Positions 1 through 40,158 of a DNA stretch of 40,158 nt are shown piece after piece. The first letter of the stretch is position 1, and every line of letters begins with the position of its first letter. Origin of the DNA: Chitinophaga pinensis (GTDB lineage Bacteria > Bacteroidota > Bacteroidia > Chitinophagales > Chitinophagaceae); contig CAMAXV010000020.1 in NCBI GenBank assembly GCA_945862385.1, positions 1-40,158 of the forward strand, written 5' to 3'. The notes below the pieces were generated by a model that saw only the letters and a list, made by a program, of their open reading frames with translations, was not told the origin of the DNA and searched no databases. A program made the position numbers and the translations under genes.

Positions 1-51
1 GTTCCTGCTTATGAGGAGCTCTATAAAACTGTTCTGGAAAAAAATAAATAA
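1..51 (+). CDS. C-terminal tail of an unidentified protein (partial)
   Basis: An open frame enters from the left edge and ends at a TAA at 49-51, giving 16 residues ending EELYKTVLEKNK. The start lies outside the window. The tail is too short to assign a family. It is followed directly by a short-repeat tract and then by the convergent EnvC-like gene. Confidence 0.45.
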   Translation, partial: VPAYEELYKTVLEKNK

Positions 52-54
52 AAG

Positions 55-140
55 ACACCTCGTGCCCTACCTTCAGTGGGTAAACTCGTGCCCAGCCTAC
101 GGCTGGCAAGCTCGTGCCTTGTCCCTCGTGCCTCCTGCCT
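55..140. repeat. CTCGTGCC short-repeat tract
   Basis: The octamer CTCGTGCC occurs four times, at 59-66, 85-92, 111-118 and 125-132, separated by short GC-rich spacers that include the small palindrome AGCCTACGGCT. The same octamer appears again at 34296-34303, and a related heptamer array lies inside uxaA. The tract fills the gap between two convergent gene ends. No coding role is visible. Confidence 0.6.
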
Positions 141-146
141 GGCTGT

Positions 147-1454
147 TTATTTATTCTTCAACCAGGTTTCCGGATTAACAAATCGCATCTCTTCATTGAG
201 CATGAACAGGATCTCACCATCCCCGTCAAAATTTTCTGCAGCCTTCCCAATCATCTGACCCATGCTCACCTTTGCACCTTTGGCAACAGTTACGGTGGAT
301 AAGTTGAAGTAAGTAGTAAAATATTTCCCGTGTTTGATGGTGACGGTCTGGCTACCAGCCACGTCATACACTGTTGTAACAATCCCCTCAAACACTGCTT
401 TTACAGGTGCATCGGGCAAGGTTTGAATGGTGATGCCACTGTTGTCCTCATCAATTTGCGTCCCTTCTATGCGCTGCCTTCCGAAACTGGAGGTTATGGT
501 TCCCTTGTCTACTGGCCAGGGCAGATTTCCTCTGTTGTTCTCAAATCCCACTGAAACCTTGGTAACCTCAGGTGTATTTTCAAGGATATTGGCCTTTCTA
601 ATAGGTGCGGCAATGGAAGTGCCTGCAGCAGGCGTTTTCTCAGCCGGCTTGGCAGTAACGGAGCTGGATGCGAGCTTTCTGGCTTCATCCTCTGCCTTTC
701 GCCTTGCTGCTTCAATTTCCCTTTTGATGATGGCTGCAATCGAATTCTGCAGACTTCTTTCCACTCTCTTTTTTGCAGCTACTTCCTTTTCAATCTCTTT
801 TTCCCTTGCCTTCAGTTTCGAAACAAACTGATTTTTCTCTTTTTGCTCCTCTTCCAGGATAACTTTTTGTTCTTTTTGCTCATCGAGAACCCTGGATTTA
901 ACTGTTTTATTGGCCTGCAGCATTTTAATTTTTTCTGCTAACTCCAGCTGCGTCTTGTTGATATTCAAAACCTGCTCATCCCTGTATTTCCGGTAGCTCT
1001 TGAGATATGTAGCCCTTTTTACAGCATCGTTGAAACTGGTAGCAGTGAAGATGAAATTCAGCATATCATAACTGCTCCTGTTCTTATAAGCATATTCAAT
1101 TGTGCCGGCATATTGCTGCTTGAGTGTATCCAACTGCTTCTGTAAACGGTAAATCTCCCTGTTGTTGTTGAAAATGGTATTATCGATAAGCCTCATCTCA
1201 TCGTTGAGGTTATTGATAACCGCATACCTGCTACGCAAACGTTTCTCAATGAGTTTAAGCTCCGAAACACTTGCCTTTTTATTACTGGAAATTTCTGATT
1301 GTGTCTTTTGTAAGGACGCTATTTCCTGCTGAATTTCCCTTCTCTTTTTCTCAAGCTCATCCCTTGTCTGGGAAAATCCCGCAGAAACGATAAACACAAG
1401 CAATACGGCAACCGCCAATTTTATATAGCCTGTTCTGTATGTGTTTTGAATCAT
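147..1454 (-). CDS. EnvC-like murein hydrolase activator (degenerate M23/LytM protein)
   Basis: This is an exported coiled-coil protein of 435 residues. I chose the ATG at 1454 because it opens a normal signal peptide (LAVAVLLVFIVSAGFSQ); an upstream TTG would add ten residues of no use. About 230 residues of charged heptad-like helices (RDELEKKRREIQQEI and similar) follow, then a basic linker, then a C-terminal M23/LytM fold starting near WPVDKGTITSSFG. The zinc ligands of active M23 peptidases are not in place: the HxxxD site reads EDNSGITIQT, HxH reads HGK, and the strand before the end has no H. This matches EnvC/NlpD-type proteins, which activate amidases rather than cut peptidoglycan. 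It is the last gene of a minus-strand run, 34 bp after the DUF4292 lipoprotein gene. A role in septal wall splitting is inferred. Confidence 0.85.
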   Translation of the reverse strand: MIQNTYRTGYIKLAVAVLLVFIVSAGFSQTRDELEKKRREIQQEIASLQKTQSEISSNKKASVSELKLIEKRLRSRYAVINNLNDEMRLIDNTIFNNNREIYRLQKQLDTLKQQYAGTIEYAYKNRSSYDMLNFIFTATSFNDAVKRATYLKSYRKYRDEQVLNINKTQLELAEKIKMLQANKTVKSRVLDEQKEQKVILEEEQKEKNQFVSKLKAREKEIEKEVAAKKRVERSLQNSIAAIIKREIEAARRKAEDEARKLASSSVTAKPAEKTPAAGTSIAAPIRKANILENTPEVTKVSVGFENNRGNLPWPVDKGTITSSFGRQRIEGTQIDEDNSGITIQTLPDAPVKAVFEGIVTTVYDVAGSQTVTIKHGKYFTTYFNLSTVTVAKGAKVSMGQMIGKAAENFDGDGEILFMLNEEMRFVNPETWLKNK

Positions 1455-1488
1455 CAGCAAATCTTCAAAATTTATCCTATACAATAAG

Positions 1489-2295
1489 TTAATTAATTAC
1501 CCTGTAATTTTTGGGGATACTGAATGGAAAAGTCATGGGCTTCTCGAACTCAACCTGCTTAAAATCGAGGTTGATTTCAAGTTTTGTTTTTTCTGAAAGT
1601 GTGATATTCCGCAATGCGGCAAACATCCAGTTTCCTGCAGAAACATATTCACTGTAAGCCAGGTTAGCTGTTCTGCTTCTTGATTGATCCACATCATCAA
1701 GCTTGCTGAACAGCAGGTTCAGGTCTGCTTTTCCAACAGTAAGGTAATGCTTGAACGCTTCACCAACAGTTGAAAGAGATAACTTCTCACCCTGATCAGC
1801 ATAGGCAACAATGGTATTGTCGAGATAAACAGGATTACCAATGATCAGGTCTTCAAGGGTTTGATAATTAAAAGGCACCTGCGTAATACCCTGCAGATAA
1901 GACAATGGTTTATGCTGAACAGTTCTGTTAAGTTTGTCGAGTATAACAACACTGTCTGGGGTAATCATTACCCGAAATGCTTCAATGTTGAGTGCTGCAA
2001 TAATTGATACCCAGATGGCACTGTCTTTCTTCATCCGGATAAATGCGTTGAAGTCTAATTTCCGGTTATCATCGCTGTACCCAACCTTAACTTTACTCGA
2101 AAATGTTGTGAAGCTGATCTTTTTTGCATTAATCCTGGCAAGTGTAGCTCTGACGCTTTTGGCAGAATCAGAATCAGCGGGATTGATGACTACCACGGCA
2201 CTGTCTTTTTTGGCAACTACTGTTGTGATTTTACGTGTGGACCTGCAGGAAGCAAGCACTCCCAATAATCCAACCAGTATGATAAATATTCTCAT
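1489..2295 (-). CDS. DUF4292 family lipoprotein (LolB/LolA-like fold)
   Basis: The product has 268 residues and a lipoprotein signal peptide whose lipobox LASC gives a lipidated Cys16. The mature part carries the conserved DUF4292 pattern: a basic residue and Asn-rich beta segment (FTTFSSKVKVGYSDDNRKLD) followed by strands resembling lipoprotein carriers (IRMKKDSAIWVSI, EAFRVMITPDSVVILD). This family is widespread in Bacteroidota beside dut and EnvC-like genes and is thought to be an outer-membrane-directed lipoprotein; its biochemical role is not established. The gene sits 9 bp after the dut stop, so it is very likely cotranscribed with it. It has no odd composition. Confidence 0.8.
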   Translation of the reverse strand: MRIFIILVGLLGVLASCRSTRKITTVVAKKDSAVVVINPADSDSAKSVRATLARINAKKISFTTFSSKVKVGYSDDNRKLDFNAFIRMKKDSAIWVSIIAALNIEAFRVMITPDSVVILDKLNRTVQHKPLSYLQGITQVPFNYQTLEDLIIGNPVYLDNTIVAYADQGEKLSLSTVGEAFKHYLTVGKADLNLLFSKLDDVDQSRSRTANLAYSEYVSAGNWMFAALRNITLSEKTKLEINLDFKQVEFEKPMTFPFSIPKNYRVIN

Positions 2296-2304
2296 GTAAA
2301 TCGT

Positions 2305-2739
2305 TTAATTTTTGCCGGTATGTCCAAATCCACCTTCAGCCCGTTCAGATGATGTTAGTTCTGAGGCCGAAACGAGGCTTACTTTTTCTACCCTTTGAAA
2401 CACCAGTTGTGCAATCCTGTCTCCATCATTTACCTGTTGTGGTTCCCTGGAAAGGTTAATGAGGATAATTTTGATTTCACCCCGGTAATCTGCGTCAATT
2501 GTACCAGGACTATTCAAACAAGTTAATCCCTGTTTGATCGCCAGGCCGCTACGGGGCCTTACCTGTGCTTCAAAGCCCTCAGGTATTTCCATGAAAAGTC
2601 CCGTTGGAATCAGCTGTCGGTCCAGGCTGTTCAGCACAACAGGGCTTTCCAGGTTAGCCCTGAGGTCTAGTCCTGATGAACCTGCTGTGGCATATTCCGG
2701 TAATGGATGGCGGGATTGATTAATGACCCTGATTTTCAA
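2305..2739 (-). CDS. dut: dUTP diphosphatase
   Basis: The enzyme hydrolyses dUTP to dUMP and diphosphate, keeping uracil out of DNA and supplying dTMP synthesis. All five trimeric dUTPase motifs are present: GSSGLDLRA, RPRSGLA, GTIDADYRGEI, GDRIAQLVF and the C-terminal GGFGHTG loop. No ATG is available near the N-terminus. The frame can open at TTG 2757 or TTG 2739. I prefer 2739, which gives the usual family beginning (M/L)KIRVINQSRHPLPEYAT, and because a TAnnTTTG box overlaps the 2757 codon. The length is 144 residues, normal for the family. It follows ispF by 26 bp and precedes the DUF4292 gene. Confidence 0.93.
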   Translation of the reverse strand: MKIRVINQSRHPLPEYATAGSSGLDLRANLESPVVLNSLDRQLIPTGLFMEIPEGFEAQVRPRSGLAIKQGLTCLNSPGTIDADYRGEIKIILINLSREPQQVNDGDRIAQLVFQRVEKVSLVSASELTSSERAEGGFGHTGKN

Positions 2740-2754
2740 GTAACCTGATTTATG

Positions 2755-2762
2755 CAAAGTTA
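2755..2762 (-). promoter_or_regulatory. Candidate -7 box upstream of dut
   Basis: The minus strand reads TAACTTTG, a match to the Bacteroidota -7 consensus TAnnTTTG. It lies about 15 bp ahead of the TTG codon at 2739 and overlaps the alternative TTG at 2757. No clear -33 TTTG was found, so this rests on one short motif. Confidence 0.4.
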
Positions 2763-2765
2763 CGA

Positions 2766-3248
2766 TTATCTTATCTTTTCAAGCAGAACTGTTGCATAGG
2801 CAACGAGACCCTCTTCCCTCCCCACAAAACCCATTTTTTCTGTTGTAGTGGCTTTTACCGAAACATCACCCGCTGTTAACCCGAGGATTCCTGCTATTGT
2901 CTGCTGCATGGCAACCACATAAGGCTTGATTTTCGGAGCTTCAAGGCACAGGGAACTATCAACGTTTACAACTTTATACCCCTTGTCTGTTATCAGGTCA
3001 AACGATCTTTTAAGCAAAATCTTACTGTCGATATTTTTATAGGCCTGATCTGTATCAGGGAAATGCACACCAATATCACCGAGGGCCAAAGCACCTAGCA
3101 TGGCGTCGCAGATTGCATGGAGCAATACATCAGCGTCACTATGTCCTTTGGCTCCCTTTACATGGGGTATTTTAACGCCCCCCAGCCACAAATCACGGTC
3201 TTCAACCAGCTGATGAAAATCTATCCCAAAACCTATCCTGAAAGACAT
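2766..3248 (-). CDS. ispF: 2-C-methyl-D-erythritol 2,4-cyclodiphosphate synthase
   Basis: IspF forms the cyclic diphosphate in the non-mevalonate (MEP) isoprenoid pathway in the cytoplasm. The ATG at 3248 starts at MSFRIGFGIDFHQL, the normal family N-terminus, giving 160 residues; the longer frame adds nine non-homologous residues. The zinc ligands DxH occur in GIDFHQL and the third His in GHSDADVLLHAICDAML. The GDIGVHFPD loop and the ATTTEKMGFVGREEG C-terminal motif are intact. It is upstream of dut on the same strand and preceded by the porV terminator, so it probably begins its own transcript. Confidence 0.95.
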   Translation of the reverse strand: MSFRIGFGIDFHQLVEDRDLWLGGVKIPHVKGAKGHSDADVLLHAICDAMLGALALGDIGVHFPDTDQAYKNIDSKILLKRSFDLITDKGYKVVNVDSSLCLEAPKIKPYVVAMQQTIAGILGLTAGDVSVKATTTEKMGFVGREEGLVAYATVLLEKIR

Positions 3249-3279
3249 ACGCTGTATTTTTATAAATGTACGCAAAAGA

Positions 3280-3299
3280 AAACGGCCTTACGGCCGTTT
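3280..3299 (-). terminator. Rho-independent terminator after porV
   Basis: A perfect 8-bp stem AAACGGCC / GGCCGTTT with loop TTAC lies between porV and ispF. Read on the minus strand it is followed by TTCTTTTG, a weak T tract, so it most likely ends the porU-porV transcript. Confidence 0.65.
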
Positions 3300-3332
3300 C
3301 AAATAATTTATGCTTGTACGTTATGAACGTTT

Positions 3333-4481
3333 CTACTGCGCTGCACCATTCAAGTTAAAAATGAGGCTGAACCTGATGGTGTTGGAAAGGGGATTCCTAT
3401 TAACGCCTGAACCTGATGGAATGAGATAAGACAGGTTAATTCCCAATGCATCGTATGTCAATCCTGTACCAAGTGAAAAATACTGTCTGTTCCCCTTGGT
3501 CTGGTCTTCATAAAAATAGCCTGCCCTAACTGCAAACTGATCATTGTAGGTGTATTCAGCACCTGCCGAAAAATAAAACTCTTTCAACTCCTCTGCAAAA
3601 CCGCCGGGAGCATCTCCAAAAGAGCTGAACCATCCACCTACTACACCCTTACTCCTGTAGTTGACCAGTCCGAGACTGTCACCCAGCTGAGGTGGCGTAG
3701 GCACCATCAGTTTGTGAATATCTAAACCAAATGAAAGCTTGTTCACTTCATTGGTAACCTTGGAATAAACAACACCAATACCCATGTTGGCAGGAATAAA
3801 ATCCTTTTGGGTTGCGTCGCTGGTGTAACCGATTTTGGAGCCCAGGTTTGTCAGTGCTAAGCCCGCACTGATACCAGACCCCTCTTCTGAGGTTCCATCG
3901 TAATAAAGTCCAATATCCCCAGCCACAGCACTACCGGGTTTATAATTGACCCCGTTAACAACCTGATTACCGGCTAAATTGGAGAAAATATAACGCAATG
4001 ACACTCCTAAACTAAGAACGTCACTCAATTTCCGGGAATACCCACCATCCAGACCGAACTCTCTTGGTCTGCCGAAGCCTATTGAATTGCCCAGGTTGTC
4101 GGTAAATTCAATATTACCCAAACTAAAGTACCTCAGAGAACCTGAGATGGCTTCCGTTTCACTCAGCTGGTAATATCCGGCAAGTGATGCCAGGTAGACA
4201 TCATTGAGCCCAAGATCTTTTAACCAGGGCGTATAGGTTACCCCAATTCCTGAACTGTTTTTGGCAAAAGCATATTTGGCAACATTGTAAAACTGTGAAT
4301 TGGCATCAGGCGAGGTGGCCAGGCCCAGATCTCCCATCCCACCGGCCCTTGCATCAGGAGATATTCTGAGGAAAGGTACAGCAGTAGTTACAACATTGAT
4401 GGTATTATCCTGCGCATTTGATTGAATGGAAAGGAATGCTAAGCATACACCCAGTATAAGTGTAGAAACTTGATTTTTCAT
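3333..4481 (-). CDS. porV: Type IX secretion outer-membrane protein PorV (LptO)
   Basis: PorV is an outer-membrane beta-barrel of the FadL-like type that shuttles type IX secretion cargo to the PorU sortase. The product has 382 residues, a signal peptide ending at SIQSNAQ, and the PorV hallmark N-terminal segment with FLRISPDARAGGMGDLG followed by NSQFYNVAKYAF. Alternating amphipathic strands fill the rest and the chain ends on a barrel strand (NTIRFSLIFNLNG). It lies directly after porU on the same strand, 86 bp away, matching the known porU-porV pairing. The start ATG is unambiguous because the signal peptide follows at once. Confidence 0.93.
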   Translation of the reverse strand: MKNQVSTLILGVCLAFLSIQSNAQDNTINVVTTAVPFLRISPDARAGGMGDLGLATSPDANSQFYNVAKYAFAKNSSGIGVTYTPWLKDLGLNDVYLASLAGYYQLSETEAISGSLRYFSLGNIEFTDNLGNSIGFGRPREFGLDGGYSRKLSDVLSLGVSLRYIFSNLAGNQVVNGVNYKPGSAVAGDIGLYYDGTSEEGSGISAGLALTNLGSKIGYTSDATQKDFIPANMGIGVVYSKVTNEVNKLSFGLDIHKLMVPTPPQLGDSLGLVNYRSKGVVGGWFSSFGDAPGGFAEELKEFYFSAGAEYTYNDQFAVRAGYFYEDQTKGNRQYFSLGTGLTYDALGINLSYLIPSGSGVNRNPLSNTIRFSLIFNLNGAAQ

Positions 4482-4567
4482 GATCGAATTTTAATTATCA
4501 GCGAAACAGATTGGGTAGAATTGTATCGATAACTACTGGATTATTGAACAAAGTTAAGGTTTTGGCA

Positions 4568-7500
4568 TCAAAGGATTATAAGCTTAACAGTCTTTGAAGT
4601 TTTTATACCCTCCCTATTGAGAACAATAACCCTGCAGAAATAGACTCCGGGAGGCAGACTGCCATCCTGTTTACCTGATTCGTTCCACGGTATTACCAAT
4701 GAACGAAGATTAGCTTCATTTATTGCCTTTTCCTGCTGCCAGATCAGTCGTCCGTTTCCGGCAAAAACAGCTAGCACAACTTTTGAATCGCGGGTATCGC
4801 CATCCATGGTCAAGCTAAAAACAGATTGCTTTTGCAGTGGATTGGGAAATACTTTCAGCGAAGTGATGTTTATCACCCGTTGCTTCACAACTTCAAACTC
4901 GATCACCGTTTCTCCCGCATTGTTGTAAACATCCCATGCCCGCACATACAGTTTGTGTTTACCCTCTGCGAGCTCTTGCATCCTTATGCTGACTGATCCC
5001 GCGAAACCAGGCTGCGCCGCTTCTGGTACAAAAAAGTCATTGAGAATCATCGTGGAACGGGCATCACCATCAAGGATCGCAACCAGGTCATGTCCTATTC
5101 CGTTACCGGATATATTAAAACCGGAGGCATCAGTCAGTTTCAGCAGGAGTAATGGGGTCTGACTGACACGGTCTCCGCTTTTGAAAGTTTCCTTGTCAAG
5201 GTAGGCCCTGATACCCGGACCAGCTTCATCCTTCACGGGTGCAGCTGATCTTCCGCCAACCACAAAATGATTGTCTACACCCATAGCATCCCTGTTTCCA
5301 TCATCTGCATAATACATCAATTTTACCTGTCCGAAACGGGTATCAGCATCTGCGGGAACAGTAAATGTAAACCTGAACTTACCATTGGCAACTGCTACTT
5401 TTCCTGTGTATAAAATGCCTCCTTCAGCAAAGTAATCTACCGCAAAACTTTGTCCGTCATTGGCCTTTGTTTTTTCAACAACCGGCTTGTCAAAAAGTCT
5501 TGGATAAACAAAACCACTGAAATCAGACAATTCCTTTCCAGACTGATCCAGAATAACACCTTCCAACGTGTATGTTGATAGCGCAGTGAGCGTATCAGCA
5601 GAAGAAAGCAAACGGTCATTTACCCTTGTTGTTTTGACTGTATATTCGGGGATGGACAACTTCATTGCGGGATCTCCCAGCATGATAAACTTTCGTGCAT
5701 TGACATAATCGCCACTGGTGCTTACCGTAAAGTTTTTGGAATCACGCAAGGCTTCTCCCAATGCAGGATACCTGCCATTGCTGTCTTTTTTTAAGAGATA
5801 ACGCAGGAAATTATGGTTAATGACCTTATTGCTGGATGCAAAAACCAGCCTCGTGGTGGTCATCAGTCCGATTCCGCCATTGTTCCGCCCCACCAGCAAT
5901 TCTTCTCCGAGTGAAAACTGATCGGGATCATCAAAAGGTGCAAAATCACAAGTAGCTGTTACAAGCAAAGGGAGCCGGGTGCTATTATCCCAGCCTGCCA
6001 AAGTTGCCGCATCCATAATGGTTTCCTGGGCGAGTCGGGAACTTCCGCCATGCCCGCTGTAATTCCATATCAGGGTACCTTTGTTCACACCATCCAGAAT
6101 ATTTTTATTGGCTGTGGGATAGCTGCTTCCACCTGCATTGCTTTGCTGCTCAAATGCATCGAGGTAAATTTTTTTAACTTGCCAGGAAGGAAAATCACGG
6201 TCTATCATTCCTGCATGGTACTCTGCATCATACAGATGAAGGTTGAAATCCTCATCATCGGCAACAAGAGTTAAGCCAGTTCGCCAGCTGCCCAGGGCTT
6301 CAGGCTGATGGTAACGCAGTATTTTATCCACTGCCCTGTTAGCTTGTTGAAGGTTTCTCGCTGGTATCCTGCCAATGGCCACATCAAGAACTGGTGCAGG
6401 CTGTACAGCCTGTATATCCTCCCAGGTATCAAGGTAACCGAAATAATCATCGGTAACGTATGTGGACAAAGGATCGAGGGATACATCACTCTGATAGGAT
6501 GGCACCTTGTTGGTATTGGCGGCAACAGCACCTTTATACTGATAGGATGCGCCTCCAAAAAGCAGCAGAAAACGAGGGTATTTACCTGTACCTTGACTTG
6601 AACGGGCATAAAACATCCTGACAAAATTCCGGATTGCAGTAGGATCATGGATGCCGGCAGAGAATTCATTGTATATCCGGCCTGGTATTTCTATGTGAAC
6701 AGACAGCCCCTGCTTCCGGTGAAAAGAGGCAAGACGCTCTGCGGCTTGTAAAAGATTGGGGTCAGTAACAATCAGCATATCCGCCGGAGCAAGACCATGG
6801 AGGTCCTGGTTCCCTGCAATACCCTCAACTGTAACCCGACTTGCAGCAGCAGCACTGAAAACAACATACGTCCGAAGGCTGGAGACACTGCGGATGAAAG
6901 AAAGCTGGTTACTCTGGGATGCAACCGGAATTTTTAGTGCCGCACTAAAATCTGTTACATCCCATACGCTGGCATCACTTCGGGGATTGCTAATCCTGAA
7001 TGCTGCAGTTTCTCCCGCAGCAACAGATGCAGTATCCCGGAATACGAGCTGCGTCAAACCAGTCATGTCTAGTGAACGCCTGTATTGAACTTCAAACCAG
7101 TTGAGCCATGCCTGGGCGTTGACACTCAATCCGGTAAAATTATAACCAACAGTAAGTGAGCCGGATTCAGCAATTCCCACAGTACTGATTCTACTGGTAT
7201 TGGCAGATGGCTCAAGCAAAGTTCCGGCCAATGGAGCAGTGGTATGTTCAAATAACTTTTTCCCATTTACTGCCACAGCCATCCTGTTGGGCTGATCTGC
7301 ACTCCTGCCCGCAATTTCACTTGTAAGCAGGAAACTAGTGCCCGGTACCACACCACTCCGGGCCGCAGTGAAAGTTCTATCGGCAAGCCTTCCGGTCTGA
7401 TTACCAAAATCCTCCCCATACCATTCTTTCCCACTTTTAAGAAAATTGATGCTGTCAAGCTCATACCTGTATTGTTCATCAAATGAGGTTACTGGCTTGA

Positions 7501-7984
7501 AATCACCAGTTATAACTTTTTCTGTCTGTACCCTTTTCCCTGCTGATTCATGAATGGTTATGAAATAAAATGCTTTATCGGCATAAAAATTCTTTACAAA
7601 AACAAACTTGCCAGACAGGCTGTCCCATATCCATTGATCTGTTCCGGGGGCATAAAAGAGAAAATAATCAGAACCGGAGAATTGTCCGTCACCACCATCT
7701 TCCATCCAGATAGCCAGCTCAGACAGGTCATCCGGAGCGGGAACAGCATTGGATTCCGGCAAAACCCTGCCCCCATTACCATACAACCTGATTTTACCTG
7801 ATGGCACATTATCTAAGCCCAGGGCTTTTAAATCGGCTGCATAAACACTGTATATACCTTTTGACGGAGCAGATACCTTAAGCCACAGACCGGAAGAAAG
7901 TACTGAGTGGTCTGCATAACGCATTTGTCCTGTTACGCCCAGGGCCAGTAAGACAAAAGACGCTAAGAGTTTACATTTCTTCAT
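4568..7984 (-). CDS. porU: Type IX secretion sortase PorU (C25 gingipain-like)
   Basis: PorU is the cell-surface transpeptidase that removes C-terminal sorting domains from type IX cargo and attaches the cargo to the surface. The protein has 1138 residues: a signal peptide, an N-terminal beta-rich region of about 380 residues, a peptidase C25 domain, Ig-like modules and a C-terminal sorting-type domain starting near VFPNPLQKQSVFSL. The catalytic pair is visible as His in NYSGHGGSS (about residue 643) and Cys in TATCDFAPFDDP (about residue 678). Other C25 signatures are AIGRIPARN and MLGDPAMKL. It is divergent from gldJ and followed by porV, a conserved neighbourhood in gliding Bacteroidota. 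Confidence 0.93.
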   Translation of the reverse strand: MKKCKLLASFVLLALGVTGQMRYADHSVLSSGLWLKVSAPSKGIYSVYAADLKALGLDNVPSGKIRLYGNGGRVLPESNAVPAPDDLSELAIWMEDGGDGQFSGSDYFLFYAPGTDQWIWDSLSGKFVFVKNFYADKAFYFITIHESAGKRVQTEKVITGDFKPVTSFDEQYRYELDSINFLKSGKEWYGEDFGNQTGRLADRTFTAARSGVVPGTSFLLTSEIAGRSADQPNRMAVAVNGKKLFEHTTAPLAGTLLEPSANTSRISTVGIAESGSLTVGYNFTGLSVNAQAWLNWFEVQYRRSLDMTGLTQLVFRDTASVAAGETAAFRISNPRSDASVWDVTDFSAALKIPVASQSNQLSFIRSVSSLRTYVVFSAAAASRVTVEGIAGNQDLHGLAPADMLIVTDPNLLQAAERLASFHRKQGLSVHIEIPGRIYNEFSAGIHDPTAIRNFVRMFYARSSQGTGKYPRFLLLFGGASYQYKGAVAANTNKVPSYQSDVSLDPLSTYVTDDYFGYLDTWEDIQAVQPAPVLDVAIGRIPARNLQQANRAVDKILRYHQPEALGSWRTGLTLVADDEDFNLHLYDAEYHAGMIDRDFPSWQVKKIYLDAFEQQSNAGGSSYPTANKNILDGVNKGTLIWNYSGHGGSSRLAQETIMDAATLAGWDNSTRLPLLVTATCDFAPFDDPDQFSLGEELLVGRNNGGIGLMTTTRLVFASSNKVINHNFLRYLLKKDSNGRYPALGEALRDSKNFTVSTSGDYVNARKFIMLGDPAMKLSIPEYTVKTTRVNDRLLSSADTLTALSTYTLEGVILDQSGKELSDFSGFVYPRLFDKPVVEKTKANDGQSFAVDYFAEGGILYTGKVAVANGKFRFTFTVPADADTRFGQVKLMYYADDGNRDAMGVDNHFVVGGRSAAPVKDEAGPGIRAYLDKETFKSGDRVSQTPLLLLKLTDASGFNISGNGIGHDLVAILDGDARSTMILNDFFVPEAAQPGFAGSVSIRMQELAEGKHKLYVRAWDVYNNAGETVIEFEVVKQRVINITSLKVFPNPLQKQSVFSLTMDGDTRDSKVVLAVFAGNGRLIWQQEKAINEANLRSLVIPWNESGKQDGSLPPGVYFCRVIVLNREGIKTSKTVKLIIL

Positions 7985-7997
7985 AAAGACCTGTTAA

Positions 7998-8005
7998 CAA
8001 ATTTA
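7998..8005 (-). promoter_or_regulatory. Candidate -7 box for porU
   Basis: The minus strand reads TAAATTTG, matching TAnnTTTG, 13 bp ahead of the porU ATG. No convincing -33 element was found at the expected distance. Confidence 0.4.
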
Positions 8006-8038
8006 GCATTTAGTAAACATAAAATTTAGCGTAAAGCA

Positions 8039-8069
8039 TTGATTCGATTTAATTTAACACTTACTTTTG
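8039..8069 (+). promoter_or_regulatory. Candidate promoter for gldJ
   Basis: A TTG at 8039-8041 and TACTTTTG at 8062-8069 are 20 bp apart, fitting the Bacteroidota -33/-7 arrangement. The gldJ ATG is 81 bp further on, leaving a leader of roughly 75 nt. The 165-bp gap is shared with the porU promoter on the other strand. Confidence 0.5.
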
Positions 8070-8149
8070 TCTGTAACCGCCTCTCTTGTGCATGCAATAA
8101 CCAAAGCATTTGTCCGTTAAGGGAATCGGTTAAATAAAACATGTAAACC

Positions 8150-9694
8150 ATGAGAAATTTATTGGTCCTGATGTCAGTTGCCTTACTTTTCAGCGCTTGC
8201 AAAGGTGGTTTGCCTTTTGCAAAGAAAAAGTTTGAAACATCCAGTGTAACTGGCTGGAACTACAACGACAAAAATCAGGGTGGATTCTTGAAATCTCCCG
8301 TCAAAGAACAGCAAACCGGTCCGGGTCTCCTCTTCGTTCAGGGTGGTACTTTTACCATGGGTGCATCGGATGAAGATGTGATGGGCGAATGGAACAATGT
8401 GCCAAGGAGGGTTACTGTTTCTTCATTCTATATCGACAAAACTGAAGTGGGCAACATCCACTACAGGGAATACCTGAACTGGGTTGAACGGACTTTCGAT
8501 GATCCGGCTTTTGAACAGGTTGTGCTGGGTGCAAAACCAGACACGCTTGTATGGAGAAGTGAACTTGCCGCCAATGAAGCGCTGGTAGAAACCTACTTCA
8601 GACATCCGGCTTACAACCTTTATCCGGTAGTAGGTGTATCCTGGAGACAAGCCAACGATTTTTGTATCTGGAGGGGAAACCGTGTCAATGAGCTCCTGCT
8701 CGTTCAAAAAGGTATCGTTAACCCCAACCAGTTGAAAAATATTCAGGGACAGGCTGAAGAGAATTTCACAACCAAATCCTATTTACTCGGACTCTATTCA
8801 GCGCAACCAGCCAGGGCAAAAAAGCCTACTTTGGTTGATGAAAACGGCAGACCGAGGAACTACGTAAAAGTTGAAGACGGTATCCTCTTACCCGATTATC
8901 GTCTGCCAACAGAAGCAGAATGGGAATATGCGGCATTGGGTTACATCAACCAGAATCCAAACGTAAAATTAAAGGAAGGTCGCCGTGGTGAAGAACTGAT
9001 CATGAATCGTCAGGTTTACACCTGGTCTCACAATGTCAATGGCATGCGTGACAACCGTTTTGGCGGATGGGCTGGTAAATACATGGCTAACTTCAAAAGG
9101 GGTGCAGGTGATTACATGGGTATTGCAGGTGGATTGAATGATAATTCTTCTATACCCGGACCGGTAGAAGCATTTTTACCCAATGGTTTCGGATTGTATA
9201 ACATGGCTGGCAATGTGAATGAGTGGGTAGCTGATGTTTACAGACCACTTTCAAGCAAAGATGTTGACGACTTCAATCCATACCGTGGTAACGTTTTCAT
9301 GCGCCCTGACAAAGACGAAAACGGAGAATTTCAGAGAGACAGCCTTGGTCGTGTGAAAATGGCCCGTGTTACTGATGACGAAGCCAGCAAAAGAAGAAAC
9401 TACCAGAAAGGTGATGTGATAGGATACAAAGATGGTGATTCCACTTCACTAGTGAATTATGGCTATGGCAAAACAACACTGGTGAGTGACAAATCAAGGG
9501 TTTATAAAGGTGGCAGCTGGGATGACAGGGCTTATTTCCTGAGTCCGGGTACAAGAAGGCATCTTGAAGAAGACCAGTCGACTGCAACCATCGGATTCCG
9601 TTGTGCCATGGATCGTTTCGGCAGCCAGGAAGGAAATGGCTTCAAAAATGGTATGCACTTCAGCGCACGCAGACAAAATACAAGAAAGAACTAA
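8150..9694 (+). CDS. gldJ: Gliding motility / type IX secretion lipoprotein GldJ
   Basis: GldJ is an outer-membrane lipoprotein of the gliding and type IX secretion machinery that stabilises GldK and its partners. The product has 514 residues and a lipobox FSAC giving lipidated Cys17. The body is a formylglycine-generating-enzyme-like (SUMF1) domain: FVQGGTFTMGASDEDVMGEW, SFYIDKTEVGNIHYREY, RLPTEAEWEYAA, NMAGNVNEWVADVY, and KGGSWDDRAYFLSPGTRR with a final GFRCAMD. The two active-site cysteines of true formylglycine-generating enzymes are absent from the GGSW...RR segment, so a structural rather than enzymatic role fits. The location beside porU, porV and murF supports GldJ over the paralogue GldK. 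Confidence 0.9.
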   Translation: MRNLLVLMSVALLFSACKGGLPFAKKKFETSSVTGWNYNDKNQGGFLKSPVKEQQTGPGLLFVQGGTFTMGASDEDVMGEWNNVPRRVTVSSFYIDKTEVGNIHYREYLNWVERTFDDPAFEQVVLGAKPDTLVWRSELAANEALVETYFRHPAYNLYPVVGVSWRQANDFCIWRGNRVNELLLVQKGIVNPNQLKNIQGQAEENFTTKSYLLGLYSAQPARAKKPTLVDENGRPRNYVKVEDGILLPDYRLPTEAEWEYAALGYINQNPNVKLKEGRRGEELIMNRQVYTWSHNVNGMRDNRFGGWAGKYMANFKRGAGDYMGIAGGLNDNSSIPGPVEAFLPNGFGLYNMAGNVNEWVADVYRPLSSKDVDDFNPYRGNVFMRPDKDENGEFQRDSLGRVKMARVTDDEASKRRNYQKGDVIGYKDGDSTSLVNYGYGKTTLVSDKSRVYKGGSWDDRAYFLSPGTRRHLEEDQSTATIGFRCAMDRFGSQEGNGFKNGMHFSARRQNTRKN

Positions 9695-9714
9695 TTACAT
9701 CAGCATATTACCTG

Positions 9715-9746
9715 GAAACCCCCGAAATTCGGGGGTTTCTTTTTTT
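9715..9746 (+). terminator. Rho-independent terminator after gldJ
   Basis: The stem AAACCCCCG / CGGGGGTTT with a five-base loop is followed by a run of T interrupted by a single C. It ends about 50 bp after the gldJ stop and just before the murF promoter. Confidence 0.9.
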
Positions 9747-9756
9747 CATTTGATAT

Positions 9757-9764
9757 TATATTTG
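9757..9764 (+). promoter_or_regulatory. Candidate -7 box for murF
   Basis: TATATTTG matches TAnnTTTG and ends only 4 bp before the murF ATG, so transcription would begin at or near the start codon. It directly follows the gldJ terminator, which makes a new promoter necessary here. Confidence 0.5.
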
Positions 9765-9768
9765 TGGT

Positions 9769-11055
9769 ATGCAGATAGCCGCGCTTTACGAAATTTTCAA
9801 AAAGAGCAGAAAAGTACAGACAGACACCCGGAAAATGGCTGCCGGAGAGATTTTCTTTGCTTTAAAGGGACCAAACTTCAATGGCAATCACTATGCATTG
9901 AAAGCGCTGGAACAAGGGGCTGCCGCAGTTGTGGTTGATGAAGTCCAGGCCATGACAGATGACAGGATTTTTGTTGTTGATGATGCGCTCAAAGCATTGC
10001 AGGACCTGGCCAGGCATCACCGCCTTCAACTCAGTATTCCCTTTATAGCCATTACTGGCAGCAATGGAAAAACAACTACCAAGGAACTGGTTCATGCTGT
10101 ACTTTCTTCCCATTTCAAAACCGCTACCACCCAGGGCAACCTGAACAATCACATAGGAGTTCCACTCACCATACTTTCGATTCCTGATGACGCAGAAATG
10201 GCTGTCATTGAAATGGGCGCAAATCATCAAAAAGAAATAGCCGGTTATTGCCAGATAGCCTTACCAACCCATGGTTTAATCACCAACTGTGGCAAAGCCC
10301 ATCTGGAAGGTTTTGGTGGTGTAGATGGCATCAGAAAAGGCAAAGGGGAATTGTATGATTTCCTGCGTGAAAGCAATGGAACCGTATTTGTCAACTCTGA
10401 TATGACTGACCTCATGGGCATGAGCCTGGGTATGCAGAACAGGATTTTCTATGGACAGTCCAAAGGCAGTTTCAATGCCGAAATGGCAAAAGCCAGTCCA
10501 CTCCTTACAGTAGAGATCAGCAGGCTCGACTGGGGATTGCATCACCTCCATACCAACCTGGTTGGCTCCTATAACCTGGCTAACATTGAGGCAGCTATTT
10601 GCATAGGCGATCATTTTGGTATCCCATTCCCCAAAATTGCACAGGCTTTAGCAACCTATGTTCCCAACAATGCCCGATCACAGCTGATGACCAAAGGAAC
10701 AAATAGTATTTTCCTCGATGCCTACAATGCCAATCCCAGCAGCATGAAGGTTGCCATTGAAAATTTCGCCCTACAAAATCATCCCAACAAGTGGCTGCTG
10801 CTAGGCGCCATGATGGAACTGGGAGAATCCTCAGTGGCAGAACACCAGCAACTGGTTGAGTTACTGGAATCAAATCAGCTCAATCAGGTAATCCTGGTTG
10901 GTGGCGACTTCGGCAAAACAAAACACCCATTCATTTACTTTCAGGATACAACAGCAGCTTGCGATTGGCTCTCAGCGCACAAGCCAGAAAACGGACTCCT
11001 GCTGATCAAGGGGTCAAGAAGTATTGGTATGGAAAAACTGCTTGACGTACTTTGA
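9769..11055 (+). CDS. murF: UDP-N-acetylmuramoyl-tripeptide--D-alanyl-D-alanine ligase
   Basis: MurF adds D-Ala-D-Ala to UDP-MurNAc-tripeptide, the last cytoplasmic step of the peptidoglycan precursor. The 428-residue product has the Mur ligase layout: an N-terminal substrate domain with TDTRKMAAGEIFFALKG, the ATP loop ITGSNGKTTTKEL (about residues 95-107), the EMGANHQKEIAGYC segment, NCGKAHLEGFGG, the central NLVGSYNLANIEAAI motif and the C-terminal DAYNANPSSMKVAI motif. The length is normal. The start at 9769 fits the family N-terminus. It is a neighbour of gldJ, as in other gliding Bacteroidota. Confidence 0.95.
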   Translation: MQIAALYEIFKKSRKVQTDTRKMAAGEIFFALKGPNFNGNHYALKALEQGAAAVVVDEVQAMTDDRIFVVDDALKALQDLARHHRLQLSIPFIAITGSNGKTTTKELVHAVLSSHFKTATTQGNLNNHIGVPLTILSIPDDAEMAVIEMGANHQKEIAGYCQIALPTHGLITNCGKAHLEGFGGVDGIRKGKGELYDFLRESNGTVFVNSDMTDLMGMSLGMQNRIFYGQSKGSFNAEMAKASPLLTVEISRLDWGLHHLHTNLVGSYNLANIEAAICIGDHFGIPFPKIAQALATYVPNNARSQLMTKGTNSIFLDAYNANPSSMKVAIENFALQNHPNKWLLLGAMMELGESSVAEHQQLVELLESNQLNQVILVGGDFGKTKHPFIYFQDTTAACDWLSAHKPENGLLLIKGSRSIGMEKLLDVL

Positions 11056-11093
11056 ATGCGACAATTATCACAAAGCGCGAAAAAAGGATACCG

Positions 11094-11101
11094 TACTTTT
11101 G
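11094..11101 (+). promoter_or_regulatory. Candidate -7 box for the DUF983 gene
   Basis: TACTTTTG matches TAnnTTTG, 16 bp before the ATG at 11118. No clear -33 box is seen. Confidence 0.4.
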
Positions 11102-11117
11102 CAAAAATCCTTGAATC

Positions 11118-11567
11118 ATGAGTGGCATAAAAGGCACATACCTGTACAGCGTTCTCAACAACAAATGTCCACGCTGCCGCAAAGGAGATATGTTTTGCTC
11201 CTCCAATGCGTACAAGCTGGGTGAGTTCACAAAAATGAACGAAACTTGCAAAGAATGCGGACAGCCAACGGAAATAGAAGTTGGGTTTTATTATGGAACA
11301 GGTTATGTCAGCTATGCGCTAACTGTTGCCTTCAGTGTGGCTACATTCATTGCCTGGTGGGTTATCATAGGACTCTCACTAGACGATAACCGCTTTTTCT
11401 GGTGGATGGGTACCAACGCAGTACTCATGATTCTCATGCAACCCCTTTTCATGCGTTTATCCAGAAGCCTATGGCTTTCCTGGTTTGTGAGTTATGATAA
11501 GGATTGGAAAGAACACCCGTTGGAAACACCTGAACGCATCATCCCTGTACCTGAAAACCAGGGTTAA
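11118..11567 (+). CDS. DUF983 family zinc-ribbon membrane protein
   Basis: The 149-residue protein begins with a zinc-ribbon-like part carrying two CxxC pairs, CPRCRKGD and CKECGQP, then two hydrophobic helices (SYALTVAFSVATFIAWWVIIG and a second from WWMGTNAVLMILMQPLF) and ends in a basic cytoplasmic-like tail. This is the DUF983 layout common in Bacteroidota and alphaproteobacteria; no function is established. It follows murF by 62 bp with its own possible promoter and precedes the thioredoxin-like gene. Confidence 0.82.
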   Translation: MSGIKGTYLYSVLNNKCPRCRKGDMFCSSNAYKLGEFTKMNETCKECGQPTEIEVGFYYGTGYVSYALTVAFSVATFIAWWVIIGLSLDDNRFFWWMGTNAVLMILMQPLFMRLSRSLWLSWFVSYDKDWKEHPLETPERIIPVPENQG

Positions 11568-11613
11568 ACCGCGAAAATGTCTTAAATTGAGGGTTCATCA
11601 TCCTTCAAACAAC

Positions 11614-12759
11614 ATGAAAAGTATTTTCAGCTTTTTGCTACTTGCAGCTATTTGCACCCAAACCAATGCACAGGAAAAATTCACCATCAAAGGTGATCTC
11701 AGCAAAGTAAAACTACCCGTAGCCAAAGTTTTCTTAAGCTACTATGCTGATGGAAAAAACACAACAGATAGCGTTGACGTTATAGATGGAAAATACAGCT
11801 TCACCGGCAGCTTAGGTGACCCGTTGATGGCCTCCCTGAGGGTAAAGTACAAAGAAGAACCCGGATCAAAAACCATCAGGGCAATATCCTATAACCGGGA
11901 TGTAAAACAGCTTTTCCTCGAAAACTCACGTATAAGTATCGTCAGTACAGATTCCTTTGCCAATGCAGCAATCAAGGGTTCCAAAGCCCATACTGAATTT
12001 GTAGGTTGGGAAGCTATGTTGAAAGAAGAAAACAAAGTTGCAGGCGAGCTGAACAAACAATACAACGAGTTTTACAAGCAAAAAAATCAGCCGGGCATGG
12101 ATAGCCTCGACGCTGAATTTGATAAACTGACCGTACTAAAAAATGAAAAAAATAAAAAATACCTGACTGAAAACCCTTCTTCACCCATCGCCATGTTCAT
12201 ATTCAGGCAATATGTTGGATATGATATTGATGCGGATGTTGCAGAACCGGTATTCCTTTCCCTTGCTGAAAAACTCAGAAATGGTCCCGCAGGAAAGGAA
12301 ATGGCAGAGCGCATTGAAGTGGCCAAAAAGACAGGAGTAGGCAGGATGGCGATGGATTTTACACAAAACGATACCCTTGGCAAACCCGTTTCATTGTCAT
12401 CTTTTAAAGGAAAATATGTGCTGATCGATTTCTGGGCCAGCTGGTGTGGTCCCTGCCGGCAGGAAAATCCCAATGTGGTGAAGGCTTTCAATACATACAA
12501 AGAAAAAGGTTTTACTGTGCTGGGCGTTTCTCTCGATCAGCCCAATGCCAAGGATAAATGGATGAAAGCCATACACGATGATAACCTCACCTGGACACAA
12601 GTATCTGATCTGAAATTCTGGAAAAATGACGTTGCTGTGCAATATGGTATTCAGGCAATTCCGCAGAATTTTCTCATCGATCCACAGGGTAAAATTATTG
12701 GTAAAAACCTCCGTGGCGAAGGATTGAATAAAAAACTTGCGGAATTGTTCAGGAATTAG
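11614..12759 (+). CDS. TlpA-like thiol:disulfide oxidoreductase with DUF4369 domain
   Basis: An exported redox protein of 381 residues. The ATG at 11614 is chosen because it begins a clean signal peptide (MKSIFSFLLLAAICTQTNAQ); the open frame extends 40 codons further up, inside the DUF983 gene. The N-terminal half is DUF4369-like (FTIKGDL...VFLSYYADGKNTTDSVDV), and the C-terminal half is a thioredoxin fold with the active site WASWCGPCRQE (Cys278 and Cys281) and the cis-Pro segment IQAIPQNFLIDPQG. Such proteins reduce disulfides or haem-attachment cysteines in the periplasm. That is relevant to the many c-type cytochromes in this window, but a direct partnership is only inferred. Confidence 0.88.
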   Translation: MKSIFSFLLLAAICTQTNAQEKFTIKGDLSKVKLPVAKVFLSYYADGKNTTDSVDVIDGKYSFTGSLGDPLMASLRVKYKEEPGSKTIRAISYNRDVKQLFLENSRISIVSTDSFANAAIKGSKAHTEFVGWEAMLKEENKVAGELNKQYNEFYKQKNQPGMDSLDAEFDKLTVLKNEKNKKYLTENPSSPIAMFIFRQYVGYDIDADVAEPVFLSLAEKLRNGPAGKEMAERIEVAKKTGVGRMAMDFTQNDTLGKPVSLSSFKGKYVLIDFWASWCGPCRQENPNVVKAFNTYKEKGFTVLGVSLDQPNAKDKWMKAIHDDNLTWTQVSDLKFWKNDVAVQYGIQAIPQNFLIDPQGKIIGKNLRGEGLNKKLAELFRN

Positions 12760-12814
12760 GCAACTCCTTTTCTCAACTAAAAGCCCGATATTTGCGGCTC
12801 TAAAACAACCTTAT

Positions 12815-13882
12815 ATGGGTAAATACAAAGCTGGTGTGCTTTTTGGAGAAGACCTCAAAGCACTTTACCAAGACGCCAAAGACAATCAATTTGCAATGCC
12901 GGCAGTAAATACTACCGGAACAGACACCATCAATGCCACGCTGGAAGCTGCAGCAGCGGTAAACTCCCCTGTAATCATCCAGTTTTCAAATGGAGGTGCA
13001 CAGTTTATTGCAGGAAAAGGCATGCCAAATGACAAACTGCAAGCCAACATATCGGGAGCTGTTTCCGGTGCCATGCACATCCATAATGTTGCCAAATACT
13101 ACGGTGTTCCTGTTGTCTTGCATACTGATCACGCTTCCAAAAAATGGTTGCCCTGGATCAGTGCGCTGATCGATGCTGGAGAACAATACAAAGCAGAAAA
13201 AGGAACCCCACTTTTCAGTTCACACATGCTCGACCTGAGTGAAGAACCACTGGAAGAAAATATCGAGACCTCAGTTGAATTCTACAAAAGAATGGCACCT
13301 CTGGGTATGGGTATTGAGATTGAACTGGGTGTTACCGGCGGTGAAGAAGATGGCGTTGACAACTCTGATGTTGAAAATGATAAACTTTACACACAGCCTC
13401 AGCATGTAGCACATGCTTATGAGCACCTGAGTAAGGTTGGTGATCTTTTTACTGTAGCAGCAGCATTCGGAAACGTGCATGGGGTTTATAGTCCGGGTAA
13501 CGTTCAACTCCGCCCGGAAATCCTGAAAAACTCTCAGGATTATATCCAGCAGCACTTCAAAACAGGCGAAAAGCCCGTTTACTTTGTCTTTCACGGCGGT
13601 AGTGGTTCACCACAACACCAGATCAGGGAAGCCATCGGTTATGGTGCGATCAAAATGAATATCGATACCGATTTGCAATGGGCTTTCTGGGAAGGTGTAT
13701 TGAATAATTACAAGAAGAATGAAGGCTACCTGCAGGCACAACTGGGAAATCCAGAAGGTGCTGACAAGCCAAACAAAAAATATTACGACCCAAGGGTGTG
13801 GCTGAGAAAAGGGGAAGAAACCTTTATCGCACGTCTGAAAACTACGTTTGAAGACCTGAACTGTATCAACAGGAACGCATAA
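12815..13882 (+). CDS. fbaA: Class II fructose-bisphosphate aldolase
   Basis: This enzyme cleaves fructose 1,6-bisphosphate to dihydroxyacetone phosphate and glyceraldehyde 3-phosphate using zinc. I use the ATG at 12815 (MGKYKAGVLFGEDLK), giving 355 residues like the E. coli FbaA type; the longer frame would overlap the upstream stop. Metal and substrate residues are visible: HTDHASKKW (His103, His106), IELGVTGGEEDGVD, the His in GNVHGVYSPGNV, FHGGSGS and KMNIDTDLQWAFW. A GATATTTG sequence at 12787-12794 resembles a -7 box. The gene ends at a two-sided terminator shared with the convergent dehydrogenase gene. Confidence 0.95.
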   Translation: MGKYKAGVLFGEDLKALYQDAKDNQFAMPAVNTTGTDTINATLEAAAAVNSPVIIQFSNGGAQFIAGKGMPNDKLQANISGAVSGAMHIHNVAKYYGVPVVLHTDHASKKWLPWISALIDAGEQYKAEKGTPLFSSHMLDLSEEPLEENIETSVEFYKRMAPLGMGIEIELGVTGGEEDGVDNSDVENDKLYTQPQHVAHAYEHLSKVGDLFTVAAAFGNVHGVYSPGNVQLRPEILKNSQDYIQQHFKTGEKPVYFVFHGGSGSPQHQIREAIGYGAIKMNIDTDLQWAFWEGVLNNYKKNEGYLQAQLGNPEGADKPNKKYYDPRVWLRKGEETFIARLKTTFEDLNCINRNA

Positions 13883-13889
13883 ATATTTT

Positions 13890-13945
13890 TTTATTGTCCG
13901 TCAGCGAAACATAATTTATTTTATGCGCTGGCGGACTATTTTCTT
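13890..13945. terminator. Two-sided terminator between fbaA and the kduD-like gene
   Basis: The arms GTCCGTCAGCG (13896-13906) and CGCTGGCGGAC (13926-13936) pair with one G-T mismatch around a 19-nt AT-rich loop. T-rich tracts lie on both outer sides (TTTTTTTATT before, TATTTTCTTTT after), so both convergent transcripts can stop here. Confidence 0.75.
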
Positions 13946-13953
13946 TTAAGGCC

Positions 13954-14715
13954 TTACCGGCCCATCCAACCACCATCAACAGTCAGTATCTCTCCACTCA
14001 CATAATTACTGGCATCTGAAGCCAGAAATACAATCGGACCTTTAAAATCAGCTGGTTTACCCCACCTTCCTGCCGGAATACGTTCTGAAATGGCTTTAAA
14101 CCTGACGGGATCCTGCATCAAACCAGCTGTATTGTCTGTTTCAATATAACCAGGTGCAATCCCGTTGACCTGAATGCCTTTGGAAGCCCATTCATTAGAC
14201 AACCCCTTGATAACACTGGATAAAGCAGACTTACTGGCTGCATAGCTGATAACATTGATGCCTCCCTGGAAAGTGAGCAGCGAGCAGGTAAAAATTATTT
14301 TCCCTGAACCGCGTGTGAGCATATCCTTTCCAACCTCACGGGCCAAAATGAATTGCGCATCTAAATTAATCGACAATACCCTGTCCCAGTACTCATCTGA
14401 ATGCTCTGCAGCTGGGCTCCGCATGATGGTGCCTGCGTTATTGACGAGTATATCAGGTAAAATACCCAAAGTGCGCACGCCAGTGATAAAAGCATAAACA
14501 CTGTCACGATTTGAAAAATCAGCCTGAAAGGGATGGAATTTTCTTCCCAGCGCAACAACCTGCTTTTCAATGTCGCTGTCAGGAGATAGACTCGCACTTA
14601 CGCCAATGATATCTGCACCGGCTTCTGCCAGTCCCAGCGCCATACCCATTCCGATTCCCTTGTTACAGCCCGTTACCAAAGCGGTTTTGCCCGAAAGATT
14701 GAATAAATTATTCAT
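13954..14715 (-). CDS. kduD: KduD-type short-chain dehydrogenase (2-dehydro-3-deoxy-D-gluconate 5-dehydrogenase family)
   Basis: A 253-residue classical SDR. The NAD-binding motif is TGCNKGIGMGMALG, the NNAG motif is present, and the catalytic Tyr-x3-Lys is SYAASKSAL. The segments GCNKGIGMGMALGLAEAGAD, RIPAGRWGKPADF and GPIVFLASDASNYV closely resemble KduD, which oxidises or reduces keto-deoxy-gluconates in uronate breakdown. Its neighbour upstream on the same strand is altronate dehydratase, which supports a hexuronate or aldonate role. Substrate could also be another aldonate (for example 5-keto-gluconate). The two genes are separated by a 224-bp gap filled with tandem repeats. Confidence 0.78.
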   Translation of the reverse strand: MNNLFNLSGKTALVTGCNKGIGMGMALGLAEAGADIIGVSASLSPDSDIEKQVVALGRKFHPFQADFSNRDSVYAFITGVRTLGILPDILVNNAGTIMRSPAAEHSDEYWDRVLSINLDAQFILAREVGKDMLTRGSGKIIFTCSLLTFQGGINVISYAASKSALSSVIKGLSNEWASKGIQVNGIAPGYIETDNTAGLMQDPVRFKAISERIPAGRWGKPADFKGPIVFLASDASNYVSGEILTVDGGWMGR

Positions 14716-14738
14716 GATTTTTGATATGATATTTTATA

Positions 14739-14895
14739 AGAGTTGAGAGATGAAAGTTTAGAGTTGAGGGAGAAAGCTAAACTCTCAACTTATCTCTCTC
14801 AACTTATCTCTCTCAACTCATCTCTCTCAACTCATCTCTCTCAACTCATCTCTCTCAACTTATCTCTCTCAACTCATCTCTCTCAACTTATCCCT
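14739..14895. repeat. 14-bp tandem repeat array (CAACTYATCTCTCT) with inverted copy
   Basis: Eight direct copies of a 14-bp unit of the form CAACTTATCTCTCT or CAACTCATCTCTCT run from about 14782 to 14892. Just before them, at 14739-14766, lie inverted copies (GAGTTGAGAGATGA and GAGTTGAGGGAG), so the whole stretch can fold back on itself. A small GC-rich palindrome (CCTGCCTCCGGCAGG) follows at about 14896. The copies vary by one T/C position. The same unit, in the opposite orientation, occurs at 34222-34265. Confidence 0.88.
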
Positions 14896-14939
14896 CCTGC
14901 CTCCGGCAGGCAAGCTCAACTATTCTCTATTTACTATCC

Positions 14940-16583
14940 TCAAAGAGACACCCCCCGCTTCCAGGGAATAAAGTCATCCTGATTCAGCTGAACAGCTTTG
15001 GGAATCACTTCCCCGCTGGCAGCACGGATGCAATATTCCAGGATCTCTTCACCCATCTCTTCGATGGTTTTGTCGCCTTCTACAATGGGACCGCAATCAA
15101 TATCAATGATATCTGCCATTTTACTTGCCAGCTTGGAATTAGTGGCGAGTTTGATGGTAGGACAAACAGGGTTACCGGTAGGTGTTCCCAGTCCTGTAGT
15201 AAACAATATCAATGTTGCCCCGGATGCAGCTTTGCCCGTGGTGGCTTCCACGTCATTGCCCGGCGTACAAACCAGACTGAGTCCGGGTTTTGTGGCGGGC
15301 TCAGTATAATCCAATACATCCACAACCGGACTCGTACCGCCTTTCTTACAGGCACCAGCACTCTTGATGGCGTCTGTAATCAATCCATCCCTGATATTTC
15401 CTGGTGACGGGTTCATGTGAAAACCTGAACCAACCTGTTCTGCCTGTGCACTGTAGGCATCCATCAATCGGATGAATTTCTCTGCCGTTGCCTGGCTTGT
15501 GCTTCTGTCGATCAGCTCCTGTTCTGCACCACACAATTCCGGGAATTCAGCCAGGAGAATTTTACCCTGAATGGCTACCAACAGGTCCGAAAAATACCCC
15601 ACTGCCGGGTTTGTGGAAATCCCGCTGAAACCGTCACTGCCACCACATTTCACACCTACTGTCAGCTTATCAAGTGTAGCAGGTTTTCTTTCCTGTTTAT
15701 TGATTTCTACGAGTCCTTTAAATGTTTCCCGAATTGCCGCCTGAATCAATTCCTCTTCTGTGCTGCCAGCCTGCTGTTCAAAGGTCAGGATAGGTTTATC
15801 AAAACTGGGGTTACGTTTGCGGATGGTTTCTACAAATGCATCCAGCTGCAGATGCTGACATCCCAAACTCAGGATGGTAATACCTCCCACATTCGGATGA
15901 TCGGCATAAGCGGCTAACAGGTTTTCTAAGATTGCTGAATCCTGACGCGTTCCGCCACAGCCTCCCTGGTGATTCAGGAATTTGATACCATCCACATTTC
16001 TAAAAACCCTAGTCACACGTCCCTTATCCCTTGTCCCTTGTCCCTCGTCCCTTGTCCCTCGTCCCTCTCCCATGTATTCCTCCACCAACCCCCTCGTAAA
16101 CGCCTTGTATTTCTCCGTCACCGCATAACCCAGTTCATTGTGCAGCGCTTCCCTAATCACATCCAGATTGCGGTTTTCACAAAAAACTGTTGGGATAAAC
16201 AACCAGTAATTGGCGGTACCAACCCTGCCATCGCTCCGGTGATAGCCCATAAAGGTCCTGTCTTTCCATTTTGACACATCAGGTGCTGTCCAGTTAAACT
16301 GAACATACCTGTAAGCATAAGGATCAGCAGCATGGTGCAAATTAGCGGTCGTCATCAGTCCGCCCCGTTTCACATCCATCGTCACTTTCCCAACCAGTAC
16401 ACCATACATGGTTACTGCACCCCCCTGTGGGATATCTTCAGTGTAAAACTTATGCTTGGCCTCCACTGGCTCAAGTATTTCATAAGATTGTCCCTCAAAT
16501 GCTATTCGCTCTCCAGCTTCGAGGTTTCGCAATGCAACAATCACATTATCCGCTGGATGTACCTTCAAAACTATATTCTTCAT
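14940..16583 (-). CDS. uxaA: UxaA family altronate dehydratase
   Basis: Altronate dehydratase converts D-altronate to 2-keto-3-deoxy-D-gluconate in galacturonate breakdown. The 547-residue product has both UxaA parts in one chain: an N-terminal SAF domain (about residues 1-95, VHPADNVIVALRNLEAGE) and the large catalytic domain with GYHRSDGRVGTANYWLFIP, LNHQGGCGGTRQDS, SLGCQHLQLD, VGVKCGGSDGFSGI and CPTIKLATNSKLA. The conserved cysteines expected for the iron site are present. About residues 170-189 (GEGRGTRDEGQGTRDKGR) are low-complexity and encoded by a heptamer array absent from normal family members. The ATG at 16583 follows a pair of direct repeats that could be an operator. It likely works with the KduD-like enzyme downstream. 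Confidence 0.88.
   Translation of the reverse strand: MKNIVLKVHPADNVIVALRNLEAGERIAFEGQSYEILEPVEAKHKFYTEDIPQGGAVTMYGVLVGKVTMDVKRGGLMTTANLHHAADPYAYRYVQFNWTAPDVSKWKDRTFMGYHRSDGRVGTANYWLFIPTVFCENRNLDVIREALHNELGYAVTEKYKAFTRGLVEEYMGEGRGTRDEGQGTRDKGRVTRVFRNVDGIKFLNHQGGCGGTRQDSAILENLLAAYADHPNVGGITILSLGCQHLQLDAFVETIRKRNPSFDKPILTFEQQAGSTEEELIQAAIRETFKGLVEINKQERKPATLDKLTVGVKCGGSDGFSGISTNPAVGYFSDLLVAIQGKILLAEFPELCGAEQELIDRSTSQATAEKFIRLMDAYSAQAEQVGSGFHMNPSPGNIRDGLITDAIKSAGACKKGGTSPVVDVLDYTEPATKPGLSLVCTPGNDVEATTGKAASGATLILFTTGLGTPTGNPVCPTIKLATNSKLASKMADIIDIDCGPIVEGDKTIEEMGEEILEYCIRAASGEVIPKAVQLNQDDFIPWKRGVSL
16018..16066. repeat. In-frame YGTCCCT heptamer array inside uxaA
   Basis: Seven consecutive heptamers, CGTCCCT, TATCCCT, TGTCCCT, TGTCCCT, CGTCCCT, TGTCCCT and CGTCCCT, lie within the uxaA coding region. 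Three heptamers equal seven codons, so the encoded peptide has a seven-residue period (GTRDEGQ, GTRDKGR). The reading frame stays open on both sides. Confidence 0.9.
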
Positions 16584-16598
16584 ATGCAGATTTTTCAG

Positions 16599-16628
16599 AA
16601 TCCCGAAAGTAAAATTTTAATCCCGAAA
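16599..16628. promoter_or_regulatory. Pair of AATCCCGAAA direct repeats upstream of uxaA
   Basis: AATCCCGAAA occurs at 16599-16608 and 16619-16628, exactly 20 bp apart (about two helical turns), 16 to 45 bp ahead of the uxaA ATG. The spacing on one face of the helix suggests a regulator-binding site. No regulator gene is visible in the window. Confidence 0.4.
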
Positions 16629-16831
16629 TCCCACAGCGAATTACGCAAACGATGTCACATCACCCTACTAAAATACTATACAAATAATGTGGAATAAATT
16701 GTGCAGAAAATGTGAATTAGTAACATAATGTGTTAATTTCGGTATTGTATCCAATATGAAAACAATTCCTATCCAATTCCTTTGACGATTCCAAAACCTT
16801 AACGCTCACTATTTTTAACTGGAATTGAACT

Positions 16832-18082
16832 ATGAACAAAAACTTAGTCAGTGCGATTGCACTGTCGATGACATGTCTTGCTATGGCTTGTCAAAAATCA
16901 GTAATTCAGGAATTACCTGAAATCTCATCGTCTTCTTTAAACATTACGGGACAAAGTAACCTGACGCCAAAAGAACTTTTGGGTAAGATGATTTACTTTG
17001 ATGCCAATCTTTCTGAACCTGTAGGCAGACAAGCCTGTGCATCCTGTCATTTACCAGACAATGGATATTCAGGATTTGCAAGTCTTCCTTTAGTCGGACA
17101 ATTCTCCGGAGCAGTTGCAGGTATCGGTGAGGGTGCATTCCCGGGTCGATTTGGCAACAGAAGAGCCCCCAGTGCTGCATATGCTTCATTCAGTCCTACA
17201 TTCAAGATGATAGAAGACAATGAATTCAAAGGCGGACTATTCTGGGATGGAAGGGCAACAGGATTGCGATTGGGTATACCTGCTGCTGAACAGGCACTCG
17301 GACCATTTGTAAGTTATGCTGAACAGAACCACCCATCGCCCGTAGCAGTTCTCTACAAACTCAATTCACCTGAATATCAGGAATTGTGGCAGCAAGTTTG
17401 GGGTAGTCCGATTTCAACATCTAACCAACAGCAAATCGACCTCAATTATGATAGGGTTGGCTTGTCGATTGCAGCCTATGAAGCATCCAGGGAGGTGAAT
17501 CCATTTACCTCCAAATATGATGCCTACCTCAGGAAACAAACAGACCTTACCACGCAAGAAAAGGAGGGATTGGCTATTTTCAACAATGATGGAAAATGTT
17601 TCAGGTGTCACCTTTCTGAAGGCACTGCTGTAAATCCCCCTTTGTTCACCGATTTCCAATATTACAATCTTGGCATCCCCAAGAATCCACAAAATCCCTA
17701 CTACGCAGTTAATGCAGCTTTTGTTGACAAGGGATTGGGTGGATTTCTTCAAACCAGCACCAATGCTGCCTGGAGAAGTGCTGCCAAAAACAACATGGGT
17801 AAATTCAAAACCCCTACCCTGCGTAACATCGCCAAAGGAAACAACAAAAGATTCATGCACAATGGTGCTTTCACTTCGTTGGAGCAGGTCGTTGATTTCT
17901 ACAACACCCGTGATGACTCTAAATCTAGAGGCCGTTGGCCAAAGCCTGAATATGACGATAACCTGCAAAAAGGATGGTTGGGTAACCTTAAACTCACAGC
18001 TAAACAACAGGCGGCAGTTGTAGCATTCATGAAAACACTGAATGATGGCTGGAGCAATAACGCCTCAGCACCTGTCAACTAA
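16832..18082 (+). CDS. Di-haem cytochrome c peroxidase lipoprotein (MauG/CcpA family)
   Basis: The 416-residue product has a lipoprotein signal peptide with lipobox LAMAC (lipidated Cys20). It carries two c-type haem motifs, CASCH (Cys69-His73) and CFRCH (Cys256-His260), in the order and spacing of bacterial di-haem peroxidases, with family segments GKMIYFDANLS, NRRAPSAAYASFSP, GLFWDGRA, FKTPTLRNIAKGNNKRFMHNGAF and LEQVVDFYN. These enzymes reduce hydrogen peroxide with electrons from periplasmic donors, or, in MauG-like relatives, oxidise other targets. It is the only gene between uxaA (divergent) and the sugar cluster and has its own terminator. TAATTTCG at about 16731 is one base short of a -7 box. 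Confidence 0.9.
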   Translation: MNKNLVSAIALSMTCLAMACQKSVIQELPEISSSSLNITGQSNLTPKELLGKMIYFDANLSEPVGRQACASCHLPDNGYSGFASLPLVGQFSGAVAGIGEGAFPGRFGNRRAPSAAYASFSPTFKMIEDNEFKGGLFWDGRATGLRLGIPAAEQALGPFVSYAEQNHPSPVAVLYKLNSPEYQELWQQVWGSPISTSNQQQIDLNYDRVGLSIAAYEASREVNPFTSKYDAYLRKQTDLTTQEKEGLAIFNNDGKCFRCHLSEGTAVNPPLFTDFQYYNLGIPKNPQNPYYAVNAAFVDKGLGGFLQTSTNAAWRSAAKNNMGKFKTPTLRNIAKGNNKRFMHNGAFTSLEQVVDFYNTRDDSKSRGRWPKPEYDDNLQKGWLGNLKLTAKQQAAVVAFMKTLNDGWSNNASAPVN

Positions 18083-18173
18083 TGCAAGTGAATGAATGAA
18101 TAACGTGTTGTGCCACTGAAATAAGTTTTTGAGTTGATAAATCTAAATGCAAAGCCATTAAAATGGGGGACAT
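18083..18173. other. Non-coding gap after the peroxidase gene
   Basis: This stretch, together with the repeat at 18174-18354, the terminator at 18391-18424 and a promoter-like stretch up to 18573, makes up a 491-bp gap without a gene. Apart from those features I see nothing coding in it. Confidence 0.5.
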
Positions 18174-18354
18174 ACTCCCCTCCTGGACAGGAGGGGTGGC
18201 ACGAATGAGTCAGCACCGAAGGTGATGGCGAATGAGCTTGCCTGCCGCAGGCAGGTGACGGGGTGGTGGATGTTGAAATGTGATTCCACCACCCCGCCTC
18301 AACAAACTCACTTCGTTCATTTGTCTCGGCACCCCTCCTGTCCAGGAGGGGAGT
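18174..18354. repeat. Hairpin-ended dispersed repeat, copy 1 (MITE-like)
   Basis: A 181-bp element whose ends are a 25-bp perfect inverted repeat beginning ACTCCCCTCCTGGACAGG. Each end is itself a hairpin (CCCCTCCTG, two-base loop region, CAGGAGGGG). In the middle CGGGGTGGTGGA and TCCACCACCCCG form another stem, and TTGCCTGCCGCAGGCAG adds a small palindrome. It shares CCACCACCCCGCCTCAACAA and TCACTTCGTTCATTTGTCTC with copies at 26769 and 34366. It sits between the peroxidase gene and that gene's terminator. Confidence 0.85.
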
Positions 18355-18390
18355 TTCTTGCTTTTTATATCGCAATAGATTTAAAGCATA

Positions 18391-18424
18391 AAAAAGTCTG
18401 GCATTAGTGCCGGACTTTTTTTAT
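18391..18424 (+). terminator. Rho-independent terminator of the peroxidase gene
   Basis: The arms AAAAAGTCTGGCA and TGCCGGACTTTTT pair with one mismatch around a TTAG loop, followed by more T. It lies 309 bp after the peroxidase stop, on the far side of the inserted repeat. Confidence 0.85.
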
Positions 18425-18505
18425 ACCCATCTGTTAACTAAATCGGTTTAAAAGCGTGAATTTGTTTTTGTAAATACCTCAAAATCCTTAATTTACGGAT
18501 ACTAT

Positions 18506-18529
18506 TGACGATTGTATCTTAAATCGTCA
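18506..18529. promoter_or_regulatory. Inverted repeat TGACGATT-N8-AATCGTCA, candidate operator
   Basis: A perfect 8-bp inverted repeat with an 8-bp spacer lies 45 to 68 bp before the ATG of the first sugar-cluster gene. Its size fits a dimeric regulator site. The half-site TTGACGATT also occurs once at 16782-16790 upstream of the peroxidase gene, without a matching second half. Confidence 0.45.
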
Positions 18530-18573
18530 GTATTCTATCAATTCAACCAACCGATTGCCTTTAAACTGCCATC

Positions 18574-21261
18574 ATGAAAAGGAAACTTTACCTTGTTGCA
18601 AGCTCTTTGCTTTTTGCCCTTGTCTGCTCCCTGATATTTGTTGCCTTCACCACTGAGGAACAACCGGTTATCGCAGCAGATCCAAAAGTAGCCAACCTCA
18701 AACTTCCTGCCGGCTTCAGCGCTGAAAGGTTGTACGGACCATCAGAACATGAAGAGGGTTCATGGGTGGCCATGACCTTTGACCACAAAGGCAGAATCAT
18801 TGCTTCCGACCAGTATGGTAACCTTTACCGCATGTCGGTTCCTGCTATTGGTGATACCATCACCAAATCTCAGGTGGAAAAACTGGAAGTGCTCCAGGAC
18901 CCCGAATACAAAAGCGATACGAGCAAAACTAAGATCTCCATTGGCTATGCCCATGGACTCCTTTACGCTTTCAACAGCCTTTATGTGATGATCAATCATA
19001 GGGGCGACTCCAAACTGAAAAAAACTAGTGGTCTGTACCGGCTGCAAGACACAGACGGAGACGACCAATACGATAAAACCACGCTCATCAAACTGCTCGA
19101 CGGCTCCGGTGAGCATGGTCCGCACAGCATCGTGCTTTCTCCTGATAAACAATCACTCTACGTGGTGGCCGGCAACTTCACCAAGATCCCCCAAATGGAT
19201 GCCTACCGCAATGTTCCTGATGGCAAGTTGGATAACCTGTTGCCGCTGATCAAGGATCCTCGCGGACACGACAATACTGTAGAATCTCAAGGTGGATGGG
19301 TGGCTAAAATCAATCCGGAAGGCTCACACTGGGAACTGATTGCTTCCGGCTTCCGTAACTCTTTTGACCTCGCCTTCAATGAAGTTGGTGAACTATTTAC
19401 CTACGATTCTGATATGGAATGGGATTTCGGTACACCCTGGTACCGCCCTACAAGAATCTTGCATGTAACAAGCGGTGGCGAATACGGCTGGAGACCGGGT
19501 ACATTAAAATGGAATGCCAACTACCCAGACAACCTGCCGGCAGTCATCAACATCGGTCAGGGTTCTCCTACCAACTTCATCCATGGCGGCACAGCCCGCT
19601 TCCCGGAGAAATACCGCAATGCACTCTTTGCGTTCGACTGGAGCTTTGGTATCATCTATGCCATCTTCCCGAAACAACAGGGTGCTTCTTATACAGCAAC
19701 TGGTGAAGAATTCATATCTGGCTCTCCACTGCCGCTTACAGATGGTGTAATCGGTCCTGATGGCGCACTTTACTTCCTCACAGGCGGAAGAAGACTGGAA
19801 TCAGACCTCTACCGCGTTACTTTTACAGGCGTGGAAAACAAAACCGCCAAACCGGCACCTGCTGTGCTCAGTGAAGCACAGAAACTGAGGATGCAGCTAG
19901 AAACCTACCATGGTTCACCCAAGCAGGGAGCTATTGCTTTTACATGGCCCCACCTCAAAAACGCTGATCGTCACATCCGTTATGCCGCCAGGATTGCGGT
20001 GGAAGCTCAGCCTTTGAGTGAGTGGACCGACAAAACACTGAAGGAAACTGATCCTGTTATCCTCACCAACGCAGCAATCGGACTGGCAAGAAGAGGCAAC
20101 GCATCCGTAAAAAAACAATTGCTTACTGCACTGACTAAAATAAACCTCAGCACGCTTACAGAAGGACAGAAACTGGATCACCTTCGTGCCGTTGAACTGG
20201 TATTTGCCCGCATGGGAGCTCCTGATGCGGCTGAAAAAACCATGGTGGCTAATCAGCTCAATCCTTTTTATCCTGCTGCCACCAACGACCTGAACAAGGA
20301 ACTGAGCAAACTGCTGGTTTATGTGGAAGCGCCGAAAGCGGTTGAAAAAACCATGGCACTCCTGGCTACTGCCAAAGACGGTGCAGGTAGCATAAAAACA
20401 CTCTCTGAATCTTCTGACCTCATCCTACGTAATCCGCAATACGGCATTGATATCGCGGGCATGCTTTCCAAAATGCCGCCGCTCACCCAAACCTGGTATG
20501 CCAATGTGCTGAGTCAGGCTAAAACGGGATGGACTCCTGAATTGCGCAACACTTACTTCAAGTGGTTCTATACTGCATTCGGCTACAAAGGTGGTGTATG
20601 TTATGTAGGATTCATTGATAAAGCCCGGACCAACGCACTGGCGCATGTTCCAAAAGAATCCTTTGCGCAACTGAATAAAATTTCAGGTGATGAAATCGTT
20701 AAAGTAGTGAACCGTGGTGTTTCCGTTGGCACGGTCCTGGCTAAAGGTCCTGGTCGCAACTGGAAACTGGAAGAAGCGCTCATGGCCATTGATACTGCCA
20801 AAGGCACAAGAGACTTTGAGCAAGGCAAAGCCATGTTCGCCGCATCACTCTGTAAATCCTGTCACCAGGTAAAGGGTGAAGGTGGCATATCCGGACCAGA
20901 CCTGACACAGCTGGGCACCCGTTTCTCCAACAAAGACATGCTTGAAGCCATCATCTCTCCGAGCAAAGCGATTTCTGATCAATATGGTTCTACAGTTTTC
21001 TTCCTGAAAAAAGGTGGCTCTATCCTGGGCCGACTGATCAGGCAGGATAATACCAACTACTACATCTCACAGAATCCTTTTGATGCCACAGTGGTCAGAA
21101 CAGTTGCCAAAAGCAATGTAGCCAGAACAAGGGTTTCAGATGTTTCTCCGATGCTTCCCGGTATGATCAACGGTCTCAATCCGGAAGAACTGAACGACCT
21201 GGTTGCCTACCTCAAATCTGCAGGCAATCCGAACCACCCTGTTTATACCGCATCCAAATAA
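18574..21261 (+). CDS. Periplasmic propeller dehydrogenase with C-terminal haem c domain (PVC type)
   Basis: An exported 895-residue protein with an N-terminal hydrophobic signal (LVASSLLFALVCSLIFVAF). Residues about 40-430 form a beta-propeller of the soluble glucose dehydrogenase/PVC membrane-dehydrogenase class (LPAGFSAERLYGP, FDHKGRIIASDQYGNLYRM, LSPDKQSLYVVAGN, GFRNSFDLAFNEVGELFTYDSDMEWD, GGEYGWRPG). An alpha-helical HEAT-like region follows, then a haem c domain with CKSCH (Cys760-His764) and the trailing pattern GPDLTQLGTRFSNKDMLEAI, typical of the Pirellula/Verrucomicrobium-type haem-binding family. It probably oxidises a sugar in the periplasm and passes electrons to a cytochrome chain. 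It is first in a four-gene set with tight spacing (6 bp to the next gene). Confidence 0.85.
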   Translation: MKRKLYLVASSLLFALVCSLIFVAFTTEEQPVIAADPKVANLKLPAGFSAERLYGPSEHEEGSWVAMTFDHKGRIIASDQYGNLYRMSVPAIGDTITKSQVEKLEVLQDPEYKSDTSKTKISIGYAHGLLYAFNSLYVMINHRGDSKLKKTSGLYRLQDTDGDDQYDKTTLIKLLDGSGEHGPHSIVLSPDKQSLYVVAGNFTKIPQMDAYRNVPDGKLDNLLPLIKDPRGHDNTVESQGGWVAKINPEGSHWELIASGFRNSFDLAFNEVGELFTYDSDMEWDFGTPWYRPTRILHVTSGGEYGWRPGTLKWNANYPDNLPAVINIGQGSPTNFIHGGTARFPEKYRNALFAFDWSFGIIYAIFPKQQGASYTATGEEFISGSPLPLTDGVIGPDGALYFLTGGRRLESDLYRVTFTGVENKTAKPAPAVLSEAQKLRMQLETYHGSPKQGAIAFTWPHLKNADRHIRYAARIAVEAQPLSEWTDKTLKETDPVILTNAAIGLARRGNASVKKQLLTALTKINLSTLTEGQKLDHLRAVELVFARMGAPDAAEKTMVANQLNPFYPAATNDLNKELSKLLVYVEAPKAVEKTMALLATAKDGAGSIKTLSESSDLILRNPQYGIDIAGMLSKMPPLTQTWYANVLSQAKTGWTPELRNTYFKWFYTAFGYKGGVCYVGFIDKARTNALAHVPKESFAQLNKISGDEIVKVVNRGVSVGTVLAKGPGRNWKLEEALMAIDTAKGTRDFEQGKAMFAASLCKSCHQVKGEGGISGPDLTQLGTRFSNKDMLEAIISPSKAISDQYGSTVFFLKKGGSILGRLIRQDNTNYYISQNPFDATVVRTVAKSNVARTRVSDVSPMLPGMINGLNPEELNDLVAYLKSAGNPNHPVYTASK

Positions 21262-21267
21262 AGGGGT

Positions 21268-22317
21268 ATGACAAGACAAAGTTCAGTGTGGAGCGATAAA
21301 GTTTCGCAGGTTGCTCAAATCGGTGGTATCGAAACCGCTGTCCTGGATAATGGTATCAGCAGGGGGATGCGTGCAGCCTGGTTCAATACGGGATCAGGAC
21401 TGCGTTTCAAGGTGCTGATAGACAGGGGAATGGACATTGCTGATGCGGCTTTCAACCAGTATAACCTTTCCTGGCTGAACCACGCCGGATTCACACCACC
21501 GCAGTTGCTGTCTGACAAGGGATTGGACTGGCTGCGGACCTTCGGGGGCGGACTGGTCAACACCTGTGGCTTACAACATGTGGGCGGACCAGAAAAAGAT
21601 GAAACTGGAGAACGGGGTGTACACGGACGAATCAGCAACACCCCAGCAGAAATTATTTCCATCATTCAGCCTGATCCTGCGAGGGGACAATACGACATGC
21701 AGCTCACAGGACGCATGCGGGAATCGAACATATTCGGTCCGAACCTCGAACTGATCCGAACCATCACGGCTACCCTTGGCTCGTCACGGATCACCATTTC
21801 AGATGAAATCATCAATAGAGGCAATATTCCAGCGCCGCACATGATCCTTTACCATTGTAATTTTGGTTGGCCCCTGGCCGATGCCGGAACAAAGCTCATT
21901 TGGGATGGGGAAATGTCGACACGCCTGGGAGAACCCTTCACAAACGGCGAAGCCTTCAAAACCCTGCGCGATACTGTTCCTGAACACAGTGGCAATGGAG
22001 AAGAAGTGGCTGTGGTAGACATCAATGCTGATGAGCAGGGCAACTGCCGCTGCGGTATATACAATCCTGCCATAGAACTTGCTGTTGCACTGGATTTCCC
22101 AAAAGCACAGCTTCCCTGGCTAACCAACTGGCAGCACCTCGCAAAAGGGGAATATGTTACCGGTATAGAACCGGGATCGCATCCACCTATCGGACAGGCA
22201 CTGGCAAGGGAAAGAAAAATGCTCCGCTTTATAGAACCCGGTGAAAGCATTCGCTATGATCTTCAAATGGAAGTCATTTCAGGCCACACGGAGATTCAAT
22301 CACACCTAAAAACATAG
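21268..22317 (+). CDS. DUF4432 family protein (aldose-1-epimerase-like)
   Basis: The 349-residue product has no signal peptide and is probably cytoplasmic. Segments typical of DUF4432 are LDNGISRGMRAAWFNTGSG, FKVLIDRGMDIADAAF, FGGGLVNTCGLQHVGG, HGRISNTPAEI and YHCNFGWPLADAGTKL. The fold is that of aldose-1-epimerases (galactose mutarotase superfamily), with many conserved His, Glu and Asp residues in the pocket. Activity is not established for the family; a mutarotase or sugar isomerase role in the same pathway as its neighbours is inferred. It starts 6 bp after the dehydrogenase stop, which implies translational coupling. Confidence 0.82.
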   Translation: MTRQSSVWSDKVSQVAQIGGIETAVLDNGISRGMRAAWFNTGSGLRFKVLIDRGMDIADAAFNQYNLSWLNHAGFTPPQLLSDKGLDWLRTFGGGLVNTCGLQHVGGPEKDETGERGVHGRISNTPAEIISIIQPDPARGQYDMQLTGRMRESNIFGPNLELIRTITATLGSSRITISDEIINRGNIPAPHMILYHCNFGWPLADAGTKLIWDGEMSTRLGEPFTNGEAFKTLRDTVPEHSGNGEEVAVVDINADEQGNCRCGIYNPAIELAVALDFPKAQLPWLTNWQHLAKGEYVTGIEPGSHPPIGQALARERKMLRFIEPGESIRYDLQMEVISGHTEIQSHLKT

Positions 22318-22348
22318 CATATATCTCATCACCCATAAACAACGCAAC

Positions 22349-23563
22349 ATGGCAACACAAGGCTTGGCACAAAAAGCACTGGAACAAGGGCAAGGCATTC
22401 TGCGGTTGGCACCCACTTGGGTACCCCGCTCATTCTGTGTACCTGGAAGAAGGATAAAATTACACCCAGACGATTACTACGTTCTGGGAGGAGAAAGAGG
22501 CGGCATCGACGAACGCTGGCTCTCTTCAACCACACCTGCGAAAAACGGTCCACTTACAGGCGAAAACGAAGGATTGAGTCCGGTTGTTTATCAGGAAGGA
22601 GGCACCACCCACCAGTTTCTGTTGAAAGACGCGGTAGATGAACTCAAAGGCGATCTCATCGGAAACAGGATTTGGGATGAGTACCAGAGCTGGCCGATGT
22701 ATTCCAAGTTCTTTGATAATATGGGTCCACTCCCCCACCATGTGCACCACAATGATGAAAAAGCAGCGCTGATCGGACAAAAAGGGAAGCCGGAAGCATA
22801 CTATTTCCCACCCCAGCTGAACAACCATGGAGGTGACTTCCCTTATACATTTATCGGCATAGCCCCGGGTACACCAAAGGAGGTGATTAAGGAGTGTCTG
22901 ATGAATTTCACCAAAGGCGACAATAAAATCACCAACTATTCCCAGGCTTACAAGCTGGAACCCGGCACTGGTTGGGACGTTCCACCCGGACTGCTTCACG
23001 CACCCGGCAGCATGTGCACCTACGAGCCCCAAAAAGCATCTGATGTGTTCGCCATGTACCAGTCGCTGGTTAACGAAGCCATCATCCCCGAAGAGCTCTT
23101 GTGGAATGGTACTCCCAAGGAAAGCATCGGCGATTATGATGCGCTGATGGATGTGATTGATTGGGACCTGAACGTTGATCCAAACATGATGGCCAACCGA
23201 TTCATGGCACCGAAGCCAGTCCATGACCTGGAAAGCATGAAAGCACAGGGCTATACTGAAAACTGGATCTGCTATAAGTCGGCAGACTTCAGCGCGAAGG
23301 AACTGACCGTCTTCCCCGGACAAACCGTTACAATCACCGACCAGGCCGCCTATGGCATCATTGTGATGCAGGGACGCGGTACGTTTGGCGTTTGGGAAAT
23401 TGAGACACCTGCGCTTATCCGCTACGGACAACTCACCAATGATGAATTCTTTGTAAGTGAGCAAGCCGCCAAAGCAGGTGTGAAGATTGTCAACACTTCT
23501 TCCACTGACCCTATCGTCATCCTCAAACATTTTGGACCAAACAACCCCGATTTAGCACTCTAA
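22349..23563 (+). CDS. Phosphomannose-isomerase-like cupin protein
   Basis: A 404-residue cytoplasmic-type protein related in motif order to type I phosphomannose isomerase. A PMI-type metal site is recognisable: HVHHND (His131, His133) where PMI has QVHPDD, PEAYYF (Glu149) where PMI has the Glu ligand, and PPGLLHAPG (His217) where PMI has PAGTVHA. The Gln ligand of PMI is thus replaced by His. A second cupin-like half follows (about residues 300-400, VFPGQTVTITDQAAYGIIVMQGRGTFG). A ketose/aldose isomerase role on an unphosphorylated sugar is an inference from the context. It is 31 bp after the DUF4432 gene and 10 bp before the next. Confidence 0.7.
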   Translation: MATQGLAQKALEQGQGILRLAPTWVPRSFCVPGRRIKLHPDDYYVLGGERGGIDERWLSSTTPAKNGPLTGENEGLSPVVYQEGGTTHQFLLKDAVDELKGDLIGNRIWDEYQSWPMYSKFFDNMGPLPHHVHHNDEKAALIGQKGKPEAYYFPPQLNNHGGDFPYTFIGIAPGTPKEVIKECLMNFTKGDNKITNYSQAYKLEPGTGWDVPPGLLHAPGSMCTYEPQKASDVFAMYQSLVNEAIIPEELLWNGTPKESIGDYDALMDVIDWDLNVDPNMMANRFMAPKPVHDLESMKAQGYTENWICYKSADFSAKELTVFPGQTVTITDQAAYGIIVMQGRGTFGVWEIETPALIRYGQLTNDEFFVSEQAAKAGVKIVNTSSTDPIVILKHFGPNNPDLAL

Positions 23564-23573
23564 TCAACCATAC

Positions 23574-26500
23574 ATGCAACATTTCAAAAAAAACGGCAAA
23601 CTCATCTGGATCAGTTTGTTCATTGCCGCCGCAGGCTTTCTCGCGTTCATGCTGCCCGCATCTACACAATTGAAAATCAGCAAGGGCACGCACATCATGC
23701 TCATTGGCAACAACCTCGGTTCCAGGATGATGGAGGCCGATTTTTTTGAAACGGAAATGCAACTGCGCTATGCAGACAGTATGCTCTACATCCGCAACAT
23801 GTGTGATGGGGGCAATACACCCGGTTTTCGTCCGCACTCCGGCAGGAATACCCCCTGGGCTTTCCCCGGTGCTGAAAAATTCCAGACAGAGCTGGCCAAA
23901 CCGGCAGACATGGAAGGATTTGTAGAGTATCCTGATGAGTGGCTAACTAAACATCAGGCAGACATCATCATCGCTTTCTTTGGATACAATGAATCCTTTC
24001 AGGGTGCTGCCGGCCTGGCCAACTACAAAGCCGAGCTGGACGCTTTTGTCAAGCATACCCTGGCCCAGCGCTACAATGGCAAAACAGCCCCACAGCTGGT
24101 GCTGGTTTCCCCCATCGCCTTTGAAAACCTTTCCGGCAAATACGACCTCCCCAACGGCGTGGTGGAAAACCTCAACCTGAGAGTCTATACCCTCGCCATG
24201 AAAGAGGTGGCCGCCAAAAATAAAGTGCATTTCGTTGATGCATTCGCCCCCAGTAAAACCTGGTTGGATGACCCTGCTACTGAACTGACTATTGATGGCG
24301 CACAGCTGACAAATGCCGGTTATGCCCGCTTCGGACCCTTCCTGGCTGATGAAATCTTCGGCAAGAAAAACAGTGCCAGCCAGCACCGCGAGGCTGTTTA
24401 TGCAGCTGTTGCTGAAAAAAACTGGATGTGGCACAATGATTACAAAATCCCTAACGGGGTGCATGTGTTTGGCAGAAGGTATAACCCGTTTGGCCCCGAC
24501 AACTACCCTGCAGAACAGAAAAAAATCAGGGAGATGACCCTCATCAGGGATACCGCCATCTGGCTCGCCGCCAAAGGCATCCGCATGGATGTTGCGGCTG
24601 CTGATGCCCGTACATCTTACCTGCCTGCTGTAAAGACCAATTACAGTCCGAAAGACAAAAACGCAGAGCTACGTTACCTATACGGACAGGAAGCGCTGGA
24701 GAAGTTCACTGTTGCACCCGGTTATAAAATCGACCTCTTTGCCTCAGAAAGAGAGTTTCCAGATCTGGCCAACCCCGTGCAGATTTCTTTCGATAACAAA
24801 GGCAGACTCTGGGTGGCTGTAATGCCCACCTACCCGCACTGGAAGCCAGGTGATCCGAAGCCAAACGACAAACTGATTATCCTCGAAGACACCAACAACG
24901 ACGGAAAAGCCGACAAGCAAATCACTTTTGCAGACAACCTGCAGCTACCACTGGGCTTTGAACTCGCTCCGGAAGGGGTCTACCTCTCCCAGGGTACCAA
25001 TTTCATGCTCCTCAGAGACACCAATGGAGACGATAAGGCAGACAGCCGTGAGGTTTTACTTAGCGGATTTGATGACCACGACACACACCATGCCCACCAC
25101 GCTTACACAACCGATGCTTCTGGGGCAATTTATATGGGGCAAGGTGTTTTCCTCGCCAACGATATTGAAACAGCCTACGGGCCTGTCAGGGGCACAAACG
25201 GCGGATTTTTCCGCTATGACCCCAAAAAGCAAAAACTGGATCGCATTGCACAGGTCTCCATTCCTAACCCCTGGGGGATTGCTTTTGATGCATTCGGACA
25301 GGTATTCTATGCAGAAACTTCCGGACCGGATGTAACCTGGATGCTTCCCGGCACCATCAAACCCCGTTATGGCGTAGCAACTCCCAAGGGTGCCAGCATC
25401 ATCGAAGAAAAACACCGGGTAAGACCAACTTCCGGACTGGAATTTGTATCCAGCAGACATTTCCCGGATGATGTACAGGGTGATATGCTCATCAACAACA
25501 CCATCGGATTCCTGGGCACCAAACAGCACAAAATGATGGATGCCGGAGCCGGCTACAGCAGCCAGCACCGCCAGGACCTCGTAGTCTCTACTGATATCAA
25601 TTACCGTCCGGTTGACCTCGAATTTGCCCCAGACGGTTCACTTTATATAGCAGACTGGCACAATGTGCTGATCGGACACATGCAGCACAATATCCGTGAT
25701 CCGTTGCGTGACCACGTGCATGGCAGGATCTACCGTATTACCTATCCTTCCAGGCCATTGGTAACACCTGCAAAGGTGGATGGCGCCAGCATCACAGAAC
25801 TGCTGGAAAACCTCAAATTACCGGAATACAGAACCCGTTACAGGACACGCCGCGAACTCCGGGAACACACTGCTACAGCTGTGCTTCCGGCCCTGAAAAA
25901 CTGGGTAGCTGCACTGGATAAGAATGCACCACAGTATGAGCAAATGCTGCTCGAAGCACTTTGGGTGAGCTGGGGACAAAACAAGGTTGACCAACCCCTG
26001 CTTAGAAAATTACTACAAGCCAAAGACTACCGCATCAGGGCTGCAGCTGTTGAAATAGTTCGTTTCTCCGGCAATGAATTGCCTGATAAAGCTGCACTCC
26101 TCATGCAGGCAGCAAAAGACAATGAAGCGCGGGTGAGGCTCGAAGCGATTGCATCAGCTTCATGGCTCAGCAAAGAAAAGGGACTGCCCATCATCCTTGA
26201 AGCAGGTAAAAAGCCACTCGATAGCTGGTTGCAGAAAGCCTGGGAAACAGCAGAAGCTCATGTAAATGGTCGCGCTGTAGTCAAAAAACCCAAACCTGCT
26301 GCAGAAAGCGCCGCACCTACGGCTCAGTCCGCCACGATTGCGGCAGGCAAAGCCATTTACATGCGCGACGGATACTGCAATACCTGTCACCAGCCCGATG
26401 GCAAAGGACTTGAAGCAGCTGGATTTCCTCCGCTCGCAGGCTCCAAATGGGTAACAGGCAGCGAAGACCGCCTCATCAAACTCGTCATGAAAGGCATCTA

Positions 26501-26738
26501 TGGTCCGATTGAAGTAAATGGTAAAAAATACCCAGGACAAGTACCCATGACCCCTTATGCAGGCATGCTGAACGACCAGGAAATGGCCACTGTGCTTACT
26601 TATGTGCGCAATGCCTTTGGCAACAAAGCCCCTGCAGTTTCTCCGGAAAAGGTGAAGCAGGTAAGGGCTGCGATCAAGGATAAATCAGGCTTCTACACTC
26701 CTGATGAGCTCCTGAAACAACATCCCATGGAACAATAA
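23574..26738 (+). CDS. SGNH-like / propeller dehydrogenase / HEAT / cytochrome c fusion (PVC type)
   Basis: A 1054-residue exported protein with a membrane-spanning signal (LIWISLFIAAAGFLAFMLPA). Residues about 40-265 resemble an SGNH hydrolase, but the nucleophile site reads IMLIGNNLGSR (Asn47 for Ser) and the C-terminal Asp-His site reads DGAQLTNAGY (Gln244 for His), so hydrolase activity is unlikely. Residues about 380-720 form a propeller of the PVC membrane-dehydrogenase type (FTVAPGYKIDLFASEREFPDLANPV, LPLGFELAPEGVYLSQG, PNPWGIAFDAFGQVFYAETSGPD). HEAT-like helices follow (about 745-880). The C-terminus is a class I cytochrome c with CNTCH (Cys935-His939) and a Met in PMTPYAGM. Together with the gene at 18574 it is probably a periplasmic sugar-oxidising electron-transfer protein. 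It closes the first operon; a dispersed repeat follows. Confidence 0.85.
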   Translation: MQHFKKNGKLIWISLFIAAAGFLAFMLPASTQLKISKGTHIMLIGNNLGSRMMEADFFETEMQLRYADSMLYIRNMCDGGNTPGFRPHSGRNTPWAFPGAEKFQTELAKPADMEGFVEYPDEWLTKHQADIIIAFFGYNESFQGAAGLANYKAELDAFVKHTLAQRYNGKTAPQLVLVSPIAFENLSGKYDLPNGVVENLNLRVYTLAMKEVAAKNKVHFVDAFAPSKTWLDDPATELTIDGAQLTNAGYARFGPFLADEIFGKKNSASQHREAVYAAVAEKNWMWHNDYKIPNGVHVFGRRYNPFGPDNYPAEQKKIREMTLIRDTAIWLAAKGIRMDVAAADARTSYLPAVKTNYSPKDKNAELRYLYGQEALEKFTVAPGYKIDLFASEREFPDLANPVQISFDNKGRLWVAVMPTYPHWKPGDPKPNDKLIILEDTNNDGKADKQITFADNLQLPLGFELAPEGVYLSQGTNFMLLRDTNGDDKADSREVLLSGFDDHDTHHAHHAYTTDASGAIYMGQGVFLANDIETAYGPVRGTNGGFFRYDPKKQKLDRIAQVSIPNPWGIAFDAFGQVFYAETSGPDVTWMLPGTIKPRYGVATPKGASIIEEKHRVRPTSGLEFVSSRHFPDDVQGDMLINNTIGFLGTKQHKMMDAGAGYSSQHRQDLVVSTDINYRPVDLEFAPDGSLYIADWHNVLIGHMQHNIRDPLRDHVHGRIYRITYPSRPLVTPAKVDGASITELLENLKLPEYRTRYRTRRELREHTATAVLPALKNWVAALDKNAPQYEQMLLEALWVSWGQNKVDQPLLRKLLQAKDYRIRAAAVEIVRFSGNELPDKAALLMQAAKDNEARVRLEAIASASWLSKEKGLPIILEAGKKPLDSWLQKAWETAEAHVNGRAVVKKPKPAAESAAPTAQSATIAAGKAIYMRDGYCNTCHQPDGKGLEAAGFPPLAGSKWVTGSEDRLIKLVMKGIYGPIEVNGKKYPGQVPMTPYAGMLNDQEMATVLTYVRNAFGNKAPAVSPEKVKQVRAAIKDKSGFYTPDELLKQHPMEQ

Positions 26739-26768
26739 CATTTTAAGTCTTGGCAATAAATAACTTTA

Positions 26769-26922
26769 AAATTCCCCTCCTGTCCAGGAGGGGTGGCCCA
26801 GACCGAGCGAAGCGAGCGTCCGGGACGGGGTGGTGGATTTTAAACCTGATTCCACCACCCCGCCTCAACAAATTCACTTCGTTCATTTGTCTCGGCACCC
26901 CTCCTGTCCAGGAGGGGAATTT
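26769..26922. repeat. Hairpin-ended dispersed repeat, copy 2 (MITE-like)
   Basis: A 154-bp element in the 297-bp gap between the two sugar operons. The ends AAATTCCCCTCCTG... and ...CAGGAGGGGAATTT are inverted repeats of 27 bp apart from the two-base centre of each hairpin. The middle stem CGGGGTGGTGGA / TCCACCACCCCG and the stretch TCACTTCGTTCATTTGTCTC match copy 1. The left interior differs (GAGCGAAGCGAGCGTC). Nothing else was found in this gap except the palindrome at 26995. Confidence 0.87.
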
Positions 26923-26994
26923 ATCGCGTTTTATTTGTAAAAACATATCGATTGACTGTACCAATTACATTGTTAAAATGCATATAAACTAAAC

Positions 26995-27019
26995 TTTAAG
27001 TAAATTAATTTAACTTAAA
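26995..27019. promoter_or_regulatory. AT-rich palindrome upstream of the thuA-like gene
   Basis: The arms TTTAAGT and ACTTAAA flank an 11-bp AT-rich centre, 17 bp before the ATG at 27036. The position fits an operator, but the composition makes chance similarity possible. Confidence 0.3.
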
Positions 27020-27035
27020 ACATCAACACCGGATC

Positions 27036-27908
27036 ATGAACATACAATCATCATTTGCGAAATGCCTGACAATGGCCATCATCGGACTCTTTACACTGGT
27101 TTCAGCAGACGCACAACGCAGTGCAACCAAAAAACCGTTGATTGTTTTTGTAACCGGTGACCATGAATACAGTGGTGAAGCCACCCTGCCCATAATTGCG
27201 CAAGAACTGGAAAAGAACTATGGCTTCAGGACCAAAATCCTGAAAGCCTATCCAGACCACAATGCGGAAGAAAACATACCCGGACTGGAATCCCTGCAGG
27301 AAGCAGACCTCGCAGTATTTTTCCTGCGCTGGAGAAGGTTACCGGCAGATCAGGTGAAGCACATTGAAAACTACCTGCTTTCCAAAAAACCGCTGGTAGG
27401 CTTCCGCACCACCACCCATGCATTCAATTATCCGAAGGGACACCCCTTGGAGAAATGGAATGCCTTTGGAGAATTTGCCTTCAATACCCCTCCGGGATGG
27501 GGCGGTGTCAATAAGCATACCCATTACGGACATGAATCTTCTACTGATGTTAAACTGATTGATGCAGCGGCAGACGATCCCATCCTCACCGGAGCGAAAG
27601 ACGCTTTTCATGCCCGCTCCTGGCTCTATCAGGTATTGCCCAACTATCCCTCCAATGGATCCAAATCCCTGTTGATGGGACATTCCGTTAATCCCAATAC
27701 CCCTAAGGCCTACGATAATCCGGTGGCCTGGACCGGCACCAACGGTTATGGTGCGAAAATATTCTTCACTACACTCGGACATCCGGAAGATTTTGACCAG
27801 GTGCCCTTTCAGCGTCTCGTCATCAACGCCATCCACTGGGCAGCCGGAAAGAAGATCCCTAAAAAATGGGCAGGACCAATGCAAATCAATGTACCATACA
27901 GAAAATAA
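27036..27908 (+). CDS. Exported ThuA-like protein
   Basis: The 290-residue product has a signal peptide (LTMAIIGLFTLVSADAQ) and a class I glutamine-amidotransferase-like fold of the ThuA family: KPLIVFVTGDHEYSGE, LQEADLAVFFLRWRRLP, KKPLVGFRTTTHAFNY, GVNKHTHYGHE and PVAWTGTNGYGAKIFFTTLGHPEDF. ThuA belongs with ThuB (a Gfo/Idh/MocA enzyme) in trehalose use in rhizobia, where disaccharides pass through 3-keto forms. The usual triad cysteine of amidotransferases is replaced by the GFRTTTHAF segment. It starts the second operon; the next ORF begins 14 bp on. Confidence 0.85.
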   Translation: MNIQSSFAKCLTMAIIGLFTLVSADAQRSATKKPLIVFVTGDHEYSGEATLPIIAQELEKNYGFRTKILKAYPDHNAEENIPGLESLQEADLAVFFLRWRRLPADQVKHIENYLLSKKPLVGFRTTTHAFNYPKGHPLEKWNAFGEFAFNTPPGWGGVNKHTHYGHESSTDVKLIDAAADDPILTGAKDAFHARSWLYQVLPNYPSNGSKSLLMGHSVNPNTPKAYDNPVAWTGTNGYGAKIFFTTLGHPEDFDQVPFQRLVINAIHWAAGKKIPKKWAGPMQINVPYRK

Positions 27909-27922
27909 AACAACTCTTATAC

Positions 27923-28774
27923 ATGTATAAAATCGGATTCAATACCCTGGTCTGGTCGGCCGTAGTTTCAGACGACCAGTTCCCACTGCTGGATAAACTC
28001 AAAGCCATCGGATATGATGGTGTGGAATGCTTCATAGGAGCACCCGGAGATGACGCCTACAGCCGGTTCGGACAGCATGCCCGTTCCATCGGACTCGAAA
28101 CAACGGCTGTTTTTGTTGTAGATCCCGCTCAGAACCCAACGAGTCCGGATGCATCCACAAGAGCCAAAGCCCTCGACCGCATCAAATGGGGGATCGACAG
28201 GGCCCATGATATTGGTTCAACCATTCTGTGCGGACCCTTTCATTCTGCCCATGGGTATTTCACGAGACAGGCACCGCAGGAGCAGGAATACCAGCATTGT
28301 GCTGAAGTACTGCATCAGGCGGGTGAACACGCTGCATCCGCAGGCATCACCCTGGCACTGGAAGCCCTGAACCGTTTTGAATGCTACCTCTGCAATACAA
28401 TGGACCAGCTCAGTCACCTGCTGACCCTCGCCAACCATCCGAATGTGCGTGCCATGTACGACACACACCATTCCAATATTGAAGAGAAGAAGGCTGGCGA
28501 GGCGATTGATCGCATTGCTCCCTTCCTCGCGCATGTACACATCAGTGAAAACGACCGCGGCACACCCGGAGAAGGACATGTGCACTGGGATGAAACTTTT
28601 TCGTCGCTTGCCCGAATCAATTATTCCGGCTGGCTGACCATTGAAGCCTTCTCCCGGAATGACCCTGATTTTGCCAATGCCATCAATGTATGGCGGGAAT
28701 ATTCCGCTCCATGGGAAATGGCTGAAAAAGGACTGGCATTCATCAAAGCAAAATGCCAACAACACCAACTCTGA
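27923..28774 (+). CDS. TIM-barrel sugar isomerase/epimerase (AP endonuclease 2 superfamily)
   Basis: I use the ATG at 27923 (MYKIGFNTLVWSAVVSD), giving 283 residues; an upstream start would overlap the thuA-like gene. Motifs of the xylose-isomerase-like TIM-barrel family closest to D-tagatose/D-psicose 3-epimerases are seen: GYDGVECFIG, a metal-site Glu in ITLALEALNRFECYLCNT, MYDTHHSNIEEK (Asp and His), VHISENDRGTPGEGHVHW and LTIEAFSR (Glu). The four metal ligands Glu, Asp, His and Glu all appear in order, so it should be active. The protein has no signal and is cytoplasmic. A 3-epimerase or keto-sugar isomerase role is inferred. Confidence 0.85.
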   Translation: MYKIGFNTLVWSAVVSDDQFPLLDKLKAIGYDGVECFIGAPGDDAYSRFGQHARSIGLETTAVFVVDPAQNPTSPDASTRAKALDRIKWGIDRAHDIGSTILCGPFHSAHGYFTRQAPQEQEYQHCAEVLHQAGEHAASAGITLALEALNRFECYLCNTMDQLSHLLTLANHPNVRAMYDTHHSNIEEKKAGEAIDRIAPFLAHVHISENDRGTPGEGHVHWDETFSSLARINYSGWLTIEAFSRNDPDFANAINVWREYSAPWEMAEKGLAFIKAKCQQHQL

Positions 28775-28797
28775 TTTAACCACATAAAACTGCAACG

Positions 28798-29829
28798 ATG
28801 GCACAAAACAATTACCCCAAGCTGCACAATGCCACCTGGCCCGGCATTGTAGGAAAAGGTCCGGATTCCGAACCACCCATTTCACTCGACACCCTCATTG
28901 ATTTCACTGCCAATGCTGAAGTTGATGGCGTTAAATTCGATGGCATAGACATCGGACTTTTCGAACCCCATTTCAACATCGATGAATCTGCTGATGGCAT
29001 CAAACGCCTGGCCGACAAAGTAGGTCAGCTCAACCTGAACATTGGCTCACTCGTAGCGCCCATCTGGGGCGGACCAGCCATGGGCGGCAAGGAAGACCGC
29101 GCCGTTTTTGTAGACATGGTGCGCCGCTCCTGTGAATTTGGAAAAAAACTGCGTGATGCCGGAGTAAGACCCTATGGCATCATCCGCATAGACTCAGCCA
29201 GCAAACCCGAAGCCTGGGCACAGGATCCGGCAGGCAATACCAAACTCATTGCAGAAACCTTCAGGGAAGCCTGCGATGTGGCAGCAGATTACGGAGAAAG
29301 ACTTGCGGCAGAAGGAGAAATCTGCTGGGGAGGCATGCACAGCTGGAAAACCATGATCGATACCCTCGAGGCCGTTGATCGTCCGAATATCGGTTTCCAG
29401 GCAGACATGGCCCATACCCTCCTCTACCTGCTTGGCTACAATGCACCAGAACACCGCATCCTGCCCGTAGACTTCGACTGGAGTGACGGCGCTGCACTCG
29501 ATGCCGGACTGAAAACACTCACCGCTGCGCTGAGACCCTGGACCATCGACTTCCATGTGGCACAGAACGACGGCACGGTACATGGTACCGGCTCGCACGA
29601 TAAAACCGGCAGACATTGCCAGGCCCTCGACCCCAACGGCAAACTTGATATCGCCCGCCATGCAGGATACTGGCTGCGGGACGAAAATGGCGAACTCACC
29701 AAAGCGTTTCAGCACATCTGCTGGGATGGCTGCATGTTCCCCAATGATGTTATGCTGAAACAACAAACCTGGAATGATATCCTGGCGGCACTCATCAAAG
29801 TGCGCAACCACCATGGATGGAGCAATTAA
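28798..29829 (+). CDS. TIM-barrel sugar isomerase-like protein
   Basis: A 343-residue cytoplasmic-type protein of the same TIM-barrel superfamily as its upstream neighbour but of a different branch. Visible segments are [66 protein letters not shown] (Asp and His), [24 protein letters not shown] and HICWDGCMF. It resembles proteins annotated as sugar phosphate isomerase/epimerase in Bacteroidota and Planctomycetota. The paired presence of two TIM-barrel isomerases with an oxidoreductase is common in cyclitol and keto-sugar catabolism. It lies 23 bp after the first isomerase gene. Confidence 0.82.
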
Positions 29830-29848
29830 TCAACTTAAAAAGTAAACC

Positions 29849-30994
29849 ATGTCAACCAAAAAGAAACTCAATATAGGCCTCATCGGCGGTGGCTTCATGG
29901 GCAGAACCCATGCCAACGGATACAACCGCATCGGTAATTTCTTTCCAGAACTGGAGTACCAGCCTGTGCTGAAGGCAGTTTGCTTCCGCAATGAAACCAA
30001 ACTGAAGGCATTTGCAGAACAGTGGGGCTTTGAAAGCCATGAAACAGATTGGCGCAAGCTCATTGCACGCGAAGACATTGATGCTGTAGACATCTGCACC
30101 CCCAATGATACCCATGCAGAAATCGCCATTGCTGCCGCCAAAGCAGGGAAAATGATTCTTTGCGAAAAGCCACTTGCCAGAAATTTTGAAGAATCTGCTG
30201 AAATGGTTGAAGCCATTGAAAAAGCCGGTGTACGCAATACCGTTTGGTACAACTACCGCAGGATTCCGGCAGTTACCCTGGCCAAAAACATCGTAGACTC
30301 CGGCAAACTTGGTAAAATCTACCACTACAGGGCCAACTTCCTGCAAGACTGGACCATCAACGAGAACCTCCCACAGGGCGGAGAAGCACTCTGGCGCATG
30401 GATGCCGCTGTTGCAGGCTCTGGCGTAGTGGGCGACCTGCTCTCACATTGTGTGGATACCGCCATCTGGATCAATGGAGGCATCAGTGAGGTTTCGGCGA
30501 TGACGGAAACCTTTGTGAAAGAACGGATGCATCAGCTAACCGGCAAAGTAGAAGAAGTACACATCGACGATGCCTGTTCCTTCTTCTGCCGCTTCAATAA
30601 CGGATCATTGGGATTGTTTGAATCAACCCGGTATGCACGCGGACATAAAGCACTGTATACTTTTGAAATCAATGGCGCCAATGCCTCTATCCGCTGGGAC
30701 CTCCATGACCTTAACAGGCTTGAGTACTTCGACAATGGAGATGAATCCAACCTCAGGGGATGGCGTTCCATCCATGTTACAGACGGTGAACAACCCTATA
30801 TGAACAAGTGGTGGGTACCCGGACTCGGTATTGGGTATGAACATTCGTTTGTACACCAGGCAGCCGACTTCCTCAAAAGTATCGAAACCAATACACCCTG
30901 CTCACCTACTTTCAGGGAAGCCCTTGAAACCCAGAAAGTATGCCAGGCTGTGCTGGATTCCGCTGCCAGCCGCAGCTGGAAATCCTGTCAGTAA
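29849..30994 (+). CDS. Gfo/Idh/MocA family oxidoreductase
   Basis: The 381-residue product starts with an NAD(P) Rossmann motif [16 protein letters not shown] and continues with [34 protein letters not shown], including the EKP lysine typical of the family, then [21 protein letters not shown] and [20 protein letters not shown] (Asp and His). There is no signal peptide, so it works in the cytoplasm. Relatives oxidise or reduce inositols, glucose and 3-keto sugars. ThuB, paired with ThuA, is in this family. It is 19 bp after the isomerase gene and 17 bp before the DUF1080 gene. Confidence 0.9.
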
Positions 30995-31011
30995 CCTTTA
31001 AAAAAGTCGAT

Positions 31012-31725
31012 ATGAAATATTGCTACAGCCGGATTAACCTCATGATGGGCATTCTGCTCCTGCTTACGGTATTTGCTTCCGCACAAGAGCGAAAAGCAGG
31101 ATTCAAGCGCATCTTTGATGGCAAAACCATGAAAAACTGGGACTGTGATACAACACACTGGCGCATTGAAAAAGGCATTTTTGTGGGAGAAGTGAGTGCG
31201 GAGAAACCCCTCAAAACCAATACCTTTCTGATATACAAAGGCAAGGTGCCGGGGAACTTTGAATTCATGGCCAGTTACAGGATCAGTCCGGAAGGCAACA
31301 GCGGCGTGCAATACCGCAGCGAACCTGTAGAAAATGTAGCTTACGGATTGAAAGGTTATCAGGCGGATATAGACGGCGCCAACAGGTATACCGGACAAAA
31401 CTATGAGGAAAGGGGCCGGGGATTTCTGGCGATGAGGGGACAACAGGCAACATTGCAAACCGGACAAAAACCGGTAATCACAGGAAGCGTGGGCGATTCG
31501 GATAAACTCAAAGAGCAGATCCGTAACAATGACTGGAATACCATTCACATCATTGCCAGAGGCAACAACATGAAGCATTACATCAATGGCGTGCTCATGA
31601 GTGAAACCACTGACGAAGACCCAACCAAGCGGAAGCTCGTAGGTTTAATTGGGTTGCAGGTTCATGTAATGCCCAGGATGAAGGTGGAATACAAGGATAT
31701 TTTTCTGAAGGAAATAAAAAAATAA
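31012..31725 (+). CDS. Exported DUF1080 protein (3-keto-disaccharide hydrolase family)
   Basis: The ATG at 31012 (MKYCYSRINLMMGILLLLTVFASAQ) opens a signal peptide, giving 237 residues; the open frame runs 24 codons further up inside the oxidoreductase gene. The mature protein has the DUF1080 concanavalin-like signature: FKRIFDGKTMKNWDCD, HWRIEKGIFVGE, FEFMASYRISPEGNSGVQYRSE, GYQADIDGANRYTGQNYEERGRG, NDWNTIHIIARGNNMKHYINGVLMSE and GLIGLQVH. Family members cleave glycosidic bonds of sugars oxidised at C3. It is the last gene of the second operon and points to an oxidative glycoside breakdown route. Confidence 0.9.
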   Translation: MKYCYSRINLMMGILLLLTVFASAQERKAGFKRIFDGKTMKNWDCDTTHWRIEKGIFVGEVSAEKPLKTNTFLIYKGKVPGNFEFMASYRISPEGNSGVQYRSEPVENVAYGLKGYQADIDGANRYTGQNYEERGRGFLAMRGQQATLQTGQKPVITGSVGDSDKLKEQIRNNDWNTIHIIARGNNMKHYINGVLMSETTDEDPTKRKLVGLIGLQVHVMPRMKVEYKDIFLKEIKK

Positions 31726-31733
31726 TAAAAAAG

Positions 31734-31741
31734 TACCTTTG
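31734..31741 (+). promoter_or_regulatory. Candidate -7 box for the esterase-like gene
   Basis: TACCTTTG is an exact TAnnTTTG match, 27 bp before the ATG at 31769, and directly follows the DUF1080 stop. Confidence 0.55.
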
Positions 31742-31768
31742 CGGCACAAGCCAACAACAACTTCTACC

Positions 31769-32653
31769 ATGAAAAGAATTTTAGCTCCCTTAGCCTTCGT
31801 TATTTTTTCGGCCCTGCTGATTGTTTCCTGCAAAAAGAACAATGGGGAAATGACCGACAATCCCGGTGTGGCCAAAAAGATGCTCAACGTAGCCTACGGC
31901 ATTGATTCTCTCCAGAAGATGGACATCTACCTGCCTGCAGGCCGGTCAGTAACCAGCACCAAAGTGCTGGCTGTGGTGCATGGCGGATCATGGAATACAG
32001 GCGACAAAAAAGACCTTCAGTTTGTGGTAGATTCCCTGCAAAAGTACCTCCCCGATTATGCCATTTTCAACATCAACTACCGCCTGGCAACCAGCACGGG
32101 AGGCAATGTGTTTCCAACCCAGGAAAATGATGTGAAAGCGGCCATACAGTTTATTTACAATAACCGGGATGCTTATGCCTGCAATACAGATAAAACTGCG
32201 ATACTCGGACAAAGTGCAGGCGGACAGCTAGCCATGCTGGCTGCTTATACCAACAAGACACCCGTGAAATTCAAATCCGTGGTGAACATTTCCGGTGTTG
32301 CGAATTTTGCTGAATTGCTGGCTTATTTTACAGCTGTAGATCCCAATACTGCCATCAAGCTCACCCTGCTCCTTGGAGGAACACCAGCCAGCAATGCCCC
32401 AGGTTATGCTGCTGCCAGTCCGCTCACCCACATTACGCCACAAAGTCCGCCCACGCTGATTTTCCATGGCACAACCGATGTGGTGGTACCCTTTACACAG
32501 TCCAGCTCACTCGCAGCTGCACTCAATACCAAAGGTGTAAAGAACACCCTCGTAACCTTTCAGGGTGTTGGCCACGACTTTCTCGTATCACCATTGGCAG
32601 TGGCGTCTACTTTGTTGAATACTGTAAACTTTCTCAATAACAATAATCAGTAG
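31769..32653 (+). CDS. Alpha/beta-hydrolase lipoprotein (esterase-like)
   Basis: The ATG at 31769 begins a lipoprotein signal with lipobox IVSC (lipidated Cys20), giving 294 residues. Alpha/beta-hydrolase landmarks are all present: the oxyanion segment VVHGGSW, INYRLATSTGG, the nucleophile elbow GQSAGGQLA (Ser149), FHGTTDVVVPFTQS (Asp) and GVGHDF (His). This resembles BD-FAE or carboxylesterase-type proteins that deacetylate or de-esterify sugars. It may support the sugar cluster ahead, but it has its own promoter and terminator, so its link is only by position. Confidence 0.85.
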   Translation: MKRILAPLAFVIFSALLIVSCKKNNGEMTDNPGVAKKMLNVAYGIDSLQKMDIYLPAGRSVTSTKVLAVVHGGSWNTGDKKDLQFVVDSLQKYLPDYAIFNINYRLATSTGGNVFPTQENDVKAAIQFIYNNRDAYACNTDKTAILGQSAGGQLAMLAAYTNKTPVKFKSVVNISGVANFAELLAYFTAVDPNTAIKLTLLLGGTPASNAPGYAAASPLTHITPQSPPTLIFHGTTDVVVPFTQSSSLAAALNTKGVKNTLVTFQGVGHDFLVSPLAVASTLLNTVNFLNNNNQ

Positions 32654-32673
32654 AAAATAAAAGCAGATTGTAG

Positions 32674-32709
32674 AAAATAAGCAACTCCAACGAGTTGCTT
32701 ATTTTTTTT
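32674..32709 (+). terminator. Rho-independent terminator after the esterase-like gene
   Basis: A perfect 14-bp stem AAAATAAGCAACTC / GAGTTGCTTATTTT with loop CAAC is followed by further T. It ends 20 bp past the stop codon, just before the IS3-type element. Confidence 0.92.
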
Positions 32710-32791
32710 GGTGTTGGAGTATAACACTCCCCTTTTTTAGGACCAAAAGATCAGGTTGTTAAGTTAAGATTTCTAGTAACAAATGTTTTCA

Positions 32792-33646
32792 TCAGGCTGC
32801 TTTTTTCAATGATTGTTCATACCTTTTGTTTGGTGTTTCCTTGGTGGTATGATGGATTTTTTGATGGTAGTAGTCGATGTGGTTTTGAACGCCCCCAGCA
32901 AGTTCAAAACCATCATCGACAGGGTGGAGATAGATATAGTCGTATTTAAGCGATTTCCAAAACCGTTCAATCCAAACATTATCCAATGCTCTTCCTTTTC
33001 CGTCCATTGATATCAAAATTCCCTGTTCCTCAAGGTACTGAGTCCACAAAGCACTTGTGTACTGGCTACCCTGATCAGAATTTACAATCTCGGGCTTACC
33101 ATGTTTGGCTATTGCTTCTTCCAATACCTGTTTACACCATTGGGCACTCATCGTATTACTGATACCCCAGCCTACAATCTTACGACTGTAAACATCTATG
33201 ATGGCTGTAATGTACATAAAACCCTTTTTCATCGGAATATATGTTATGTCCGTACACCACACTTGGTTGGCGTGGGTAATCTCAAGGTCCTTGAGCAAAT
33301 AGGGTTTGATATATTCCTTCATACCCATTTTAGTCAGATTCTTACGCCTGTAAATTGTTTCTCTACCCATTATCCTGAACAAGCGGCGGATACGTTTTGG
33401 ACCAACGACATACCCCATGGCCATCAATAGATACACCATTGACTTTACTCCCTCTGTTGGGTGGCTCGTTAAATGTTTATCCATTATATTCATCATCTCC
33501 ACGTTTTCAGGCTTCTCAGCAGCTGCTTTGTAATAAATTTTGCTTCGGTTCACAGATAATAATTCACACTGCCTACGGACAGAAATTCTGGAAGTGAAAG
33601 GTTCAATTAAATCTACCATCAAATCTCGATTCCCAACTTCTTGCAA
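32792..33646 (-). CDS. IS3-family transposase OrfB (DDE domain)
   Basis: OrfB carries the rve/DDE catalytic domain. The three acidic residues are visible in VWCTDITYIPMKKGFMYIT (Asp), IVNSDQGSQYTS (Asp) and VWIERFWKSLKYDYIYL (Glu), and the N-terminal HTH_21-type segment RQCELLSVNRSKIYYK precedes them. The open frame starts at a TTG inside the end of orfA; normally it is translated only as an OrfAB fusion through a -1 frameshift at the A8 run just upstream. The reading frame is intact to the stop, so the element may be active. Confidence 0.93.
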   Translation of the reverse strand: MQEVGNRDLMVDLIEPFTSRISVRRQCELLSVNRSKIYYKAAAEKPENVEMMNIMDKHLTSHPTEGVKSMVYLLMAMGYVVGPKRIRRLFRIMGRETIYRRKNLTKMGMKEYIKPYLLKDLEITHANQVWCTDITYIPMKKGFMYITAIIDVYSRKIVGWGISNTMSAQWCKQVLEEAIAKHGKPEIVNSDQGSQYTSALWTQYLEEQGILISMDGKGRALDNVWIERFWKSLKYDYIYLHPVDDGFELAGGVQNHIDYYHQKIHHTTKETPNKRYEQSLKKAA

Positions 33647-33915
33647 CTTTTTTTTAAAAACTCATTCTCGATCTTCAACTGTCCGATGGCTGCATACAAG
33701 TCCCTGGAATCGAGTTCTTGAGATACCTTGTCCTCAGACTTTTCAAATGTAGCAGATATGTTTTCCAAAAACTCTGCCTTCCACTTAGAAATCATAACAG
33801 GGTTAATATCAAATTTTTTGGCCAGTTCTGCCAGTGTCTGTTGATTCTTAACTGCTTCAAGAGCAACCTTTGCTTTAAAAGCAGCATTGAATTTTCTACG
33901 GGTTTGCTTGTTCAT
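33619..33915 (-). CDS. IS3-family transposase OrfA (helix-turn-helix)
   Basis: The 98-residue protein binds the element ends. It starts MNKQTRRKFNAAFKAKVALE, has the IS3-type HTH (LAELAKKFDINPVMISKWKAEF) and a leucine-zipper-like tail (YAAIGQLKIENEFLKK). It overlaps orfB by 28 bp. The ATG is immediately inside the right inverted repeat, as usual. Confidence 0.93.
   Translation of the reverse strand: MNKQTRRKFNAAFKAKVALEAVKNQQTLAELAKKFDINPVMISKWKAEFLENISATFEKSEDKVSQELDSRDLYAAIGQLKIENEFLKKSCKKLGIEI
33648..33655 (-). other. Programmed -1 frameshift site of the IS3 element
   Basis: On the minus strand orfA reads TTA AAA AAA AGT, so the heptamer A AAA AAA sits in the phase needed for slippage. 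Moving back by one base continues with AAG TTG CAA, which is exactly the orfB frame. Confidence 0.85.
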
Positions 33916-33981
33916 AATTGAGGTTTAAATTAATAAAAATTATTAACTAATCCTCTGGTCTGAAATTTGGGGAGTATTATA

Positions 33982-34227
33982 ATGTTTCCGGATGTCAGTG
34001 ACGGTAAAATTTCAATTGTCGATGTAAGGTGTGTGGATAGCATGAAAAAGCAATTCATCATTGAAATGCAGGTAGTGCATCATGAGGGGTTTAACCAGCG
34101 GGCTTTGATGTATGCTGCTAAAGCTTACGGGCAACAACTGAAAAAAGGGATGTTCTATAACGATGCACAACCTATCTATCTTTTGAGTATTGTCAATTCA
34201 TGTTCTTTTTCAACTTTACAAAGTTGA
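33982..34227 (+). pseudogene. Fragment of an Rpn/PD-(D/E)XK nuclease-transposase gene
   Basis: About 80 residues match the core of the PD-(D/E)XK nuclease family transposases (Rpn-like): KISIVDVRCVDSMKKQFIIE with the catalytic Asp, MQVVHHEGFNQRALMYAAKA with the Gln after the Glu, and YNDAQPIYLLSIVN. Full members have about 300 residues; the first 60 or so and the last 150 or so are missing. The 5' end runs into the IS3 right end, and the 3' end runs into the AGTTGAGAGATGA repeat. No matching 5' part remains on the other side of the insertion sequence. Confidence 0.75.
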
Positions 34228-34303
34228 GAGATGAGAGTTGAGAGATGTGTTTTTCTCTCAACTTAATTCTCTGAACTTGCCTTTCACCCATGTGCCTCGT
34301 GCC
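34222..34303. repeat. AGTTGAGAGATGA repeats with inverted copy and CTCGTGCC
   Basis: Two direct copies of the 14-bp unit AGTTGAGAGATGWG lie at 34222-34249, followed by the inverted CTCTCAACTTA at 34255-34265, so the tract can form a hairpin. CTCGTGCC appears at 34296-34303. The same units are found at 14739-14895 and 55-140. Confidence 0.75.
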
Positions 34304-34365
34304 TTTTGGCTAATTTAGTTTCCAACCTTTTTTCACTTTTAACCGTTCCGACAAAAACTTGTATT

Positions 34366-34591
34366 AAACCCTCCTGCCATGAGCGAAGCGAATGGATAGA
34401 GCCTGTCCGCCGTGGCGGAAGGGGCTCCGAGACTGCCAAAGGCAGGCGAGCCTGCCTGACGGTAGGCAGGTGAGGGGAGGTTGGAAATACAAAATAAATT
34501 CCACCACCCCGCCCTGTCTGCCGTCAGGCAGGCTCAACAAATTCACTTCGTTCATTTGTCTCGGCACCCCTCCTGCCCAGGAGGGGAATTT
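34366..34591. repeat. Hairpin-ended dispersed repeat, copy 3 (decayed)
   Basis: The right half (CCACCACCCCG, CTCAACAAATTCACTTCGTT, CATTTGTCTCGGCACCCC, hairpin CCCCTCCTG...CAGGAGGGG) matches copies 1 and 2 almost base for base. The left end retains only AAACCCTCCTGCC, and the interior has extra palindromes such as GTCCGCCGTGGCGGA and CTGCCGTCAGGCAG. It occupies most of the 748-bp non-coding stretch 34228-34975. Confidence 0.8.
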
Positions 34592-34688
34592 TAAATGGCA
34601 GTTGAACTTATTGCAAAGAAAAAATTAAGTACTTATAACTTTAAATATATTGTAAATGGACAGTTACCGTTTTCATCAATTTAACCCC

Positions 34689-34712
34689 AAAAAAAATGCC
34701 CCAAACGGGGCA
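34689..34712 (-). terminator. Displaced tRNA-Ser terminator
   Basis: The hairpin TGCCCC / GGGGCA with an AAAC loop is preceded on the plus strand by eight A, so on the minus strand it ends in a T run. It stands 9 bp beyond the 3'-end fragment of tRNA-Ser, exactly where the terminator of an intact minus-strand tRNA gene would be. Confidence 0.8.
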
Positions 34713-34720
34713 CCTGATTA

Positions 34721-34747
34721 CTGCGGAGACTGAGGGATTCGAACCCT
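34721..34747 (-). repeat. Distal attachment-like site: 27-bp copy of the tRNA-Ser 3' end
   Basis: The 27 bp from CTGCGGAGACTGAGGGATTC to GAACCCT are identical to 39991-40017, the T arm and 3' acceptor strand of the tRNA-Ser gene. The sequence after it bears no tRNA features, so it is not a functional tRNA gene. The orientation is the same as the intact gene. This is what remains of the native 3' end after integration of the segment between the two copies. Confidence 0.85.
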
Positions 34748-34975
34748 AGCCCACTTAGTATCGTAAAACATTGATTATCAACTATTCTTTTGCGCAATCA
34801 AGAACCACTCAAAGTTGCTAGTGTCTGAAAGTGCACACTTTCCGTTAGCTTGTATTAATATAGGATGTTTTTGAAAAAGAGAATTGGAGTAGGAGAAAAT
34901 AATTTACAAGCTGTAAAAGATTTTTATGCTTTCCCATTTCTCAAATGATATTCGTGCTTTTAATTGGATACAATA
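34748..34975. other. Non-coding left arm of the islet
   Basis: No gene is evident. It contains one exact short inverted repeat, GAAAGTG-CA-CACTTTC at 34827-34842, which could be an integrase arm or regulatory site. Otherwise nothing recognisable is seen. Confidence 0.4.
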
Positions 34976-35554
34976 TTAAACTTCCATTATATAATACTTC
35001 CATTGTACATTGTGTGCATCTTGAAAAGGTTTCCAGGTTTCGATATAGGTTTGGTTTAATGAAATGGCTCCTTTTTTCATTAGAAAATCTGGTAGGTCAG
35101 TTTTTTCAATTGAACTTATATTTACCTCTTCCCCATTGAATCTAAAATATATCCCTGAATCTGCTTGTGGGGCCAACCAAAATGATGACCTCTCCGTTAT
35201 AAGAATACAATAGCAAGATGTAAAACCACTCGAGCGAAGTTCTTCAGTAAACTTGATATCCTCTATAGCATGAAACATCTCCTTGGGTGCTCCACAATTT
35301 TCTCTTGGTACTTTTAATTCGATTAAATATTTACGACCTTCGTGGTCTGTTATATAAATATCCATTTCCTTTTTCCTAAATGGTTGTAGAGGCCTAAATA
35401 CACGTGTGATTGGATATTCAAGCCGTACACAATGATCTGGCAAAGCGTTGCGTAAATAAATCGCCAACTCATGCTGTAAACCTGCTTCATTGTATAATTC
35501 ATATCCATTTGAGTTGTTCTGTTCAAAAAATTGGTCTAATAATAATCTATTCAT
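34976..35554 (-). CDS. PD-(D/E)XK nuclease-like protein of unknown function
   Basis: The 192-residue product has an N-terminal helix with Glu (YNEAGLQHELAIYLRNALP), then RKKEMDIYITDHEGRKYLIE followed by LKVPR, giving the Asp...Glu-x-Lys core of restriction-endonuclease-like folds. After it come HAIEDIKFTEELRSSGF and CYCILITERSSFWL, the usual conserved helix and strand of such domains. No named family was recognised with certainty. It lacks a signal peptide. It shares strand with the ATPase gene 210 bp upstream of it in transcription order. A defence or nucleic-acid processing role is only a guess based on fold and island context. Confidence 0.65.
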   Translation of the reverse strand: MNRLLLDQFFEQNNSNGYELYNEAGLQHELAIYLRNALPDHCVRLEYPITRVFRPLQPFRKKEMDIYITDHEGRKYLIELKVPRENCGAPKEMFHAIEDIKFTEELRSSGFTSCYCILITERSSFWLAPQADSGIYFRFNGEEVNISSIEKTDLPDFLMKKGAISLNQTYIETWKPFQDAHNVQWKYYIMEV

Positions 35555-35764
35555 AATTATCTATTTGTTTTTCAAGGTTATTTTAATCAATATGATAAGA
35601 ATTACCGATTAATTTTGGCAAAATATATTTACAGATAAGTCAAGATAGATATTTTTGATACCGACTCAACACTAGCTCAAACTTTTATTTATAAACACTC
35701 AAAACCTGCTAAGCAATTTCAGCAATTACAGAAAACAAACTCTATTCCATACTAACAATCAATT

Positions 35765-37060
35765 TTATTCAATAAAAGTCCAGCATGCATATAACGGCAA
35801 ATTTACCAACCAATCATCTTTTCTGTAATCTGATAAGGAAGTGCGGATGCTCATTTCCGGACTAAACTTCTGATGATAAGATTTAAGACTTTTAGCTTTA
35901 AGATTTTCAGCAGCTTTCACTTCAATGGGAATAATGAGATTTTGGTATTGAATCAGAAAATCAATTTCTGCTGTGGCTTTTTCTGCCGACCAATAATAAA
36001 TGGGTAGCTGATCGATAGATTTCAGTTGCTGCAAAACATATTGCTCTGTCAATGCACCTTTAAATTCCTCAAAAAGAGACTGTTCACTGATTAAAGTATG
36101 TATATCGAGATTTCCCATTGCTGCCAGTAAACCTACGTCCAATATAAACAACTTAAAATCTGAAAGTACTGCATAAGCGATCAGTGGCATGCCAGGTTTA
36201 TTACACCTATTTACCTTATGAACAATACCCGCATTTGTAAGCCATTCAATCGCCAATTCAAATTCTCGGGCCCTAGCGCCTTTCTTTAAATTTCCATAGG
36301 TAAACTTTCTATTTTCCTTTGCCAGTTGTGAAGGAAGAGATTGCCATACGAGCCTTATTCTGGGAACAATCTCATTGGGTGCATGTTTTGAAAAATCCTG
36401 TTCATAAGATGACAGAATATTCAATTGTTTTTCCCTAACTTTTTTAAAATCCTTTTGATTGATAAAAGTTAACACCACTTCTGGCATTCCGCCCACATAA
36501 TAGTATTGCTTTAATAAATCAATGTATTTTGATTTAAAAGCAGTTACTAAACCCCAATCCTTTTTTTGCAATAAATCCAATAGCTGAGGCTCATTGACAG
36601 CCAACAAAAACTCTGAAAAACTCAAAGGATGTAAATCTAAAAAATCAACCTTCCCTACAGGAAAAGATCTCTTTTTATTAGAGGCAACTCCCAAAAGGGA
36701 ACCGGCAGCTACGATATGGTATTGATTTGCGTTCTCTTGAAAATATTTTAAAGAAGTAATGGCGGCCTCGCACTCTTGGATTTCATCTAGAATAACCAAG
36801 GTTTCACCAGGAACAATGTCGGCTCCTGTTTCAATTTTTAAAGCCAAGATCAGCTTTTCAACCTCAAAGCCACTTTCAAAAATATGATGAAGCGATAGTG
36901 CCGTTTCAAAATTCACATAGGCAACGTTTTTATAATGCGTTTTACCAAATTCCTTCATCAACCAAGTTTTGCCTACTTGCCTAGCGCCTCGGATAATTAG
37001 AGGCTTTCTATCCATTTTTTGTTTCCATTTAATTAATGTCTCGAGTAATCCCCTCTTCAT
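35765..37060 (-). CDS. AAA ATPase with DUF4143 domain
   Basis: A 431-residue ATP-binding protein of the type annotated AAA_14 plus DUF4143. Walker A is RGARQVGKTWL (about residues 24-34), Walker B is TLVILDEIQE, and an ATPase sensor-like segment YHIVAAGSLLGVA follows, then FPVGKVDFLDLHPLSFSEFL. The C-terminal DUF4143 part contains AEIDFLIQYQNLIIPIEVKA, an Asp...Glu-x-Lys nuclease-like core. These proteins are common on mobile or genomic-island DNA in many bacteria and archaea; their function is not known. The ATG at 37060 is the only fitting start. It is transcribed ahead of the nuclease-like gene. Confidence 0.88.
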   Translation of the reverse strand: MKRGLLETLIKWKQKMDRKPLIIRGARQVGKTWLMKEFGKTHYKNVAYVNFETALSLHHIFESGFEVEKLILALKIETGADIVPGETLVILDEIQECEAAITSLKYFQENANQYHIVAAGSLLGVASNKKRSFPVGKVDFLDLHPLSFSEFLLAVNEPQLLDLLQKKDWGLVTAFKSKYIDLLKQYYYVGGMPEVVLTFINQKDFKKVREKQLNILSSYEQDFSKHAPNEIVPRIRLVWQSLPSQLAKENRKFTYGNLKKGARAREFELAIEWLTNAGIVHKVNRCNKPGMPLIAYAVLSDFKLFILDVGLLAAMGNLDIHTLISEQSLFEEFKGALTEQYVLQQLKSIDQLPIYYWSAEKATAEIDFLIQYQNLIIPIEVKAAENLKAKSLKSYHQKFSPEMSIRTSLSDYRKDDWLVNLPLYACWTFIE

Positions 37061-37487
37061 ATCCTTAGTATTTTGTGTACCAAATTACACTTATTCGTTT
37101 GTTTTTGTGTATGTTGATGTCAAAATAAAAAATGAATATGGGCTTAATATTAGCTAATTGATTGATAATGAATTATTAAAATGAAGATTACTTTTGGACA
37201 ATTAAAAATAAATAATACACACAGAGACAAGATGTACCTCATGTGCCAGTAAAATATCCTTTATCGATTTTACTTAGCAAAGCGGATTTTAGGAATAAAA
37301 CTTGTGCTCAGAAGTTTAAAAAAAGCATCAAAATATGCATTTGTCTTTATTATAAAACACAAGAATTATCAATAGGGTTGGATACCGAAAGGAATAGAAA
37401 AAGGAAAATTATCAAAAAAAAAAAATCCTATTTCCACACAGGTGATCCTACTTGCGTATTTTTCAATTCAACTATGAGCATGGTAAT
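37061..37487. other. AT-rich non-coding stretch
   Basis: This stretch upstream of the ATPase gene is strongly AT-rich and includes a 12-base A run at about 37416. No convincing gene, RNA or repeat is seen; the one plus-strand open frame lacks any recognisable content. A promoter for the ATPase gene is expected in its left part. Confidence 0.4.
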
Positions 37488-37607
37488 ATGAAAAACAATG
37501 ATCTTGAATTAGTCGTTGCCAAATCGAATGTGGAAAGCTACCTTATGACTTTAAAAATCATTCATGATTATATTTCCAACAATGAACCTATCCCAGTAAT
37601 AACGTAA
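37488..37607 (+). pseudogene. Short ORF cut by the IS66 left end
   Basis: A 39-residue frame begins MKNNDLELVVAKSNVESYLM and ends IPVIT followed by TAA. That TAA is bases 2-4 of the IS66 inverted repeat GTAAGC, so the stop comes from the insertion. The continuation expected on the other side of the element (39858 onward) was not found. The family is not recognised. Confidence 0.4.
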
Positions 37608-37671
37608 GCCCCCGACCAATGCCATATTGTTGGGATGAGTTTGATTTAATTTCTTTGTGAAAAGGAATTTT

Positions 37672-37968
37672 ATGGGTTCAGATTCATCATTGGAGCATAT
37701 TAAAAGTTTGATTCGCAGCTGGGAGTTAAGCGGTTTATCGAAGTCGGCATTTTGCCGTGATCAGCAGATGTCATATCATAAATTTAATTACTGGCACAAA
37801 CGCATTGGTACACCTGTTCGGTCTGCTGCAGCGTTTGTTCCGGTAGAAGTAATTAATCCACGGACAGCATTAACTGAGCGAATAACTGTTAGAAGTAAAT
37901 CCGGAATGGAAGTATCCTTTCCTATGAACAAGGAATCGATTGATTTGATTCGTCAACTGCTTCAGTAA
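37672..37968 (+). CDS. tnpA: IS66 accessory protein TnpA
   Basis: A 98-residue helix-turn-helix-type accessory protein with the IS66 OrfA pattern (SLIRSWELSGLSKSAFCRDQ, then YHKFNYWHKRIG). The ATG at 37672 is preferred, though a GTG five codons upstream is also open. Its stop overlaps the ATG of tnpB by one base (TAATG), indicating coupled translation. Confidence 0.85.
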   Translation: MGSDSSLEHIKSLIRSWELSGLSKSAFCRDQQMSYHKFNYWHKRIGTPVRSAAAFVPVEVINPRTALTERITVRSKSGMEVSFPMNKESIDLIRQLLQ

Positions 37969-38342
37969 TGCTTCATTTACATCCGGAATCAAGGTATTAC
38001 TGGTTCCATGGGAAGACAGATTTTCGAAAAGGTTTTGATGGTCTATGCGGACTGGTTAGAGAACACATGGAGCGGGAAGTGACAGATGGTGGCCTGTTCA
38101 TTTTTGTGAATAGTCGGCGTAACCAGCTCAAACTACTTCATTGGGAAGGAGACGGGTTGGCTATGTATCACAAGAGATTGGAGAAAGGTATTTTTGAAGA
38201 GCCACAACGGAGTGTTGATGGTAGTTCAGTAGTGATTACTGCTGAAGAGTTACAATTAATTCTGCAGGGTATTGTGCTGAACTCTGTGGTCAAGCGCAAG
38301 CGATATGTTCATTACAACAGGTTATCCACAGTTGGAAAATGA
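37968..38342 (+). CDS. tnpB: IS66 accessory protein TnpB
   Basis: The 124-residue protein carries the IS66 Orf2 signature YYWFHGKTDFRKGFDGLCGL and continues with FVNSRRNQLKLLHWEGDGLA and KRLEKGIFEEP. This protein is required for IS66 transposition, but its exact role is unknown. It is translated by stop-start overlap with tnpA and has the normal length. Confidence 0.92.
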   Translation: MLHLHPESRYYWFHGKTDFRKGFDGLCGLVREHMEREVTDGGLFIFVNSRRNQLKLLHWEGDGLAMYHKRLEKGIFEEPQRSVDGSSVVITAEELQLILQGIVLNSVVKRKRYVHYNRLSTVGK

Positions 38343-38453
38343 TCCGAGTTTTTGCAAAAAGGTTATCCACTTTTTGGCTTTAAAAGTGGGTAATTAAATC
38401 AGTATTTTTACTTGTTACAATGCAGTGTGGATGAGACCTTTGAGCTATCAAAG

Positions 38454-39803
38454 ATGATTAGTGAAGCTCAATATAACGAAGTAATTAAAAGCAATCAGCA
38501 ACTCACTGAAATTGTAGCATCGCTTCAGAAAATCAATGCTGATTTGCAACTTCAACTTCAAAACTATCAGTTACAGATTCTTGAGTTGAAGCGTTTAATC
38601 TACGGCAGTAAATCAGAACGTTTCAAGTCGGAACAAACTGTTGGATCGGTTCCAACTCTTTTTGAGGTAGCTCCTCTTGCTGAAGAAGTGGTGGTGTCCA
38701 CAGAGCAGGTGAGTTATGAGCGAACAAAAAAAGAAACCCGTATCAATCATCCTGGCAGAAATGCCTTCCCTGAGCAGGTACAGGCAGCTGCCCCGGATCG
38801 TATCTTCAGCCGCAGCAGTGTGGATGAGAGTCTGGTGGCCAATGTGATTGTAGAGAAGTACGTGGATCATTTGCCGCTCTATCGTCAGGCTAAGCGTTAC
38901 GAGCGTCAGGGTGTGGTTATATCAGAGAGTACACTGGGAGACATCATCAGTTCCTGTTCAAAAGTACTTGAACCCTTGTATGAAGCTCACTACAAGGAGG
39001 TGTTGTCTTGCGGATACCTGAATGTAGACGAAACCACTATTAGGGTGCAAACCAGTGAAAAGAAAGGGGCTACCCATCAGGGATACTACTGGGTGTTATA
39101 TGATAACCTCAACCGAACGGTGTTATTTACCTATGATCCTACCAGAAAAAAGGAAACCCCTCAACGGTTATTGAAGGGATACCAAGGATATTTGCAGTGC
39201 GATGGTTTTTCGGGATACGACAACTTTGATGACGTAGACGGCATTACACTGGTGGGTTGTTTGGCGCATGCCAGAAGAAAGTTCCATGAGGCATCGAACA
39301 GTGATAAAACCAGAGCCAATGAAGCCTTGAAGAGATTCCAGGCTGTGTATGACATTGAAAGACAAATCAAGACCACCCAAATTAGTGGTGAAGAAAAGAA
39401 GCAATCCAGAATAGCACATGCGCTACCGTTACTTAAAGAACTAAAGTCCTGGATGGAAAAAACCTATCCGCAAGTATTACCATTGAGTGCTATGGGAAAG
39501 GCCATCAATTATAGTTTGAAGCGATGGGATAAGCTTTGCCTCTACGCCGAAACAGCTATCCTTGATCCGGACAATAACAAAGTCGAAAACAGCATCAGAC
39601 CTGTGGCCATAGGAAGAAAGAATTATTTGTTTGCAGGAAGTCATGAAGCAGCACAACGAGGCGCCATGATGTACAGCCTGTTGGGAACCTGCAAAGCACA
39701 TGGTATTGAACCATATGCCTGGCTCCAAGATATCTTGATCAAATTACCAGCACACCCCATCAACAGAATCAAAGAATTACTGCCGCAGTATTACTATAAA
39801 TAA
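38454..39803 (+). CDS. tnpC: IS66 transposase TnpC (lacks the zinc-finger region)
   Basis: A DDE transposase of 449 residues from ATG 38454 (MISEAQYNEVIKSNQQLTE); a TTG 14 codons upstream is open but unlikely. It begins with a leucine-rich coiled coil and LKRLIYGSKSERF. The DDE domain is intact with NVDETTIRVQ (Asp), LQCDGFSGYDNF (Asp) and NNKVENSIRPVAIGRKNYLF (Glu), plus the C-terminal LLGTCKAHGIEPYAWL. Between HPGRNAFPEQ and the VEKYVDHLPLYRQ core, where most IS66 transposases have about 55-60 residues of zinc-finger region, only some 20 are present (PDRIFSRSSVDES). This explains the short length relative to the usual 500 or more. Confidence 0.9.
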   Translation: MISEAQYNEVIKSNQQLTEIVASLQKINADLQLQLQNYQLQILELKRLIYGSKSERFKSEQTVGSVPTLFEVAPLAEEVVVSTEQVSYERTKKETRINHPGRNAFPEQVQAAAPDRIFSRSSVDESLVANVIVEKYVDHLPLYRQAKRYERQGVVISESTLGDIISSCSKVLEPLYEAHYKEVLSCGYLNVDETTIRVQTSEKKGATHQGYYWVLYDNLNRTVLFTYDPTRKKETPQRLLKGYQGYLQCDGFSGYDNFDDVDGITLVGCLAHARRKFHEASNSDKTRANEALKRFQAVYDIERQIKTTQISGEEKKQSRIAHALPLLKELKSWMEKTYPQVLPLSAMGKAINYSLKRWDKLCLYAETAILDPDNNKVENSIRPVAIGRKNYLFAGSHEAAQRGAMMYSLLGTCKAHGIEPYAWLQDILIKLPAHPINRIKELLPQYYYK

Positions 39804-39926
39804 TCTCCTTACACAATCTTTACCACATCAGCAACATGGTATCGGTCGGATGCTTACGAAATTAGCCTATTCTTGGTCTCTGATTTTACCCAAAAACCCT
39901 GCTTTTGTCTGCTTCGCCTTGCATCA

Positions 39927-39976
39927 ATAAAAAATGCAAAGCATTGACAATGTTGAAGTTGCAATGTTTTGCATTT
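39927..39976 (-). terminator. Terminator downstream of tRNA-Ser (islet-derived)
   Basis: On the minus strand AAATGCAAAACATTG (15 bp) pairs, with one mismatch, with CAATGCTTTGCATTT and is followed by a T run and ATT. It lies just past the 3' end of the tRNA gene, on the islet side of the direct repeat, so it replaces the displaced native terminator at 34689. Confidence 0.7.
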
Positions 39977-39990
39977 CTTTGCAAGATATT

Positions 39991-40017
39991 CTGCGGAGAC
40001 TGAGGGATTCGAACCCT
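39991..40017 (-). repeat. Proximal attachment-like site in tRNA-Ser
   Basis: This 27-bp sequence is identical to 34721-34747. It covers the T arm and 3' acceptor strand of the intact tRNA-Ser gene and three bases beyond (CAG on the minus strand). Confidence 0.85.
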
Positions 40018-40081
40018 CGATACCCTTTAGAGGTATACACACTTTCCAGGCGTGCTCCTTCAACCACTCGGACAAGTCTCC
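39994..40081 (-). tRNA. tRNA-Ser (anticodon GGA)
   Basis: The minus strand folds as a class II tRNA of 88 nt: acceptor GGAGACT / AGTCTCC, D arm TCCGAGTGGTTGAAGGA, anticodon stem CACGC / GTGTG with loop CTGGAAA (anticodon GGA, reading UCC and UCU), a long variable arm TATACCTCTAAAGGGTATC, T arm GAGGG TTCGAAT CCCTC, and discriminator G. CCA is not encoded, as is usual in Bacteroidota. Confidence 0.95.
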
Positions 40082-40094
40082 TTTTGAAGGAGTG

Positions 40095-40102
40095 CAAAAA
40101 TA
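40095..40102 (-). promoter_or_regulatory. Candidate -7 box for tRNA-Ser
   Basis: The minus strand reads TATTTTTG, matching TAnnTTTG, 13 bp ahead of the mature 5' end. No clear -33 box is present in the remaining sequence before the window edge. Confidence 0.45.
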
Positions 40103-40158
40103 ATCTTATTCAGTCAGAAGCGGAAGATTTTTTTGGCATTTTGCGTCGTTATTTCATC

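Follow-up and report, generated by a model that had tools for sequence, protein, structure and literature searches.

Near one end of a contig of Chitinophaga pinensis (assembly GCA_945862385.1, contig CAMAXV010000020.1), two copies of the 3' end of a tRNA-Ser(GGA) gene enclose a short islet that carries no integrase, which raises the questions of how it was integrated and what became of the enzyme responsible. The window analyzed is the whole stretch of 40,158 nucleotides and constitutes the entire contig (C20). In genomic islands of the Islander class, as outlined in PMC4383910, the target lies in the T-stem or 3' end of a tRNA or tmRNA gene, the tRNA is restored, a displaced 3' fragment marks the far end, and an integrase gene is required. 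The islet shares with this class the tRNA 3'-end target, the restored tRNA, and the displaced fragment; unlike members of the class it has no integrase, so that Islander as outlined there would miss it (PMC4383910). It is an ordinary decayed genomic island of a known class, and the general mechanism is textbook. A tyrosine integrase is found inside related elements in two other genomes of the genus (G010 and G016) and not in the window, and because none lies inside the islet we class it as a decayed derivative and not as an active island.

Boundaries of the islet at tRNA-Ser(GGA)

The islet is bounded by a 27-bp core that is identical at positions 39991 to 40017 (attR) and at positions 34721 to 34747 (attL), where it forms a displaced fragment of the tRNA-Ser 3' end; repeat comparison thus bears out the perfect repeat claimed in an earlier sequence-only reading of this DNA. 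The displaced copy lies 5.27 kb from the intact tRNA-Ser(GGA) gene, which is encoded on the minus strand at positions 39993 to 40081 according to ARAGORN (39994 to 40081 according to Rfam), and it is both identical to and co-oriented with the intact tRNA, as expected of a genomic island. With up to 3 mismatches allowed, a 25-nt core of the repeat occurs twice in the window, where 100 shuffles gave an expectation of none, and positions 34640 to 34760, when compared with the complete genome, matched at two places only, both of them islet ends. The 27-bp copy is therefore not widespread in the genome, a result that would have spoken against the islet. The tRNA-Ser(GGA) gene is the integration target, and its 3' end has been restored by the islet's own copy.

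The window ends 77 bp beyond the tRNA gene, at the end of the contig, and positions 40010 to 40158 are identical to positions 1 to 149 of contig C19, an exact 149-bp overlap that leaves the assembly broken at tRNA-Ser. Because 149 bases are also shared by three other pairs of contig ends (40 ends from 20 contigs), the break looks like a join in the assembly graph, and the idea that it reflects a mixed population containing excised islets was rejected. A left branch would fall between positions 40009 and 40010, where the T-loop has a base that is conserved in tRNAs, and for that reason the branch was not counted as evidence of excision. Past the overlap, C19 carries genes that, to judge by their sequences, encode TatD-like, polysaccharide-deacetylase-like, and EngB-like proteins. 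The same gene order was found in G010 (first two genes) and G016 (all three). With the tRNA lying at a contig end, the probable right junction of the islet rests on the 149-bp overlap and on this gene order.

On the far side, the displaced copy is directly followed on the minus strand by a hairpin with a T run (positions 34686 to 34715, with the stem at 34715 to 34694), which confirms the terminator described there previously and is likely to be the native tRNA-Ser terminator, displaced by the islet. Its GCCCC start lies 11 nt past the displaced copy in the window and 14 nt past the displaced copy in G010, and it lies 12 nt after the intact tRNA-Ser(GGA) in G052, G054, and G048. These last three genomes, which represent other species of the genus and not strains, have the GCCCC-loop-GGGGC hairpin directly after a complete tRNA-Ser(GGA), as the sequence-only reading had predicted for an empty site. 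In G004, the same hairpin lies beside the 3' part of a tRNA-Ser that is cut by a contig end.

The sequence of the hairpin alone is not diagnostic. A search with the TatD-like protein encoded to the right of the tRNA gave a match in 32 of the 41 genus genomes (the genome of the window included), and tRNA-Ser(GGA) stood beside the TatD-like gene in 18 of the 30 loci that were read; three of these 18 had the GCCCC hairpin, two (G010 and G016) had the att arm described below, nine had another hairpin, and four had no strong hairpin. A GCCCC..GGGGC hairpin is also found after tRNA-Ser(TGA) in G001, G011, G050, G010, and G048, and in G005 one follows a diverged tRNA-Ser(GGA). Given the tRNA-Ser(TGA) hairpins in five members of the genus and the 13 of 18 loci with another hairpin or none, the terminator argument taken alone is weaker than had been supposed.

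The att arm and integrase-bearing elements at the same tRNA

Alignment with G010 and G016 defined an islet-side att arm at positions 39858 to 39990, which contains imperfect TGCAAAA/TTTGCA repeats that are partly kept in G184 as well. In G010 and G016 this arm separates tRNA-Ser from the integrase gene. It is identical to the G010 arm at 127 of 133 positions (95.5%) and to the G016 arm at 105 of 127, whereas the TatD-like gene, just past the other end of the tRNA, is identical between the islet genome and G010 at only 510 of 753 positions (67.7%). Descent would hardly produce such a contrast, which is in keeping with a mobile element common to both genomes. The arm also accounts for the different hairpin that had been noted beside the intact tRNA gene: the hairpin is real (arms at 39929 to 39946 and 39962 to 39979) and belongs to the islet's att arm, as seen from the alignment with G010, so that its interpretation as a replacement tRNA terminator was rejected.

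The element in G010 (Loclat_bin-19464, contig CAIXLY010000026.1, C26) has the same layout as the islet, occupying the same tRNA (tRNA-Ser at 18332 to 18419 of locus L034), with the same displaced terminator next to a displaced tRNA fragment (the two together at 7836 to 7887 of L034) and the nearly identical att arm. It differs in its length of 10.5 kb, in a displaced fragment that matches over 17 nt only, in its intact integrase, and in its cargo, which includes FkbM methyltransferase, CotH, VTC, DUF4956, and DUF2490 proteins; its GC content is 34.5%. The tyrosine recombinase gene adjoins tRNA-Ser on the strand of the tRNA, and its product contains Arm-DNA-bind_5, Phage_int_SAM_5, and Phage_integrase domains. 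The integrase query comprised 404 residues (the listed frame, read from a TTG, has 429), and the match begins 225 bp from the tRNA 3' end. G016 (Chitinophagaceae bacterium Jr-14may18-175) has the same tRNA, the arm, and an integrase that is 74% identical, cut by a contig end.

At an E value of 1e-40, the integrase was found in two of the 41 genus genomes, G010 and G016, both with the arm alongside, and a search of genome contigs with the integrase alignment recovered the same two loci. The alignment had no match among viral contigs, and the 94 phage records that matched the integrase were all below 60% identity. More distant relatives gave 49 matching places in 396 genomes of the order, of which 28 loci were examined; in 25 of them a tRNA or tmRNA gene lies 204 to 341 bp before the matched integrase start on the same strand (Ser in 14, Phe in 5, tmRNA in 4, Asp in 1, and Met in 1), and the other three have none. 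The closest of these integrases (G184, 49% identity) is at a tRNA-Ser(GGA).

Together with the empty sites, the related integrase-bearing element at the same tRNA supports the earlier claim that the layout is one left by integration into a tRNA 3' end. The sequence-only reading had seen no recombinase in the islet, and indeed the window holds no integrase remnant detectable by tblastn with the G010 integrase (best E value, 6.7); it had left the manner of integration open, for which the 95.5% identity of the att arm now suggests a G010-type tyrosine recombinase as the likely answer. Among the three PF00589 proteins that the host encodes, the match to the G010 integrase extends at most over 240 aa, at 31.7% identity, and the islet is therefore probably fixed in its host.

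The arm is not confined to elements with an integrase. A search with the tRNA and the islet end covered the genome of the window and 39 relatives, including 24 members of the genus, and matches running well into the arm were found in three of the 39 (G010, G016, and G006); an exact 41-base arm pattern was absent from the viral contigs searched. In G006 the copy is a 91-column match at 81% identity followed by 8 core bases (L187 4151 to 4239, contig C229), and it is flanked by tRNA-Leu and a membrane-protein-like gene; the contig, 4.65 kb long, has neither a tRNA-Ser nor a match to the integrase. The tRNA-Ser(GGA) of G006 is at another place and is unoccupied. The G006 copy, which may be a scar or may stem from a secondary integration, shows that the integrase beside an arm can be lost or dispensed with.

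Cargo genes and the IS66 element

The cargo is as it had been described from the sequence: a PD-(D/E)XK-like protein, a DUF4143 ATPase, and IS66. The ATPase gene (positions 35765 to 37060, minus strand) encodes AAA_14 and DUF4143 domains by Pfam and agrees with PDC-S01 of PADLOC, a candidate defense gene, in being a single-gene candidate of this domain composition; the profile match is full length, covering residues 1 to 428 of 431 (PADLOC E value, 9.4e-184). The second gene (positions 34976 to 35554, minus strand) encodes an orphan PD-(D/E)XK nuclease-like protein of 192 aa, in which E63, D65, E79, and K81 are invariant in an alignment of six sequences. An AlphaFold model built from the six sequences had a pLDDT of 74 and a pTM of 0.74, and structure comparison returned mostly nucleases with weak scores. 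The protein was found in none of the other genomes among the 41 of the genus, in 3 of 396 genomes in an order-level search, and in 4 of 395 genomes in a phylum-level alignment search, the host genome included in each of the latter two counts, and it had no match in phages, plasmids, or viral contigs. Five loci encoding homologs, viewed by eye over up to 1.5 kb on each side, contained no DUF4143-like gene. A defense role for the cargo is a guess from family name and context. Without IS66, the GC content of the islet is 33.4%, versus 46.8% for positions 1 to 32700.

The IS66-family element occupies positions 37603 to 39857 on the plus strand and looks complete, with tnpA (37657 to 37968), tnpB (37968 to 38342), and tnpC (38412 to 39803) and terminal inverted repeats at both ends. 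Its right end abuts the att arm where the integrase should begin; the point in G010 that is homologous to this border lies 90 bp before the integrase match and 15 bp before the longest listed frame. IS66 elements normally make an 8-bp target duplication. The islet copy agrees with the family in its three genes and terminal repeats and is unlike it in having no flanking duplication, the flanks AGTAATAA and AAATTAGC being different, which bears on the history of this copy and not on its family membership. Given this mismatch, the copy probably marks a rearrangement, the simplest being a deletion in which the integrase was lost. No other full copy exists in the genome, and in the genus the DNA of IS66 was otherwise matched by one 138-bp piece, at the end of a contig in G011, so that there is no control for the duplication; the DNA of IS66 had no match in plasmids. 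An open frame of 39 codons (37488 to 37604 plus the stop, to position 37607, plus strand) runs into the left end of IS66 and may be what is left of a cargo gene that the element interrupted; it had no relative in family searches or in plasmids. Contig C27 of the same genome has an isolated palindrome of about 39 bp (L075 1501 to 1540), made up of a pair of IS66-like terminal repeats without an intervening transposase; it may be a MITE-like remnant.

History of the islet and alternative origins

The islet is probably the fixed remainder of an element that was integrated by a G010-type tyrosine recombinase and later lost its integrase in association with IS66. A mobile element encoding such a recombinase would have integrated at the T-arm and 3' end of tRNA-Ser(GGA), its attP copy of the tRNA 3' end restoring the gene and pushing the old 3' end with its terminator to the far side. 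IS66 would later have come to lie at the former position of the integrase, and an IS-associated deletion would have removed the integrase and perhaps also part of the cargo, leaving a fixed islet with the candidate defense ATPase and the orphan PD-(D/E)XK-like protein. An IS66 copy without matching flanks is as expected if such a deletion removed the integrase. As no integrase or fragment of one remains, the former presence of the enzyme is suggested by 133 bp of arm; in this way an islet that lacks an integrase gene can be linked to the enzyme that probably integrated it. Counting against this history are the arm copy in G006, the fact that none of the genomes searched was found to have the islet's cargo beside an integrase, the frequency of GCCCC..GGGGC terminators near tRNA-Ser genes of the genus, and the position of the tRNA at the end of a contig. 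The history would put into a mobile setting both PDC-S01, a very common but largely untested defense candidate, and a nuclease-like orphan protein that is rare.

It is unlikely, though worth weighing, that the islet never had an integrase and was instead a satellite with an att arm and core, integrated in trans by a recombinase of the G010 kind and joined by IS66 by chance. Both ends have been kept in the absence of an integrase, and so has the arm, which is 95.5% identical to that of G010; the arm copy in G006 likewise has no integrase. The position of IS66, where integrases of this family begin, and its mismatched flanks nevertheless fit a loss better; the host has no closely related integrase among its three PF00589 proteins; and the G006 copy, about 81% identical and with no second core seen on its short contig, may be a scar. 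A more specific form, in which the islet is a two-gene defense satellite that is moved in trans by G010-type recombinases, would explain a well-kept core and arm in a host without such an enzyme as well as the arm copy in G006, and we regard it as quite improbable.

That the islet is a minor part of one larger island, reaching from about 16.6 kb to the tRNA, is highly improbable, even with a homolog of positions 14940 to 16583 directly beside tRNA-Ser in G021, G024, G015, and G012 and, in G051, a homolog of positions 16853 to 18058 within 1.5 kb of tRNA-Ser. The window has no further core copy at up to 3 mismatches, the GC content of 49% from 16.7 to 32.75 kb is unlike the 33% of the islet, and the boundary in G010 lies at the terminator and tRNA fragment. 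An ordinary rearrangement that duplicated part of the tRNA region could also yield a 27-bp copy with a hairpin, without any site-specific integration. tRNA fragments can arise by duplication, and terminators of the GCCCC..GGGGC kind are common in the genus; however, this origin is barely credible for an islet of foreign composition for which empty sites exist in relatives and whose end shares 95.5% identity with the att arm of a different species' integrase-bearing element, one that occupies the same tRNA and has its parts in matching order.

Outside the islet, the stretch from 16.7 to 34.7 kb is extra relative to G021, G024, G015, and G012 and contains a PDDEXK_2 fragment and an IS3-like element besides a block of genes at 49% GC. 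Three copies of an intergenic palindromic repeat, CACCACCCCGCC ... CACCCCTCCTGTCCAGGAGGGG, occur in the window (18249 to 18368, 26815 to 26934, and 34464 to 34603), and contig C8 of this genome has a weaker match. Positions 14768 to 14921 are occupied by an array of 14-bp units, CTCTCAACTTATCT.
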